Of a stretch of DNA of 64,000 nucleotides, positions 1-64,000 are shown piece after piece. The translations under genes and the position numbers were made by a program. The DNA is from Paraglaciecola hydrolytica (lineage in GTDB: Bacteria; Pseudomonadota; Gammaproteobacteria; Enterobacterales; Alteromonadaceae). The stretch is from contig NZ_LSNE01000009.1 of NCBI RefSeq assembly GCF_001565895.1, positions 270,551-334,550 on the forward strand, written 5' to 3'. The first letter of the stretch is position 1. Each line of letters opens with the position of its first letter. A model generated the notes under the pieces. The model did not search any database and was not told the DNA's origin. It saw only the letters and a program-made list of their open reading frames with translations.

Positions 1-1219
1 TATAAGCCAGATCTAAATCTTGTTCGAAATAATAAGCACCCAAAATATAGTTAAGTTTGTCGCTGGTGTAATCAAGGCGTAATTCTTGAGAAAATGACGT
101 TTGCTGAGAATCGTTACTGGTACCAAACAGATCAACATCAGTAAAGTCAGTGTCTATATCGTCGTAAGATTCAAATTTACGCGATGCAGTAATGGATACA
201 AAAGTGTAGTTTTCATCTAAGTCCCAATCTAACTGAGCCGATAAACCGCGGTCTTTCATGCTTGATTCAGGTAAAAATGATACCGCTATTTCACGGTCAA
301 AAAATGCTTTTCCTCCTGGGAAAGCTGTACCACCAAGGCTGGCGATAGCCGCATCAGAACCGTACTTACCGGGGATTTCATTGGCTTCAAAGTTAGTCAT
401 TTGTACCGGAGCACCACAGCAAATTTCATTGATTTCAGCATAATCGGCAATGATACGTAAGGTTACATCTTCATTAGGGGTATATAAGGCTTGAGCACGA
501 GCACCCCAGCGATCTCTGTCATTAACTTTATCCTCACCTAATGCAATGTCACTAATAGTGCCATCACGCTGGCTGGTAAAAGCGGTAACCCGGAATGCCA
601 AAACATCTTCAATGGCAGATATTGAGGTGGCACCAGAAAAATTCATTAAACCGTAATTACCAAAAGTCGCTTCGACAAAGGCATCTCCACCGCTATGGCT
701 CGGTGCTGCGGTGGTAACTAAGACGGCGCCAGAAGGCGTGTTTTTACCAAATAAAGTACCTTGTGGGCCACGTAATACTTCAATTGCTGACATATCCACT
801 AAGTTATTGATCAAAGAGTTTTGTCTGGCACGATAAACACCATCAACATACAAACCCACTGAGGATTCAAGCCCAAAGTTTTGCGATGAGGTACCTACAC
901 CACGAATAGAGAAACTAGAGTTAGTTGCGCTTTGACTTTGAAATGCGCCCAAACCTGGCACATTGGTTTGTAAGTCATACATATCTTTAATAACAGATTC
1001 TGCCATTTCGTCGCCGGTAAAAGCGGTAACAGCAACCGGTACTTCTTGTAAGTTTTGGGCGCGCTTTTGGGCGGTAACGGTAATGGTCTCTAGGCCTTGT
1101 TTTTCGGCTTTAGATGTTTGTTCTTGCGCAAAGCCAACAGAGCTTTGCATGGCTAAACTTAAACCTATTAGTAACGATAAGGGATGGCGAGTAAAGTGTT
1201 GTGGAAGGCTTTTTGTCAT
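1..1219 (-). CDS. TonB-dependent receptor, N-terminal part (3' end outside window)
   Basis: Outer-membrane TonB-dependent receptor for an unknown ligand, read on the minus strand from ATG at 1219; about 406 codons are inside the window and the C-terminal barrel runs off the left edge. Residues 1-31 form a signal peptide ending VGFA before QEQ. A TonB-box-like ETITVTAQKR follows near residue 44, then the plug domain with VPVAVTAFTG, a YVDGVYRAR segment and the typical VLRGPQGTLFGKNTPSGA motif, then the first beta strands. The family imports siderophores, vitamin B12, carbohydrates or aromatic compounds. The segment order resembles receptors of the sugar/aromatic type rather than classical siderophore receptors, but the substrate cannot be told. 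No neighbouring gene on this strand is visible. Confidence 0.9.
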   Translation of the reverse strand, partial: MTKSLPQHFTRHPLSLLIGLSLAMQSSVGFAQEQTSKAEKQGLETITVTAQKRAQNLQEVPVAVTAFTGDEMAESVIKDMYDLQTNVPGLGAFQSQSATNSSFSIRGVGTSSQNFGLESSVGLYVDGVYRARQNSLINNLVDMSAIEVLRGPQGTLFGKNTPSGAVLVTTAAPSHSGGDAFVEATFGNYGLMNFSGATSISAIEDVLAFRVTAFTSQRDGTISDIALGEDKVNDRDRWGARAQALYTPNEDVTLRIIADYAEINEICCGAPVQMTNFEANEIPGKYGSDAAIASLGGTAFPGGKAFFDREIAVSFLPESSMKDRGLSAQLDWDLDENYTFVSITASRKFESYDDIDTDFTDVDLFGTSNDSQQTSFSQELRLDYTSDKLNYILGAYYFEQDLDLAY

Positions 1220-1545
1220 TGTGTGTGCTCTCTGTGTGTGCCAAAAAAATCTGCGTTTAACAGCTATTTTTATACTTATTTGACTCAAACAAGTTGTTGG
1301 AAAACATTCAACTGGTCTGCGCTCTTACCACTACGCTACCAAGTTTTGTATGTAAAAGTAAAACAATTGTTTATGAAATGTTATTTTTTGCACTTTTTAT
1401 CATGCTTTAAGCGACTAATGGAGAGCTATTTTGCTGAATAGAATTGTTAAATCACTTTGGGTGATAAAGTCATATTGAAATAATTAATTAAACTAATAGA
1501 TGGAACCTGCATACACTCAGGCCACTGTTAGTTTAAGGACATCTT
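1220..1545. other. Intergenic region between divergent genes
   Basis: About 326 bp between the TonB receptor (minus) and the phosphatase-like gene (plus). It is AT-rich and presumably holds both promoters, but I see no convincing promoter pair or operator. A stretch at 1313-1341 read on the minus strand resembles a tRNA D-arm but has no anticodon or T arm. Confidence 0.4.
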
Positions 1546-2223
1546 ATGTCAGAACTATTTTTGGTGCGTCATGGACAAGCTTCATTTGGAGCTAAAAATT
1601 ATGACAAATTAAGCCCTTTAGGCCTGCAACAAAGTGTGTGGCTTGGTGAGTATTTTAAGCAACGAAATATCTCGTTTGCACAATTGTGGAGGGGAGATTT
1701 GCAACGCCAACAAGAAACCGCGCAAGGCATAGTGTCGCAGCTATCTGAGCCCATCGTTCATTCTGCTAACGTTGCATTAAATGAGTTTGATTTTCAGGTT
1801 GTCGCACGAGCTTATTTGAATTTATATCCGCAAGATGCTTTGGCTGCAAATGCTGCTCCAAGTGATTTTTTACGGCTGTTAAAAAAAGCCATGCTGGCTT
1901 GGTCACAAGGGGTGTTGGCCACAGAAAATTTAATAGAAAGTTGGGATAGCTTTAGGCAAAGGGTCGTGGATTGTTTATCTCTCATTACTCAACAACAATT
2001 AAGCAAACCTATCTTGGTTGTGAGTTCTGGCGGTGTCATCGCTATGATGATGGGCATAGTACTGGGGCTAGATGCTCGTCAGATAATTGAGCTTAATTTA
2101 CAAATTCGTAATAGTAGCCTAAGCCATTTTCATTTTAATCAACACAGTATCCGTTTAAGTAGTTTTAATAATATTACTCACTTAGACACCCCTGAACGCC
2201 TGTCATCAATCACCTTTAGTTAG
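1546..2223 (+). CDS. Histidine phosphatase family protein (variant second catalytic site)
   Basis: 225-residue member of the phosphoglycerate mutase-like histidine phosphatase superfamily. The phospho-accepting motif LVRHGQ is at residues 6-11 (His9). The second conserved His of the family usually lies in a VSHGG-like loop; here the loop reads [10 protein letters not shown] near residue 160, so Ser replaces His. Activity may be altered or the protein may be a specialised subfamily. ATG 1546 is preceded by AAGGA at 1535-1539. It is the first gene of a four-gene co-directional cluster with an acyl-CoA dehydrogenase, a kinase-like protein and a reductase, so the substrate may be a phosphorylated acyl intermediate. 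That function is inferred from context only. Confidence 0.8.
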
Positions 2224-2267
2224 GTTTTTTGTGTGTCAATACAATAGTTTATCCAAGGGAGAGTAAT

Positions 2268-3494
2268 ATGAATTTTGAATATTCTGATAAGACCAAAGGA
2301 CTTATCGCAAAATTAAATGCTTTTATGCAAGAGCACATTTATCCAATTGAACAGGCATATATCGAGCAAGTATATACCAATGCACGTCAAGAAAGTACTC
2401 GTTGGTCTACTCCCAAGTTGATGGAGCAACTTAAACAGAAGGCTCGTGATGCAGGCTTGTGGAATTTGTTTTTACCCCATGAATACCTGCCTTATGGCGC
2501 GGGCTTAACAAATCTGGAATATGCCCCTTTATGTGAACTTATGGGGCGAGTAATGTGGAGTTCAGAAGTATTCAACTGTAGCGCGCCTGATACCGGCAAT
2601 ATGGAAGTATTGGCAAAATATGGCTCAGCGCAACATAAAAAAGACTGGCTTGAGCCCTTATTAAATGGAGAAATTCGCTCGGCTTTTGCCATGACCGAAC
2701 CTGCTGTCGCCTCTTCAGATGCCACTAATATTGAAACGTCTATTGTTAGGCAAGGTGACAACTATGTGATCAATGGTCGTAAGTGGTATACCAGCGGAGC
2801 CATGAACGACAAGTGCCAAATCATGGTGGTCATGGGTAAAACCGATCCTAAAGCTGAGCGCCATCAACAACAGTCACAGATTTTGGTACCCATAAATACC
2901 CCAGGAGTCACAGTGGTAAGGGCTATGGCTGCCATGGGACATTATGACGAGCCGGTAGGCCATGCTGAAGTGCTGTTTGATAACGTTAAAGTACCCGCTG
3001 CCAATTTATTGGTGGGTGAGGGTGAAGGTTTTGCTATTGCCCAAGGACGTTTGGGGCCGGGTCGTATTCATCATTGTATGCGTTTAATCGGTTGTGCTCA
3101 GCGTGCTTTAGATATGGCCTGTAAACGTGTTGAAGAAAGAGTGGCGTTTGGTCAGCCACTAAGTAAACAACAATCGATTCGTGAACGTATTGCGCAAATG
3201 CATTGTGATATTGAGCAAGCGCGTTTATTGACCCTAAAAGCCGCAGATAGTATGGACAGACATGGCAACAAGGTCAGTCGTGACATTATTGCGGCGATTA
3301 AAATTGTGGCACCCAAAATGGCTTGTAATGTGATTGATCAGGCTATTCAAATGCATGGGGCTGGTGGTACTAGTCAAGACTTTATCCTCGCCTCAACCTA
3401 TGCTTATGCCCGTACTATACGTTTGGCTGACGGGCCTGACGAGGTGCATATGATGCAACTAGGGCGGAATTTAATTAAAGACTATAACAGCTGA
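2268..3494 (+). CDS. Acyl-CoA dehydrogenase family protein (ACAD11-like)
   Basis: FAD-dependent acyl-CoA dehydrogenase of about 408 residues, expected to introduce or remodel a double bond alpha,beta to an acyl-CoA. The flavin/acyl-CoA signature [16 protein letters not shown], the middle-domain WYTSGA, and the C-terminal [13 protein letters not shown] and [12 protein letters not shown] stretches are all visible. The chosen start is ATG 2268 with GGGAGAG at 2258-2264; an in-frame GTG at 2229 would add 13 residues without a ribosome site. The gene sits 44 bp after the phosphatase-like gene and just before an APH-type kinase. ACAD10/ACAD11 of animals fuse such a kinase to such a dehydrogenase, and the bacterial lva pathway uses separate ones. 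A role with 4-hydroxyacyl-CoA or branched acyl-CoA is an inference. Confidence 0.92.
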
Positions 3495-3508
3495 CAGGAG
3501 TGAGCGAA

Positions 3509-4549
3509 TTGAGTGCCACCAATGCAGTAGAACAATTAGACATCAAGGTATTAGAAGCTTATCTACAGCACCACCTTGAGGACTTTTCAGGCCCAATTAA
3601 GGCCACAAAGTTTTCGGGTGGACAGTCTAATCCGACGTTTAAGCTTGAAACACCCACACAAACTTATGTGCTTAGGCGTCAACCTCCGGGGAAATTACTT
3701 AAATCGGCTCATGCTGTCGATCGAGAGTTTAAAGTGCTGGCAGCACTACAAGATGCAAATGTGCCAGTGGCAAAAGTGTATCACTTGTGTGAAGACCCAA
3801 GTGTACTTGGCAGCATGTTTTACATCATGGAATATGTCGCAGGACGGGTTTTTTGGGATAGCTCCTTGCCTGACATAGCTGATAACCAGCAACGTACACA
3901 AATGTATCAACAAATGCTCGAGGTCTTGGTGGCCTTGCACAGTGTTGATATTAATAAGGTGGGATTAAGTGACTATGGCCGAGCCGGTAACTATTTTGAG
4001 CGCCAGTTTAGCCGTTGGAGTCAGCAATATGAGTTAACGGTAATTCATGATATCCCCGAAATGAACGCACTTATTTTATGGTTAGAGCAACATTTGCCTG
4101 AGGACGATGGCAGGGTGTCTTTAGTACACGGTGATTATCGTATGGACAATTTGATGTTCCATCCTAGCGAGCCCAAAATACAGGCGGTATTAGACTGGGA
4201 ATTATCTACCTTAGGTCATCCTTTTGCAGATCTCGCCTATCAGTGTATGCAGTTACGTTTACCTGAAAATGTAGGCAAGGCTACTGGCCTAGGTGGTGTA
4301 GATCGTGCTGCCCTAGGGATCCCAAGTGAAGAGGAGTACGTTGCTCGGTATTGCCAATTAATGGGTATTGATAAGATTGGTAATTGGAATTTTTATTTAG
4401 CCTTCAGTTTTTTTAGATTGGCTGCTATCGCCCAAGGTGTGGCAAAAAGGGCACAAGAGGGTAATGCGTCAAATAAAGAAGCGCTCAAAATTGGCGCTTT
4501 AGTGCAGCCCTTAGCCCAATATGCCTTAAAGCTGACCAAGGGCCAATAA
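3509..4549 (+). CDS. APH-family kinase (ACAD10/11-type phosphotransferase)
   Basis: 346-residue aminoglycoside phosphotransferase/choline-kinase fold protein. The catalytic loop HGDYRMDN is near residue 207 and the metal-binding DWE near residue 229 (AVLDWELSTLGHPFADL). The N lobe carries GGQSNPTFKL and YVLRRQPPG, which matches the ACAD10/11 kinase subgroup better than antibiotic kinases. In that subgroup the kinase phosphorylates the hydroxyl of 4-hydroxyacyl-CoA so that a dehydrogenase can eliminate it. Start: TTG 3509 has AGGAG at 3496-3500 at 8 nt spacing; the alternative GTG at 3500 overlaps that ribosome site. Only 14 bp separate it from the dehydrogenase stop, so the two are probably co-translated. 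Confidence 0.85.
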   Translation: MSATNAVEQLDIKVLEAYLQHHLEDFSGPIKATKFSGGQSNPTFKLETPTQTYVLRRQPPGKLLKSAHAVDREFKVLAALQDANVPVAKVYHLCEDPSVLGSMFYIMEYVAGRVFWDSSLPDIADNQQRTQMYQQMLEVLVALHSVDINKVGLSDYGRAGNYFERQFSRWSQQYELTVIHDIPEMNALILWLEQHLPEDDGRVSLVHGDYRMDNLMFHPSEPKIQAVLDWELSTLGHPFADLAYQCMQLRLPENVGKATGLGGVDRAALGIPSEEEYVARYCQLMGIDKIGNWNFYLAFSFFRLAAIAQGVAKRAQEGNASNKEALKIGALVQPLAQYALKLTKGQ

Positions 4550-4570
4550 CACAATGAAAACGGAGTAGGC

Positions 4571-5545
4571 ATGAAAGCTATTGTATGTAATGAATTTGCC
4601 CCAGTTGAGCAACTTACGTTTATCGATGTACCTGATCCACAGCCTAAAAAAGGTGAGGTAGTCATTGATATCAAAGCCTGTGGGGTTAACTTTCCTGACG
4701 GTTTATTGGTCCAGGGTTTATATCAGTTAAAACCGCCAAGGCCTTTTATTCCTGGTGGAGAAGTGGCGGGGGTTATCAGTCAACTTGGTGAGGGCGTAAG
4801 TCATCTTAAAATAGGTATGCGTGTTATCGCGCTATGCATGTTAGGTGGTTATGCGCAAAAAGTGGCGTGTCCCGCTACTCATGTACTACCTATCCCTGAT
4901 GCCATCCCTGATGATGAGGCCGCCGCTTTAGTTACTGCCCATGCCACAGCCCATCACGCCTTAAAACAGCGTGCCCAGATTAAACCTGGTGAAACTTTGT
5001 TAGTTACCGGCGCTGCTGGTGGTACGGGCCTAGCGGCTGTGCAGATTGGCAAATTAATGGGCGCTAAGGTCATCGCAGTCTGTTCCACCCAAGAAAAACT
5101 TGATGTGGCCAAAGCCAATGGCGCTGACATTCTGATTAATTACAGCGACACCGATCTGAAAACCGCCATTAAAGAAGTCACCAATGGCAAAGGTGTGGAC
5201 GTAGTGTATGAATGTGTAGGAGGTAATACTTTTCACGCATGTTCACGCAGTATGGCGTGGAACGGACGATTATTGGTGGTGGGTTTTGCTGGCGGTACAA
5301 TTCCAGAATTGCCGGTTAATTTGTGTTTAGTTAAAGGTTATTCAGTAGTGGGGGTATTTTGGGGCTCCTTTACCCAACATCAACCTAAGGATTTTGCAGA
5401 CAATATGCACGAGTTACTGATGTGGTATGTACAGGACAAAGTCAAAGTAAACATTGATGAAGTGGTCCCTTTAGAACAAGCTAAAGATGCCCTGAATAAA
5501 GTGATGGGCCGTAAGGTGAAAGGGAAAATAAGTTTGCGTCCATAA
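4571..5545 (+). CDS. NADPH:quinone oxidoreductase family protein (zinc-type MDR superfamily)
   Basis: 324-residue medium-chain dehydrogenase/reductase without the structural zinc cysteines, as in quinone oxidoreductases and enoyl reductases. The N-terminal GroES-like domain has ACGVNFPDGL and GGEVAGVI. The NAD(P)-binding stretch VTGAAGGTGLAAVQIGKLMG starts near residue 144. It lies 21 bp after the kinase gene and ends the cluster, with a terminator at 5576-5604. In acyl-CoA clusters such enzymes often reduce enoyl or quinone substrates; the precise substrate is unknown. Confidence 0.88.
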   Translation: MKAIVCNEFAPVEQLTFIDVPDPQPKKGEVVIDIKACGVNFPDGLLVQGLYQLKPPRPFIPGGEVAGVISQLGEGVSHLKIGMRVIALCMLGGYAQKVACPATHVLPIPDAIPDDEAAALVTAHATAHHALKQRAQIKPGETLLVTGAAGGTGLAAVQIGKLMGAKVIAVCSTQEKLDVAKANGADILINYSDTDLKTAIKEVTNGKGVDVVYECVGGNTFHACSRSMAWNGRLLVVGFAGGTIPELPVNLCLVKGYSVVGVFWGSFTQHQPKDFADNMHELLMWYVQDKVKVNIDEVVPLEQAKDALNKVMGRKVKGKISLRP

Positions 5546-5575
5546 GACTCTTTTTATACTCTAAACTTGATTGTT

Positions 5576-5604
5576 AGTCAGCACTTGTTTGCTGGCTTTT
5601 TTTT
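5576..5604 (+). terminator. Rho-independent terminator of the acyl-CoA cluster
   Basis: An 8-bp stem with one G-T type mismatch (AGTCAGCA / TGCTGGCT, loop CTTGTT) is followed by a run of eight T, 30 bp past the reductase stop. Confidence 0.8.
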
Positions 5605-5633
5605 AAGTTTCACTAACAAGGACAGTGGGTCTT

Positions 5634-6536
5634 ATGAAGTATTTGTGTACTTTTCTGTTGTTTCTTTTTTGTAATTCAGGTCATGCAAGCGTTTCAACTT
5701 GGGTCGATGTTACTATCGATAACGGTCATATAAAATTCCCTGTCGTAGTACAAGGGTATGCTGGTATGGCCATTTTAGATAGCGGTGCTTTTACCAATGG
5801 ATTGAATGAAAATTTCAAACTTAAACATAATATTAATGTTGTAGAGGGTAAAAAAATCGATATTCGTGGCGCTTATGGACACGATAAACGTGCTACTTAT
5901 GTCGACTTTTCTGTTGAAATGTTTGGTGCAAATTTAAGCTTTGAGAACTTACTTAGTGTTTCATTGGGACATTCTGATAATGCGATATTATTAGGTGCTG
6001 GTTTTATGAAGCAATTTGTTTTTCAGATTGATTATGTCAATAAACGTATGCGTATATTAGGGCGGGATTCTATAGATTTAAAAAAAGTACAAAACCTCGA
6101 CATGAAAAGTCAAAGGAGCAGTGGTGTTCCTATTGTCAAGGTTGGCTTAAATAACGAAGAGAATGTTTGGCTATTATTGGATACTGGCAATAATGGTAGC
6201 GTTATGCTTGAACGATCAATTGCTATTGCACACCACTGGTTGGATAAATACCCCACTAAGAGCTCTATTATACATGGCGCGATCAGGGCTGGTTACAATG
6301 ACACCTTCAATTTACCTGAGTTAAAAATAGGCCCTTATACATTAGAAAATGTATTTGTTAGTGTGCCCGCTAAAGGGCAACAGAGTAATTTAACTAAACA
6401 GTATCAGGAACCTTTAAGTCGTATAAAGAGTAAAAAAGTTGAGGGTATTTTAGGCTACGATGTATTAAAACATTTTGTCCTGACTATTGATTATGCAGAG
6501 GGATTGGGGCATCTCGGAATTCCTGAAAAAGAATAA
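5634..6536 (+). CDS. Exported retropepsin-like aspartyl protease with two active-site halves
   Basis: 300-residue secreted or periplasmic protein with a signal peptide (MKYLCTFLLFLFCNSGHA). Two Asp-Ser/Thr-Gly motifs are present: AILDSGAF near residue 48 and LLLDTGNNG near residue 182. Each is followed by a beta-rich stretch and a GAG/GYDV element, so the protein looks like two retropepsin-like domains in tandem that could form one catalytic pair within a chain. ATG 5634 is preferred because AAGGA (5618-5622) is 11 nt away; GTG 5625 would lie only 2 nt from it. It is transcribed alone between terminators at 5576-5604 and 6537-6566. The substrate is unknown. Confidence 0.8.
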   Translation: MKYLCTFLLFLFCNSGHASVSTWVDVTIDNGHIKFPVVVQGYAGMAILDSGAFTNGLNENFKLKHNINVVEGKKIDIRGAYGHDKRATYVDFSVEMFGANLSFENLLSVSLGHSDNAILLGAGFMKQFVFQIDYVNKRMRILGRDSIDLKKVQNLDMKSQRSSGVPIVKVGLNNEENVWLLLDTGNNGSVMLERSIAIAHHWLDKYPTKSSIIHGAIRAGYNDTFNLPELKIGPYTLENVFVSVPAKGQQSNLTKQYQEPLSRIKSKKVEGILGYDVLKHFVLTIDYAEGLGHLGIPEKE

Positions 6537-6566
6537 AAAAACGGCCTCAAAAGAGAGGCCGTTTTC
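6537..6566. terminator. Bidirectional terminator between convergent genes
   Basis: A-rich flank, stem AACGGCCTC / GAGGCCGTT with loop AAAAGA, then T-rich flank. It sits between the convergent protease (plus) and DUF3718 (minus) genes and has A/T runs on both sides. Confidence 0.85.
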
Positions 6567-6668
6567 TAAGGAAGAGAAGTTAATCCCCACCCACCATGTT
6601 GAACTGTTTCACATGATTGAATTTTTTGCTGTTCACTAGTAACTATTTACTAGTATCTAGCTACTTGC

Positions 6669-7064
6669 TTAAATACGTTCGTTTAAGGCAGCAACGATAG
6701 GTGAGCTGTCTAAACCATTTTCTGCGGCCCAAGCAACAATAGTTTTGCCATCTGATTCTGGGTTGCTTAAGTCACCTTTAGGCATTTTCTTAACCATCAT
6801 GGTGCCGGTTTCTACTGCGTTGTTAAGCATCGCAGTACGAATTAAACTTTGACCACCACAAGAAATACCTGAGTAATAATCTTGTAATTGCATACGGTAG
6901 TCAGATTGTACCATTTTCATTTTTTTGCGTAATTCGCCTTTATCGTCAGCTTTTACGATGGTACAAATGTTTTGTAATGCTTCGTTGATATCAGCATGAG
7001 CGCTACCAGCAACGATGAAAGAAGCGGCGGCGATAGCGATAGAAGTTTTAACAATTTTCAACAT
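6669..7064 (-). CDS. DUF3718 family exported protein
   Basis: 131-residue protein with a signal peptide ending GSAHA. The mature part has one Cys in NICTIVK and another in GISCGGQSLIRTAM, the latter being typical of DUF3718 proteins of Alteromonadales and Shewanella; the two Cys could form a disulfide in the periplasm. Start: ATG 7064 has GAGGAA 6 nt upstream; a TTG at 7070 is in frame but overlaps that site. It is monocistronic, with a long AT-rich upstream region. Function is unknown for the family. Confidence 0.8.
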   Translation of the reverse strand: MLKIVKTSIAIAAASFIVAGSAHADINEALQNICTIVKADDKGELRKKMKMVQSDYRMQLQDYYSGISCGGQSLIRTAMLNNAVETGTMMVKKMPKGDLSNPESDGKTIVAWAAENGLDSSPIVAALNERI

Positions 7065-7451
7065 GGTCAATTCCTCGGGTATTAAAGTTAAGTTGGTTTA
7101 GTTTTGAAACGAAGCCTTGTTAATGTTTGCCCCGTTTCGATGGATTCATTAAACCCCAGAGAAAGTGATGAAAAAACCTACAATGTGATACTTAGGTATT
7201 TGTAAATATACCAAAATCTTATAAATATGATAATAAAGTTAATTAAAACAGTGTGATACATTAATTTAGCATGATTGATGTTTTTCGTTTTTATTGGATT
7301 TAATTGGCAATTTTCGATTAGTAGCGTTTATTTTATAGGCAATTTTCACTTAAAAGGTACTGGGACAGTGTGTTTTAGTACCAAATTGAGTCAAATTTCC
7401 ATTGACTAAGGCTTTACACTGTCTAACTAATACCTAATTACTTGGAGCTAT
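7065..7451. other. AT-rich intergenic region between divergent genes
   Basis: 387 bp separating DUF3718 (minus) from the GMC oxidoreductase (plus). It contains two TGTGATAC words (near 7184 and 7252), which could be half-sites of a regulator, and a weak TTGACT at 7402-7407. I see no clear full promoter or operator. Confidence 0.35.
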
Positions 7452-9065
7452 ATGCCATACCCCTCAACAAAATATGATTTTATCATCATAGGTGCCGGCT
7501 CTGCGGGTGCAACTTTAGCGGCAAGACTGTCAGAAAACCTAAACTACTCAGTATGTCTTATCGAAGCAGGTGTTAAAGACAGTAACCCATTTATCCATAT
7601 CCCCTTTGGTTTGGCCCTGTTAGCTCGTTTGCCTAAGTTGAACTGGAATTACGATACAGTGGCGCAGACCGAGTTGAACAATCGTTGTTTGTATTGGCCG
7701 CGGGGGAAAGTCTTAGGTGGCTCAAGTTCTATTAACGCCATGTGTTATATCCGTGGTGTTGAACAAGATTATCAAGCTTGGAGTGAAGCGGGTGCCAAAG
7801 GCTGGGATTGGCAATCAGTATTACCTTATTTTATTAAATCTGAAAAACAGCAACATGGTGCCAGTGAATATCATGGCGTTGGTGGATTCTTGAGTGTCAG
7901 TGACTTACGTCATACTAATCCACTGTCGCAGGCTTTTGTGAAGTCAGCCAAACAGGTAGGTTTGCCCGAAGTGACTGATTTTAACGGTGCAGAGCATCAA
8001 GGTTTAGGTTTTTATCAAGTGACTCAAGTAAATGGCCAGCGCTGTTCGAGCGCCAAAGGCTATTTAAGTGAGGCTAAAAAACGCAGTAATCTGACGATAT
8101 TGACACAAGCTGTGGTAGAAAAAATTCTGATCGATAAAGGCCGTGCCTCGGGGGTGCAGTTACAACTAAAACAACAGCGCTTAAGCTTACATGCCAATAA
8201 AGAAGTGCTGTTGTGTGCAGGGGCGATTAACTCGCCAAAACTGTTAATGTTATCTGGCATCGGCCCCAAAGAGCATCTCGCCGAGCAGGGTATCGATACG
8301 CTTGTTGATTTACCGGGCGTGGGGCAAAACCTGCAAGATCATCTGGATGTTTTGGTGCAATATCGCTGTAAAAGCCGCACCGCTTATGGGGTGGCATTGA
8401 GTGCTATTCCGGCTTATTGCAAAGCGGCTTTTGCCTATGTGTTTAAACGTAAGGGCATGTTGTCGAGTAATATCGCCGAAGCAGGCGGCTTTGCCAGTAC
8501 GGCCTATGCCGGTGATATCCCCGATATTCAATATCACTTTTTACCGGCCATTTTAGAGGACCACGGCCGTAAAAACGTTTTTGGTTATGGCTATGGTTTG
8601 CATGTATGTGCTCTGTATCCTAAAAGTCGTGGCGACATTCGTTTGCAGTCTATGGATCCACAAGCACCGGCGTTGATAAATCCCCAATATTTGAGTCATC
8701 CTGATGATCAAAAAGTCGCCATTGCAGGGCTGCGCCAAGCCCGCGAAATATTATCAAGTAGCCAATTTAAACCCTACCAAGGCAAGGAAGTTTCTCCTGG
8801 GCCAGAGTTACAAAGTGATGAAGAGCTTTTAACTTTTATTCGTAACAAGGCAGAAAGTATTTATCATCCTGTAGGTACCTGTAAAATGGGGCAGGTTGAT
8901 GACCCGACTACTGTGGTGGATGAAAACTTAACAGTAAAAGGCATTGCAGGTTTACGGGTTGTGGATGCCTCGGTAATGCCAACGTTAATTGGTGGTAATA
9001 CTAACGCGCCGACTATCATGATCGCCGAACGAGCGGCAGATTTGATAAAACAGCATTATGTTTAA
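7452..9065 (+). CDS. GMC family oxidoreductase (choline/alcohol dehydrogenase-like)
   Basis: 537-residue flavoprotein that oxidises an alcohol to an aldehyde or ketone. The ADP-binding GAGSAG is at residues 14-19. GMC signature 1 appears as GKVLGGSSSINAMCYIRG and signature 2 as GAINSPKLLMLSGIGP. The C-terminal catalytic region has HPVGTCKMG and GNTNAPTIMIAERAA, with the catalytic His and the second-position Asn. Length and motifs match BetA-like alcohol dehydrogenases, but no betaine genes are nearby, so choline as substrate is unlikely to be assured. GGAG at 7444-7447 precedes ATG 7452. It converges with a DUF2061 gene. Confidence 0.93.
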   Translation: MPYPSTKYDFIIIGAGSAGATLAARLSENLNYSVCLIEAGVKDSNPFIHIPFGLALLARLPKLNWNYDTVAQTELNNRCLYWPRGKVLGGSSSINAMCYIRGVEQDYQAWSEAGAKGWDWQSVLPYFIKSEKQQHGASEYHGVGGFLSVSDLRHTNPLSQAFVKSAKQVGLPEVTDFNGAEHQGLGFYQVTQVNGQRCSSAKGYLSEAKKRSNLTILTQAVVEKILIDKGRASGVQLQLKQQRLSLHANKEVLLCAGAINSPKLLMLSGIGPKEHLAEQGIDTLVDLPGVGQNLQDHLDVLVQYRCKSRTAYGVALSAIPAYCKAAFAYVFKRKGMLSSNIAEAGGFASTAYAGDIPDIQYHFLPAILEDHGRKNVFGYGYGLHVCALYPKSRGDIRLQSMDPQAPALINPQYLSHPDDQKVAIAGLRQAREILSSSQFKPYQGKEVSPGPELQSDEELLTFIRNKAESIYHPVGTCKMGQVDDPTTVVDENLTVKGIAGLRVVDASVMPTLIGGNTNAPTIMIAERAADLIKQHYV

Positions 9066-9096
9066 ACCTATCCATCCACTGATTTTGCGGTTTTAC

Positions 9097-9303
9097 TTAG
9101 GCGCTAATAGGAATACCAGCCTGTTTTAGCGTCTTTTTCTCCCAAATTTTTTCGTGAATAACATAAGCCACTGTATTAATGGCGGGCTCGACCATGGCAA
9201 TCAATCCGCCAATTAAAATATTGCCCGTCAATAACCAAGCAACCGTAAAGGCTACTGTAAAATGGGTGATGGCAAAAGTTGTTGTTTTTAATCCAGTTTG
9301 CAT
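9097..9303 (-). CDS. DUF2061 small inner-membrane protein
   Basis: 68-residue membrane protein with the family pattern KTTTFAITHFTVAFTVAWLLTG, then GGLIAMVEPAINTVAYVIHEKIW. Two hydrophobic segments are predicted by eye. DUF2061 proteins are widespread in proteobacteria with no assigned function. It is transcribed alone on the minus strand, convergent with the GMC gene. Confidence 0.85.
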   Translation of the reverse strand: MQTGLKTTTFAITHFTVAFTVAWLLTGNILIGGLIAMVEPAINTVAYVIHEKIWEKKTLKQAGIPISA

Positions 9304-9413
9304 AATGTACCCCGTGGTTAATTTGTCTTAATTGCTAACCAGTGTAAGGCCACGGGAAAAATAATAAATTGAATAGAAACGATAGGTTTAATCTTAAAAA
9401 ACTATTAAGGGAG

Positions 9414-10283
9414 TTATTGAGCAGAACTTTGTAGGGGTAAAAGCAACTCAGGTAACAGAATTTGTGGCCATAAGTTATCTTTAAATTGCGCGCGAAAAAA
9501 TCCTAAGTGTCCAATGCGGTCTACACCCACCTGCTGTGGTGTATAACATTTAAGTTGTTTGTTATTAGTGCCAAATAAGGCATGTAAGTCCTGCATATTT
9601 TGCCAAGATAACATCTCATCATCGCTAAAACACACAGACGTCAGTGGCACTTGTAGCTGAGTAAATTGTTGTCTGACTGCGGCCGACTCTACGCCAACAC
9701 AGTATTCGGGATGCAAACACCATCTGCGCCATTGATAGATAACCTGTTTGGGTAAGTCGCCTACCATGCCAAGTTTTCTACCGGGAAAATAACCAAAGAT
9801 ACTGGTAAGCAAAGGCACAATGACATACCAAAATAGCGGTGCCTTGCGACGTAATGCGGGGGCGTTATGTTTCCAATAACCTGTGCCCGAGGCAATAGTA
9901 ATCACTTTAGTCACTTGTTCGATTTGTTTGATCAGCGGAAATATTTGCCCACCTAAACTGTGGCCTAACCAATAAATCGGCAACTTGCTTGGCTGCTTGA
10001 TGACATTGGCCAAAACCACTGAGCAGTCCTCTTGAGCCCAGTTCAAAATATTTAGGGAATATTCGCTTAAGGCTTTGTCTTGTGATGAACCCATAGCGCG
10101 ATAATCAAAGGTGGTTACGGCATAACCTTGCTGGTTTAACCATAGTGCCAGCGCTTGATAAAATAGCTGACTCACGCCCATGGCCGGGGCGATTATGATA
10201 TGGGCTATGGCAGCAACACTTGGCTCAAAACGTGTTAGTTGAATGGATTCAGTGGCATTGATGTTAAGGGCAAAACGCTGCAT
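9414..10283 (-). CDS. Alpha/beta hydrolase (COG4757-like)
   Basis: 289-residue serine hydrolase fold. The nucleophile elbow GHSLGG places Ser near residue 108, a likely acid is in FSDDEMLSW, and the C-terminal His is in GHLGFF. FDYRAMGSSQ near the oxyanion strand is typical of COG4757 hydrolases. The start is taken as ATG 10283, one base after the stop of the upstream tetR gene, indicating translational coupling; an in-frame ATG at 10331 would overlap tetR by 47 bp. Context (TetR operon divergent from dienoyl-CoA enzymes) suggests an acyl ester or lipid substrate; this is inferred. Confidence 0.85.
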   Translation of the reverse strand: MQRFALNINATESIQLTRFEPSVAAIAHIIIAPAMGVSQLFYQALALWLNQQGYAVTTFDYRAMGSSQDKALSEYSLNILNWAQEDCSVVLANVIKQPSKLPIYWLGHSLGGQIFPLIKQIEQVTKVITIASGTGYWKHNAPALRRKAPLFWYVIVPLLTSIFGYFPGRKLGMVGDLPKQVIYQWRRWCLHPEYCVGVESAAVRQQFTQLQVPLTSVCFSDDEMLSWQNMQDLHALFGTNNKQLKCYTPQQVGVDRIGHLGFFRAQFKDNLWPQILLPELLLPLQSSAQ

Positions 10284-10284
10284 C

Positions 10285-10923
10285 TTAGTGCTCGCTACAA
10301 AACAAGTTAACGGCACAGTCACACATTTCATCTATGTGGCTGCGATCAGCATAAATCCCATCAATTAATAAACGCGCGATGCCATGAATGGTGCCCCAAG
10401 TGACTTGGGCTAGTCGCAAAGTATCTTCACCGGCGGGCATTAAACCTTGTTGTTGCCATTGGCGAGTCATGGTGACCTGTTGATGAAAACTCGGGTAGGC
10501 CACATCGCGTAAACTTTGGGTGGCGGTATTTTGTTTCCAAATTGTACGGCCAAACATCAAGTCATACAGCTCGGGATTATCTGCCGCATAGGCAATATAA
10601 CCTTGGATAAATTGCCGATACTTTTCTCGTGGACTTAAGTCGTGTTGATTAAATATTGCCGTGGCATCCTGTTGCCAACGACTAAATCCGCCCTCGGCTA
10701 TGGCACAGAGTAATTCATTTTTATCTTTAAAATGATGGTAGGGCGCGGTGCGTGACACGCCCACTTTGTCGGCCAATTTACGCAAGGAGAGGCCATCGAT
10801 GCCGCCTTCCTTGAGCATGTTACTGGCCGCATCAACTAGGCTACTGCGTAGATCACCATGGTGATAGGTATTCTTTTCGAGCTTAGTTTCTGGCTTGGTG
10901 TCCACGGTTTTTACCCTTGTCAT
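10285..10923 (-). CDS. TetR/AcrR family transcriptional regulator
   Basis: 212-residue repressor. The N-terminal helix-turn-helix occupies about residues 20-66 (LRSSLVDAASNML, then LSLRKLADKVGVSRTAPYHH). The C-terminal ligand domain is of the WHG/TetR_C_13 type. It is divergent from a dienoyl-CoA isomerase/fadH operon. The intergenic region contains an 11-bp inverted repeat that overlaps a strong promoter, so the protein probably represses that operon and its own gene, with a fatty acyl-CoA as plausible inducer. The hydrolase gene follows by one base. Confidence 0.92.
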   Translation of the reverse strand: MTRVKTVDTKPETKLEKNTYHHGDLRSSLVDAASNMLKEGGIDGLSLRKLADKVGVSRTAPYHHFKDKNELLCAIAEGGFSRWQQDATAIFNQHDLSPREKYRQFIQGYIAYAADNPELYDLMFGRTIWKQNTATQSLRDVAYPSFHQQVTMTRQWQQQGLMPAGEDTLRLAQVTWGTIHGIARLLIDGIYADRSHIDEMCDCAVNLFCSEH

Positions 10924-10974
10924 TGTACTTAATAAACTTAACTGTGCTGTAGATGCTTTAATACCCCAGCTATC

Positions 10975-11003
10975 TTGACAGCGTCAACATAAACTCTTAT
11001 CTT
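10975..11003 (+). promoter_or_regulatory. Sigma-70 promoter of the dienoyl-CoA operon
   Basis: TTGACA at 10975-10980, 17 bp spacer, TATCTT at 10998-11003. Transcription would start near 11010, about 75 nt before the GTG start at 11085. The -35 box lies inside the left arm of the inverted repeat. Confidence 0.65.
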
Positions 11004-11012
11004 GACGCTGTC
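10977..11012. promoter_or_regulatory. Inverted-repeat operator, likely TetR site
   Basis: Arms GACAGCGTCAA (10977-10987) and TTGACGCTGTC (11002-11012) are perfect reverse complements separated by 14 bp. Each contains the palindromic-looking core GAC-AGC-GTC. On the minus strand, TTGACG (10982-10987) could pair with TATTAA at 18 bp spacing to drive tetR. The dyad therefore covers the -35 box of both divergent promoters. Confidence 0.7.
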
Positions 11013-11084
11013 TAGTTTAAAATAATGTTAACAGATTTTGGTTGGTTAATATCAAAACCCTGTGTAAGCAAAAGGATAACGCCC

Positions 11085-14038
<2,954 letters not shown>

Positions 14039-14039
14039 A

Positions 14040-14208
14040 GGCTGCTGCGCAGCCGCAAGGCTGCGGTACAGCATATTGCTGCGCAACACATGGCCTGCGG
14101 CCACTAAGACTATGCGCTGCGCGCGCTAAGGCATGCACTTCGTGCACAAAGTATTCGCTGCGCGAACTGTATGGCCTGCGGCCATCAAGATTATGTGCTA
14201 CGCACACT
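14040..14208 (+). repeat. Array of short trinucleotide-loop hairpins (array A)
   Basis: At least nine imperfect palindromes lie head to tail. Most have 4-6 bp stems and a 3-nt loop, usually TGC. Examples: GGCTGC-TGC-GCAGCC (14040-14054), TGGCC-TGC-GGCCA (14091-14103), TGCAC-TTC-GTGCA (14134-14146), TTCGC-TGC-GCGAA (14154-14166), ATGGCC-TGC-GGCCAT (14171-14185), TGTGC-TAC-GCACA (14194-14206). From the fourth unit on, loop centres fall 18-22 bp apart. Stem sequences differ but remain complementary. The first two units can also refold through a GCAA tetraloop (14049-14064). No coding ORF is credible here. Confidence 0.85.
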
Positions 14209-14440
14209 GCCATCCATGGCGTTTTTCAAGCCTCGTCCCGAGGCCCGACTTACTTTTTACCAACAGCCGTAAAAAGTAAGCAAAAAGGGCCGCTCTCCGG
14301 CCAACTTACTATTCCAATTTAAGCCGCAACTTGTTATCAAACCGGTACGGAGAGCACGTCCGTGTGCTCACCTCACCTTACCCAGACATCCTGTCTGGTC
14401 ATTTGACAAGTTGTGCCTAAAATTGGGTAAGTTGGAGTCG
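14209..14440 (+). repeat. Multi-hairpin structured element, copy A
   Basis: Ordered parts: HP1 GCCAT-CC-ATGGC (14209-14220); GTTTTTCAA linker; HP2 GCCTCG-TCC-CGAGGC (14230-14244); HP3 with 12-bp arms at 14249-14260 and 14269-14280 around loop CAACAGCC; GCAAAAAGGGCCG linker; then a long-range stem. That stem pairs CCAACTTAC (14301-14309) with GTAAGTTGG (14427-14435) and CAACTTGT (14327-14334) with ACAAGTTG (14406-14413). It encloses further hairpins, including CCAGACA-TCC-TGTCTGG. The same plan with different bases recurs in copies B and C. Confidence 0.8.
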
Positions 14441-14452
14441 AGGATAAAGGCA

Positions 14453-14705
14453 TCGCTGCGCGACACAGCATGCGCTGCGCTTACGTCATCCATGACGATT
14501 TTTCAAACCACGTCCCGTGGCTCGACCGTACTTTTCTTCAACAGCTAAGAAAAGTAGGCAAAAGAAGCCGCCCCCACTAAACGTTCTATTCCTGATTAGC
14601 TTGAATTCCCTAAGCCGCTTTGATGTGTTCCCGACACAACAAAGCTAAACTGGCTTTCCCTGCCAGTTTACTCAGTGAATTCTGGCGCTACTCAGGGAAC
14701 GTTTA
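14453..14705 (+). repeat. Multi-hairpin structured element, copy B with short leader array
   Basis: Leader hairpin TCGC-TGC-GCGA (14453-14463), then HP1 CGTCAT-CC-ATGACG (14484-14497), GATTTTTCAAA linker, HP2 CCACG-TCC-CGTGG (14508-14520), HP3 TACTTTTCTT / AAGAAAAGTA (14529-14538, 14547-14556) with loop CAACAGCT, GCAAAAGAAGCCG linker, and a long-range stem. The long-range stem joins TAAACGTTC near 14579 to GAACGTTTA ending at 14705 and GAATTC near 14604 to GAATTC near 14677. It encloses AAACTGGC / GCCAGTTT and GCTTTG / CAAAGC hairpins. Confidence 0.8.
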
Positions 14706-14921
14706 TACGGGGAACAAAAGCGCAATTTCTTCGATATCATTCCGCGTTTTAGCACATAAACAGATTCTGGTTAAATACAAAAAATGGCGTTAAAAATTAC
14801 CGCTTCTATTTTGTTTGAGAGTAGGTATATTAAGTTAATTAAATTTTGAATCGTGAAAAATCCAATTCATGTTAAATCCGGATTTAACATGAATTCCGAC
14901 TAATTAACCAAGGAAATGTTA
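14706..14921. other. Upstream part of cassette 1 and unassigned sequence
   Basis: Between structured element B and the lipoprotein gene. A GCGTTA at 14787-14792 could be the left recombination point of the first cassette, but I find no pairing left half of an attC site upstream, so that boundary is uncertain. The 32-bp palindrome at 14864-14895 lies here. Confidence 0.4.
14864..14895. repeat. Perfect 32-bp palindrome upstream of lipoprotein gene
   Basis: Two 16-nt arms with no spacer, centred between 14879 and 14880 on TCC|GGA; checked base by base. It ends 27 bp before the ATG at 14922. It could be an operator, a cruciform-forming site or an RNA hairpin in the leader. No T-run follows, so it is not a terminator. 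Confidence 0.9.
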
Positions 14922-15269
14922 ATGAAGTTTGTCATATTGTTAAGCGTTACTGTTTTACTTTTTGGTTGTGGATCACTAGACAAGAAAGCACTGCTTGTTA
15001 ATTCTGGAGATACCAAAGAGCAAGTTACTGCTGTTATGGGTGCACCTGATGACCGTCAATTTAAAGGTGATAATGAAGCATGGCAATACTGTCAGACAGG
15101 CGCTGGCTTCGGGTATCATGATTATCGAGTTATATGGTTTTACAAAGGGCAGGTTTCAGGAATTAATTCTTATAAAAGCTCTCGTCCAGCATCATCATGT
15201 GTAACAGATATTAAGCAAATAAATTGGGAAGATGCTCCTGATATGTCTTTAGAAATACGTAATAGGTAA
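14922..15269 (+). CDS. Small lipoprotein with BamE/SmpA-like domain (integron cassette gene)
   Basis: 115-residue lipoprotein: signal MKFVILLSVTVLLFG before Cys17 (lipobox LFGC). The mature region has the SmpA/OmlA/BamE-type pattern of a GDTKEQVTAVMGAPD turn followed by EAWQYC, a fold found in many small outer-membrane lipoproteins. AAGGAA at 14910-14915 gives 6 nt to ATG 14922, so this start is preferred over ATG 14916. The stop codon lies 2 bp before an attC-like site (15272-15366), as usual in mobile integron cassettes. It is probably not the housekeeping BamE; its role is unknown. Confidence 0.8.
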   Translation: MKFVILLSVTVLLFGCGSLDKKALLVNSGDTKEQVTAVMGAPDDRQFKGDNEAWQYCQTGAGFGYHDYRVIWFYKGQVSGINSYKSSRPASSCVTDIKQINWEDAPDMSLEIRNR

Positions 15270-15271
15270 CT

Positions 15272-15366
15272 TAACAAGTTGCTACATATCGTTCGTAAAC
15301 TCATTGGGAAAATAACTGCTGGCCGTTCCGGCCAAAGCGCAGTATTTTCCCATTAGAAAAGCGTTA
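15272..15366 (+). repeat. attC-like integron recombination site 1
   Basis: Starts TAACAAG (15272-15278) and ends GCGTTA (15361-15366). The inner boxes TTGCTACAT and ATTAGAA are partly complementary with unpaired bases, as in the L boxes of attC. The centre folds into a long imperfect stem (TTGGGAAAATA... / ...TATTTTCCCA) closed by GGCCG-TTC-CGGCC. The likely recombination point is between 15363 and 15364. Confidence 0.75.
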
Positions 15367-15384
15367 CATTTATAGGAGAGCAAT

Positions 15385-15852
15385 GTGCCCAACCACCCAT
15401 CACTAAATGATGTACTTGAAGGAAGATGCAACGTTGAGTGGATAGCGCTTTCTGCAGAAAAGTTGGTCATCCGCGATTGGGCTGATTCCGAAAACTCAAA
15501 AGGCGATATTTGCAACATGGAGTTGTCAATATTATGTGGGCCATGCTCCTCAGAGTATGAGATTTACAATTTCGGCAGTGTGTCATTGAATATCTATTCC
15601 GTTGAAGAAGAACAGATACAGAACCTTGAAGGTGATTCCCCATTGGGAAGCATCAACTTCTATGAGGAGGCCTGCCCAACAATCAATGTGAAGCTCTCTA
15701 AGAAGCTAGTGGCACACCTGCTACCCTTCATCGCGAACGATCTGTCGGGTCTTCGAGTGCGCATTTCAATCCCAGACTGGGAGGACAAGCTTGCTAAGTT
15801 TCTTCCATTAATGAGCTACCAAGTGTTTTATGAAAAAGATCAAAAAATGTAA
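15385..15852 (+). CDS. Hypothetical protein in an integron gene cassette
   Basis: 155-residue soluble acidic protein with no signal peptide or membrane segment and no family I recognise. Visible features are several Cys (RCNVEW, DICNMELSILCGPC) and a C-terminal SIPDWEDKLAKFLPLM. Start GTG 15385 follows AGGAG (15374-15378) at 6 nt. Codon use is richer in G/C-ending codons than neighbouring genes (for example the tract around 15700-15770), a sign of separate origin. The stop codon overlaps the first base box TAAC of attC site 2, and the gene fills the cassette 15364-15918 in the usual orientation. Cassette proteins often have adaptive or unknown roles. Confidence 0.75.
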   Translation: MPNHPSLNDVLEGRCNVEWIALSAEKLVIRDWADSENSKGDICNMELSILCGPCSSEYEIYNFGSVSLNIYSVEEEQIQNLEGDSPLGSINFYEEACPTINVKLSKKLVAHLLPFIANDLSGLRVRISIPDWEDKLAKFLPLMSYQVFYEKDQKM

Positions 15853-15921
15853 CAAGGCCATTAAATTCGCTCCCTGCGGTCGCCCGACGTTCGCAAGCTC
15901 GCGTGGTTTATGGTGGCGTTA
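15850..15921 (+). repeat. attC-like integron recombination site 2
   Basis: TAACAAG (15850-15856) pairs with GGCGTTA (15915-15921). CCATTAAA (15858-15865) pairs with TTTATGG (15907-15913) with one extra unpaired T, the extrahelical base expected of attC sites. The middle about 40 nt is GC-rich and can fold. The likely recombination point is between 15918 and 15919. Confidence 0.8.
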
Positions 15922-15951
15922 ATTCGAAGAACGGTTTCTTTGCTTGCGACT

Positions 15952-16183
15952 CCGACTTTCCCGATAGAAGTTTCGGCTTGTCAAATGTCCAAACAGGACG
16001 TTTGGACAAGGCGAGGCTTACAGGGAGGTTACATCTCGCCGTTTTGACATAAAAGCCGGGACTTATAGCGGATGAGAAAGTCGGTTAGAGCCGGCTTCTT
16101 TCTGGTTACTCTATTCTTAGCTGTTGAAGAAAGAGTAACTGGCTCTCACGGATGTGAGACATAAACCAGCATGGATGCTGGTA
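15952..16183 (-). repeat. Multi-hairpin structured element, copy C (reverse orientation)
   Basis: Read on the minus strand: HP1 ACCAGCAT-CC-ATGCTGGT (16182-16165), HP2 TCTCAC-ATCC-GTGAGA (16159-16144), HP3 with arms at 16139-16127 and 16118-16105 around CAACAGCT, then AGAAGCCGG, then a long-range stem. The long-range stem joins CCGACTTTC (16084-16076) to GAAAGTCGG (15960-15952) and AAGTCCCGGCTT to AAGCCGAAACTT. It shares CATTTGACAAG and GGAGTCG with copy A although the stems are different. Confidence 0.8.
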
Positions 16184-16184
16184 A

Positions 16185-16329
16185 GCGTAGCGCATGATCT
16201 TAGTCGCGTAGCGATAAATAAGCGAAGCGCATGCTTTGTGCGCGCAGCGCATGCTTTGTCGCGTAGCGATGCTTTGTCGCGTAGCGATGCTTTGTAAGTG
16301 AAACGCATGCTGTGTCGCGTAGCGATGAA
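16185..16329 (-). repeat. Array of short trinucleotide-loop hairpins (array C)
   Basis: Several TCGC-GTA-GCGA units (16204-16214, 16259-16269, 16277-16287, 16315-16325) and TGCGC-GCA-GCGCA (16239-16251) are separated by the 7-nt spacer TGCTTTG, giving a period of 18-20 bp. On the minus strand this array precedes element copy C just as array A precedes copy A on the plus strand. Confidence 0.8.
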
Positions 16330-16345
16330 ACCAGCTTTTGCTTCT

Positions 16346-16376
16346 ACAAAAAAGCCAGCTAAGTCGCTGGCTTTTG
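16346..16376 (-). terminator. Rho-independent terminator of asnB
   Basis: Stem AAAGCCAGC / GCTGGCTTT (16351-16359, 16366-16374). The minus-strand transcript ends in a T-run derived from the A-run at 16348-16353. It lies 20 bp past the asnB stop. Confidence 0.85.
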
Positions 16377-16393
16377 TTTGTTCATTTGTAAAC

Positions 16394-18067
16394 TTATTTA
16401 TTCGCTTGTAAATGAACGTTGCGCATAGCGCGTCCTGAAGGGTCAGCATTGCCTTTAAAACTCGCATCCCACTCTAAGGCTTCTACCGTACTACAAGCGA
16501 TAGACTTGCCACTAGGCACGCATTTAGCGGCTGTTTCTTGTGGGAAGTAGCCTTCAAAGATGGTGCGGTAGTAATAACCTTCTTTGGTATCCGGCGTATT
16601 AATCGGGAAACGGAAGGCTGCTGAGGCCATTTGCTGATCAGTCACTTGTGTTTCCACATATTCTTTTAACGAATCAATCCACGAATAACCTACGCCATCG
16701 CTGAATTGTTCTTTTTGACGCCATAAAATTTCGGCTGGCAAATATTCGTTATTATCAAAGGCTTTGCGTAATACCCATTTTTCCATTTTGCCATCAAGAC
16801 ACATTTTGTCTTGTGGGTTTAAACGCATGGCCACGTCCATAAATTCTTTATCTAAGAAAGGTACACGACCTTCTACACCCCAAGCTGAAGTGGATTTATT
16901 GGCGCGGGCACAGTCAAACATGTGCAAACGTTTAAGTTTACGGATGGTTTCTTCATGGAATTCTTTAGCGTTTGGTGCTTTATGGAAATACAGGTAACCA
17001 CCAAATATTTCGTCTGCACCTTCACCCGACAATACCATCTTAATACCCATGGCTTTGATTTTACGACTCATCAAATACATAGGGGTAGAGGCGCGGATGG
17101 TGGTCGTATCGTAGGTTTCAATGTGGTAAATCACGTCACGTAAGGCGTCTAAACCTTCTTGTACGGTAAAGTGAACTTCGTGATGCACGGTGCCAATCAT
17201 TTTAGCCACTTTTTGTGCCGCGATTAAATCAGGTGCGCCTTCAAGGCCAACAGCAAAAGAGTGCAAACGAGGCCACCAAGCATCGGTTTTATCGCCATCT
17301 TCTACGCGCTTAGCGACGTACTTGGCAGCAACTGCTGATACTAATGAAGAATCTAAACCACCTGACAGTAATACACCGTAAGGCACATCTGACATCAGAT
17401 GAGACTTAACTGCTTTTTCGAAAGCCACTTTTAAGTCTTCTAAATTAGTTGGGTTGTTTTTTACGTTTTCGTAATCCATCCAGTCACGTTTGTAGTATTC
17501 GGTTAACTTACCGTTTTTACTCCACAAGTAATGCCCTGGAGGGAATTCTTGAATGGTTTTACAAACAGGCGCTAAGGCTTTCATTTCTGAGGCAACATAT
17601 AAATTGCCGTGTTCGTCATAACCGGTATACAAAGGGATAATACCCATGTGGTCACGGGCAATCAGGTAGGCATCTTGTTCTTCGTCATATAAGACAAAAG
17701 CAAACATACCTTCAAGTTCATCAATAAAATCAAGGCCTTTTTGTTGATACAAAGGTAGGATGATTTCACAGTCAGACTTGGTTCTGAAGTCGTAAGGGGT
17801 GGCCAAATTTTTCTCAAGAGTCTTGTGGTTATAGATTTCGCCATTAACGGCTAACACTTGATTATTATTTCGGCTGATTAAAGGTTGAGCGCCGGTGTCA
17901 ACGTCGACTATCGCCAAACGTTCATGACACAAGATGGCATTATTATTATTCCAGATACCTGACCAATCAGGGCCGCGATGACGCAGCAATTTGGAAAGCT
18001 CTAACGCTTGTGTTCTAAGTTCTGCCACATCAGTTTTGATGCCCAGAATGCCGAAAATACCACACAT
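16394..18067 (-). CDS. asnB: Asparagine synthetase (glutamine-hydrolysing)
   Basis: 557-residue AsnB, close to the E. coli length of 554. The N-terminal glutaminase begins MCGIFGILG with the catalytic Cys2. The synthetase half carries the pyrophosphate loop GVLLSGGLDSSLV and later SGEGADEIFGGYLYF and WGVEGRVPFLDKEF. It makes asparagine from aspartate, glutamine and ATP in the cytosol. The start must be ATG 18067 because Cys2 has to be exposed; the open frame extends further upstream without meaning. A TATACT box at 18258-18263 (minus) could be the -10, giving a leader of about 180 nt that contains a GAACC / GGTTC hairpin. Confidence 0.97.
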   Translation of the reverse strand: MCGIFGILGIKTDVAELRTQALELSKLLRHRGPDWSGIWNNNNAILCHERLAIVDVDTGAQPLISRNNNQVLAVNGEIYNHKTLEKNLATPYDFRTKSDCEIILPLYQQKGLDFIDELEGMFAFVLYDEEQDAYLIARDHMGIIPLYTGYDEHGNLYVASEMKALAPVCKTIQEFPPGHYLWSKNGKLTEYYKRDWMDYENVKNNPTNLEDLKVAFEKAVKSHLMSDVPYGVLLSGGLDSSLVSAVAAKYVAKRVEDGDKTDAWWPRLHSFAVGLEGAPDLIAAQKVAKMIGTVHHEVHFTVQEGLDALRDVIYHIETYDTTTIRASTPMYLMSRKIKAMGIKMVLSGEGADEIFGGYLYFHKAPNAKEFHEETIRKLKRLHMFDCARANKSTSAWGVEGRVPFLDKEFMDVAMRLNPQDKMCLDGKMEKWVLRKAFDNNEYLPAEILWRQKEQFSDGVGYSWIDSLKEYVETQVTDQQMASAAFRFPINTPDTKEGYYYRTIFEGYFPQETAAKCVPSGKSIACSTVEALEWDASFKGNADPSGRAMRNVHLQANK

Positions 18068-18301
18068 AAAAAAGTTTCTCTTGAGTTGCGGGTTAGATAA
18101 AATTAGCTGGTTACATTGGCGGGTAATGCGTAATGAACCCCTAGGTTCGCGTAAAGTTGACTGTAAAAACATTTCCTCTCGCGCCCTTGAATTTGCCAGT
18201 CTGAGCGAAAAAAGCAAGCGGAAACTGTAATTTTTTTACAGTAAGTTATTATCGCAAAGTATAACGGTTTTTTTTAGCGCTTATAATTGGCTTTTTGACA
18301 C
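18068..18301 (-). other. asnB leader and promoter region
   Basis: Minus-strand TATACT at 18258-18263 with a weak TTATAA 17 nt upstream is the best promoter candidate for asnB. The transcribed leader would contain the small hairpin GAACC-TAGG-GGTTC near 18140. I see no clear operator. Confidence 0.4.
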
Positions 18302-18336
18302 AAAAAATGGCTGATAAATAAGTTTTATCAGCCATT
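18302..18336 (-). terminator. Rho-independent terminator of the M28 peptidase gene
   Basis: Thirteen-base arms AATGGCTGATAAA and TTTATCAGCCATT (18306-18318, 18324-18336). On the minus strand they are followed by a T-run (A-run 18302-18307). Confidence 0.85.
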
Positions 18337-18370
18337 GATGATAACGTGAATTTTAACTTACTTAAGTCTG

Positions 18371-20020
18371 TTATTTAGCTCGTTGAAACTCGCTAGTTGG
18401 GCTCCACTGGGGCCAATCATCGGTATTGGCAACACTGTAACCCACCTCAAATAACAACTGAGCATCTTGGGTTATACCACTTAAATCCCAATTTTCACGG
18501 AACTGGTCACAAACCTGATGATAACAGCCCGTAACTATCACATTAGTACGCTTACGATAGTTGGCGGTTTCTTCGTCTATAGGCTCACTACCGCCTTTAG
18601 CATAAAGAGCTGGTACACCTTGTTTAGCAAAACTGAAATGATCAGAGCGGAAATACGATCCTGCCTCTGGACGGCTTTCTTGCACTATGACGCGATTTTG
18701 GCGCATGGCGGCTTTAGTCAGATAGTTTTCTAATTCAGATTTACCCATGCCGATCACGGCGACATCTTTGGTGCGGCCTAAGACACTCATGGCATCCATA
18801 TTGATGTTAGCTACGGTTTTGTTAATGGGGATGATGGGATGTTCAGCATAATACAATGAGCCTAGCAAACCTTGTTCTTCAGCCGTTACAAATAGAAAAC
18901 TCACGGAACGCTGAGGTTTGATATCTAGCTGGGCAAAGGCTTTGGCTAGAGCCAAATTAGCCGCTACGCCGGTGGCATTATCGTGAGCGCCGTTATAGAT
19001 TTGGTCACCTTCTTTAGTGCTATCTTTACCTAAGTGATCCCAATGAGCTGAATAAATAATATGCTCTTCGGGTTTGGCTGAGCCTGGTAATGTTGCAATA
19101 ACATTGTGGCTAGTGGATTTTTTGATCGTGCTATTGATGGTGGTTGAAGCACTAAGTGGGAGTGTTTTAGCATAAGGACCAGCCATGGCTAAGGCTTTTT
19201 GCTGCGCAAAATCTAAACCAGCATCCGCAAACACTTTTTGTGCGGCTTCTAAGGTTAACCAACCTTCAACGGCCACTCTATCTGCATTGCCGCTATCTGA
19301 CACCAAACCATATTGTGGGCCACTCCAACTATTGGCAACTACTGACCAACCATAAGAGGCCGGTGCACTTTCATGCACAATAAGCGCACCTGCGGCACCT
19401 TGGCGGCTGGCTTCTTCGTATTTATAAGTCCAGCGACCGTAATAGGTCATCGTTTTACCCTGAAACTTACCGCTGTCAGGATTTTCAAATCCGGGATCGT
19501 TTACGAGGATCACCACGGTTTTGCCTTTTACATCCAAGCCTTGATAATCATTCCAGTCATATTCAGGGGCGTTAACCCCATAGCCAACAAAAACCAATTC
19601 AGAATCTTTAAGCTCTACGATTTCTTTTTCACGTTTAGTGGAGGCTACCATGTCTTGTTTATAGACAAACTGGTTGTCACCTATGGATAACATCACACTG
19701 GGATCAGCAGTCATTTCTACCAATTCAACGGTTTGTAAATAACTGTCACCGTTGCCGGGAGCCAAACCGGCGGCGCTTAACTCGCCGACCAAATAATCTA
19801 AAGTGAGTTTTTCACCTTGTGTGGTGGGTAAACGCCCTTCAAATTCGTCTGATGCTAAGGTTTTAATATGCTTTTTGATGTCATCGGTGCTGATGTTTTC
19901 GTAGACACTTAAAAAGTTACTGCTTTGTTCGGTATTGTTTGTTACTGTGACTTTAGAACAGCTCGTTATAGCCAGCAATGCTGTCATCAGTGTTAGTCTA
20001 GTTTTGTCGTAAAATTTCAT
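18371..20020 (-). CDS. M28 family zinc aminopeptidase, lipoprotein
   Basis: 549-residue exported metallopeptidase. The N terminus MKFYDKTRLTLMTALLAITSC is a lipoprotein signal (lipobox ITSC). A PA-domain insert lies in the first half (GALIVHESAPASYGW). The M28 zinc ligands are visible in order: SAHWDHLG, NGAHDNATGVAANLA, FVTAEEQGLLGS, NINMDAMS and FRSDHFSF. The enzyme should release N-terminal amino acids from peptides in the periplasm or at the cell surface. It is monocistronic with its own terminator at 18302-18336. Confidence 0.93.
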   Translation of the reverse strand: MKFYDKTRLTLMTALLAITSCSKVTVTNNTEQSSNFLSVYENISTDDIKKHIKTLASDEFEGRLPTTQGEKLTLDYLVGELSAAGLAPGNGDSYLQTVELVEMTADPSVMLSIGDNQFVYKQDMVASTKREKEIVELKDSELVFVGYGVNAPEYDWNDYQGLDVKGKTVVILVNDPGFENPDSGKFQGKTMTYYGRWTYKYEEASRQGAAGALIVHESAPASYGWSVVANSWSGPQYGLVSDSGNADRVAVEGWLTLEAAQKVFADAGLDFAQQKALAMAGPYAKTLPLSASTTINSTIKKSTSHNVIATLPGSAKPEEHIIYSAHWDHLGKDSTKEGDQIYNGAHDNATGVAANLALAKAFAQLDIKPQRSVSFLFVTAEEQGLLGSLYYAEHPIIPINKTVANINMDAMSVLGRTKDVAVIGMGKSELENYLTKAAMRQNRVIVQESRPEAGSYFRSDHFSFAKQGVPALYAKGGSEPIDEETANYRKRTNVIVTGCYHQVCDQFRENWDLSGITQDAQLLFEVGYSVANTDDWPQWSPTSEFQRAK

Positions 20021-20087
20021 TTATTTGCTCTTGTAGTTATATTGCACAGCCATTATAAAGCCTTATCACTTTTTACTTAAGCCCTTC

Positions 20088-20900
20088 ATGATAAGCACTT
20101 GGCATTCTCTTTATTTAACCCAACTAAGTTGTTTACCCTTTGCACAATTAGACAGTTTGTTTAGTTTGTCTGCCTACCCAAACTGGCTTAATGCTGCTGG
20201 TTTGAATGGACTTAAAACCAACTTTTGTGCGGATATAACAGCGCTGCCGGATTTTGTTTGCCAATCTACCCTAGCCGATTCAAACGATTATTACGAACAA
20301 ATCATCTTTAAACAGCAGCAAATTCCTACGCGACCTGACAATTGGCATGACTTGTTTAATGGCTTGATTTGGTTACAGTTTCCAAGAATTAAACAACTGC
20401 TAAATCAATTGCACATTGAAGATATTACTCAGCATGGCTTAAGCCCACGCACACTGCGACGTAATAATCTCACTCACTTTGATGAATGTGGGGTGATCTT
20501 GGCAGTAGAAGAGGGCCAAGAGTTTTTGTTTGAACTACTTAGGCAACATCAATGGCATGAGGTATTTATCGAACATAAAGTACTATGGGGTACTAGCATT
20601 GTGCCGTTTATGTTTGGTCATGCTAACTTGGAAATGTTACTCCAACCTTTTGTTGGTTTAACCGGTAAATGGTTGGGTATAGTTGTACCTAAGGGGTTTA
20701 GCGACTTAGCACCTAAGCAACAACTTAGTCTGCTGGATACAAAACTTGCTGAGCAAATAAATCAGGATGATCTTTTTGCTCAGAAAAAAGCCTTATTGCC
20801 ACTGCCGTTATTGGGCATACCGGGATATTGTATGGAAAACCAAGATGTTAGTTACTATCAAAATACCGATTATTTCAGGCCTAAAACTCGCCGCGTTTAA
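20088..20900 (+). CDS. DUF3025 domain-containing protein
   Basis: 270-residue protein matching the DUF3025 pattern, most clearly TRPDNWHDLFNGLIWLQFPR, then RNNLTHFDECGVILAVEE and HKVLWGTSIVPFMFGHANLE. No signal peptide or membrane segment is seen, so it is likely cytosolic. The family is common in gammaproteobacteria with no known function. ATG 20088 lacks a clear ribosome site. It is divergent from the M28 gene and converges with the YIP1 gene. Confidence 0.85.
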   Translation: MISTWHSLYLTQLSCLPFAQLDSLFSLSAYPNWLNAAGLNGLKTNFCADITALPDFVCQSTLADSNDYYEQIIFKQQQIPTRPDNWHDLFNGLIWLQFPRIKQLLNQLHIEDITQHGLSPRTLRRNNLTHFDECGVILAVEEGQEFLFELLRQHQWHEVFIEHKVLWGTSIVPFMFGHANLEMLLQPFVGLTGKWLGIVVPKGFSDLAPKQQLSLLDTKLAEQINQDDLFAQKKALLPLPLLGIPGYCMENQDVSYYQNTDYFRPKTRRV

Positions 20901-20914
20901 CCAGAAGCTCTGGA

Positions 20915-21622
20915 TTAAAACAGCAATACCAATAACCACAAACCCCACACAAGTACATAAGGTGCTAGGGCAATACGATAAATCTTAGTCATGCTCATGC
21001 CGGTCCACTGATTTAGTCCGACAGTCGTTAAATAAATGACCCACAGATATTCTAATTTTAACGAGCCAAATAAACCTAACCAAGGTGAATCAAAATCAAT
21101 TGAAAAAATAAAAGCCAGCGAGGTGGGTTCGAGCACCAATTGAGATATTTGTACTGATTGGGAAAACATGGTCAGTAATACACTGATTAGACTGACGGCA
21201 ACCAAGGGCAAACTAGTCCACCAACAAAAACCAAACCAGTCGGTAAAACCCTGGACACATTCCTCATCCATTTTACTGCATATATTTAAATAGGCGGCCA
21301 TTATGGCGTTAAATATCAAAAGTTTAGCCACCATGCCAAAGCTCATGCTAAACAACAATATATCGCCTTGGGCCATCATATCACTCATGGCCTTGCGCTC
21401 AGCTGGGCTGATATCTTTAGCTGTCATCTGTAATAAGGTGTCTCGCAACCACTCAGTATCAACCGCAGCAAGGTAGCTATAAACCGACAAAAGGGCACAG
21501 CCAATAATTAATAAAAACGGGATCCACGACCAGTTATCAGTGACTTTAAGTTTGGCAAATACGCCATTGGGTTTGAGTATGATGTCGCGACAGGCTTGAA
21601 AAGGATTATTTACAGCTTCCAT
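20915..21622 (-). CDS. YIP1 family inner-membrane protein
   Basis: 235-residue membrane protein with about five hydrophobic segments (IPFLLIIGCALLSVYSYLAA, LLFSMSFGMVAKLLIFNAIM, LPLVAVSLISVLLTMF, YLWVIYLTTVGLN, APYVLVWGLWLLVLLF). The N-terminal NPFQACRDIILKPNGVFAKL is typical of bacterial YIP1 proteins. Role unknown; many such proteins sit near ABC exporter genes, and natAB-like genes start just upstream on the other strand. Confidence 0.85.
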   Translation of the reverse strand: MEAVNNPFQACRDIILKPNGVFAKLKVTDNWSWIPFLLIIGCALLSVYSYLAAVDTEWLRDTLLQMTAKDISPAERKAMSDMMAQGDILLFSMSFGMVAKLLIFNAIMAAYLNICSKMDEECVQGFTDWFGFCWWTSLPLVAVSLISVLLTMFSQSVQISQLVLEPTSLAFIFSIDFDSPWLGLFGSLKLEYLWVIYLTTVGLNQWTGMSMTKIYRIALAPYVLVWGLWLLVLLF

Positions 21623-21786
21623 TTTTGTTTCTCAATATTGTTTAAGCTAAAAGGTGGGTATAGAGCAACTAACAAGGTAGTCTTGGTTTGGCGATTATTG
21701 TTACATACAATATTTTGTTTTTGCATGTAATAAATGCGATATATAGCAGACTATTAGTAGGTACCATAACTCTGTAGGGAAAAGGA

Positions 21787-22575
21787 ATGATAGAAATAAA
21801 AAAATTGGCAAAAAAATTTGCAGTGGAAAACCCCAAAAAATTGAGTGAACAAGAGAAAAAAGATCCGCGCCTCAAAGGGCGTTTTTTTCATTCAGTGGTT
21901 GATGTGTCGTTTGCTTGTCAAAAAGGTGAAGTCTTAGGTTTGTTAGGGCCAAATGGCGCTGGTAAAACCACCACTTTGCGCATGTTATCGACTGCCATTA
22001 CACCTAATGCGGGTAGCATTGAAATTAACGGCATTAATGTACTTGCTAATCCACTTATTGCTCGGCAAAAAATCGGCTTTTTATCTGGCTCTACTGGCTT
22101 GTATGGACGGTTGACCGGCCGTGAAAATATTGCCTATTTTGGTCAGTTACACGGTTTGTCCGCAGATAAAATTACCAAGCGCATTGACGAGTTAGCCGAC
22201 TTACTTGATTTGCATAGCTTTCTTGACCGCCGCTGTGAACATTTCTCCACTGGCATGAAACAAAAAACCGCTATCGCCCGCGCAGTGGTACATCAACCTG
22301 AAGTAGTGATTTTAGATGAGCCGACCACTGGCCTTGACATCATGGCGACCCAAACCGTATTGGATTTTATCCGCCGTTTAAAAGCAGACGGTACACCGGT
22401 TATTTTTTCTACTCACCATTTGGATGAAGTGGCTGAGTTATGTGACAAAGTGGCGGTAATTGATAAAGGGCAAAGCATGTTTTCAGGCGATACAGCCAGT
22501 TTCAGAGCCCTCGCAGATGGTTCATTACATAAGGCCTTTATGGCCAGTATCCAGACAACAGCAGCACAGGCTTAA
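21787..22575 (+). CDS. ABC exporter ATPase, NatA-like
   Basis: 262-residue ATP-binding subunit. The Walker A GPNGAGKTT is near residue 58, the signature FSTGMKQKTAIARA, Walker B VVILDEPTTGLD and a switch His in FSTHHLDEV are all present. The insertion DPRLKGRFFHSVVDVSF near the N terminus matches NatA-type ATPases. With the next gene it should form a NatAB-type exporter; NatAB was described as a sodium extrusion system in Bacillus, but relatives export other cargo, so the substrate is not settled. No strong ribosome site; the stop is 12 bp before the permease gene. Confidence 0.92.
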   Translation: MIEIKKLAKKFAVENPKKLSEQEKKDPRLKGRFFHSVVDVSFACQKGEVLGLLGPNGAGKTTTLRMLSTAITPNAGSIEINGINVLANPLIARQKIGFLSGSTGLYGRLTGRENIAYFGQLHGLSADKITKRIDELADLLDLHSFLDRRCEHFSTGMKQKTAIARAVVHQPEVVILDEPTTGLDIMATQTVLDFIRRLKADGTPVIFSTHHLDEVAELCDKVAVIDKGQSMFSGDTASFRALADGSLHKAFMASIQTTAAQA

Positions 22576-22587
22576 GGAGAAGTAACC

Positions 22588-23781
22588 ATGTGGTTAGTGT
22601 TTAAAAAAGAATTGAAAGAATTATTACGCGACAGGAAAACCCTGTTTTTTATGATTGCTTTGCCCTTGCTTATCTTCCCTTTGATCTTTGGTGGCATCGC
22701 GTTTATGACCAAACAAGCCATAGAAAAAGCGGAAAGCAAAGTTTTGAAATATGCTTTGGTTGGTGAGCAATATGCCCCAGATATAAGCGAGCACCTGCAA
22801 CAACCCGATAAATTCACTCGTGTTGAGATAGCGCCAGAGGCTGACTTTAGCCAATTGATCCGCAATGAAACCGTCGATTTTGTCTTGGTTATTCCTGATA
22901 ACTATTCGGCCGATGTATTAACGGCTGGACAATCTACCATCAAACTTTATTTAAACGATGCTGGTCTTAATTTGGTCTATCAACGGGTAAGTGAAATCAC
23001 TAAACAACAATCAGCACTATTTCAGCAGGGCGCCTTTGACAAATTAGGTCTGAGTGAAGCTCAACAACATGCACTGATTGAGCCAGTGGTATTGGAAAAA
23101 GTTAACACCGCAGATAGCCGCGAAAACTGGGGCGAAAAAATCGGTGGCATGTTGCCTTATCTCTTATTTATCTTGTGTTTACAGGGCGCCATGGCTCCCG
23201 CTACCGATCTGGGTGCTGGTGAAAAAGAGCGTGGCACCTTAGAAACCTTGTTAATTTCACCCATCGAGCGTAACAAAATAGTCATGGGCAAGTTTTTAAC
23301 TATCGCTTTTGCGGGTAGCATGACGGCGCTGATTACCGTGGCCAGTATGGCAGGCTGGGGGCTGGTCTTAAGTCAGGGCATGGCACTCAAATTTGTCGCA
23401 GATTTTATGGGGCAAATTGGCATCATTGATTTTGTCTTGATCTTTTTAATGTTGGTACCGGTCGTGGCGATTTTTGCTGCGGTATTACTGAGCATTTCGA
23501 TCTACGCCAAAAGCTTTAAAGAAGCACAAAGTTATATGGTGCCCTTAGTCTTTTTAGTGTTAGTGCCAGTAATATTAGCCTTGTTGCCCGGAGTGGAATT
23601 AAAAGGTGGCTGGGCTTGGGTGCCTTTAACTAATGTGGCACTTGCGATGAAAGAATTGGTCAAAGGCACCATGGATTACTTCCAGTTAATTGCCATATTC
23701 GGCTCCACTGTGGTGATAGCCGGTGCAGTGTTAGCCTTTTGTGTGTACTGGTTTAAACAAGAAAAAGTATTGTTTAGATAA
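22588..23781 (+). CDS. ABC exporter permease, NatB-like
   Basis: 397-residue permease of the ABC-2 type. One N-terminal membrane helix (FFMIALPLLIFPLIFGGIAF) is followed by a large extracytoplasmic domain (about residues 45-185) and then five or six helices. The conserved LGAGEKERGTLETLLISPIER at the start of the membrane core is typical of NatB/YhaP proteins. AAGGAGAAG at 22573-22581 precedes ATG 22588. It partners the ATPase gene 12 bp upstream and is followed by a strong terminator. Confidence 0.92.
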   Translation: MWLVFKKELKELLRDRKTLFFMIALPLLIFPLIFGGIAFMTKQAIEKAESKVLKYALVGEQYAPDISEHLQQPDKFTRVEIAPEADFSQLIRNETVDFVLVIPDNYSADVLTAGQSTIKLYLNDAGLNLVYQRVSEITKQQSALFQQGAFDKLGLSEAQQHALIEPVVLEKVNTADSRENWGEKIGGMLPYLLFILCLQGAMAPATDLGAGEKERGTLETLLISPIERNKIVMGKFLTIAFAGSMTALITVASMAGWGLVLSQGMALKFVADFMGQIGIIDFVLIFLMLVPVVAIFAAVLLSISIYAKSFKEAQSYMVPLVFLVLVPVILALLPGVELKGGWAWVPLTNVALAMKELVKGTMDYFQLIAIFGSTVVIAGAVLAFCVYWFKQEKVLFR

Positions 23782-23812
23782 TAAAGTACTGAGTTAGGAG
23801 TAACGTTAAATT

Positions 23813-23849
23813 AAAAGCCGCAGTGCTTAAAACACAGCGGCTTTTTTTT
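23813..23849 (+). terminator. Rho-independent terminator of the natAB-like operon
   Basis: AAAGCCGC / GCGGCTTT stem with an inner GTG / CAC extension, followed by eight T. Confidence 0.9.
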
Positions 23850-23876
23850 GTGTAAAAACAAAGGGCGTACTGCGCA

Positions 23877-23909
23877 TTGTCGGTTGAAAATATTTGTCGG
23901 TTGAAAATA
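23877..23909. repeat. Tandem 16-bp repeat upstream of a diguanylate cyclase gene
   Basis: TTGTCGGTTGAAAATA occurs twice (23877-23892 and 23894-23909) at a 17-bp period, 115 bp before the GGDEF gene. A partial AGTCGGTT lies near 23950. It may be a regulator binding site. Confidence 0.55.
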
Positions 23910-24023
23910 ACTACCCAACTTAAAATAAGTTAGTTCTGCTCATACAATAAGTCGGTTCCATTCAAACAAAGAGTAATCTAATATCGCTGTTAACTTGAAG
24001 TATGATGGGATGTATTGTTGTTA

Positions 24024-25304
24024 ATGTTTGTTAGTTTTCTTCGTCCAAATAATCTATCCCAAAAAATGTTGCGTGTTATTTTTTCTATCTACCTGTGTGT
24101 CACTTGCCTCATCACCAGCATGCAGTTTTTAAGTGAATATTTGAAAACGCAGGACTCAATCTCAAGTGAGTTGAGGCAGTTGGAAGACACCGTGCGCGGT
24201 CCTATCGCGACCAGTTTGTGGCAATACAATCAAACTCAATTGAATGTACTCATTGATGGTCTGGTAAAAATGCCCATTATCGAAGGTGTCGATGTAAGCG
24301 ATAAATATGGCCAAACCATGATTTCTAAACGTTCTTACACGCCAGACTCAGTCCCTTTGTCCATTTTCGATACAAAATCTGAATTAAATTGGCAACTCCA
24401 TGAGGAGCAAGTTTTTCTTGGTACCTTAGTACTTTATTCATCGTCAGAAGTGGTATTAGATCGGGTTTTATTTGGATTTGCCTTGATTGCATTTACCGCA
24501 TTTATAAAATTAACGGTACTATTTTGTTTGTTTATTTGGGCTTTTGATCGTTATATGGCAAGGCCTATAAAAGAGTTGATGTCGCAAGTGGAAGAGGTGC
24601 AACTCAGCCAAAACATCAGTAAACGAATTACGCTCTCGAACGTTGAAAATAACGAACTTAGTCAGTTGCAACAGCATATGAATAACATGCTTTGTGCCAT
24701 CGAAGAGGATAAACAGCAATTATTAGAAGATGAGCAAGCCAAGCGTAATTGGTTAGAGGAGGCAGTCGCTAAGCGCACGGCAGAATTACAAATTTTGAAT
24801 GAAAAGCTACAAAATCTCGCCAGAACAGATTCTTTAACCGGAGTCTTAAATCGCGGCAGTTTTTTTGAAACAGCACAACATCTATTAATTCTTTGCCAAC
24901 GACAAAAATCCTCCGGGTCTTTTGTGTTGATGGATTTAGATTACTTTAAAACCATCAATGATAGTTATGGCCATTTTATCGGTGACAAAGTACTCATTCA
25001 TTTTACCCAAACCATTCAGACATTTTTGCGAAAATCAGATCTGGTCGGCAGATTGGGCGGAGAAGAATTTGCCATATTTCTTAATAGTACAGGCCTTGAT
25101 GACGCTTTCTTGTTGGCCGATAAAATACGCAAGGCAATTGCCAAATCAGTTTTGCAGGTAGATGGTAAAACCCTTACCTACACTGTGAGCCTGGGTATTG
25201 TGACTGCTGGGCCTCAAGATAATTCAGTAGACGAGCTATTTAAACGCGCCGATGTGAAACTCTATGGTGCTAAAGATAAAGGTCGAGATCGTGTTGAAAA
25301 ATAA
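24024..25304 (+). CDS. Membrane diguanylate cyclase (GGDEF)
   Basis: 426-residue sensor cyclase making c-di-GMP from GTP. An N-terminal membrane helix (near residues 14-36) and a second one (near 150-178, FALIAFTAFIKLTVLFCLFIWAF) bracket a periplasmic sensor domain. A HAMP-like segment and a coiled coil with VAKRTAELQILNEKL follow, then the GGDEF domain with GGEEF at residues 345-349. An I-site RxxD is not obvious. ATG 24024 is used; two in-frame TTG codons lie just upstream. It overlaps the next gene, which encodes a periplasmic binding protein, so the two may form a sensing pair. Confidence 0.92.
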   Translation: MFVSFLRPNNLSQKMLRVIFSIYLCVTCLITSMQFLSEYLKTQDSISSELRQLEDTVRGPIATSLWQYNQTQLNVLIDGLVKMPIIEGVDVSDKYGQTMISKRSYTPDSVPLSIFDTKSELNWQLHEEQVFLGTLVLYSSSEVVLDRVLFGFALIAFTAFIKLTVLFCLFIWAFDRYMARPIKELMSQVEEVQLSQNISKRITLSNVENNELSQLQQHMNNMLCAIEEDKQQLLEDEQAKRNWLEEAVAKRTAELQILNEKLQNLARTDSLTGVLNRGSFFETAQHLLILCQRQKSSGSFVLMDLDYFKTINDSYGHFIGDKVLIHFTQTIQTFLRKSDLVGRLGGEEFAIFLNSTGLDDAFLLADKIRKAIAKSVLQVDGKTLTYTVSLGIVTAGPQDNSVDELFKRADVKLYGAKDKGRDRVEK

Positions 25305-26151
25305 GCGGTTTAAGAGCAAACAGTTGAAAAGTAAAAAGCCAACAAGTAAAAAGATGCTGGGTGTGTTGTCTCTTATGTTCATTTTGGCAGCCACCGGCAT
25401 GGCCAACATGGCTCAGGCTAAGACTTTAAAAGTGTGTTACGACCAATGGGCACCGATGACAATATTTCCCACAGCAAGCTCCTCTGATCGTGGTGTTGTG
25501 ATCGATATGGTGCAGCAAATATACTCAGCGAAAGGCTATCAACTGGAATATTTTGAAGTGCCTCTAGCCAGAGGGCTAGATATGGTGGCTGAAGGTCTAT
25601 GCGATATGTTGCCCGAATACCTCCTATCCAAAAATGCAGAAAATGCCTTCGAATACGCCAGTGAAGCAACCTTTGCCTATACCTCAGCCTTTGTCATCAG
25701 GCGAAATGATCCTTGGCGTTATAATGGTATTCAATCCATAACAGGCAAACGCATCGCGACCGGGCCAGGCTGGGATTACAGTTCAATGAGTGTGGAATAT
25801 CAACATTATATCGATGACCCACAAAATTCGAATTTTGTTGAAGTGATCGCGGGTGATGCCGACGTAGTCGATCGGATTTTTCGCATGATTAAAGAAAATC
25901 GCGTCGACATATATGCTGACAACGAGCTTGTATTACAGCATGTACTAAATCAACTTAAGTTAGATGATGAGTTAGAGATCGTGCGGCCCGGCTTAGAAAA
26001 AAAATTAGTTGAATTCCCCATTTTCTCTAAAAAAATTCCGAGTGCCAAAAGACAGGAGCTGATAAAAATTTGGGATGAAGGCCGTGTGGAAATGCAGGGC
26101 AGACCAGAAAAAATACTGCTTAATAAGTATCAAGTTACCTTTACAGACTAG
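25291..26151 (+). CDS. Periplasmic solute-binding protein family 3-like
   Basis: About 286-residue protein of the extracellular solute-binding (amino-acid type, SBP_bac_3) family. A basic N terminus is followed by the signal KKMLGVLSLMFILAATGMANMAQA. The mature part starts TLKVCYDQWAPMTIFP and has YEFVPLARGLDMV-like and EYLLSKNAENAFEYASE motifs. The start is uncertain: GTG 25291, TTG 25294, an upstream ATG 25264, or ATG 25354 at the signal peptide. It overlaps the end of the GGDEF gene, has no transporter genes beside it, and could act as a ligand receptor for that cyclase; this pairing is inferred from context. Confidence 0.8.
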   Translation: MLKNKRFKSKQLKSKKPTSKKMLGVLSLMFILAATGMANMAQAKTLKVCYDQWAPMTIFPTASSSDRGVVIDMVQQIYSAKGYQLEYFEVPLARGLDMVAEGLCDMLPEYLLSKNAENAFEYASEATFAYTSAFVIRRNDPWRYNGIQSITGKRIATGPGWDYSSMSVEYQHYIDDPQNSNFVEVIAGDADVVDRIFRMIKENRVDIYADNELVLQHVLNQLKLDDELEIVRPGLEKKLVEFPIFSKKIPSAKRQELIKIWDEGRVEMQGRPEKILLNKYQVTFTD

Positions 26152-26233
26152 GTATTGCTATTTAACGTGAGAAGCAGCAATTAGCTAAAATACTTATAAT
26201 TTTTTCTGACTGAATTTGGTCTTAGATACAGAT

Positions 26234-26264
26234 AAAAAACAGCCCTCATCATGGGGGCTGTTTT
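26234..26264. terminator. Bidirectional terminator, duplicate of 27784-27810
   Basis: AAAACAGCCC / GGGGCTGTTTT stem with T-runs on both strands. It closes the solute-binding protein gene and is part of a duplicated block that recurs at 27784. Confidence 0.8.
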
Positions 26265-26290
26265 AAGTTTTACTGCTGTAAAAGCATGTA

Positions 26291-26352
26291 CTAAAGCGTA
26301 TTAATATTATTGCCGCTATCCCTGTCCATAAAACGTACAAAAGGGTTTGTTT
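26291..26352 (-). pseudogene. Duplicated 3' tail of the ABC permease/M1 peptidase gene
   Basis: Minus-strand reading gives PFVRFMDRDSGNNINTL then a stop, against PFVRFIDRDTGNNIIKL then stop at the true gene end (27830). Substitutions are conservative, so this is a diverged copy rather than a fresh duplication. It lies 1539 bp from the intact tail, and the small ORF and antiporter lie between. Only the last 17 or so codons are left. Confidence 0.75.
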
Positions 26353-26373
26353 GACGGCGGTTTATAGACAGCA

Positions 26374-26514
26374 ATGGCTTTGATTCAACAAATGAGGAAA
26401 CCGGCCTCTGTACTGGTTACTCTTAGTGTCCTGCTCACTTCAGCTATGACGGTAGTATTTTCGCCTCGTCAAAAAAGCGATACTGCCAACAAAAAAATAC
26501 CTAATGAGAAGTAA
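26374..26514 (+). CDS. Possible small membrane or exported protein
   Basis: 46-residue ORF with a basic N terminus (MALIQQMRKP), one hydrophobic segment (ASVLVTLSVLLTSAMTVVF) and a polar Lys-rich tail. The stop is 12 bp before the antiporter start, which suggests an operon. The ribosome site is weak. It lies within the inserted antiporter module. Could be a small subunit or a non-coding leader; I do not recognise a family. Confidence 0.4.
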   Translation: MALIQQMRKPASVLVTLSVLLTSAMTVVFSPRQKSDTANKKIPNEK

Positions 26515-26526
26515 GGTCTTAACAAG

Positions 26527-27735
26527 ATGTACATGACAACAACAGAAATATTTCTGATCGCTATGGTGATCATTTTTACTCTTCCCTATCTTATTTGGCG
26601 TCTTGGTCGCACCGATTACTGGGCGCCCTTGGTTGTGGTGCAAATCATCATGGGCATTGTGCTTGGCCCCGGCGTACTAGGTAAGATATTTCCTGACTAT
26701 TACGCCTTTGTATTCAACCCCGATGTCATTCTAGCGCTTAACGGTATCGCTTGGTGGGCGGTGATGATCTTTGTATGGATTGCTGGTATCGAACTGGATC
26801 TAAAAAAAGTCTGGGCTTACAAACGTGAAAGCAGTATCACCGCCGGACTGGCTTTGGGCACACCACTACTATTCGGTTGTGGGGCAGCGGTGGCGATGAT
26901 GGGGTTTAGTGATGGGTGGATTGGTAGCAAAGGCATGACCTGGCAATTTATCCTCGGTGTAGGCATGGCCTGCGCGGTAACGGCGTTGCCGATTTTGATT
27001 TTACTGATGGAAAAGCTGGAAATCCTGCGTCAGCCAATTGGTCAGCGTATTTTGCGCTACGCCAGTCTCGACGATATTGCTATCTGGGGTGTGCTGGCGC
27101 TGATCCTGCTGGATTGGGAGCGTGTTGGACGCCAAGGTATGTTTTTACTTGGTTTTGCGTTGGCGGCGTATTTGTTCCGCAAACTCATGCTCGCGATTGA
27201 GGAAAAAGACCGCTGGTATGCGGGTTTTATCTGGTTGGCAATCTGTGGGTTGGCCGCTGACTGGGCGGGTTTGCACTACATGGTGGGTGCCTTCCTTGCG
27301 GGTGCGGTAATGGATGGTGAATGGTTTAATCAGGAGGATATGGACAAGCTGCGTCACTTTGTGCTGATGATCATCATGCCCGTGTTTTTCCTTAGTACGG
27401 GGTTGCGTACTAACTGGGATGTGGGTGGCACAGCTGTGTTTGTGGCGGCGGCGATACTGCTGGTTGCTTCTGTGGCGGGTAAGCTGGTGGGTGTGCATGC
27501 AGCAGGCAAGATCCTGAGGTGGAAAAAAGGTGAGGCTTCGATTATCGGTTGGTTGCTGCAGACCAAGGCGCTGATTATGATCATCTTCGCTAATGTACTG
27601 CTTGATAAAGAAATTATCACCAATGAAACCTTTACCGCACTGCTGATTATGGCGGTGGGCAGTACCATGCTGACGGTGCCGGTGGTAGCACCCAAGCTGC
27701 AAAAAATAAAAGAGCTCATTTTTCGCTCCAAATAA
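26527..27735 (+). CDS. Cation:proton antiporter, CPA2-like
   Basis: 402-residue membrane antiporter with about 11-12 helices. Family marks include IIMGIVLGPGVLG, WIAGIELDLKKVW, the YASLDDIAIWGVLALILL segment with the Asp pair expected in the ion site, MVGAFLAGAVM and LSTGLRTNWDV. Predicted to exchange H+ for Na+ or K+ across the inner membrane. No C-terminal TrkA-N domain is present. Base composition is visibly more GC-rich than its neighbours, and duplicated blocks flank the module, so it was probably acquired. A second ATG lies at 26533. Confidence 0.9.
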   Translation: MYMTTTEIFLIAMVIIFTLPYLIWRLGRTDYWAPLVVVQIIMGIVLGPGVLGKIFPDYYAFVFNPDVILALNGIAWWAVMIFVWIAGIELDLKKVWAYKRESSITAGLALGTPLLFGCGAAVAMMGFSDGWIGSKGMTWQFILGVGMACAVTALPILILLMEKLEILRQPIGQRILRYASLDDIAIWGVLALILLDWERVGRQGMFLLGFALAAYLFRKLMLAIEEKDRWYAGFIWLAICGLAADWAGLHYMVGAFLAGAVMDGEWFNQEDMDKLRHFVLMIIMPVFFLSTGLRTNWDVGGTAVFVAAAILLVASVAGKLVGVHAAGKILRWKKGEASIIGWLLQTKALIMIIFANVLLDKEIITNETFTALLIMAVGSTMLTVPVVAPKLQKIKELIFRSK

Positions 27736-27783
27736 GCCGCACTTTTCTAAGACATAGCTGTCGTAAGTCAAAGTACTAATGTG

Positions 27784-27810
27784 AAACAGCCCTCATTGTG
27801 AGGGCTGTTT
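27784..27810 (+). terminator. Rho-independent terminator of the antiporter gene
   Basis: AAACAGCCCTC / GAGGGCTGTTT with loop ATTGT and T-rich tail. It is homologous to the stem at 26234-26264 and forms part of the same duplicated block. Confidence 0.8.
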
Positions 27811-27829
27811 TATTTGGGGCTACTACTAA

Positions 27830-30800
27830 CTAGAGCTTAATAATATTATTGCCGGTATCCCTGTCAATAAAACGTACAAAAGGGTCAATGCCAGCGTAAG
27901 TGGGTAGTGTATCTACCGTTATTTCTAAGGTGCTTTCACCACTTTGTAGTGAGTGAACGCCTTGATAAATAACTTTGTTATCTGCACCAAAATCATTGGG
28001 ATCGGCGCTGAATAAAGCTATTTCAACGTCTTGCGCAAAAGGCTGTTCGTTTTCTTGGCCTTTACCATCGGCACTGTATTTAGCCGCGGAGACAGTGAGT
28101 TTGATTTTGAATTTACCGTCAGCCAGCGTTTCACTTTCTACCGCTGTAGCACGCAAATCGTAGAGGGTGATTTGCGCAAACATATCTTGGATAGTAGTTT
28201 GCTGTTCAGGGGTGGCAACTTCATTTAAATAGCGCAGTAAATCTAAGGTAGTAGGGTACAAATCACTTCTAAATTTATACTCCTCTAATAATCCCCGTAA
28301 GGCTTGATTAAGGGCAGTTTCGCCTAATTCATGCTCTAGGGCCATCATCACAATAGAGCCTTTTTGATAGTGGATATATTGCTGATTTTCAGAGCGCATA
28401 AAGGGCATTTCTTCGAGTAACTCCGACGAACGGCCACGTAAATAGCGATCTAACTCATAGGTTAAAAATTTTCTGAGACGGGTTTCGCCGTATTTATTTT
28501 TCATCACCATCAGCGCGCTATATTGCGATAATGATTCAGACAAAATGGCACTACCTTGCACATTGGCGGCGTTGAGTTGATGGCCCCACCATTGATGAGC
28601 AACTTCGTGGGCGGTCACATAATAAACCGGGTCAATATCCTTAGGATCACGTAAGTCAGTGATAAAACCTATGCCTTCTGAATAAGGTACGGTATTGGCA
28701 AAACTCTGGGCAAAACCGCGATATCCCGGAAACTCAATAATACGTAGCTGTTTGTGTTGATAGGGCCCAAAAGCTTGTTGGAAATAATCAATAGAGTCCT
28801 TGGCCGACTCAAGCATGCGGTCGATATTCCAAGCATGGCTTGCATGGTAATACACCTCTAAATCTATGCCTTTATAGACTTCTTTTTTGCTTTCCAGTTT
28901 GGCCGACATCAGGCTAAAGAAGTTAACCATAGGCGCGTCCATTTCATAACGATAATAGTTACGGCCGTCTTGTTGCCACTCTTTTTGCAGATAACCTGGG
29001 GCGATAGCAAATTGATCGCCGCTGGTGGAGATGGTGGCGCTAAAATCAATAAACTCGACACCTGGGCCAAAAAAGCTTTCGTTGTAATGGCTAGAGTCTT
29101 CTAGCAAATAAGCCCGTTGCAGTGGTTCAAGATCTCGTTTACGGCGTTCATGGCGGTCGTTTATCCTGATACCTTCATTAAATCCAAAGCTTGGAAATAA
29201 GGCGAAATTATCAATAAAAGTACCATTGTTGATTAGGGTTGGATCTTCACCTGCATCTTTAAAACCCTTATGTTCACGCACAACAGCGATGACGCCACTG
29301 CGCTCTTCTCCCGGCGCTAATGGCTGGCTAAACTCAAACCATGCAGTATTGAATTTTTCATCCACTTCTCCCAGTTGCCCACCTACAATGGTAACGCTGA
29401 CATCACGGCTATGTTGTGGCAAGTTAACTAAAAAGCGGTTAATAGCTTGGCTACTGCGGTTTACCACTTTGATTGCTGCGCTCGCTTCAATGCGTCGTTC
29501 ACTGGGGTAAATATCCACAGTGGCATCTACCGCGGTTACGCTTGGGAAAGCTTGTAGTTCTAGCTCGACATATTTTTTCTCATAGTCAGCGCGAAAATCG
29601 AGAATTTCATCCTGGCTGTAGAAGTCGTTGAGTACTTTGGTGTTGTAGTGGATCCATGCGCCGCTGCCTACAAAACATAACAAGGCGACGGTAGCTACCG
29701 CCCAGCCTTTACTGCCTAGCTGATAACCTAACATGCTTAAACGCTGTTTAAGGTTAGAGCTCGGGCCGCGCTGCCATAAACCAAAACTGAGTACCCCCAA
29801 TACCACTGACAAACTTAGCCAGTAAAACATGTACCAGTGCTGGGTTTGCATAAACCAGCCATAACCATTGAGGTCGGAATATTGCAAACGCGGGCCTGCG
29901 CCAAAGTTAAACATGTTGTGTTCGATGCCAAGTTGACTAAAGGCTAAGGAGACAAAAAAGTAGCCGACAAACAGCAACATGCCTACGTATTTATTGGGGC
30001 TAATGGCTTGTAAAAAGAAGGCCAATAACACTAATAAACAAAAGGGCAGGGCATCAAAATACAACAAACGAATGAAGTACTGACCCAACTCAATATTAGA
30101 ATAACCCGACAATAATTGATTGATAATGGCGCATACGGTACCCAGTACATAAAGAGCAATCACCACCAGTAACACCGCGACCAGTTTAGATAACCAAAAG
30201 GTGAGGTTATGTACTGGCATACTGTCAACAATGTCGCCCATGCCGACGGTGCGTTCGCGCCACACTACTTCAGCACTGTAGTAAGTGATGACAATGATCA
30301 ACATCAAGGAAAATGAACCACCAATCAAACTCACCATTGTCTGGGTCAGTGGCCAGTTGGGAGTGCCAAACATGCCACTGATTTCAAAAAAATTGGCGAT
30401 TAACTGAAAACTCGAAAACAGCAATAACACTAAAAAAGCCGGGCTTAAAAATACCTGTTTGATTTCAAAACGAGTGCGACTGGTGAATTGTGCCCACGCA
30501 TTGGAAGTAAGTGTACGGTGCTGGAAATTTTTAGTGAGTAGGGTGGTATCAATCGCTTCTGCTTTGAGGAGCGTTTTGGATTTTTTAGTGGATAAACTCA
30601 GAGGCCGAAACAAACCTCCACCCACTATTAAAATCACACTGCCAATGGCTAACCACAACAAACGGTTTTGCAAAATAAAACCGTCTAAGGCGGGTAACAA
30701 GCTGTTTTTCTCAAAGGCTGTCCAGTAACGCGCGTATTCACCAAAGGTGTTAAGTGCAAAGGGATCCAGTAAAGCGCGAATGCTGCGTTGGTCTGGCTCA

Positions 30801-31387
30801 TCAAATACTTGGCCAGCAATAACATAAGATATAAACAAAGCTAAGGCAGATAGATATACCGCCATGGTGCTTTTAAATTGTTGGGCGACTGCATAAAACA
30901 GGCTAGCTAAGACAAAAATGGTGGTCAGTGAAAACACCAAAAAAGGTGCCAGATACAAAGCAAAGGAGTTGGCACCAAGGCGCTCGGCATCAAGCCAAGG
31001 CATGATACTGCCAAAAAATAAACCCAGCGGTACCATAGCAAACACGGTCACACAGACTAAATAGGCACCGATAAAACGGCCAAGATTATAGCCCAAGGGT
31101 TTAATGGGTTTGGTTGAGATAATCTCTGCCATTAAATTAATATCATTGCGGGTAGCGGTATTGGCGACAAAGTTAACCACCATAAACATGCCAAAAATCC
31201 CGAGGATCAATAAACTTTGGGTAATGGCAAAGGGGCTGTTAAACAGCACATTACCGCCAGAACCAATCTGCACTTGATCCACTACCATGGCTAAAAAGGG
31301 CAGCAGAAAAAATACCATGCAGGTAACAATAAATGAGGGTTGGCGCACAAAATAACGCCATTCAAATCTAAGCATTGCAAGTAACAT
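27830..31387 (-). CDS. ABC-2 permease fused to M1-family zinc aminopeptidase
   Basis: 1185-residue fusion. The N-terminal ~580 residues contain two sets of ABC-2-like membrane helices separated by a soluble linker. The C-terminal half is an M1 metallopeptidase with HEVAHQWWGHQL (His927 region), the third ligand Glu in SESLSQYSAL, and an upstream GFAQSFANTVPYSEGIGF segment in place of the usual GAMEN motif. AAGGAG precedes the ATG at 31387. It follows its ATPase gene by 10 bp. The arrangement implies a membrane machine that couples an ABC ATPase to a periplasmic peptidase; what it exports or cuts is unknown. The 3' tail has a diverged duplicate at 26291-26352. Confidence 0.92.
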   Translation of the reverse strand: MLLAMLRFEWRYFVRQPSFIVTCMVFFLLPFLAMVVDQVQIGSGGNVLFNSPFAITQSLLILGIFGMFMVVNFVANTATRNDINLMAEIISTKPIKPLGYNLGRFIGAYLVCVTVFAMVPLGLFFGSIMPWLDAERLGANSFALYLAPFLVFSLTTIFVLASLFYAVAQQFKSTMAVYLSALALFISYVIAGQVFDEPDQRSIRALLDPFALNTFGEYARYWTAFEKNSLLPALDGFILQNRLLWLAIGSVILIVGGGLFRPLSLSTKKSKTLLKAEAIDTTLLTKNFQHRTLTSNAWAQFTSRTRFEIKQVFLSPAFLVLLLFSSFQLIANFFEISGMFGTPNWPLTQTMVSLIGGSFSLMLIIVITYYSAEVVWRERTVGMGDIVDSMPVHNLTFWLSKLVAVLLVVIALYVLGTVCAIINQLLSGYSNIELGQYFIRLLYFDALPFCLLVLLAFFLQAISPNKYVGMLLFVGYFFVSLAFSQLGIEHNMFNFGAGPRLQYSDLNGYGWFMQTQHWYMFYWLSLSVVLGVLSFGLWQRGPSSNLKQRLSMLGYQLGSKGWAVATVALLCFVGSGAWIHYNTKVLNDFYSQDEILDFRADYEKKYVELELQAFPSVTAVDATVDIYPSERRIEASAAIKVVNRSSQAINRFLVNLPQHSRDVSVTIVGGQLGEVDEKFNTAWFEFSQPLAPGEERSGVIAVVREHKGFKDAGEDPTLINNGTFIDNFALFPSFGFNEGIRINDRHERRKRDLEPLQRAYLLEDSSHYNESFFGPGVEFIDFSATISTSGDQFAIAPGYLQKEWQQDGRNYYRYEMDAPMVNFFSLMSAKLESKKEVYKGIDLEVYYHASHAWNIDRMLESAKDSIDYFQQAFGPYQHKQLRIIEFPGYRGFAQSFANTVPYSEGIGFITDLRDPKDIDPVYYVTAHEVAHQWWGHQLNAANVQGSAILSESLSQYSALMVMKNKYGETRLRKFLTYELDRYLRGRSSELLEEMPFMRSENQQYIHYQKGSIVMMALEHELGETALNQALRGLLEEYKFRSDLYPTTLDLLRYLNEVATPEQQTTIQDMFAQITLYDLRATAVESETLADGKFKIKLTVSAAKYSADGKGQENEQPFAQDVEIALFSADPNDFGADNKVIYQGVHSLQSGESTLEITVDTLPTYAGIDPFVRFIDRDTGNNIIKL

Positions 31388-31397
31388 ACACTACTCC

Positions 31398-32294
31398 TTA
31401 AGCGGCTTGATTTGCACGTGAACGATGTAAGGTCGAGAAGTACACATCTTCCAAAGTAGCAGGTGCGCTTTCAAAGCCCTCAGGTGCCTCAGGGGCAAGT
31501 ACATGTAATACGGTTTTACCGGCAAATAGGCGTTTAGATATCACCGCCAGTTGGCTTTCGAGTTGAGTGGCTTCATCTAAGGTGACCACTTTGCGCCAGA
31601 TTTGACCTTTTAGCTCTTCAGTTACGGTTAATGGGTTGCCTTGTAACAGTATTTCACCATTGCCAAGCACGGCCATATTGGCACACAGTTCAGATACGTC
31701 ATCCACAATATGGGTGGATAGGATCACCACTTTTTGCTCGCCTAGACTGACTAATAAATTATGGAAGCGGTTGCGCTCTTCGGGGTCAAGACCTGCGGTG
31801 GGTTCATCCACGATCAATAAATCGGGATCACCTAACAAAGCTTGAGCAATACCAAAACGCTGACGCATACCACCGGAAAATCCACTGACTGCTTTTTTAC
31901 GATGTTGAAATAAATTGGTGTGAGCTAACAAACCATCAACTGCTTCTTTACGTTGAGCCTTGTTACTTAAGCCCTTTAAGATGGCTAAATGATCCAATAA
32001 GTCGTAGGCACTAATACGTGGGTAGACGCCAAAATCTTGTGGAAGATAACCTAAGCGCTGACGTAACTCGTTGGGCTGAGTGAGTACATCGGTACCATCA
32101 AACACGATACTGCCGGTATCGGGCTGTTGCAGTGTTGAAATGGTGCGCATCAAACTGGACTTGCCTGCCCCATTTGGGCCAAGCAAACCAAACATGCCTT
32201 TAGCGATGGATAAATTCACGCCATTGAGTGCTTTGACACCATTGGCATAGGTTTTGGTAATGTTGTTTATTTCGAGCATGCGTGTTTCGATCAT
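31398..32294 (-). CDS. ABC transporter ATP-binding protein
   Basis: 298-residue ATPase with Walker A GLLGPNGAGKSS, Q-loop LPQDFGVYP, signature FSGGMRQRFGIAQAL, Walker B LLIVDEPTAGLD and switch His in LSTHIVDDV. It has a C-terminal regulatory extension with VTLDEATQLESQLAV. GGGA 7 nt upstream supports ATG 32294. It is the first gene of a two-gene operon with the permease/M1 peptidase fusion. Confidence 0.93.
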   Translation of the reverse strand: MIETRMLEINNITKTYANGVKALNGVNLSIAKGMFGLLGPNGAGKSSLMRTISTLQQPDTGSIVFDGTDVLTQPNELRQRLGYLPQDFGVYPRISAYDLLDHLAILKGLSNKAQRKEAVDGLLAHTNLFQHRKKAVSGFSGGMRQRFGIAQALLGDPDLLIVDEPTAGLDPEERNRFHNLLVSLGEQKVVILSTHIVDDVSELCANMAVLGNGEILLQGNPLTVTEELKGQIWRKVVTLDEATQLESQLAVISKRLFAGKTVLHVLAPEAPEGFESAPATLEDVYFSTLHRSRANQAA

Positions 32295-32470
32295 AGTGAA
32301 ATCCCTGACTTGTTATAATTTTAATCCCTAGATTAACAGTGTGAGATCCTCGGGTAAAGTGAGAGGACTGAAGTCTTAAAAACGCTTAAGTCTCTATTGT
32401 TAAAGTAGTTTTTGTACGACGTTAACGATAGGCAATATTTGCTTACCAATTGGTAGTGACTTTATCACAT

Positions 32471-32497
32471 ACAAAAACGCCCCTAGTTAGGGGCGTT
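32471..32497 (-). terminator. Rho-independent terminator of the M3 peptidase gene
   Basis: AACGCCCC / GGGGCGTT with loop TAGTTA, followed on the minus strand by TTTTT. It lies 32 bp past the stop codon. Confidence 0.85.
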
Positions 32498-32528
32498 GTA
32501 TAAAACAAACATATTGTTATGTAGTAGA

Positions 32529-34685
32529 TTAGTGCACTAAACCACGACGTTTTAACAATGCATCGGTGTCAGGTTGTTGTCCACGAAAGCCAACATAGCT
32601 TTCCATTAAGTCTTTACTGTTACCAATAGACAGGATTTTTTCACGGAATTCATCACCGTTTTCACGGTTTAAACCGCCATTTTTTTGCATATGAGTAAAG
32701 GCATCAGCGGCGAACACTTCTGTCCACAAATAGGCGTAATAACCCGCAGAATAACCACCGGCAAAGGTATGGCTAAAATAAGCCGATTTATAACGTGAGG
32801 GTATGGGCGCATAGTCAAGCCCGTGTTTGGCCAAAGCTTGTTGTTCAAAAGCGGCGACATCGGTGATCTTGGCATCTGGGCCAATCAAATGCCATTCCAT
32901 ATCCAGCAAAGCGGCAGCTAAATATTCGGTGGTGTCATAACCTTGGTTAAATTTTACTGAATTAAGCACACGCTCAAGTAAATCCGCTGGAATAGCTTCC
33001 CCCGTTTGATAGTGTTTGGCGTAGTTGGCAATCACGCTGGGTTCGATGTTCCAATCTTCATGTGCTTGAGAAGGAAACTCAACAAAGTCACGAGCGGTAT
33101 TAGTACCGGCTAAGCTCGGATATTTAACTTGCGAAAACAACCCGTGAGCTGCATGACCAAACTCGTGGAACAAGGTAGTGGCTTCGTCAAAAGATAAGAG
33201 TGTTGGCTGACCTGGCGCGGGTTTAACATTGTTTAAGACGTTAAATACCACGGGTTTTTCGTTAAACAAAAAGCTTTGAGTAACAAACTCTCCCATCCAT
33301 GCACCACCACCTTTGCCTTCGCGGGCATAAGGGTCAAAGTAAAACAGACCAATGCTGCTGTTATCTTGATTAAACACTTCAAAACAACGTACATCTGCAT
33401 GGTAAACCGGTAGGTCTTTACGTTCGCTAAAGTGAATGCCATAAAGTTTTTCCATGGCAAAAAACAAACCCTTTTCGAGTACTGAGTTTAATTCGAAATA
33501 AGGTTTAACTTGACTGTCATCTAAGTCATATTTGGCCTTTCTGACTTTTTCGCCATAATAGGCCCAGTCCCAAGCTTGGACTGGCCCAGTAAGACCGTCT
33601 GCCTTCATCTGCTCTTCAATATCTGCCGCTTCAACTTTAGCTTTTACTAGGGCTTGTGGGGCTAGTCTATCGAGAATGTCTAATACCGCAGTTGGATTTT
33701 TAGCCATTTGATCTTCGGTAGCATAGCTTGCCCAGTTGGCATATCCCAACAAACTGGCTTTTTGTGCACGCAATTCGACAAGTTTTAACAATACAGGGCC
33801 ATTAGTATCCATGGCACGTCCTGCAGACTTTTGCCATATTTGCTGGCGTAGGTCACGGTTAGCCAAACTGGATAATATGGGTTGGCGAGTGGTATTCACC
33901 AAGGTAATCATATAACCCTCTTGTTCAGCACCTTTAGCCGCTTGCGCCAAGCTGGCGATGTCTGACTCTGACAAACCACTTAATTGGTTTTTATCTGTAA
34001 CGATGATCACATCATTTTTAAACGACGCTAACAGGTTTTGTGAAAACTCAGTTTGTAGACTGGAGATTTGCTCGTTGATATCACGCATAGTGGTTTTTTG
34101 TGCATCGTCTAATTTAGCGCCTGCACGCACAAACTCGCTGTAGTAATAATCTACTAAACGTTGATCTTCGGCGTTTAATTTTGCTTTGCTGGCATTGATA
34201 GCTTCAACCCGTTTGAATAAGGTCTCATTTAAATAAATGTTGTCATTATGGGCGGATAAAAGTGGTGCAAGTTCTGCTTCGATGCGTAAAAATTCGTCGT
34301 TAGAAATCACCCCCGACAAGGCAGAAAACACCGTTGATACACGGCTTAACAACTCACCGCTTTTTTCCATGGCCACTAAGGTATTATCAAAAGTCGCAGG
34401 CTCTGGATTATTGGCAATAGTGCTAATTTCGGCAGCGTGCTCGGCCATGCCTTGGCTGAACATGGGCTCATAACTGTCCATTTGAATTTTATCAAATTGT
34501 GGAGCTTGGTAATCTAAAGGGCTTTTTTCTAACAATACATTCATCGTTTGTTTTACCGCCATTGTTTTAGTTGAATCAGTTTTGTTAGCTGTGTCGGTTG
34601 ATACCGAAGGTGAGCAGGCTGTTAAGGCAAGAGCAGCACTGATCGCTGTGGCTACTAAGCTTGTTCGCATATTAATACTTCGCAT
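32529..34685 (-). CDS. M3 family metallopeptidase, Dcp-like lipoprotein
   Basis: 718-residue zinc peptidase. N-terminal lipoprotein signal MRTSLVATAISAALALTAC (lipobox LTAC). The catalytic TLFHEFGHAAHGLF is near residues 504-517 with the third ligand in the following helix. FYFDPYAREGKGGGAWMGEF is typical of Dcp/oligopeptidase A. Dcp removes C-terminal dipeptides; a lipid anchor implies a periplasmic or surface role. GGAG lies 5 nt before ATG 34685. The gene is monocistronic with a hairpin in its leader (34703-34734). Confidence 0.93.
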   Translation of the reverse strand: MRSINMRTSLVATAISAALALTACSPSVSTDTANKTDSTKTMAVKQTMNVLLEKSPLDYQAPQFDKIQMDSYEPMFSQGMAEHAAEISTIANNPEPATFDNTLVAMEKSGELLSRVSTVFSALSGVISNDEFLRIEAELAPLLSAHNDNIYLNETLFKRVEAINASKAKLNAEDQRLVDYYYSEFVRAGAKLDDAQKTTMRDINEQISSLQTEFSQNLLASFKNDVIIVTDKNQLSGLSESDIASLAQAAKGAEQEGYMITLVNTTRQPILSSLANRDLRQQIWQKSAGRAMDTNGPVLLKLVELRAQKASLLGYANWASYATEDQMAKNPTAVLDILDRLAPQALVKAKVEAADIEEQMKADGLTGPVQAWDWAYYGEKVRKAKYDLDDSQVKPYFELNSVLEKGLFFAMEKLYGIHFSERKDLPVYHADVRCFEVFNQDNSSIGLFYFDPYAREGKGGGAWMGEFVTQSFLFNEKPVVFNVLNNVKPAPGQPTLLSFDEATTLFHEFGHAAHGLFSQVKYPSLAGTNTARDFVEFPSQAHEDWNIEPSVIANYAKHYQTGEAIPADLLERVLNSVKFNQGYDTTEYLAAALLDMEWHLIGPDAKITDVAAFEQQALAKHGLDYAPIPSRYKSAYFSHTFAGGYSAGYYAYLWTEVFAADAFTHMQKNGGLNRENGDEFREKILSIGNSKDLMESYVGFRGQQPDTDALLKRRGLVH

Positions 34686-35116
34686 AATGACTCCGTCGTA
34701 TTGCTGCTTGATTATTTTTTGCTAAATAAGCAGCTTATTTTTTTGAGGCGGCACTCTAACATGGCATTTTGGACGGCTCAATTGACGATCCAGAGCGTCA
34801 GTATTGATTACCAAAAATGCTTGACCAATCGTAAAGGAGCGAGGTGTAGCATAAGCATTAGAACCACAGTTAAATTATTGATAATAATATTAAATATTTA
34901 CTTGATTGATTATGTAATCCTCACGCAGTAAATCACTTCACTGAGCTAATAAGCCTTGGCTAGGATTGTAACTGCCTGTGTCCTTGGGCTTGAGTTGTGC
35001 ATGGCTGCAATAAAATCCGCTTTAATTTAAGCCTTGCGATGCATTTTAAAGTTACTTGGGTATATACTACTCGGCCGTAAATTTCATTCGAATTAACTGT
35101 TGTAGAGGCGAGTTTC
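34686..35116. other. Intergenic region between divergent M3 peptidase and aspS
   Basis: 431 bp, AT-rich. Contains GCTGCTT / AAGCAGC (34703-34734), a hairpin in the minus-strand leader of the peptidase gene, and TATACT at 35063-35068 as a possible -10 for aspS, without a good -35. No gene seen. Confidence 0.45.
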
Positions 35117-36883
35117 ATGCGCACAGATTATTGTGGCAATATCAATGCATCCTATATTGGGCAAACCGTAACCTTATGTGGTTGGGTAAATCGTCGTCGC
35201 GATCTTGGCGGTGTTATTTTTATCGATTTACGTGATCGTGAAGGTTTAGTACAAGTGGTATTTGATCCCGATTTGGTTGAGTTGTTTGATACTGCTAACA
35301 GTTTGCGTAACGAATTTTGTGTACAGCTAAGTGGCCTAGTGCGTGCTAGACCCGCAGGCCAAGTGAATGCCGATATGTCGACTGGTGAAATTGAAATGTT
35401 AGGTAAGTCACTGACTATCCTCAACAAATCCGCACCATTGCCTCTGGACTGGAACCAAGAAAACTCTGAAGAACAGCGCCTTAAATACCGCTATTTAGAC
35501 CTACGTCGCCCACTGATGAGCGATCGTTTAAAGTTTCGCGCTAAGGTGACTCATGCCGTTCGTAACTTTATGGACGGCGCTGGGTTTTTAGATATCGAAA
35601 CACCCATATTAACTAAAGCCACGCCTGAAGGCGCGCGCGATTATTTAGTGCCAAGTCGTACCCACAAAGGCCAGTTTTTTGCCTTACCACAATCTCCACA
35701 GTTGTTTAAACAATTGCTGATGATGGCGGGTATGGACCGTTATTATCAAATCGTTAAATGTTTCCGTGACGAAGACTTACGTGCTGATCGTCAGCCTGAA
35801 TTTACCCAAATAGATATCGAAACCACCTTTTTAGATGCTAATGGCGTAATGGCTATTGCTGAAAGTATGATCCGTGATCTCTTTCAAAAAATGCTCAATG
35901 TGGACTTAGGCGATTTCCCACAAATGACCTATGCCGAGGCTATGCGTCGTTTTGGTAGTGATAAACCTGATTTACGTAATCCACTGGAATTATGTGACGT
36001 AGCGGATCTAGTCAAAGACGTTGAGTTTCAAGTGTTTTCTGGACCTGCCAATGATGCCAATGGTCGTGTAGCGGTAATCCGTGTGCCAGGAGGCGCCAGT
36101 TTATCACGCAAACAATTAGACGATTATGCCAAGTTTGTTGGCATCTATGGTGCTAAAGGTTTGGCTTGGATGAAAGTTAATGATCTCGCTGCGGGCATGG
36201 AAGGTTTGCAATCGCCAGTACTTAAGTTTTTAAGTGAAGACGTTGCCCAAGGTATTGTGGCACGTTGCGGTGCGCAAACTGGTGACTTGATCTTATTTGG
36301 TGCCGACAGTAAAACCGTTGTCACTGAAGCCCTTGGCGCTTTACGCCTTAAGTTGGGTGAAGACCTAGGTTTGTTACAAGGTGAATGGCGTCCATTATGG
36401 GTGGTTGACTTCCCCATGTTCGAAGAAGTCGATGGCCGTTTATATGCTTTGCATCACCCCTTCACCGCGCCACGTGATATGACACCAGAGCAATTAGCTG
36501 CTGATCCCGCCAACGCGATTTCAAATGCCTATGACATGGTCTTAAATGGTTGTGAGTTAGGTGGTGGTTCGGTACGTATTCACCAACAAGATATGCAAGC
36601 TAAAGTCTTTCAGTTATTGGGCATTAGCGATGAAGAAGCGCAAATTAAATTTGGCTTTTTACTTGAAGCATTAAAATACGGAACACCTCCCCATGCTGGC
36701 TTAGCCTTTGGTTTAGACCGTTTGGTGATGTTAATGACAGGGGCAACGTCAATCCGTGATGTAATGGCCTTCCCCAAAACCAATACCGCTGCTTGCCCTT
36801 TGACTGATGCACCGGGTGAAGCCAATCCAGAGCAATTAAAAGAACTGGCTATTCAGGTTGTTAAACCGACTATCGAAAAATAA
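35117..36883 (+). CDS. aspS: Aspartyl-tRNA synthetase
   Basis: 588-residue class II synthetase of the bacterial type, with the N-terminal anticodon-binding OB fold ([20 protein letters not shown]), motif 2 ([22 protein letters not shown]) and motif 3 ([13 protein letters not shown]). The bacterial GAD insertion is present between motifs 2 and 3. Charges tRNA-Asp in the cytosol. It leads a tight cluster with nudB and ruvC. Confidence 0.98.
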
Positions 36884-36898
36884 GCCTGCTACCGCCAA

Positions 36899-37372
36899 AT
36901 GAATAGCCAATGGCGTATTCCTGAATCTGCCCTGATAGTCATTTATGATGATGCGGGGCAGGTACTGGTTTTACAACGTAATGATGACCCTTTATTTTGG
37001 CAATCCGTGACAGGTACTCGTGAAGTTGATGAGACGCCTTGCCAAACCGCTCAGCGAGAAGTGTTCGAGGAAACCGGCATTGATATAGCCGCGTTGCATT
37101 ATCAGTTAATCGACTGCAAAAAAACTAATCTTTACGAAATCCGCCCTCGCTGGCGCCATCGTTACCCCCCTGATGCCGCGGTTAATACTGAATATGTGTT
37201 TGCCTTGCAAGTGGCGGTTGCTCAAAACATCGAACTCACCGAACACAGTGCTTTTTTATGGTTAGATAAAAATCAAGCCATGGACAAAGTCTGGTCACCG
37301 AGTAATAAAGAAGCCATTATGCTTTTTGTGCCCGACCAACCCGCCATGCTTAATTTTGTGAGTGACACATAA
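36899..37372 (+). CDS. nudB: Dihydroneopterin triphosphate pyrophosphatase
   Basis: 157-residue Nudix hydrolase. The Nudix box reads [43 protein letters not shown] is characteristic of NudB, which removes pyrophosphate from dihydroneopterin triphosphate in folate synthesis. It lies 15 bp after aspS and overlaps ruvC by one base (TAATG), the usual gene order in related bacteria. Confidence 0.93.
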
Positions 37373-37893
37373 TGGCTATCATTTTGGGCATCGATCCTGG
37401 TTCTCGCATCACTGGTTATGGCGTCATTAAACAAGTCGGCGCTAAAGCAGAGTATTTAGGCAGTGGTTGTATTCGAATGCAAGGTGATGCACTTGCCCCG
37501 CGCTTAAAACAAATATTTGATGGTGTGAGTGAAATTATTGCCCAGTTTCAGCCCACCGAATTTGCCATTGAGCAGGTATTTATGGCCAAAAACCCTGATT
37601 CGGCTTTAAAGTTGGGACAGGCGAGGGGAGCTGCCATCGTCGCGGCAACTAACCATGACCTGCAGGTCGCTGAATATTCGGCCAGACAAATAAAACAATC
37701 TGTGGTGGGCAAGGGCAATGCCGACAAAAAACAAGTGCAACATATGGTCACCTATTTATTGAAACTTAAGGCTTCACCTCAAGCTGATGCCGCCGACGCA
37801 TTAGCGGTGGCACTATGCCATAGCCACACCCAACAAAGCCTGATTAAAATGTTGGGCCAAGCCACTAAAACCGTGCGTGGACGTTTACGCTAA
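37372..37893 (+). CDS. ruvC: Crossover junction endodeoxyribonuclease RuvC
   Basis: 173-residue Holliday junction resolvase. Catalytic acids are visible in [14 protein letters not shown] (Asp7), [15 protein letters not shown] (Glu), and [12 protein letters not shown] (two Asp). It cleaves junctions together with RuvAB. Translationally coupled to nudB. Confidence 0.97.
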
Positions 37894-37924
37894 ATGCACA
37901 TCTCAAGCCTGACAAGGACATATT

Positions 37925-38548
37925 ATGATCGGTAGTATTCGTGGCATCTTATTAGAAAAACAAGCGCCCGAGGTATTAATTGAGGCGGGTGGCATAGGTT
38001 ACGAAGTAAGTGTGCCCATGACCAGCTTTTACCAGCTACCCGAGGTGGGACAGGAAGTTTATTTGTGTGTGCACTTTGTGGTAAGAGAAGATGCTCAACT
38101 GTTATTTGGTTTTGCCAACAAACAAGAACGTGCGGTATTTCGTGAATTAATCAAAGCCACGGGGGTGGGACCTAAATTGGCTCTAACTATTTTGTCAGGC
38201 ATGAATGCCCAGCAATTTATGCAGGCCATTAGTTTGGATGATATTACCTCGCTAACTAAGTTACCCGGAGTAGGTAAAAAAACCGCTGAGCGTTTAGTGA
38301 TTGAAATGCGTGACAGATTAACTAAATTGTCGGTTGCACCTGAACATACTGGTGCTGCCGGACGTGTGGCCAGTTTGCCTATCGAGAATACCTTTTTACA
38401 AGTCAATGACGTTAAAGAAGATGCCTTAAGTGCCTTAGTCGCTTTGGGTTACAAACCCGCGCAAGGCAGTAAGGTTATTAACTCTGTGTATAAGCCAGAT
38501 ATGAGCAGTGAAGCACTTATCCGTGATGCCTTAAGGGCGATGATATAA
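37925..38548 (+). CDS. ruvA: Holliday junction branch migration protein RuvA
   Basis: 207-residue junction-binding protein. N-terminal OB fold ([20 protein letters not shown]), two helix-hairpin-helix motifs ([16 protein letters not shown] and [19 protein letters not shown]) and a C-terminal RuvB-binding domain. AAGGA about 9 nt before the ATG. ruvB follows after 122 bp. Confidence 0.97.
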
Positions 38549-38670
38549 TCGAGTATTCGAGCTTTTTACACTGGTTTTAACAGACGCCAACTATTTCCAA
38601 GTGGTGCGAGAATACAAGTTCTGTTACTGTATATAAAACCATTACTTAGTACTAACTTGTTGTAATAAAG

Positions 38671-39678
38671 ATGATAGAAGCCGACCGACTAATCCAACCC
38701 ACTTCCAATCGCGAAGACGAAGTTATTGACCGCGCTATTCGCCCCAAAATGTTGGCCGATTATACGGGGCAGGAGCATGTCTGTACGCAGATGGAAATCT
38801 TTATTGCGGCAGCTCGTAAACGTCAGGAGCCTCTCGATCATTTATTGATTTTTGGTCCTCCAGGGCTGGGTAAAACCACTTTAGCCAATATCGTCGCCAA
38901 TGAAATGGGCGTTGGGATTAAAACTACCTCAGGGCCGGTACTCGAAAAAGCCGGTGATTTAGCGGCATTACTGACCAACCTTGAAGAAAACGATGTACTG
39001 TTTATTGACGAAATCCATCGTTTGTCACCTGTGGTGGAAGAAATTCTCTATCCAGCCATGGAAGATTATCAGCTCGATATTATGATTGGTGAAGGCCCCG
39101 CAGCTCGTTCGATTAAACTCGAATTACCCCCTTTTACCTTAATTGGCGCGACGACTAGAGCTGGCTCGTTAACATCACCCCTGCGTGACCGTTTTGGCAT
39201 AGTACAGCGTTTAGAGTTTTATAATGTCAAAGATTTAACCACGATTGTAAAACGTTCTGCGTCTTATCTAAATTTAATCATGGATGAAGCGGGTGCTATT
39301 GAGATTGCAAGGCGCTCTAGAGGCACCCCACGGATCAGTAACCGTTTACTGAGACGTGTGCGAGACTTTGCTGAAGTAAAAGCCAACGGCGAGATTACCG
39401 CTAATATTGCTAGTCAAGCCTTAGACATGTTGGATGTGGATAGTGAAGGTTTTGATTACATGGACAGAAAACTATTAGTGGCGATCATCGATAAATTTAT
39501 GGGCGGACCTGTCGGGCTGGAAAATTTGGCGGCGGCGATTGGTGAAGAGAAAGATACTATTGAAGATGTGATTGAGCCGTTTTTAATTCAGCAAGGATTT
39601 TTACAACGCACACCTCGTGGCAGAATTGCAACACAAAGAGCCTTTTTGCACTTTAATAAAGACTACTCTCCCAGTTAA
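38671..39678 (+). CDS. ruvB: Holliday junction branch migration ATPase RuvB
   Basis: 335-residue AAA+ helicase. Walker [11 protein letters not shown], Walker [10 protein letters not shown], sensor 1 [20 protein letters not shown], and a C-terminal winged helix ending [15 protein letters not shown]. It drives branch migration with RuvA. The 122-bp gap to ruvA has a CTGTATATA half-site but no full LexA box, so SOS control is not demonstrated. Confidence 0.98.
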
Positions 39679-39727
39679 ACACATTTTGTAACAATATACG
39701 TAAATGCCTTCATACATGGTTTATCAC

Positions 39728-39878
39728 CAAAAAAAAGACAAAAAAAACCCACGAAATTCGTGGGTTAACAACAAAACTGTTGCAGGAATATCCAGGGAAC
39801 ACATTAGTCAACGTCAAAATTGACTGGAGAATCCGCCAACTGCAATGCTTGTTCAGCACTACCGTTGTCGAGAAAACA
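39728..39878 (-). ncRNA. Candidate small RNA, antisense strand downstream of ruvB
   Basis: A near-consensus minus-strand promoter (TTGTCA at 39912-39907, 16-bp spacer, TATAAT at 39890-39885) predicts a start near 39878. A strong terminator at 39731-39758 ends the transcript after about 150 nt. No ORF with a ribosome site is present on this strand; the best ATG frame runs through the terminator. The transcript can form AGTCAA / TTGACT and the terminator hairpin. No known RNA family recognised. Confidence 0.5.
39731..39758 (-). terminator. Strong rho-independent terminator on the minus strand
   Basis: AACCCACGAA-A-TTCGTGGGTT is followed on the minus strand by eight T, while the plus-strand side (AACAAC) has no T-run. 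It therefore serves a minus-strand transcript, although no protein gene lies upstream on that strand. Confidence 0.85.
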
Positions 39879-39884
39879 GACATA

Positions 39885-39912
39885 ATTATAGTGATTCTGT
39901 ATAAGCTGACAA
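39885..39912 (-). promoter_or_regulatory. Sigma-70 promoter of the candidate small RNA
   Basis: Minus strand TTGTCA (5 of 6 matches), 16-bp spacer, perfect TATAAT. Confidence 0.6.
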
Positions 39913-40300
39913 ACGAGATAAATTATCTGTTCGCATTAGATTATTTAATGCATAGCTATTGCAAATTGAGGTTAATGGAGTGTTAATAGTTTTTTGTCTG
40001 TTAATAAGTTTAATTAAAACAATGATTTAAATTAATTGCTTAAAAATAAATCGATTAATTAAAGTATGGTGAATGTAGCTTGCGTTGTATGTGGAGATGC
40101 ATGAAAATTCAGATCATTGGATTACTCCGTATGAATAAATTAATTACGATAACTTACTTAACTATCAATTAACTTATTGAAATTTATATTAAAAATATTT
40201 ACAGTTGGTGATACAAGCAATAAATATAACAAACAAGACTTCCGCATAATCATTCAATTTACCTCAGTCTTTAAATCTACTATTGAGCCTTTTATATAAT
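39913..40300. other. AT-rich region upstream of ybgC
   Basis: 388 bp of very AT-rich DNA before the ybgC-tol operon. Presumably holds the operon promoter; TATAAT at 40295-40300 abuts the ybgC start and cannot be its usual -10. No gene seen. Confidence 0.45.
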
Positions 40301-40702
40301 ATGAAGCAATTACACCCCATAAGAGTGTATTACGAAGATACGGATGCTGGTGGCATTGTCTATTACGCCAACTATTTAAAATTTTTTGAACGGGCCAGAA
40401 CCGAATGGTTGCGAAACTTAGGCATAGAACAAGATGAACTTTTGGAACATTCTGTGGGTTTTGTCGTCAAACGCGTTGAAATGGATAATCACGCGCCTGC
40501 ACGCTTCAATCAGTTGTTGTGTATTGAAAGCGAAATAGTAGAATTGAAGCGTGCAAGTCTGGTTTTTAAACAAACAATAATAAGCCCAAACCAACAATGT
40601 TTGGTTAGTGCGTTAATCAAGGTTGCTTGCGTTAATTTATCCACAATGAAACCACAAGCAATACCTGCAAAAATTTTAGGGGAACTCACCGGTGTCGTCT
40701 GA
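40301..40702 (+). CDS. ybgC: Acyl-CoA thioesterase of the Tol-Pal operon
   Basis: 133-residue hotdog-fold thioesterase. The 4HBT motif [20 protein letters not shown] holds the catalytic Asp, followed by ERARTEWLR. Matches YbgC, the first gene of tol-pal operons, in length and position. ATG 40301 is used; a TTG at 40283 is in frame. The start has no clear ribosome site. It overlaps tolQ by 11 bp. Confidence 0.95.
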
Positions 40703-41402
40703 TTTAAACTTTTTTGACCTTTTTTTACAAGCCAGCATATTAGTTCAATTTGTGATGTTACTGCTATTAGCGGTATCGATTTTTTCATGGGCGTTTATTT
40801 TTGAACGTAGTAAAGCGCTTACCTTTGCGCGTACTGAAATGAAAAAATTTGAAGACAAGTTCTGGTCTGGTGTGGATTTAAATAAACTCTATCAAGAACT
40901 CTCTGCTCGCCAGTCTATTGAAGGCATGTCGAGCATGTTTTGTGCAGGTTTTAAAGAATATGTACGTTTGCGTAAAAGCCCTTCTACACCAGCTGAGGCG
41001 GTGATGGATGGCTCTTACCGTGCTATGCGTGTGGCATTGTCGAGAGAAATAGACAGCTTGGAAAATCGTTTGCCCTTCTTAGCCACGGCGGGCTCTATCA
41101 GCCCCTATATCGGATTATTTGGAACTGTGTGGGGTATCATGAACGCCTTTATAGCCTTGGGTGAAGTACAACAAGCTACTCTGGCGATGGTTGCGCCCGG
41201 TATAGCAGAAGCCTTGATCGCTACGGCTATGGGTTTGTTTGCTGCTATCCCAGCGGTTATTGCCTATAACCGCTTTAGTCACCAAGTTGAAAAACTTGAA
41301 AATAACTATGGCAATTTTATGGAAGAATTTTCGAGCATATTGCATCGTCAGGCTTTAGCCAGCAACGCTGACTCTGCCGCCCGTCCAGTTAGCCATAACT
41401 AA
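40692..41402 (+). CDS. tolQ: Tol-Pal system proton channel subunit TolQ
   Basis: 236-residue inner-membrane protein of the MotA/TolQ/ExbB family with three membrane helices. The C-terminal helices carry [13 protein letters not shown] and [18 protein letters not shown]. It uses the proton gradient with TolR to energise TolA during cell constriction. GTG start at 40692 inside the end of ybgC. Confidence 0.97.
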
Positions 41403-41414
41403 GGTTACACACCC

Positions 41415-41852
41415 ATGAATACCTATACGCGCAAACGCAGACGGCCGGTTTCAGAAATTAACGTAGTGCCCTATATCGACGTAATGTTGGTGTTGTTAAT
41501 TATTTTTATGGTGACAGCGCCTTTGATTACTCAGGGAGTTAAAGTTGATTTACCTAAAGCCGAAGCGGCATCCTTAGATAAAGACAGTAAGCCCCCACTA
41601 ATAGCTTCAGTTGATGCGCAAGGAAAGTTTTATTTGAACGTGGGAGATTCTCAAGATCAGTCCATGTCAGCGGTTGACCTTGCAACCTTAGTGGCAGCAC
41701 ATTTGCAGTTAGAGCCAACGACACCCGTTGTGGTTAAAGGTGATGGGGCTGTGCCTTATAGTGAAGTCGTACAATTAATGGTTTTGCTGCAACGTGCTGG
41801 TGTCCCCTCGGTTGGTTTAATGACCGATCCACCTGAGAAGAAAAAGCGATAG
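41415..41852 (+). CDS. tolR: Tol-Pal system subunit TolR
   Basis: 145-residue ExbD/TolR protein. One N-terminal membrane helix with the proton-handling Asp in INVVPYIDVMLVLLIIFMVT, then a periplasmic domain. Lies 12 bp after tolQ. Confidence 0.97.
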   Translation: MNTYTRKRRRPVSEINVVPYIDVMLVLLIIFMVTAPLITQGVKVDLPKAEAASLDKDSKPPLIASVDAQGKFYLNVGDSQDQSMSAVDLATLVAAHLQLEPTTPVVVKGDGAVPYSEVVQLMVLLQRAGVPSVGLMTDPPEKKKR

Positions 41853-41862
41853 GCATGTTTAG

Positions 41863-42753
41863 ATGAAAAAGTTTTCTTTGCCTTTATCTTGGTCGATAGC
41901 GCTGCATGTCAGTGTAGGCATAGTGTTAACTGTGAGCATGAGTTTTCACACCCCCTATCCAGAAGACGTATTTTTGGATGCGCCGCTCATCGAGGCAACC
42001 ATGGTTGACCAACAAACCCTCGAAACACAGGTTAAAAAAATTAAAGATCAACAAGATGCTGAGCGTCGAAAAGAAGATCAGCGAGTAAAAGATCTTGAAC
42101 GTCGAGCAGAGGAAGCTGAAAAGAAACGTCAAGAACAAGAACTGGAAGTGGCCAAACTCGAAGAAGACACTAAAAAACAACAGGAAGAAAAGAAAAAAGC
42201 CGATCAGGCAGCTGTCGCTGCGCGAGAAAAACAAAAACAAGAAAAAGCCAAAGCGGAACAGCTTGAAGCTGAGCGTAAAAAGAAAGAACAGGAAAAGAAA
42301 AAAGCTGACGAACAAGCCAAATTAGCTAAAGAAAAACGTGAAAAAGAAGAAAAAGCCCTAAAAGAAGCCGAACGCAAAAAACAAGAAGCCCGTGAAAAAG
42401 CGGCTCAGGAAAAAATGCTTGAAGAACAATTGCAAGCGGAACAAGCCGGCAGACAGCAAAGGCGCAATAAACAGGTGCTAAGTGAAGTGCAAAAATATGA
42501 AGCACTGATCAGGCAAACCATACAACGCAATCTGATAGTAGATGATGCAATGAAAGGCCGTTCGTGCCGTTTGAACATACGTTTAGCATCAAATGGTTTG
42601 GTCACTCAAGTGAAAGAGCTATCGGGTGATGCGATACTTTGTCGGGCAGCTATTGCTGCAGTGAAAAAGTCGGATACTTTGCCTGTATCCTCAGAAGCTG
42701 ATGTATTTGAAAAACTCAGAGATATTAATTTAACCGTTGAGCCAGGATTATAA
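41863..42753 (+). CDS. tolA: Tol-Pal system protein TolA
   Basis: 296-residue inner-membrane protein with one membrane helix near residues 9-27 ([18 protein letters not shown]). A long Lys/Glu/Ala/Gln-rich helical stalk fills about residues 50-200, and a C-terminal domain with [22 protein letters not shown] and VKKSDTLPV spans the rest, the domain that reaches TolB and Pal. Overlaps tolB by one base. Confidence 0.95.
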
Positions 42754-44111
42754 TGTTGAAAAATAAAGTCTTATTGATTTGTAGTTTGTGGTTGTTAGTA
42801 AGTGTTAAAAGCTTTGCTGCGCTAGAGATTGTGATCACCGAAGGTATCGATACGTCTCGCCCAATTGGGGTGGTACCATTTAAGTGGATTGGTAATGGTT
42901 TAATGCCAGAAAAACTGACTAATGTCATTGCTGCTGATTTAAAACGTAGCGGTAAATTTAACCCTATTGATGCGACCAGCATGCCTCAATACCCTAGTAA
43001 TGATAAAGAAATAGATTATCGTGCTTGGGTCGCTACGGGTGTTGAAGCGGTATTAGTTGGCACTGTTGAGTCAGTGGGTATTGATCAATATAAAGTCGCT
43101 TTTGAGTTGATTGACGTGGTACGAGGCCAAATTACCGGTGGGCGCTCACAAATGCTGAGCAATGGTAAATTGATTGCCAGTAATGATCATTTAATGGAAG
43201 CGCGCCAAGCTACCATTAGTGGTAAGGATTTTCGTCAATATGCCCATCGTATTAGTGATGTAGTGTATGAAAAACTAACCGGCGAAAAAGGTGCATTTTT
43301 GACTCGCATCGCTTACGTTGTTGTACGAGATAAAACGACTACTGAGTTTCCGTTTCAATTGGTGGTGGCCGATTACGACGGTGCTAATGAAACTATGTTA
43401 TTACGCTCTAAAGAGCCCTTAATGTCACCGTCTTGGTCACCCGATGGGACTAAGTTGGCTTATGTCAGTTTTGAAAATAAAAGACCGCAAATATTCATCC
43501 AAGATCTCTATACTATGACTCGGACACAAATGTCTGATTTTAAGGGAATAAATGGTTCTCCTCGCTTCTCTCCTGATGGCAAGCAATTAGCTCTTGTATC
43601 TTCTAAAGATGGTAATCCAGAGATTTACGTAATGGACATCGCTAGTAAACAAGTACGGCGTATTACAGATGATCGGGCAATTGACACCGAACCGAGTTGG
43701 ACACCTGATGGCAAGAGCTTAGTATTTAGTTCTGAGCGGGGTGGTAAACCACAGATTTATCGAGTAGATTTAGCAACTAATAAAGTAAGACGATTAACGT
43801 TTCAAGGCGAAATGAATTTAGGCGGTACTGTTACACCAGACGGTAAGCAATTAGTTTTTGTAAATCGTACCCGTGGTGATTATCATATCGCCAGACAAGA
43901 CATGAATAGTGGTAATATGCAAGTGCTCACAAAAACATTTTTAGATGAGTCACCCAGTATTGCTCCGAATAGTAGTATGATAATATATAGTACATTACAT
44001 GAAGGGAAGCAGGTATTGTCACTCGTTTCGTTAGATGGAAGATTTAAAGCGCGTTTGCCTGCAGCGGATGGGCAGGTGAAAGCACCAAATTGGTCACCGT
44101 ATTTGTTATAA
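42753..44111 (+). CDS. tolB: Tol-Pal system beta-propeller TolB
   Basis: 452-residue periplasmic protein. Signal peptide ends KSFA. An N-terminal alpha/beta domain is followed by a six-bladed propeller with repeated [46 protein letters not shown] and [13 protein letters not shown]. Binds Pal and TolA. Confidence 0.97.
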
Positions 44112-44155
44112 TGTTCAACCTATTGATTTAGTTTAGATTAAAATAAGGAAAAATA

Positions 44156-44722
44156 ATGCAGCTTAATAAAATATTTAAAGGCCTAGTCATCGCTTTACCA
44201 ATAGTGACTATGGTTGCCTGTTCGTCTGGCCCAAGCGAAGAAGAACAACAAGCAGAACGCAATCGTATTGCGGCAGAACAAGCAGAAGCTGATCGTCTGG
44301 CTCAGGAAGCGCGTAATGCTCAAGTACAAACTGGAACTATGACCCCAGTTTTGTCACCAGCGGAAAAAATGAAACAACAGTTGCAAGCTTTGCAAAATGA
44401 ACAAACTGTTTATTTCGATTTTGATCGTTCTACTATCAGCTCAGATTTTTACTCTGTGTTAGATAAACATGCTGCTTTCCTTACTAGTAACCCTGGTCAG
44501 TCAATTGTGGTCGAAGGCCACTGTGACAGCCGTGGTACTCCAGAATACAACATCGCATTGGGTGAGTTACGTGCTAAATCAGTACAAACTTACTTGCAAA
44601 ATGCAGGTGTAAGTTCATCACAAATATCAGTTGTTTCTTACGGTGAAGAAAAACCTGTAGTAAGTGGTGCGACTGAAGCGGCTTTTGCTAAAAACCGTCG
44701 TGGTGTATTAGTTTATCAATAA
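44156..44722 (+). CDS. pal: Peptidoglycan-associated lipoprotein Pal
   Basis: 188-residue outer-membrane lipoprotein: signal with lipobox MVAC (Cys22), a Glu/Ala-rich linker, and an OmpA-like domain with VYFDFDRSTIS, EGHCDSRGTPEYNIALGELR and VVSYGEEKP that binds peptidoglycan. Lies 44 bp after tolB. Confidence 0.97.
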   Translation: MQLNKIFKGLVIALPIVTMVACSSGPSEEEQQAERNRIAAEQAEADRLAQEARNAQVQTGTMTPVLSPAEKMKQQLQALQNEQTVYFDFDRSTISSDFYSVLDKHAAFLTSNPGQSIVVEGHCDSRGTPEYNIALGELRAKSVQTYLQNAGVSSSQISVVSYGEEKPVVSGATEAAFAKNRRGVLVYQ

Positions 44723-44733
44723 AAGTAGTTATC

Positions 44734-45480
44734 ATGATTAAACGCAAGTTTGCGCTTAGTCTGCTAGCTGTCTACGGAGCCGCAGTAATTGCGGCTCCTG
44801 CGCCTGTAGCGGACGTTACCAGCGGTAGTAATGATCAACGTATAGAAGCGTTGGAAAGAATGTTTGCCACGCGCACAGAGGCACAACATAGGCTCCAGTT
44901 ACAGCTTGATACTATGCAGCAAGAAGTTAATGAACTGCGTGGTAGTATTGAAACCCACAACTATCAATTAGAGCGTATTCTTGAAAGACAACGAGAGTTG
45001 TACGCTGAAATTGATAAACGTATGTCTGCAGTGATGAATACCCCTCCAGTAAACCAATCCAGTGGCCATAATGATGTGCAACAGAGCGGTGCTGTGGTTT
45101 TATCTGCGAATGAAAATGAAGCTTATGACAAAGCCGTTAATCTGATTTTAAAAGACAAACTTTATGATCAGGCCATCCCAGCATTCCAAACCTTTCTGCA
45201 AAACTTTCCGAATTCCAGTTATGCATCAAATGCTTACTATTGGTTAGGACAATTATTGTTTAATAAACAAGATTGGGCGGGTGCCAGTACTCAGTTTCAG
45301 GCTTTGATCAACAAATATCCAGACTCAAACAAACGCGCAGATGCGTTGTTGAAATTAGGTATTTCAGAGATGGAAAGAGGAAATTCCGCACGAGCTAAAC
45401 AATTGTGGGAACAATTAATAAAAGAATTACCAGATTCGCCATCTGCTAAGTTAGCTGAAAAGCGCCTTAAAACTTTATAA
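44734..45480 (+). CDS. cpoB: Cell division coordinator CpoB
   Basis: 248-residue periplasmic protein (formerly YbgF). Signal peptide ends VIAAPAPVA-like, followed by a trimeric coiled coil (RLQLQLDTMQQEVNELRGSI) and C-terminal TPR repeats (YDKAVNLILKDKLYDQAIPA, YYWLGQLLFNKQDWAGA). It links Tol function to peptidoglycan synthesis in E. coli. Last gene of the operon. Confidence 0.94.
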   Translation: MIKRKFALSLLAVYGAAVIAAPAPVADVTSGSNDQRIEALERMFATRTEAQHRLQLQLDTMQQEVNELRGSIETHNYQLERILERQRELYAEIDKRMSAVMNTPPVNQSSGHNDVQQSGAVVLSANENEAYDKAVNLILKDKLYDQAIPAFQTFLQNFPNSSYASNAYYWLGQLLFNKQDWAGASTQFQALINKYPDSNKRADALLKLGISEMERGNSARAKQLWEQLIKELPDSPSAKLAEKRLKTL

Positions 45481-45588
45481 AAAAAGAGTAGATTGCTAAA
45501 TACTCGTTATATTTTTGTTCAGTAATTGACTCAATTGTTTGCTTTTTCAGCAAACAAACCAAATTACTAAAATAAAATGGCTTTTGGC

Positions 45589-45616
45589 TTGCACTGTAAT
45601 TTCAATTGAGTATTAT
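45589..45616 (+). promoter_or_regulatory. tRNA-Lys operon promoter
   Basis: TTGCAC, 16-bp spacer, TATTAT, then a GC-rich discriminator (GCGCCCGTC) of the kind seen in stringently controlled stable-RNA promoters, about 30 bp before the first tRNA. Confidence 0.6.
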
Positions 45617-45647
45617 ATGCGCCCGTCGCAGTGAGGCGGGTGGAAAT

Positions 45648-45723
45648 GGGTCGTTAGCTCAGTTGGTAGAGCAGTTGACTTTTAATCAATTGGTCGCTGG
45701 TTCGAATCCAGCACGACCCACCA
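45648..45723 (+). tRNA. tRNA-Lys(TTT), copy 1
   Basis: 76 nt with encoded CCA end. The acceptor stem GGGTCGT pairs with ACGACCC; D arm TAGCTCAGTTGGTAGAGC; anticodon loop CTTTTAA (anticodon TTT); T arm with GGTTCGAATCC. Confidence 0.98.
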
Positions 45724-45789
45724 ATTTCCAAGGTTACATTGATAGATAATCTTTGTAGCTTATCACTGAAAGTAGTACTTCAATTAGAT

Positions 45790-45865
45790 GGGTCGTTAGC
45801 TCAGTTGGTAGAGCAGTTGACTTTTAATCAATTGGTCGCTGGTTCGAATCCAGCACGACCCACCA
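45790..45865 (+). tRNA. tRNA-Lys(TTT), copy 2
   Basis: Identical to copy 1, 66 bp downstream, including CCA end. Probably co-transcribed. Its 3' end is repeated at 46252-46265. Confidence 0.98.
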
Positions 45866-46045
45866 TCTAAACAAAAAATTCCTCGATATATAAATTCCCA
45901 GATATATATAAACCATCCCAGCACGGTCGTGAGGGGTGAGAACCAGTTGTTCGACTATTTTGTCGGGAACAAAATTATTCATCGCATCCCTGCGATTCAC
46001 CTGCTACGCAGGCCAGCTAAAGCTGTTCTAAACTGTTCCAACAGT
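45850..46045 (+). repeat. Direct repeat, left copy, starting in tRNA-Lys 3' end
   Basis: From CCAGCACGACCCACCA onward this tract is repeated at 46252 with an offset of 402 bp. Identity is near complete for the first ~90 bp, then decays over the next ~100 bp. Includes an AT-rich GATATATAAATTCCCAG stretch. Confidence 0.85.
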
Positions 46046-46250
46046 TTTTGGTGAACACGCACAGCGTAACCCGAAGGGCGTAAGGCAGGATGCCTGAAGT
46101 AATCCAGCACTCACTGATATCCAAAATCTATATTCAATGTAACAACACATCCATGTGGGGGGCTTCCAGCCAAATCGTCCACGATTTGTCGTTCAGAACT
46201 CTCGGCGTGACGTTAAGTCACTCCTCGCTCGCTTTGCTCACCGTTTTTCA
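45981..46250 (+). repeat. Hairpin array downstream of tRNA-Lys (array E)
   Basis: Units include ATCGCA-TCCC-TGCGAT (45981-45996), CCTGC-TAC-GCAGG (46000-46012), AAACTGTT-CC-AACAGTTT near 46030, GGCA-GGA-TGCC near 46084, CACAT-CC-ATGTG (46146-46157), GGCT-TCC-AGCC (46161-46171) and AAATCGT-CC-ACGATTT (46172-46187). CC, TCC and TAC loops match the loops of arrays A, C and D. An ORF at 46090-46272 simply reads through these and is not credible. Confidence 0.7.
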
Positions 46251-46251
46251 C

Positions 46252-46440
46252 CCAGCACGACCCACCATCTAAACAAAAAACTCCTCGATATATAAATTCC
46301 CAGATATACATAAACCATCCCAGCACGGTCATGAGGGCTAAGAACCAGTTGTTCGACTATTTGTAGGGAGCAACGATTCATAGCATCTCTGCGGTTCAGC
46401 TGCTCCACAGGCTGTTAAAGCGGGTCTAAATTACCCAGTT
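46252..46440 (+). repeat. Direct repeat, right copy, with tRNA-Lys 3'-end remnant
   Basis: Begins with the last 16 nt of tRNA-Lys including CCA (CCAGCACGACCCACCA) without the rest of the tRNA, then follows the sequence after tRNA copy 2. Such 3'-end duplication is the usual footprint of integration at a tRNA attachment site, but no integrase is present in the 400 bp between the copies; unequal recombination is the alternative. Confidence 0.75.
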
Positions 46441-46452
46441 CTATCTGCAAAT

Positions 46453-46487
46453 AAAAAAGCGGCTAGGTAAGGCCTAGCCGCTTTTTT
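46453..46487. terminator. Bidirectional terminator
   Basis: Fifteen-base arms AAAAAAGCGGCTAGG / CCTAGCCGCTTTTTT with loop TAAGG. It closes the serine hydrolase gene (minus) and stops reading from the tRNA side (plus). Confidence 0.92.
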
Positions 46488-46501
46488 ATTCCTTGAACAA
46501 A

Positions 46502-47839
46502 TCACTCTCTGGTAAATTTGAAATCGCCTCCAGCCTGTTTAAGTTGGAAGGTGGAGTAATCAACTTTTTCACCGTTGGCTGCAAAGAGGATTATTAACCC
46601 TGCATCTTCGAAACGAAACTCTGAATTTGAATATGGTGTAAGGTTAAAGGGGGCTTGGCCGGTGGCTTGTGCTGTGAGCTGGCCTTTTTTAACCTTAATG
46701 GTAATTTTAAGGGCTATGGCTTGTGACGCAAACTCACCTTCATATTTAACTAAGTCTGTTTCTGGCAGTTCAATTGCTTTTTGGTCAAAATCAGGGATCT
46801 CAAATTTTCGGCCAAAGACAATACTTAAAATGCCAATTGTAAGGTCGTTCACGCCATAGTTCATACCATTGGCAGTCAAGGCGAACGCCAATCCATCATC
46901 TGTAAAATAGCCCACTAACGAACTAAAACCATCAATGCCGCCATTATGACCATAGGCTGTTTTGTCGTAGAAGGGGAATTTGAACAGGCCTCGCCCAATA
47001 CCTTCGTTTAACTCCTGCATTTTTGCCAGAGAATCTGCGGATACAAGCTTGCCTGTCAGCAGACTTGTAAGGAACTTTGCGAGCTCTGTGGGCGTAGATA
47101 CGATGGCGCCAGCACCATGGGGAATACTCATATCAGTCACAGTCTCTGGTGACCATCCCTGTACATAGGGTTTATAAGATTTAGCCTGATTATTGGCCAC
47201 CGTAATTGGCCCTCCATAAAACGTTTTAGTCAGGTTTAACTTAGTAGCAATACGTTGTTGTAGTTGATTGGCGTAGGAGTCTTTGCTGATGTCTTCTAAA
47301 ATGTAACCCAGCAGTACATAACCCGTATTTGAGTAATTTGCCCGACTGTCTGGCTTGAAGTCACTGTCCAGTTTTTCGATTAATTTGACCATCTCAGCTT
47401 TGGTTTTAGCTTGAGTCATATACTGAATATATTCAGGTGTATTGGTAAAATTATGGATCCCACTGCGGTGACTTAAGAGCATAGAAATGGTGATTTTTTT
47501 AGCATTTTTCACTTTAGGATAATACGTGGCCAAGGAGGTATCTAAAGAAAGTTTGCCCTCGTCAATCAGTTGAAAAATCATGGTGGAGGTAAATACTTTA
47601 CTGATTGAACCGATGCGGTATTGAGTGTCTTTATTGGCTTTTTGTGTGTTTTCTACGTCGGCAAAACCGATTGATTTTTGGTAAATCGCTTCACCATTTT
47701 CAGTGATCGCCAGACTAAACATGGCCTTGTCATGGGTTTCGAGGGTGTCTAGATAGTGATCGAGTTTGGCTGTGTCAAAATCCTGAGCCGAAACACCAAA
47801 AATACAGATAAAACAAATGAGGCTAAAGGTTTTTTTCAC
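46502..47839 (-). CDS. Serine hydrolase, class C beta-lactamase-like
   Basis: 445-residue exported hydrolase. Signal peptide MKKTFSLICFICIFGVSA. The SxxK nucleophile is in RIGSISKVFTS, the YxN in ANYSNTGYVLLGY and the third motif in YGHNGGIDGFSS. A C-terminal extension (about residues 350-445) resembles the lipocalin-like domain of esterase/D-aminopeptidase relatives. Such proteins are esterases or peptidases more often than antibiotic-degrading enzymes. Monocistronic with a strong terminator. Confidence 0.93.
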   Translation of the reverse strand: MKKTFSLICFICIFGVSAQDFDTAKLDHYLDTLETHDKAMFSLAITENGEAIYQKSIGFADVENTQKANKDTQYRIGSISKVFTSTMIFQLIDEGKLSLDTSLATYYPKVKNAKKITISMLLSHRSGIHNFTNTPEYIQYMTQAKTKAEMVKLIEKLDSDFKPDSRANYSNTGYVLLGYILEDISKDSYANQLQQRIATKLNLTKTFYGGPITVANNQAKSYKPYVQGWSPETVTDMSIPHGAGAIVSTPTELAKFLTSLLTGKLVSADSLAKMQELNEGIGRGLFKFPFYDKTAYGHNGGIDGFSSLVGYFTDDGLAFALTANGMNYGVNDLTIGILSIVFGRKFEIPDFDQKAIELPETDLVKYEGEFASQAIALKITIKVKKGQLTAQATGQAPFNLTPYSNSEFRFEDAGLIILFAANGEKVDYSTFQLKQAGGDFKFTRE

Positions 47840-48015
47840 TATGCGATCCTTACAATATGATTCGGTTTAAAAAGAGTACAGACTAGGTCGGGGCGAAGCA
47901 ACTGTTGTTTTTTTATGCAAATTTTTTACTCAGCTAGAATTTTTTCGCAGAATTAGGGGCTTGTTACACTTAGCCTCACACATCACCTTTCGCATAAACT
48001 AAGCAGAGGATAGTT

Positions 48016-48265
48016 ACGAATAACAATAAAACCAGAATAATGTTGCTAGCACTGATATTGACAGGCCTTAACGCTTGTCAGTCAGGCTCAAAGGGGCTGT
48101 TAGCTGAGGAAAGAGAGATAATTGAGTCTGCGTCAACTCTTTGGGTAAAACCTACAATCAAAACCACTGGCAGGCACTGGCTATGTTGTTCTCGGCTAAA
48201 GCGACCAGGATGCCACCTTAGGCAGTGAATTGTCGGATTCCTGTCCCTTTGCAGCTAAACCCTAA
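48016..48265 (+). pseudogene. Decayed small lipoprotein gene
   Basis: Ribosome site AGAGGA (48005-48010) is followed 5 nt later by ACG (48016) where an ATG is expected; the frame then reads TNNNKTRIMLLALILTGLNACQSGSKG, a lipoprotein signal with lipobox LNAC. After about residue 45 the coding signal jumps to another frame (KPLAGTGYVVLG, stop, SDQDATLGSELSDSCPFAAKP, stop 48263-48265). Start-codon loss, a frameshift and an in-frame stop indicate a dead gene. A shorter ORF from ATG 48040 is still open for 62 codons. Confidence 0.5.
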
Positions 48266-48279
48266 AATATTTACGGCGC

Positions 48280-50040
48280 TTACACTTCAGGCGCTGTGTC
48301 TGCTAGCCTAAATTTACCTGTACTAATGTTGGCGGTAAATTCTTCATAACTCATTGGTTTACCGAGTAAATAACCCTGTACAATATCGACTCCGATTGCC
48401 TTAACGATAGCTAACTGCTCGCTTGTTTCAACACCTTCAGCAACTACTTTGCTTTCCAACGCGTGGGCCATACTTACCATCGCCCGAGCCAGTAATAGTG
48501 TTTTTCTATCGTTTATTATTTTTGTAATAAACGAGCGGTCTATTTTTATTTCGTCAAAGGATAATGACGATAGATATGACATTGCAGAGTAACCCGTGCC
48601 AAAATCATCTAGCGATATTCTAATGCCTTGTTTGCGTAATTGTTCAAGTTCTGCAATGACATCTTGATTAAAATTAACTAATTGTGCTTCAGTGATTTCT
48701 AAAGTCAGTGTTTGTGCAGAAAGTTCATATTGCTCTAATTGCTTATTAATCCGCTCTGCTAAACCTAGCCTAATCTCGTTACCCGATAAGTTAACGCTGA
48801 GTCTGGGCATGTTGTTAAATTTTTCGTGTAATTGGTTGATTAACAAACAACTTTGCTGCAATACCCAGGTGCTGATCGTCAGCATTACTCCTGACTTTTC
48901 TGCGATAGGAATAAATTCTGCTGGAGAAACTAAACCAAATTTTTCTGATTTCCAGCGTAATAAAACTTCTGCACCACACAAAAAATATGGCTGACTTAAC
49001 AAAAATTTAGGCTGCACTACGAGATACATTTCATCATGGGCAATGGCCTTGCGTAAGCCTTGTTGTAATTCGATCTTACGTTGGCTCAGGCCTAACATTT
49101 TTTCGTCATAAAACTGGTAGTGGGTATTTTTCGACTTTAAATGTTTGACCGTATACATAGCCATATCAGCAGCTTGTAACAAAAATGTGGCTTCACTGCC
49201 GTGGTCAGGCCAAATACTTATGCCAATTGCACAGCTGATTTCAAAGCTATGACTACCTAAAATAAAAGGCAAGGATATGGCATCGTTAATTGACTCAGCG
49301 AAGCTCGCTAACTTATGAGCGTCTCCAGTCTTAATGATGAGTACAAATTCGTCACCACCTAAACGAGTGATTATTGGAGCCTGTTTCCTAAACGTTTTAA
49401 GTCGTTGGCCAACCAAACATAATAATTCATCGCCTAATCGATGGCCGTAACTGTCATTGATTAATTTAAAGCCATTAAGATCAATAAAAATGACAGCAAA
49501 CTTTTTTGCATCGGCGCGAGTTTTAATTAGTGTTTTTAATTCATTGAGCAAAAAGTTGCGATTGCCTAATCCCGTTAGAGAATCACGATTGGCTAAGTTT
49601 TGTAATTGAAGCGTTCGCTGTTCTACTAGCGATTCTAACTTATGGCTGTATTCATGCAGTTGTTTTTTATTAGCGGTTTCTTCCGAGATATCGTCCAACA
49701 TACCCACTAGTAATTGACGACCATCAGCAAGTTTCAAGGGTAATTTTAAGGTATGACAAGTAATTAACCCTTTGCTTGCAGTAACGACTTCTACAACATC
49801 AATCACTTTTCCTTGTGCCATAACGTCTTCGTCTATTTTTCGAAAACTTTTGGCTTCCTCTACATCATCAAAAAAATCAAAATCTGTAGTACCAATAACT
49901 TTTTCGGGAGGAATAGCAAATAGCGCTGCCATTTTTTTATTCCAAATAACAAATTTATAATTGTCATTCGGATCTTTGGCAAACACCGCAATGGGAAGTT
50001 GTTCGATAATTTCTAGTAATAATTCGCCTTTTAATAACAT
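48280..50040 (-). CDS. PAS-GGDEF-EAL c-di-GMP signalling protein
   Basis: 586-residue cytosolic protein. PAS domain at about 8-125 (IIEQLPIAVFAKDPNDNYKF), coiled coil, GGDEF at 228-232 with RLGGDEFVLI, and an EAL domain with EVL instead of EAL at residues 358-360 (GAEVLLRW). Phosphodiesterase residues are otherwise present (NLSGNEIR, EITEAQL, DDFGTGYSAMSYL, VAEGVETSEQL). EVL variants are often active, so it probably hydrolyses c-di-GMP, with the GGDEF domain regulatory or bifunctional. Confidence 0.93.
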   Translation of the reverse strand: MLLKGELLLEIIEQLPIAVFAKDPNDNYKFVIWNKKMAALFAIPPEKVIGTTDFDFFDDVEEAKSFRKIDEDVMAQGKVIDVVEVVTASKGLITCHTLKLPLKLADGRQLLVGMLDDISEETANKKQLHEYSHKLESLVEQRTLQLQNLANRDSLTGLGNRNFLLNELKTLIKTRADAKKFAVIFIDLNGFKLINDSYGHRLGDELLCLVGQRLKTFRKQAPIITRLGGDEFVLIIKTGDAHKLASFAESINDAISLPFILGSHSFEISCAIGISIWPDHGSEATFLLQAADMAMYTVKHLKSKNTHYQFYDEKMLGLSQRKIELQQGLRKAIAHDEMYLVVQPKFLLSQPYFLCGAEVLLRWKSEKFGLVSPAEFIPIAEKSGVMLTISTWVLQQSCLLINQLHEKFNNMPRLSVNLSGNEIRLGLAERINKQLEQYELSAQTLTLEITEAQLVNFNQDVIAELEQLRKQGIRISLDDFGTGYSAMSYLSSLSFDEIKIDRSFITKIINDRKTLLLARAMVSMAHALESKVVAEGVETSEQLAIVKAIGVDIVQGYLLGKPMSYEEFTANISTGKFRLADTAPEV

Positions 50041-50225
50041 AAAGTGAAAATTCCAGAAATGGATATTAACTTAATTTGATAAAAACAAAACAAAGCGTGA
50101 GATAGGTAATTCATTATTACTGGTATCCTAATACTCAACAAAATAGCGAGTTGCTTAACGTTTATACTGGGCACTACCGTCGTAATTATTAAGCGTCAGC
50201 GTATCGGCAGGATAGAGCATCTGCT

Positions 50226-50444
50226 TTAGCTATACAATAAATGTGACTTTAGAGGTATTGACTCGATAGAAAACATTGGGGGGATCGCCACCGTTGCGAC
50301 AAGAAAACCCACAAAAAATGCAATTATGAATAGCAGGTCATCGCTCCATAAGTAGAAGCCAAAACCAAGGCCGTCGGTATGGAATAGAACAACTTTCCGG
50401 CAAAGGTAATTAAGTGTTAAAACTAAAGCTGTAATACACCACAT
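50226..50444 (-). CDS. Hypothetical small membrane protein
   Basis: 72-residue protein with two hydrophobic stretches (MWCITALVLTLNYL and DDLLFIIAFFVGFLVATVAI). A strong AGGAGGTG precedes ATG 50444 at about 12 nt, with a second AGGT 5 nt away, which supports translation. No family recognised. Confidence 0.45.
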   Translation of the reverse strand: MWCITALVLTLNYLCRKVVLFHTDGLGFGFYLWSDDLLFIIAFFVGFLVATVAIPPMFSIESIPLKSHLLYS

Positions 50445-50913
50445 AAAACACCTGCACCTCCTGCAAAATAGGAAAACTCATATAATTTTGTACATCTTCA
50501 CTCTGCAAAAATATTCCTTAAGGCAGATTCGTTAACCAGGGGGAGAAGAACTCCCATCATGACGTTTTTGTTATTAGCCATTTCCCGCAGCGTCAATTTA
50601 CTTTGTATTGTAGGAATTTAGTTCAGACACTTAAATGTTCAAATTTTTAGAAGATAAAGATGGTTGTTTTTGGGCTTTCAATTTCAGGAGCTTGCCTGAA
50701 GGCGGTGATGTAGCCATGCACCCCAAATTTTGTTAAAACCATGGCCATTGGGTCGGGATCGTTGGTATTAGTTAGAAGAGGCTGTGGGCCTTGGAATGTG
50801 GACAAAAAAGTAAACACTATGATTAGTAAAGTTTTTGAGGATGCTTAATTTGACCTTGTTTGTCTAATTAAGTATCCCCAATGTTGCCCTGCTTATTATT
50901 CTTTAAGTTAATG
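50445..50913. other. Intergenic region with possible coding remnants
   Basis: 469 bp. At 50653-50735 the plus frame reads DKDGCFWAFNFRSLPEGGDV then AMHPKFC and a stop, reminiscent of a Cache sensor domain (aromatic WxxN and MHP elements). At 50741-50848 a short ORF ends VDKKVNTMISKVFEDA. No start, ribosome site or intact domain is present. An inverted repeat GGATGCTTAATT / AATTAAGTATCC (50839-50850, 50865-50876) follows. Confidence 0.35.
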
Positions 50914-52227
50914 TTAGCTTCGCTTATGTCCTGCGGAGCCATCAGAAGACTCATCGTGTTGTTTCACCAAAGGCTTAACACTTAAACCGTGGACAAAAAT
51001 TGAAAGGGTAATGGTGATAAATACGACGTGGATCAACTCCAGCGCAATATCTTCCGGCAAACCATGTTGAATGGCATACATTAAATAGTAGAGCGAGCCT
51101 ATACCACGCACCCCAAACCATGCGCTCATACCACGTATTTTCATGGGCATGCCTGAGCGCCACAAACCGATGTAAACACTTAAGGGGCGTGCCACCATAA
51201 AAACAAATGCGGCAAATCCGACCGCTCGCCAACTCCAAGAATCGATAAAAAGTGTGCCACCCAATAAAATGATCAAAAGTAACTCAGATATACGTTCTAG
51301 ATGTTCATTGAAAACCAAAGTACCTTCGCTTAAATGTTGAAAAGAAGCCTTTTTTTCATGGCTAATCGTTATATCTTGCAATGTGGCTTTTACTTTCTGT
51401 TTGCTTTTGTTTTGCACCAGTGAGGTTTCCATTTGTCGCAAGGCAACGGCGGCGGCAAACACCGCTAAAAAGCCCCAAGCGTCTACCACCAAACTTACAC
51501 CGTAAACGGTGGCAATGAGTCCCAGTCCGAGAAAGTCATGCAACACGGATATTTTTTGGCGATAGCTGCGCACATACCAGACTAGATAACCTAATAAGCA
51601 GCCAAAAAATACGCCAATGGCAAGGCCGGCTAAGGTTGCCCAAATGACATCGATAAGAAACCACTGAGCACCAAAATCACCCAGTTCATGCAGGCCTAAT
51701 AGTCCTAAACCCAACATTACAAAGGGAAAAGCACTGCCGTCGTTTAGTCCGGCTTCGCAGGTTAAAGCAAAACGTAATTGGTCTTCGTCACCATGGTGAC
51801 GCACTTGCACATCGGTGGCTAAAACGGGGTCGGTTGGCGCAATAATGGCACCTAATAATACGGCAGCACCCAGCGGTAGTTGTAGTACCAAATGAGCAAA
51901 AGCGGCGACCAGAGCGACGGTGATAAACATGGAAAAAAATGCTAATTGTAGGGGGCTACGCCAGCGTTGAAAGGTTACTGGTACGGGCATCTTAACACCT
52001 GCGGCAAATAGCGAAATCAACACCGCACATTCAGTTAAAACTTCCAAAAACTTAGATTCTTCGAGCGGATTAAAATGGAAAAGTGCAAACCCAGTGGGAC
52101 CCACAATGATCCCCACAGCGAGATAAAACATCGATGAGGTAATAGGTAGACGATTTATCACCACAGTAAGAAAGCCCATGCTCAACATTAGGGCACCAAT
52201 TAACATAAACCAGGAGGCTATCGTCAT
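50914..52227 (-). CDS. Sodium:proton antiporter, NhaP-type (CPA1)
   Basis: 437-residue inner-membrane antiporter with about 12 helices. GAIIAPTDPVLATDVQV and CEAGLNDGSAFPFVMLGLG are the conserved ion-binding segments, and WFGVRGIGSLYYLMY is the third. A cytosolic loop lies near KSKQKVKATLQDITISHEKK. It exports Na+ or K+ in exchange for H+. Confidence 0.93.
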   Translation of the reverse strand: MTIASWFMLIGALMLSMGFLTVVINRLPITSSMFYLAVGIIVGPTGFALFHFNPLEESKFLEVLTECAVLISLFAAGVKMPVPVTFQRWRSPLQLAFFSMFITVALVAAFAHLVLQLPLGAAVLLGAIIAPTDPVLATDVQVRHHGDEDQLRFALTCEAGLNDGSAFPFVMLGLGLLGLHELGDFGAQWFLIDVIWATLAGLAIGVFFGCLLGYLVWYVRSYRQKISVLHDFLGLGLIATVYGVSLVVDAWGFLAVFAAAVALRQMETSLVQNKSKQKVKATLQDITISHEKKASFQHLSEGTLVFNEHLERISELLLIILLGGTLFIDSWSWRAVGFAAFVFMVARPLSVYIGLWRSGMPMKIRGMSAWFGVRGIGSLYYLMYAIQHGLPEDIALELIHVVFITITLSIFVHGLSVKPLVKQHDESSDGSAGHKRS

Positions 52228-52532
52228 ACTTTTTAATCGTTGCTGTGGTGTGAGTGCATTTGTTATTTAGTCTACACGCATTACCCCAAGCCAGTTAAGG
52301 AATCCCTTGTCAGTAATGAAATAATTGAGTTTGATTTTTTACGGCTAGTTGTGTTGCCATCTGTGTATCAAAACGAATGTGTGTACTAGGTATTATTGGT
52401 GAAAATAAGATCCTTAGAAACCGTAAGGAAATTAGCTAAATTGAGCGGACTCTTACGGGGCGAATACGTGCAGCTGCCTTACAATTCCAATGATTAGAGC
52501 TATAGTAGGACGCAAAAATACATCAAAAAAAA
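52228..52532. other. Intergenic region between divergent antiporter and GH5 genes
   Basis: 305 bp; holds both promoters presumably. The only structure noted is a small CCTTA / TAAGG hairpin near 52412. Nothing else seen. Confidence 0.35.
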
Positions 52533-53591
52533 ATGGTAGGCCAAATGTTATCTAGAGTTTTGTTGCATACGTCTCGCTGCTTATTGCTTAGTTTATTGGC
52601 TCTTTTATCCTTTGTGCCACTGTTACATGCGGGATTCTCAGTTAAAGGTGCAGCGGTAATGGACGGCAAAGGCCAACCTTTTGTCATCAGTGGTTTTAAT
52701 GTTACTCATGCATGGTTGCCGCAAAACACTCCTGTAGCGATTAATGCTGCTGCAGCTTATGGTGCAAATACCATTCGGTTAGTCTTAAGTAATGGTCATA
52801 TTTGGCGAAAAACTTCCATAGACGAGGTACTAGCTATTATTACGCAAGCTAAGTCTTTAGGCATAGTGACCATGCTGGAAGTACATGAAACTACGGGCTT
52901 TGGCGCTAATTCTGCGGCTATCTCTATCGCTGAGGTCATGCCTTATTGGTTATCGCTGGTTGACGTGCTTAAAGGTTCTGAAGACTATGTGATGATTAAT
53001 ATTGGCAATGAGCCTGTACATGGTGAAGGGGAGTTAGCCAATTGGAAACAGCCCCATATTGATGCAATTCAGGCTTTACGTTCAGTGGGTTTAAAACATT
53101 TGCTGGTAGTGGATGCCCTAAGTTATGGGCAAGATTATGGTCGTCTAATGGCGAAACACGCGCCTGATATTACTCGTGCCGATCCCTTGCACAATGTTTT
53201 ATACAGCGTGCACATGTACCAAGTTTATCCAACAGCACTTAAGGTAAAACAGTATTTTGATGATTTTAAAGCCATTGATTTACCATTGATCGTTGGTGAA
53301 TTTGGTGACGAACATCAGGGCTCTCCAGTAGACGAAGATGCCATTATCAACTTGGCAGCACAATACCAAGTGGGTTTACTGGCGTGGTCGTGGACAGGTA
53401 ACAATAAAGAAAATCAGCATTTGGATTTAGCCATCAAAGGTGATGTTGATAAACTATCTACGTGGGGCCAACGTTTTTTGTTAGGTGAAAATGGCGTGTG
53501 TCAAAAATCACAATTAACCACTTCTTTGTTGGTAGAGTTGGAACAGCAAAAATTACTCAGAACTCGCTGCATAAATAGTCCTACTAAGTAG
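52533..53591 (+). CDS. Glycoside hydrolase family 5 (cellulase/mannanase-like)
   Basis: 352-residue secreted glycosidase. Signal peptide LLSLLALLSFVPLLHA. The acid/base Glu is in MINIGNEPVHG and the nucleophile Glu in LIVGEFGDEH, with GANTIRLVLSNG and SVHMYQVYP between. Fits GH5 enzymes acting on beta-mannan or beta-glucan; no polysaccharide locus surrounds it. A second in-frame ATG at 52545 is possible. Confidence 0.9.
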   Translation: MVGQMLSRVLLHTSRCLLLSLLALLSFVPLLHAGFSVKGAAVMDGKGQPFVISGFNVTHAWLPQNTPVAINAAAAYGANTIRLVLSNGHIWRKTSIDEVLAIITQAKSLGIVTMLEVHETTGFGANSAAISIAEVMPYWLSLVDVLKGSEDYVMINIGNEPVHGEGELANWKQPHIDAIQALRSVGLKHLLVVDALSYGQDYGRLMAKHAPDITRADPLHNVLYSVHMYQVYPTALKVKQYFDDFKAIDLPLIVGEFGDEHQGSPVDEDAIINLAAQYQVGLLAWSWTGNNKENQHLDLAIKGDVDKLSTWGQRFLLGENGVCQKSQLTTSLLVELEQQKLLRTRCINSPTK

Positions 53592-53789
53592 CAGAATCTC
53601 CAGAGTTTAATCACAATAGTTGTATGCAGGTAAACCCGCCAGACGTCAAACCCTCAAGTTGGCTAAACATCTAGGCTAGGAGCCTAGTTTGAATGACAGG
53701 GATATTAACGACAACTTATAGGGTAGTTTGTGGCAAAATAGCCCTAACTATGTTCTGTATCAATACTCAGCACGCCTAATAATAATAAC

Positions 53790-54884
53790 ATGATGATTAC
53801 CCCAAAATTTGTTTCTGCCCTTACGCAGATTGGTACACAAAGGCTCGATCCTGTCGAGGCATCCAAAGTCCAAATAACCAATATTGTTGCCCTAATTACC
53901 TGTGTTGTGGCATTTATTTATGCTCTGTATTTTCATTTCGCCTTGGACCAAGGTTATATTGCTTTGGCCAATCTGGGCTTTGTTTTGTGTTATTTTTTGC
54001 CCGTTTTAATTAACTATAAATACTTCTACAGACTGGCAAAGAGCTGGTTTTTTATGGTGTTGATTGCCCATGTTTGTTTATTTGGTTTTTATGTTTTTAG
54101 CCAGGCAGCGGGATTTCATTTTTATTATTTGATTATTATTCCTGGTGTTTTTTTGTTGTTTAATCAACAAGATAAGATCGAAAAATTTGCCTTCTGTTTA
54201 CTGGCCATTTTGCTATTTTTTGTGAGTGAGTTGAGTGTGCATTCTGCGCCCATGATAGTTCTGGCGCCTACAGCAGAAAAGACGCTGTTCCTGTCGGTTA
54301 TTTTTGTCATTATGACAGAGACCTATTTTATTATGTCTGTGCTCAGTCGTAATATCGGTTTGTATGAAAATGAACTTAAGTTGATGGCCTCTACTGACAT
54401 ATTAACCGGCATCAACAATCGACGGATTTTTATGTTGCTTGGCAAAGAATTATTTGAACATGCCCGGCGTTACAATAATCCCTTGTCATTAATGATGTTG
54501 GATATTGATTATTTTAAAAAAATTAATGATCAATATGGCCATCTTGTGGGTGACAAGGCGCTGCAACAAGTTGCCTTAACCTTGCAGGCTAACCTTAGGG
54601 CCAGTGATGTGTTGGCGCGTTATGGTGGTGAAGAGTTTGTTATATTGTTGCCACAAACCGATAGTACTAACGCTTTAGAACTGGCCCAAAAGTTACGGGA
54701 AGAAGTCAGCCTTATTCGACTCGAGATTAAAGGCTTTGAGCCGATTAGTTTTACGACAAGTATAGGTTTAGCTCAATATCACGACCAACTAAAATCGGTC
54801 ACTCAATTGCTAAATAATGCTGATAAGGCTTTATATCAGGCAAAAAAGGCAGGTCGAAACAAAGTACTGGCTTATCAAGTCTGA
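53790..54884 (+). CDS. Membrane diguanylate cyclase (GGDEF)
   Basis: 364-residue protein with five or six N-terminal membrane helices (about residues 30-185) serving as sensor, then a GGDEF domain with GGEEF at residues 279-283 and YDQLKSVTQLLNNADKALYQAKKAGRNKV at its end split across the usual motifs. Makes c-di-GMP. Monocistronic. The two initial Met codons are adjacent. Confidence 0.92.
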   Translation: MMITPKFVSALTQIGTQRLDPVEASKVQITNIVALITCVVAFIYALYFHFALDQGYIALANLGFVLCYFLPVLINYKYFYRLAKSWFFMVLIAHVCLFGFYVFSQAAGFHFYYLIIIPGVFLLFNQQDKIEKFAFCLLAILLFFVSELSVHSAPMIVLAPTAEKTLFLSVIFVIMTETYFIMSVLSRNIGLYENELKLMASTDILTGINNRRIFMLLGKELFEHARRYNNPLSLMMLDIDYFKKINDQYGHLVGDKALQQVALTLQANLRASDVLARYGGEEFVILLPQTDSTNALELAQKLREEVSLIRLEIKGFEPISFTTSIGLAQYHDQLKSVTQLLNNADKALYQAKKAGRNKVLAYQV

Positions 54885-55030
54885 GCGACTACAGTTTACT
54901 TAGCTACAGTCTTGATGTTCAAAGGTATTTTGCAAATCACTTAAGATTTTGAGCAGTTCAACAAGGTCTTTTTCCCTTAGGCTGTCATGCCGTTGTTCAA
55001 TGGCAAGACTCCCATATTACGTGGTTGGCA

Positions 55031-55969
55031 TTACCAGAATGTCATCGAACCGCTATCGTATTTGAGCTCCAAAATAAGCCGCCCTTTCCCCGTAAAAAAG
55101 TAAGAGCTGACATTTGTTAACATCTTAGAAAACTCTTGCTCTTGCGAGTCTGCACAGAACATGCGGGTCGAGATCATTTTGCTCAATGTGATTTGATTAT
55201 CCGTGACGCTAAATTCACCCTGCATAGCGTTACAGTCAGTGGTTATCAAAACCTTGCCATTGGCTTCAAATTTGAGACTAAATTTTTGTGCCAATTTAGG
55301 TTTTTGCTCTGAGTCATTGTTGTATTGTGTTTTTTCCCAATACCAAGTTTTCATGCCTAAGGTCATTCTTGCTGGGTCGGCTTCCCCGGCAAAGTTTGGC
55401 TCTACTGCTATGAGTTGCTGTGTATCGGCATCATAAACAAACCGCTGCTCTGTTGTTATGGAAGGCAAGGTTGTGTAGGCATCACTCTTCAAACGGTCTA
55501 GCAACTGCACCGTAATTCTATTTTTATCAACGCGAACTTCATGGGGTTGAATGCGATCACCCAACAAAAAAGCTTTACTGCCTTTAAAATGTTCGCCTTC
55601 ACGGATCGCCACAACCAGATAATAAAAAATGCCACTGCCAACACCATTTTGACTCAAAATTAACACAGCATCCTGTTGGCCATCGCCATTCAAATCGGTT
55701 TTAGTTGGTGTTCCCCAAACTTGGGTTATCAGCTTAGTGTTTGAGTCTGGCGCGGCACTTTCTTCGGCATAACCGTTAAGCAACTCTATGTCTTGCTGAT
55801 TTATATTAAAGCGCGTATTAAGTGGACTTAGCTTATCTTGCGTTACGTTCAGTTCTTGATGAAGGCCATATTGGCAAGCTTGCATAAAGACCAACATTAG
55901 CGCCAGCCCACCATATTTCAGCCGCAAACGTTTAATTGTCAGCTCTAAAAAAACACTCATATTCATCAC
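55031..55969 (-). CDS. META domain lipoprotein
   Basis: 312-residue lipoprotein (signal GLALMLVFMQAC). The middle region has a DLNGDGQQDAVLIL calcium-type or FG-GAP-like motif. The C-terminal ~100 residues form a META/HslJ-like domain (FEANGKVLITTDCNAMQGEF, then STRMFCADSQEQEF). META proteins are linked to stress and surface functions; specific role unknown. Confidence 0.85.
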   Translation of the reverse strand: MMNMSVFLELTIKRLRLKYGGLALMLVFMQACQYGLHQELNVTQDKLSPLNTRFNINQQDIELLNGYAEESAAPDSNTKLITQVWGTPTKTDLNGDGQQDAVLILSQNGVGSGIFYYLVVAIREGEHFKGSKAFLLGDRIQPHEVRVDKNRITVQLLDRLKSDAYTTLPSITTEQRFVYDADTQQLIAVEPNFAGEADPARMTLGMKTWYWEKTQYNNDSEQKPKLAQKFSLKFEANGKVLITTDCNAMQGEFSVTDNQITLSKMISTRMFCADSQEQEFSKMLTNVSSYFFTGKGRLILELKYDSGSMTFW

Positions 55970-56180
55970 CTTAGGCCTTTGAAAATTTCACCATGAACTT
56001 GAGTTTTATACCCAAACAAAAGGGGCGTATATAGCGTTGTTATTGCATTCTGCTTTTATTTAATACCCTACAGATAATAACTAATTTAGACCCAAAAAAA
56101 AGGCCGTTTGAGGATAAATTTCTTTGTATTGCTGAAATATATCTAAGACATACGCTCGTTTAGCCCTCTATAAAATCAAA

Positions 56181-56696
56181 CTACTGTGCAAGTATGCGCA
56201 AGATATCCATAGCGGTTAATACTCCCACCAACAGGCCGTTTTGGGTAATAAACAAACGATGAACTTGTTGGGTCAAAATCATGTTATAGGCTTGTTCTAA
56301 ACTACTGTTTATGTCTATTGAAACGACTATTGGGGTCATTATCGAGTTGACAGTGCAATAGTCCTTGGCGCGATCCTGAATGCGTCGAACTTCAGCTTCA
56401 CTAATCGGGCCACCAAAAGGGCCGTAGTGTTGGCGAACCAATTTAATGATGTCTTGTTTGTTGGGTTCGTTACTTTCAAAACGAATAATATCGGATTGTG
56501 TCACCACTCCGACTAATTCATCATCTGCAGCAATAACAGGTGCCCCAGAGATATCATGTTTAATAAAAAACTGTGACAAACGCTTAATTGACCAACCTTC
56601 ATATACAGTGAGTACTTGTTTCGACATCGCCTCAGCGAGTGTGATCTGTGCCAAGATCTCTCGTAAATCACTTTGTAAATTTACTTGAATATCCAT
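56181..56696 (-). CDS. Two-CBS-domain protein
   Basis: 171-residue cytosolic protein with a tandem CBS pair: first VLTVYEGWSIKRLSQFFIKHD to SDIIRF, second SIMTPIVVSIDINSSLEQAY to AMDILRILA. CBS pairs bind adenine nucleotides and regulate partners. AAAGG precedes ATG 56696; GTG 56702 is in frame. Target unknown. Confidence 0.88.
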   Translation of the reverse strand: MDIQVNLQSDLREILAQITLAEAMSKQVLTVYEGWSIKRLSQFFIKHDISGAPVIAADDELVGVVTQSDIIRFESNEPNKQDIIKLVRQHYGPFGGPISEAEVRRIQDRAKDYCTVNSIMTPIVVSIDINSSLEQAYNMILTQQVHRLFITQNGLLVGVLTAMDILRILAQ

Positions 56697-56844
56697 AGTC
56701 ACCTTTACTTTTTCAATATATTTATAGTGGCAATATAACCTGAATTATCCGAGGCAAAAACCGATAATATTATGCTCTGGTTTGCCAAATAGGGGCCGGC
56801 TAAGAATCAAAGTATTCTATGGAATAAACAATAAGATAAGTGCA

Positions 56845-57103
56845 TGCGCTGCGTGTACTTATCGCTGCGCGACCAGGCATTCGCTTCGCGAACTGGCATC
56901 CATGCCTTATTTCAAGCTTCGGGACGAGGTTTGAAAAATCGTCATGGATGACGTAAGCGGAGCGCATGCCGTGTCGCGAAGCGATGCTTCTAAAGTTCGC
57001 GCAGCGAATACGTGGTCGCGCAGCGATAAGTGCACGTAGTGCATAATCTTACTGGCCGTAGGCCATGCTCGTTGCGTAGCAACACATCACTGCGCGTAGC
57101 GCA
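56845..57103. repeat. Head-to-head hairpin arrays (array D)
   Basis: Left half in plus orientation: TCGC-TGC-GCGA (56862-56872), TTCGC-TTC-GCGAA (56880-56892), HP1 GGCAT-CC-ATGCC (56895-56906). Right half in minus orientation: HP1 GTCAT-GG-ATGAC (56941-56952), TCGC-GAA-GCGA (56974-56984), TTCGC-GCA-GCGAA (56996-57008), TCGC-GCA-GCGA (57016-57026), TGCAC-GTA-GTGCA (57031-57043), TGGCC-GTA-GGCCA (57053-57065), GTTGC-GTA-GCAAC (57071-57083), TGCGC-GTA-GCGCA (57091-57103). The two halves meet over a single HP2-like TCGGGACGAGG. Array ends 4 bp before the deacetylase stop. Confidence 0.85.
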
Positions 57104-57106
57104 CTG

Positions 57107-57895
57107 CTAGCGCTTGTGCTGCGCCAACATAATATTACGGTAGGTATCTACCCAATATTTATCCTGATTAGCCACTAAGTAATCTAAAAATTTAGCATGT
57201 TCTGCTGTGGTAACAACAAGATGATCCCCACCTATGCCATGAAACAAGACGTTGACCAATTTAATGTTTTTTGGCTGTTTTTCGATAAAGGCAATAATTT
57301 GCTCAGCGTTAATATCGCTGGGGGCAATGAGCTTGGCAAAATTAGGATCTTCATTACCTTTAACCCCGATAAACTGATCTTTTACTGCCTCAACATAATT
57401 GCCGTCTTTGGCCATTTGGTCATAACAAGGAGGGGTAAGGGTATGCACAGTTTCACCGTCAATTGCGCGGAGTAGGGTATTCGCCACTGTCACTTCGTCT
57501 ACCATCGCCAGTACAGGTCTATTATCTAAATTGTTATGGACGGGCACCCAGTCGCGGCCGGGTTGCGATTTTCGACAGGCGTGGAACAAGGTATGGTTGC
57601 CGAGCTCGTGGCCTTGTTTGGCCAGTAACGTCCACTCTTCAATTCTATTTTTAAAGGCTTGTGACAAGGGCACTACGTAAAATGAGGCTTTTAAACCCCG
57701 TTGGTTTAAGGCGGGTAGGGCGTTATCTAATTGGCTATTTAACGCATCATCATAAGACAGGCTGATAGCCACTTTATTGCCCTGTGGCCATTGTGGATTG
57801 GTCTCAGCACCAAAGGTAAGTGTGCTAAAGGTAAGAGCGGCCAATAAAACCGAAGAGCCAATCAGGAAAGAGTTTGCATATGCACGCATTGCCAT
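57107..57895 (-). CDS. Exported polysaccharide deacetylase family protein
   Basis: 262-residue protein with signal peptide (SFLIGSSVLLAALTFSTLTFGA) and a NodB-type domain: catalytic SLSYDDALNSQLD and metal-binding GHELGNHTLFH, with VNVLFHGIGGDH as the C-terminal His motif. Should remove acetyl groups from a cell-wall or secreted polysaccharide in the periplasm. Its 3' end abuts hairpin array D. Confidence 0.9.
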   Translation of the reverse strand: MAMRAYANSFLIGSSVLLAALTFSTLTFGAETNPQWPQGNKVAISLSYDDALNSQLDNALPALNQRGLKASFYVVPLSQAFKNRIEEWTLLAKQGHELGNHTLFHACRKSQPGRDWVPVHNNLDNRPVLAMVDEVTVANTLLRAIDGETVHTLTPPCYDQMAKDGNYVEAVKDQFIGVKGNEDPNFAKLIAPSDINAEQIIAFIEKQPKNIKLVNVLFHGIGGDHLVVTTAEHAKFLDYLVANQDKYWVDTYRNIMLAQHKR

Positions 57896-57913
57896 AAAAA
57901 GTCCTAAATTTTG

Positions 57914-57945
57914 TTAAAAAAATGCGGCATCAGTGTGCCGCATTT
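57914..57945 (-). terminator. Rho-independent terminator of the RND operon
   Basis: AAATGCGGCA / TGCCGCATTT with six-base loop; followed on the minus strand by seven T. It lies 20 bp past the adaptor gene stop and before the deacetylase. Confidence 0.88.
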
Positions 57946-57964
57946 GTCAGCAAGCCAATAGTAT

Positions 57965-59023
57965 TTATTCTGCTAATTTACTTATTATTTCTCCTGCTTG
58001 TAAGCCTGATACCACTTCAACTTGCTCGGCAAATACCTCACCTAAACGCACAAAACGGCGGCTAAGTTGCCCGTCATTGACAACCCACACTCGATCTAAT
58101 TGGCCAAAACTTTCGACGTAGGAGAGGGGGATTAATACGAGCGTTTCGTCACTTACTGGAATTTGTAAACGGGCAAACATGCCAGGGCGTGATTGTTCAT
58201 TAAATTGAATTTCTGCCTTAACTACAAAACTGTGGGCATTGGGGTCGGCAGCGGGCACCAGTTCGGCAATCGTGGCGGGTATACGTAAGTCTAGACTATC
58301 GATATAAACACTTAATTGCTGGCCTAGGCTTAACGTGGTGGCAAGGGCTTCGCGTACGTCGGCTTCAATCAATAAGGACATTGGATTGTACAATGCTAAT
58401 AAAGGTTGGCCGGGAGTTGCCATGTTACCGGGTTCCGCTTTTCTATCCACGATACGACCCGAAATTGGCGCCAAAATTGTGCTGTAACTCAGCGCGGTTT
58501 CAGCTTCTTTTTGCCCTTGTATGGCGGCTTGGATTTCTCCGCTTAAGCGAGTGTACATGGCCTGAGCTTGATCCAGTTCGGCAGTCGAAGCTAGGCCTTG
58601 TTTTTTCAAGTTTTGCATACGGGTTAAGGCGTTTTCTGCTTCAGTCATCGAACCTTGTAAGGAGTCTAACTTTGACTTGGCTTGCTCTACTTGGCTGAGT
58701 AAGTCACTGTTTTGTAGCACGACTAAGGGCTTGCCCTGAGTGATTTGATCGCCGGCGCGTACATTGATTTTTTCAATGCGCGCCATGATCCGACTGGATA
58801 TTAAGGTGGTCTCCCGGGCTTTTAAGCTAGCGGGAGCGGATTCCATTCTTGGCACCCTACTCTGACTAACCTGTAGCGTGTTTTGCGGGTTTGAACTAGC
58901 CAGCTTAACGTCGTGGGGCGCGACTTTGTCGTCAAACAAGCCCGCCATCCAAGCGATGGAAACAGCTAATATGAGTATTGCGCCAATAGGGGCTGCGACC
59001 TTACGAAAGGTTAGCGAGTTCAT
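57965..59023 (-). CDS. RND efflux periplasmic adaptor subunit
   Basis: 352-residue HlyD/MFP adaptor. N-terminal membrane anchor (GAILILAVSIAWMAGLF), lipoyl half-motifs (SRIMARIEKINVRAGDQI and LAPISGRIVDRKAEPGNMAT), an alpha-hairpin coiled coil and a beta-barrel (VRLGEVFAEQVEVVSGL). It links the RND pump to an outer-membrane channel, not encoded here. Overlaps the pump gene by 4 bp. Confidence 0.93.
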   Translation of the reverse strand: MNSLTFRKVAAPIGAILILAVSIAWMAGLFDDKVAPHDVKLASSNPQNTLQVSQSRVPRMESAPASLKARETTLISSRIMARIEKINVRAGDQITQGKPLVVLQNSDLLSQVEQAKSKLDSLQGSMTEAENALTRMQNLKKQGLASTAELDQAQAMYTRLSGEIQAAIQGQKEAETALSYSTILAPISGRIVDRKAEPGNMATPGQPLLALYNPMSLLIEADVREALATTLSLGQQLSVYIDSLDLRIPATIAELVPAADPNAHSFVVKAEIQFNEQSRPGMFARLQIPVSDETLVLIPLSYVESFGQLDRVWVVNDGQLSRRFVRLGEVFAEQVEVVSGLQAGEIISKLAE

Positions 59024-62000
59024 GCTGGGTTCTCCTGAGTTGAATTAAGGTTGAGGCTTGTTGGTGGAGTGTCTACAGAGTCGGTTGGTTTTGCTTCTTT
59101 ATCAAAAACTAAAAAATACACCATGGGCACAACTAATAATGAAAAGAAGGTTGAAGCGATAATGCCAAATATGATGGCCAGAGCCAGCCCACTAAATACC
59201 GGGTCGAGAATAATCACCACATTTCCCAACAGTGTGGTGCCAGCGGTGAGTAGCACCGGGCGCATACGTACGGTACCAGCGGCCAATAAGGCTTGTTTAA
59301 TACTATGACCTTGTGAGCGGGCGAGGGTGATAAACTCAACTAATATCAGTGAGTTGCGCACCACGATACCGGCTAAGGCTATCATGCCTATCATGGCGGT
59401 TGCAGTGAATAGTACCGGGTCGGGCGCGCCACCAATCCAACGTTCGCCAAACTGATTCATTAACCAAAAGCCCGGCATGATACCGATGATGGTTAAGGGA
59501 ATAGCCGACATGATAATGAGCGATAAACCGCTACTATTGGTTTGCCAGCGTAGTACAAAAAAGATCCCCACTAAAGCAAACGCAAAAGCAATGCCCATAT
59601 CACGAAACACATCAATGGTGATCTTCCATTCGCCTTCGCCGGCAAAATCTATGTTTACCCCCTCTGGTACGGCCCAATTGATCCCCGCGCCTGAACTTAA
59701 ATAAGTACGAGATTGCCAATCTGTGTTTGCTTCTTGGTTAGCCATTGCGGCGTTAGTACGCGCTATTAAGGCACTCTCCTGACTCACAATTCGATCTGAA
59801 CTTATATCTGCAATGACTTCGGCAGGCGTGCGGCCTGACAATTCAGCCGTAACATAAATCACCGGACGTAAATCTTTGTGCAATATGGGCTGACTCACTT
59901 CAACCGTTTGCCACTTACCTAGTTCAGCTAGATTAACAATGGGTTGGGGCGCGGCTTGTAAACCCACGCCTGCATCTTGTTGTGCTATGCCTTGCATGCC
60001 AATCAGGGGTAAGCCCGCCAAATCACTGATTTGATTGGCGGTGCTAAAAGGTAATTTTAATTCAATTTCTAGTGGCGTGGCTTCATTGTCACGTTGAAAC
60101 ACTCCGGCACTTAAACCTTGTACAGCTAAGTTGATGGTTTGATTAACATCTGCGGTTGCGATACCAGACAGTGCGGCTTTTTGTTTATCAACCACAAAGC
60201 GGGCGATGTCTTGCGGGGCTGTCATGCTGGAGTCTATTTCTACCACATAAGGCTCTTTAGCCAAACGTTGCATCAATACATGTGCTGCGTGTTGCTGGGT
60301 GGCTAAATCAACAAAAGGCTCGGCATAAACTTCGGCAACTAAGGTGCTTAACACCGGCGGGCCGGGTGGTACTTCAACCACTTTGATGTGGGTATCATGA
60401 CGTTGCAATGGTGCAAGCAGTTCTCGTAGGCGCAATACCACTGCATGGGATTGGTGCTCACGGGTTTCTTTATCAACTAAAATCAGCCTAACTTCGGCTT
60501 GGTTGGGCGCATTACGTTGATAGTACTGGCGCACCATGCCGTTAAAATCCATGGGCGAGGCTTCACCTACATAGGCTGCTAATAGTTCTATTTCAGGCAG
60601 GGTACTAGCAATATCCATCACTTGCTGAGTTAAGGCCGCGCTAGTTTCAAGGGTGCTTGATTCGGGTAAATCAATCAGCAGTTGGATTTCATTTTTATTA
60701 TCAAAAGGCAATAGCTTAAGCGGTACGCCGCGCAACAAGGGCAACAAACTGGCGGCAATAAACAAAACTAACACTATCCATAAACCTAATTTAGCGCGCT
60801 TTTTAGTGGCGATAAGTGGACTAAGCATACGATCGTAAAATGATTCGCTAGGCTCTTCTATTAATTCACTGGGTTTCAGGATGCGCGAGGCTAACCACGG
60901 GGTAATCAAAAACGCCACAAAGCCGGACAACGTAACACTAATGGGCACATTAAAGGCCATTGGCGCCATATAAGGCCCCATCATACCGGTGATAAAAGCC
61001 AGTGGCACAAAGGCCAATATAATGGTGATGGTGGACATGATCAGCGGTGAGCGGATTTCTGCCATGGCCGTTACAATACGCTCGGCTTTATTACCCTTAT
61101 GTTTACCTTTAGGGGCATTGAGAAAACGGCTGATGTTATCGATGCCGGTAATGGGATCATCCACCAACAAACCTAAAGACAAGATCAAAGCAAACAGGGT
61201 GACGCGGTTAATACTGTAACCCAGCATTAAATCTAACATTAGTGTTAGGCCATAACATACAGGTACGGCCAAACCCACCACAATAGCGGCTCGCCAGCCT
61301 AAGAATATGGCAATAAACACCACTACCGTGAACACCGCAAAGGCTAAACTAGAGGTCAGATCGTTGACTTTTTGATTGGCGGTTTCGCCGTAGTCTCGTA
61401 GGATTTTGTAATGCACTTCGGCGGGTAAAAACTCGGTTTTTAACTCGGCCATTTTTGCCAATACATCAGCCGCAACTCTTACTGCGTTAGTGCCTTTTTG
61501 CTTGGCAACACTGATGGTTACCATAGGATTAGTTTGCTGGCTGAGGGCTTGGTCTTCGGCCTTAGCATTATCGTCACTTTGACTGGCTAATGTGGCTTGA
61601 TGGCTATATTCGAGCCATTGATACGCGGTGACGGTTGCTTGGGCATCATGCACCCTTGCTACGTCTTGCAATAATACGGCTTTGCCGTTGATCATATTAA
61701 CCACTAAGTTATTAAGCTCGTCAATGCTACGTAATACGTCGCCTGACTCGATTAATACTGCCTTGGCACCAATGACCACAGCGGAAGACTGGCGTAGTTG
61801 GTTGGCTTGTCGGATGGCCTGGTAAACATTGAGTGCACTGGTTTGATGGGCCGCCAGGGCAGTAATATCTAACTCAACTTGGATTTTACGCTCGCGTCCA
61901 CCCACTACTTTAACTTCACTGGTGTTTTCAATACCTTGCAACAGGGTTGATACTTCTTGGGCAATACGGTGCAGGGCCACATCGTTGTACAACGACTCAT

Positions 62001-62478
62001 TGCTGCTGACTAAACCCAGCGTAATAATGGGCACATCATCAACTTCAACCGGTTTTAGCAGCCAATTTGTGACGACAGCAGGAATAATATTTTGATTGGC
62101 GTAAAGCTTGTTGTAAGTATTCAATAAAGCGTTTTCGCGGTTTTCCCCTACAAAAAAACGCAGCACTACCGATAATTTGCCATCTAGTGAAGTGGAATAA
62201 ACGTGTTCAACGCCGGATATTTGGGTTAACAGTTTTTCGAGAGAGGTAGTGACTTGTCGTTCAACTTGCCGTGCAGTTAAGTTAGGTACATCTACCATGA
62301 CCTCTATCATCGGCACCACAATTTGTGGCTCTTCTTCGCGGGGTGTCATTTGCAAGGCAATGATGCCCGCGACTAAGGCAAAAATGAATAAAAATAGCGG
62401 TAGTCCGCCTTTTAAAGCATAACGCACCGCTTTATCTAAGGGATGTGAATATTGTGGTTCAGACACAGTGATCTCCAA
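59020..62478 (-). CDS. RND efflux permease
   Basis: 1152-residue AcrB-superfamily pump with 12 helices and two large periplasmic domains. Typical segments are MTPREEEPQIVVPMIEVMV near the N terminus, GLLVDDPITGIDNISRF (with the proton-relay Asp pair) and ALAGIVVRNSLILVEFI in the second half. Longer than AcrB by about 100 residues. Belongs to the REEEPQ group often paired with ArsR regulators. Lies 8 bp after the ArsR gene, so it is likely induced by whatever that repressor senses. Confidence 0.93.
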   Translation of the reverse strand: MEITVSEPQYSHPLDKAVRYALKGGLPLFLFIFALVAGIIALQMTPREEEPQIVVPMIEVMVDVPNLTARQVERQVTTSLEKLLTQISGVEHVYSTSLDGKLSVVLRFFVGENRENALLNTYNKLYANQNIIPAVVTNWLLKPVEVDDVPIITLGLVSSNESLYNDVALHRIAQEVSTLLQGIENTSEVKVVGGRERKIQVELDITALAAHQTSALNVYQAIRQANQLRQSSAVVIGAKAVLIESGDVLRSIDELNNLVVNMINGKAVLLQDVARVHDAQATVTAYQWLEYSHQATLASQSDDNAKAEDQALSQQTNPMVTISVAKQKGTNAVRVAADVLAKMAELKTEFLPAEVHYKILRDYGETANQKVNDLTSSLAFAVFTVVVFIAIFLGWRAAIVVGLAVPVCYGLTLMLDLMLGYSINRVTLFALILSLGLLVDDPITGIDNISRFLNAPKGKHKGNKAERIVTAMAEIRSPLIMSTITIILAFVPLAFITGMMGPYMAPMAFNVPISVTLSGFVAFLITPWLASRILKPSELIEEPSESFYDRMLSPLIATKKRAKLGLWIVLVLFIAASLLPLLRGVPLKLLPFDNKNEIQLLIDLPESSTLETSAALTQQVMDIASTLPEIELLAAYVGEASPMDFNGMVRQYYQRNAPNQAEVRLILVDKETREHQSHAVVLRLRELLAPLQRHDTHIKVVEVPPGPPVLSTLVAEVYAEPFVDLATQQHAAHVLMQRLAKEPYVVEIDSSMTAPQDIARFVVDKQKAALSGIATADVNQTINLAVQGLSAGVFQRDNEATPLEIELKLPFSTANQISDLAGLPLIGMQGIAQQDAGVGLQAAPQPIVNLAELGKWQTVEVSQPILHKDLRPVIYVTAELSGRTPAEVIADISSDRIVSQESALIARTNAAMANQEANTDWQSRTYLSSGAGINWAVPEGVNIDFAGEGEWKITIDVFRDMGIAFAFALVGIFFVLRWQTNSSGLSLIIMSAIPLTIIGIMPGFWLMNQFGERWIGGAPDPVLFTATAMIGMIALAGIVVRNSLILVEFITLARSQGHSIKQALLAAGTVRMRPVLLTAGTTLLGNVVIILDPVFSGLALAIIFGIIASTFFSLLVVPMVYFLVFDKEAKPTDSVDTPPTSLNLNSTQENPA

Positions 62479-62486
62479 AAAATACG

Positions 62487-62783
62487 TTAAACAGCACAGA
62501 AAAACTCATAGAGTTTCTCAATGATTTGTTTTACTCGGGGGTCGCTCACCGAGTACATAATGCTTTGCGCTTCACGGCGGGTACCAACCAATTTGTGCTC
62601 GCGCAATACCGCCAAATGCTGAGATAAAGCCGATTGGCCCAGCGGTACACACTGGTTTAACTCAGATACACTGCATTCTTTGTCGAGCAAACTACATAAG
62701 ATCATCAGGCGATTTTTATTCGCCAGTATCTTCATAAAGGCTTCGGCTTGTTCGGCATTGCTGGCTAATTGTTCTAGTTCCAA
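62487..62783 (-). CDS. ArsR-family repressor, BigR/YgaV-like
   Basis: 98-residue winged-helix repressor. Recognition helix in GQSALSQHLAVLREHKLVG. Cysteines at 30, 37, 45 and 96; Cys30 (LMILCSLL) and Cys96 (YEFFCAV) sit where YgaV/BigR/SqrR carry the redox pair that forms a polysulfide bridge in response to sulfane sulfur (family alignment from memory). Divergent from a DUF2892-rhodanese pair, which fits. Likely autoregulated through the array at 62834-62891. Confidence 0.9.
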   Translation of the reverse strand: MELEQLASNAEQAEAFMKILANKNRLMILCSLLDKECSVSELNQCVPLGQSALSQHLAVLREHKLVGTRREAQSIMYSVSDPRVKQIIEKLYEFFCAV

Positions 62784-62824
62784 AGTACACCTCTGTTGTG
62801 ATATTCAAGGGCTATTTAGGCGCT

Positions 62825-62830
62825 ATTATA
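62825..62830 (-). promoter_or_regulatory. -10 box for the ArsR-RND operon
   Basis: Minus-strand TATAAT at 62830-62825, with a weak TTAGCT 17 bp upstream inside the operator array. Start expected near 62818. Confidence 0.55.
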
Positions 62831-62833
62831 GAC

Positions 62834-62891
62834 TGTATATTAGAAAAAGCTAATATTAGTTGATTCTAATATTAGGTGGGGCTAATATAGC
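62834..62891. promoter_or_regulatory. Phased operator array for the ArsR-type repressor
   Basis: Four AT-rich palindromic sites: TGTATATTAG (62834-62843), CTAATATTAG (62850-62859), CTAATATTAG (62866-62875) and GCTAATATAGC (62881-62891). Centres are 16 bp apart (about 62838, 62854, 62870, 62886). The two central copies are perfect 10-bp palindromes. The array covers the upstream side of both divergent promoters. Confidence 0.75.
62860..62888 (+). promoter_or_regulatory. Promoter for the DUF2892-rhodanese operon
   Basis: TTGATT at 62860-62865, 17-bp spacer, TAATAT at 62883-62888, overlapping the third and fourth operator copies. Confidence 0.55.
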
Positions 62892-62916
62892 TGAAAATTA
62901 ACACAGGAAAAATAGA

Positions 62917-63105
62917 ATGAAATTACAAGCCGCTTTACGTTTAATTGCTGGAACGATGATATTGTTATCTTTGGCATTAACAGTTTTGGTTCATCCAAAC
63001 TGGATTTATTTTAGTGCATTTATCGGACTCAACTTAATTCAATCGGCCTTTACGTGCTGGTGTCCGATGATCACAATTTTAAAAAAACTAGGTTTTGAGG
63101 AGTAA
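62917..63105 (+). CDS. DUF2892 inner-membrane protein
   Basis: 62-residue protein with two membrane helices (LIAGTMILLSLALTVLVHP and WIYFSAFIGLNLIQSAFT) and the CWCPMITILKKLGF end typical of DUF2892, where a CP motif precedes the last helix end. In YgaP of E. coli this segment is fused to a rhodanese; here the rhodanese is the next gene. Ribosome site AGGAAA 8 nt before ATG. Confidence 0.9.
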   Translation: MKLQAALRLIAGTMILLSLALTVLVHPNWIYFSAFIGLNLIQSAFTCWCPMITILKKLGFEE

Positions 63106-63108
63106 GTT

Positions 63109-63459
63109 ATGTTGCTAGCTGTTGGCGATTTGATCGCACAAGTAAAACAGAATATTCGTTGTATCGATGCGCAAACTGCTGCCACTGAGCGTGAGCAGAA
63201 CAAGGGTTTGTTAATTGATGTTCGTGAACCTGCTGAGCACCTTATAACGCCAGCAATAGGCGCGATTAATATCCCGCGCGGTTTACTTGAAATGAAAATG
63301 ATGGAGTTAGAAAAAGATCCAACGCGGCCAATCTATCTGCATTGCGCAACCTCAGCCCGAGCAGCTTTAGGTGCAGAGCAGTTAAAACGTGTTGGCTATG
63401 AAAATGTCACTGTGATCACCTGTAAAATAGATGAAATTCAGCGTTGTTGTGAAGTGTAA
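63109..63459 (+). CDS. Rhodanese-like sulfurtransferase
   Basis: 116-residue single-domain rhodanese. The active-site loop is LHCATSARA with Cys79; LIDVREPAEHL is the family start motif. The C terminus has additional Cys (VITCKIDEIQRCCEV). Transfers sulfane sulfur, with persulfide on Cys79. GAGGAG-type site before ATG, 3 bp after the DUF2892 stop. Together they resemble a split YgaP. Confidence 0.92.
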   Translation: MLLAVGDLIAQVKQNIRCIDAQTAATEREQNKGLLIDVREPAEHLITPAIGAINIPRGLLEMKMMELEKDPTRPIYLHCATSARAALGAEQLKRVGYENVTVITCKIDEIQRCCEV

Positions 63460-63506
63460 GCTCAGTAACAGCCGCATAAGAATACTGATTTTTATAAGGA
63501 GCTGAG

Positions 63507-63956
63507 TTGAATATTCGTTTTATTCAAGCCACCGAGCAAGATCAAGCTTATCTTCTGAGTTTACGCCAGCACACTATGGTGGAACATCTAGAGCGTGAAG
63601 GCTTGTTTTATTCAGCAGAACAACATTTGCTGCGACTGCAACAAGATTATTCATGTGCGCATATTATATGGCTAGATCATAAAAAAGTGGGTCTGCTGAA
63701 GTTCAGTTGCCAAGAAGGACAACTGGATATAAAACAGATTCAACTCGAGCCACGTTACCAGGGTCAAGGTTTAGGGCGTAAAATTTTGCAGCATTTGTTG
63801 GTTAACACAGCACATAAAAAAGCGGTACTAAGCGTGTTGAAACACAACCCCGCGCTGAAGCTCTATCTTGCGATGGGCTTTAAGACAGTTGGTGATGACC
63901 AATATGAATTTCACATGCAAAAAATGTCGACTGACTTAGGTGAAAATATTGAATAA
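63507..63956 (+). CDS. GNAT family N-acetyltransferase
   Basis: 149-residue acetyltransferase with the acetyl-CoA loop LEPRYQGQGLGRKIL and late GFKTVGDDQYEFHM. TTG start at 63507 with AAGGAG at 63496-63501. It is co-directional with the rhodanese gene after 47 bp and overlaps the next ORF. Substrate unknown. Confidence 0.88.
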   Translation: MNIRFIQATEQDQAYLLSLRQHTMVEHLEREGLFYSAEQHLLRLQQDYSCAHIIWLDHKKVGLLKFSCQEGQLDIKQIQLEPRYQGQGLGRKILQHLLVNTAHKKAVLSVLKHNPALKLYLAMGFKTVGDDQYEFHMQKMSTDLGENIE

Positions 63957-64000
63957 CGGCGAACAAATTTTAGCTGCCTTATTAGCCTTGGCCGACCCTC
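63949..64000 (+). CDS. Start of a further gene, truncated at window edge
   Basis: TTG 63949 with AGGTGA 6 nt upstream overlaps the GNAT stop and reads NNGEQILAALLALADP to the edge. Translational coupling suggests a real gene; the family cannot be told from 17 codons. Confidence 0.45.
   Translation, partial: MNNGEQILAALLALADP

Follow-up and report, generated by a model that had tools for sequence, protein, structure and literature searches.

Two neighbouring hairpin-rich segments in the genome of Paraglaciecola hydrolytica raise the question of what kind of element is encoded there, and in which nucleic acid it folds. The segments lie in a stretch of 64,000 nucleotides (hereafter the window; contig NZ_LSNE01000009.1, positions 270,551 to 334,550 of the forward strand), whose own numbering is used below. 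An earlier note on this DNA had described them as two copies, A and B, of a structure of about 230 nt that is preserved by compensatory change and formed by RNA or single-stranded DNA. Our analysis identifies the element as an extended form of the Rfam family TwoAYGGAY, in which GGA occurs in as many as four hairpin loops, in a bulge and in a linker. On balance, we favour the reading that A and B are copies of a dispersed, multi-copy RNA that binds CsrA, probably as a sponge or as part of a 3'-UTR, and that the copies also mark places where cargo is exchanged.

Three copies share one ordered plan

Read on the plus strand, copy A consists of HP1, a TTTTTCAA linker, HP2, HP3 (loop CAACAGC), a CAAAA linker and a long stem, which carries a CTATTCC bulge and encloses two hairpins (HP4 and HP5). 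This ordered plan, which the earlier note had ascribed to A and B alike, is found in both, with B repeating it at 14486-14711. The third copy, C, which is inverted relative to A and B, is an addition to the earlier two-copy observation. The stem bases of B and of other copies are unrelated to those of A, and the plan is the same. The copies, the parts of A and the adjoining arrays are given here, where A1 is the alignment of 28 copies and R1 the covariance model described in the next section.

14210..14442, minus (RNA strand): copy A, whole element; R1 214.6 bits, with A in the training set
14298-14442, minus: core of copy A; RF01731, 56.1 bits
14486..14711, minus: copy B, same plan with another stem sequence; R1 107.6 bits, E 8e-30, outside the training set
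15945..16178, plus: copy C, the inverted partner; R1 192.2 bits, in the training set
14209..14220, minus: HP1 of A, RNA loop AUGGAU (AYGGAY); GGA in 25 of 28 A1 rows, two of the three rows without it being cut short
14230..14244, minus: HP2 of A, RNA loop with GGGA; GGA in 28 of 28 A1 rows
14249..14280, minus: HP3 of A, RNA-strand loop GCUGUUG, in which GGA is absent; covariation helix 6; GGA at the edge of the loop columns in 8 of 28 A1 rows
14294..14298, minus: linker GGAGA adjoining the long stem; GGA in 27 of 28 A1 rows
14309..14315, minus: GGAAUAG bulge in the long stem of A; GGA in 14 of 14 own-genome rows and 6 of 14 relatives' rows (20 of 28 overall)
14352..14369, minus: HP4 of A, RNA loop ACGGAC (an AYGGAY loop), from the minimum free energy (MFE) fold; GGA in 28 of 28 A1 rows, its column not being fixed (9 of 28 rows share one column)
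14382..14398, minus: HP5 of A, RNA loop with AGGAU, from the MFE fold; GGA in 26 of 28 A1 rows
14040..14208, no strand assigned: mini-hairpin array outside A; direct repeats D3 and D5, and reading
14443..14484, no strand assigned: mini-hairpin array in the gap between A and B; reading, and repeats I2 and I3
16179..16340, no strand assigned: mini-hairpin array outside C, inverted relative to the arrays on the left; repeats D1, D2, I2 and I3

We note that the arrays at 14040-14208 and 16179-16340 consist of short palindromes of the form NNNC-TNC-GNNN, whose stems vary and which are inverted on the two sides. Similar short-palindrome arrays adjoin many other copies of the element.

Compensatory changes preserve the fold and identify its strand

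We gathered 43 non-redundant copies from the own genome and its relatives, 35 of the A stem type and 8 of the B type. The alignment A1 comprises 28 of the 35 A-type copies (14 from the own genome and 14 from relatives of the same genus), the other seven having been dropped for nested inserts, truncation or chimeric ends. As such, it includes A and C and excludes B and all eight B-type copies. RNAalifold on A1 yields 62 pairs, 40 of which show at least one double change, and double-change pairs are present in each of the seven helices, ranging in the 3'-side hairpins from 8 of 8 pairs in HP2 (helix 7) to 7 of 13 in HP3 (helix 6).

Standard pairs fill 95.8% of the 1704 pair cells of A1, compared to 76.8 +/- 0.7% when partners are shuffled and only 36-48% when they are slid by 1-3 columns. 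Changes on both sides of a pair occur in 326 cells against 99 +/- 8 in shuffles; since the rows of A1 are related copies, these counts refer to cells rather than to independent events. The covariation score is 0.523 versus 0.176 shuffled. HP1 stands outside the pair count because the A1 rows end within it; by reading, its stem also varies in concert across copies. In addition, the covariance model R1, built from A1 with B left out, recovers B at the score listed above. These results bear out the earlier proposal that the stems change bases yet stay paired, and they strongly support a conserved fold, about 230 nt long, that compensatory change maintains.

The earlier note had left the nature of the folded molecule open. 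To treat both strands alike, we picked pairs by Watson-Crick rules only and then compared G-U with A-C cells. For the minus strand of copies A and B, there are 51 G-U against 11 A-C cells (20 versus 5 in columns, p 0.004), and a second alignment of the same 28 copies gives 56 versus 15. The consensus energy with G-U allowed is -67.9 on this strand and -39.2 on the opposite one. Folding is thus assigned to the minus strand in A and B, and to the plus strand in the inverted copy C. This strand bias, together with the CsrA-like loops described below, favours RNA over single-stranded DNA, the less likely option, which we weigh with the genomic setting.

Copy A belongs to TwoAYGGAY and the element extends that family

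An Rfam search assigns the core of A to TwoAYGGAY (RF01731) at the 56.1 bits listed above, where the gathering cut-off is 43. Copy C scores 34.5 bits, below this cut-off, and copy B has no Rfam match even at E up to 1; the extended model R1 unites all three. The RF01731 alignments are full-length (1-168) for A and C. The long stem enclosing two GGA hairpins is present on the same strand in these alignments and in the consensus and MFE folds. Within the enclosed loops, A carries ACGGAC in HP4 and AGGAU in HP5, and several relatives carry AUGGAC or AUGGAU in both.

The earlier note had counted against its own proposal the case in which a covariance model would hit only a known Rfam family or show no covariation beyond phylogeny. 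One side of this has come true, in that copy A matches a known family above the cut-off. The other has not, given that B has no Rfam hit, C stays under the cut-off, the Rfam model is without HP1-HP3, and covariation goes beyond the controls. Compared to TwoAYGGAY as modelled in Rfam, the element is longer, with three extra hairpins (HP3, HP2 and HP1) on the RNA 3' side, two of which (HP2 and HP1) have GGA loops. It also includes stem types and high-GC relatives that fall below the Rfam cut-off, and it is a dispersed repeat that, in the own genome, often forms outward pairs around accessory genes.

TwoAYGGAY has been a structured RNA of unknown function since 2010, and we found one proposal for it. 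The table of the 2010 discovery paper lists it as probably RNA and not cis-regulatory (PMC2864571), while Rfam types it as Cis-reg and places it in clan CL00106, a label shared by CsrB of E. coli K-12. A 2014 paper proposes it, in the passage that treats it, as a CsrA-binding RNA with validation pending (PMC4333381). The Rfam 15 paper, where it mentions the family, reports that R-scape adds two covarying pairs (PMC11701678). In the literature searched, mostly titles and the first lines of abstracts, we came across no account of TwoAYGGAY being a dispersed repeat. Our analysis adds the strand, the full extent, two further conserved GGA hairpins, the copy number, the reach and the genomic setting, which together make the CsrA-binding proposal directly testable.

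The element is a dispersed repeat with a wide reach

A BLAST search of the own genome with the 497-base query gives 50 matches, among them the query and many fragments; the element is therefore a dispersed repeat here. In the window and 20 further own-genome regions, R1 finds 35 matches at E up to 0.1. RF01731 finds 17 matches in the own genome at E up to 1, of which 11 are above the cut-off. Among the 40 genomes searched as relatives (own included), 17 have a match to RF01731 at E <= 0.01, above the cut-off in 12.

R1 at E <= 1e-4 matches at least 17 of 369 genomes of the class, the own included. This is a lower bound, as the scan used stricter filters and scored no more than five candidates per genome; one genome (G022) has an RF01731 match of 45.7 bits, yet none in this filtered scan. 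The matched genomes include copies of 61-67% GC (L182, L199, L184, L185 and L200), and the three of these five loci that were covered by a search with RF01731 (L182, L184 and L200) have no match at the cut-off. Distant genomes of the class share the plan, and the bases that build it are quite different there.

GGA loops in an ANGGAN context recur across the copies

We next consider the loops in MFE folds. The 31 own-genome copies have 172 hairpin loops, of which 112 hold GGA. The corresponding figures are 67 of 132 loops for 23 copies from relatives, among them two regions of G033, a genome of the same taxonomic order, and 32 of 69 loops for 13 distant copies. The control pieces, taken elsewhere in the window, have GGA in 26 of 570 loops. 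These sets cover 31 of the 35 own R1 matches, 23 of the relatives' 26 and 13 of the 28 distant ones; fragments and weak matches were left out, and three G033 places were put with the relatives or omitted. Folds with at least four GGA loops number 20 of 31 in the own genome, 7 of 23 among the relatives and 1 of 13 among the distant copies. In the distant copies that were inspected, GGA is kept mainly in the two enclosed hairpins with differing bases, HP1 is not recognisable, and HP2 has GGA in some copies only.

When distinct loop contexts are counted, the position two bases upstream of GGA is A in 54 of 76 (own), 34 of 43 (relatives) and 12 of 21 (distant), against 7 of the 26 GGA loops of the control. 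A closed ANGGAN hexaloop is formed in 47 of 76, 33 of 43 and 11 of 21 contexts, respectively, and ACANGGANGU accounts for 15, 12 and 2 of the distinct contexts. Such a context is the one that CsrA/RsmE recognises: a review gives the selected CsrA consensus as RUACARGGAUGU and the RsmE loop as ANGGAN, and states in the same part that selected CsrA ligands mostly have four or fewer contiguous stem pairs (PMC7652899). The host genome has one CsrA match (PF02599, 88.8 bits).

As in CsrB/RsmB and other CsrA-sequestering small RNAs, several GGA hairpins with an ANGGAN context lie on one RNA, and the clan label is the same. CsrB is a single-locus small RNA. The element differs from it in its multibranched fold with a long closing stem and in its tens of copies, and R1 gives no match to the E. 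coli csrB region. We judge that the element most likely works like a CsrA-binding RNA, with a CsrB-type sponge role being putative. Several features count against the CsrA reading: CsrB occupies one locus and the element tens, several hairpins have long stems of six or more pairs, the HP5 loop has five bases (in 14 of 14 own A1 rows), and the distant copies have fewer GGA loops. A further point against it is that promoter-like sites are at the level of shuffles (3 versus 4.1).

Copies often lie past gene ends and form outward pairs around accessory genes

The cargo ORFs of the locus and the terminator of the flanking gene are as follows.

14916..15269, plus: cargo ORF 1, 117 aa; lipoprotein-like by reading, with a weak BamE match below the cut-off
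15385..15852, plus: cargo ORF 2, 155 aa; no Pfam match
16350..16375, no strand assigned: terminator of the flanking asnB (by reading, a minus-strand gene); the terminator-like site is listed on plus

On a naive ORF map, 27 of 32 outer copies have their HP1 side towards the 3' end of the closest gene; this count includes fragments and disregards inner tandem copies as well as spurious ORFs that overlap the element. At asnB (named by reading), in both the own genome (G000) and G018, a hairpin with a T-run directly follows the gene end, and the array and the copy start directly past this terminator. Such an arrangement would be expected if the copies were transcription terminators or insulators that block read-through from both sides, and the region 14000-16420 does contain 12 terminator-like sites versus 2.7 in shuffles. 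Most of these sites, however, are the element's own hairpins, and a T-run after HP1 is absent in many copies, such as those with GGGTATGAC in its place. Moreover, asnB already has a terminator, and neither the GGA loops nor a multibranched fold of 230 nt would be needed for one. We therefore consider a terminator function quite improbable.

The copies are also arranged relative to each other. Defining outward as RNA 5' ends facing each other, we tallied neighbours with gaps up to 5 kb in the window and the 20 own-genome regions, counting an IS110-split element once and two weak fragments as copies. In the own genome, 11 of 14 neighbour pairs are outward, two are tandem on minus, one is tandem on plus and none is facing (p 4e-5 against an expectation of one-quarter). 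The regions of relatives, which were partly picked for holding several matches, have 5 outward, 1 facing and 10 tandem pairs among 16, and this weaker outward pairing counts against the CsrA reading as well. The distant loci have 5 outward, 2 tandem and no facing pairs (L083 being counted with the relatives).

Between the copies of most own outward pairs lie accessory genes. Specifically, 9 of the 11 pairs enclose one to four non-transposase ORFs of at least 80 aa (13 in total), one encloses a Y1 transposase only, and one encloses none. Pfam searches of 11 of the 13 ORFs give two matches above the cut-off (DUF2971 and PLDc_2) and weak or no matches for the rest; PADLOC, run on 3 of the 13, matches two to the candidate system PDC-S31. 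At one orthologous bracket in two species, the cargo itself differs: G007 has a Septu pair, PtuA/PtuB, with E 2.8e-140 and 1.1e-89, and the ATPase of G006 is unrelated, matches AriA best in PADLOC (E 1.8e-22) and is accompanied by a DDE transposase. The two edges align at 81-84% over the longer pieces. This cargo swap is seen at one locus. The bracket is located at L172 5566-7312 and L174 8780-10354, with Septu-like PtuA/PtuB versus an AriA/OLD-like ATPase.

Occupancy varies between genomes at single sites. By reading, pheA and a convergent tRNA-methyltransferase-like gene are about 130 bases apart in G005, with no element and no cargo, and 1.5 kb apart in G000; of six relatives at this site, G005 alone keeps the neighbour gene. 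At asnB, copies are present in one (G018) of 16 relatives with sequence past the gene and absent in 15, one of which (L142) has about 240 bases only, and a 17th locus (L141) ends at the gene. We also sought a precise empty site at asnB and pheA; insertion boundaries and target duplications could not be fixed there because divergence is too high.

Taken with the CsrA-like loops, this setting suggests how the element may operate. The RNA would be transcribed outward from between paired copies, either as the 3'-UTR of a cargo gene or from a promoter of its own, and the folded RNA would bind CsrA/RsmA dimers through its GGA loops. Tens of copies could then titrate CsrA as a sponge, protect the transcripts that carry the element, or both. 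The copies would spread as repeats into sites just past gene ends, and recombination between paired copies, acting as homologous edges, would exchange the accessory and defence genes that they enclose. If CsrA binding holds, one genome would gain roughly a hundred CsrA sites from this dispersed repeat, and the strength of a global regulator would be set in an unusual manner. Accessory genes, defence genes included, may also be exchanged in this genus at the sites that the brackets mark. In any case, the dispersed and bracketing habit of the extended TwoAYGGAY element is unusual.

Transposases, integron features and nested modules near the element

If the element instead acted as single-stranded DNA, the GGA strand would fold when exposed and form the end of a mobile unit, such as a transposon end or a recombination site; each outward pair would delimit one such unit, with the enclosed genes as its cargo. 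A related possibility is that the copies are ordinary REP/BIME-like repeats, that is, substrates of a REP-associated transposase with no RNA function. One copy in L056 and the unsolved partner of TnpA-Y1 subclass 2.3 prompted us to consider a Y1 transposase in this role. This protein of about 329 aa resembles that subclass (WE and YVDLNP motifs, with NHTH where the published table gives NHYH) and is common in this genus, being found in 32 of the 40 genomes searched as relatives, other genera included. The published description of this subclass reports no REP and no flanking REP-like structures for it (PMC6006769).

Among 32 Y1 loci tested (three in the own genome), folded copies are present on both sides in one, a one-sided fragment is present in one more, and a further locus has a match below significance. 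The flanks covered up to 1.5 kb, some being ended by contig ends, and were searched with two stem-type profiles only. In addition, the Y1 unit carries its own terminal repeats, with GACACCCA in 6 of 6 loci inspected and, at the other end, TGGGTGTC in four and a one-base variant in two. Because only one of the 32 loci is flanked on both sides within the flanks searched and the unit has its own terminal repeats in the loci inspected, we rejected the Y1 transposase as the partner of the element.

The REP reading shares with our data the dispersed, hairpin-rich, extragenic repeats in many copies, as in REP/BIME with TnpA-REP (RAYT), and a widespread Y1 transposase of a subclass for which a REP is still missing. 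The element nevertheless differs from REP/BIME in having no consistent Y1 association and a much larger conserved fold, and its multibranched structure, GGA loop identity and occurrence in distant families exceed what REP hairpins display. This reading is already not supported, and we hold it to be very improbable.

A role as single-stranded DNA fares better in our view and is still rather unlikely. It fits the dispersed copies, the inverted pairs around variable cargo, the pheA site that has neither element nor cargo in G005, and a module of about 48 nt that lies within hairpin loops in all of its exact own-genome matches. On the other hand, no transposase or recombinase was found to accompany the copies, as far as flanks of up to 1.5 kb and two stem-type profiles show for Y1, the Y1 unit has its own ends, and neither a target duplication nor a precise empty site is definable. 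Furthermore, the loops match an RNA-protein consensus, and the conserved G-U pairs suit RNA better. As such, we retain the CsrA-binding RNA as the preferred reading.

The module of about 48 nt has six exact matches in the own genome, each of which lies inside a hairpin loop by reading: four in copies of the element (L158, L160, L161 and L162) and two in other hairpin modules (L159 and L163). It carries two hairpins with GGA loops on the complementary strand, so its insertion into a GGA loop would swap one GGA loop for two. No target duplication is seen at the module. We can thus envisage, as a bolder and unlikely variant of the preferred reading, a self-spreading CsrA-binding element that gains hairpins through modules in its own GGA loops and whose outward pairs form a portable bracket for accessory and defence genes. 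Under such a scheme, mobile cargo would be wired into the CsrA network of its host from the start.

We also considered integron attC sites as an explanation. Some cargo ORFs in L054 and L061 adjoin attC-like folded sites, a likeness to integron cassettes. In the window, attC-like sites were seen by eye after both cargo ORFs, and these failed a scan whose permissive threshold admits many chance sites; the attC explanation is kept as a comment on the cargo only. The own genome has two integron integrases above the cut-off with attC-like arrays (L170 and L171; C5:581678 and C2:378678), and weaker partial integrase matches elsewhere.

Several further observations concern the loci around the element. 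Y1 transposases with the WE and YVDLNP motifs are located at L056 5161-6150 (minus) and in L079, L115, L117, L118 and L120. At L054 4164-5135, an IS110-family transposase ORF splits a copy of the element near HP3, and the folded element may therefore be an IS110 target. The two-hairpin module lies within GGA/TCC loops of other hairpins near position 1500 in L158-L163, and also in L144 and L146. Around 1440-1800, L159 and L163 contain more hairpin modules, of the type CACCCAGTC...AACTGGGC...TTTCACCC with TCC/GGA loops, and modules of this type are also found inside some copies of the element (L055 and L066).
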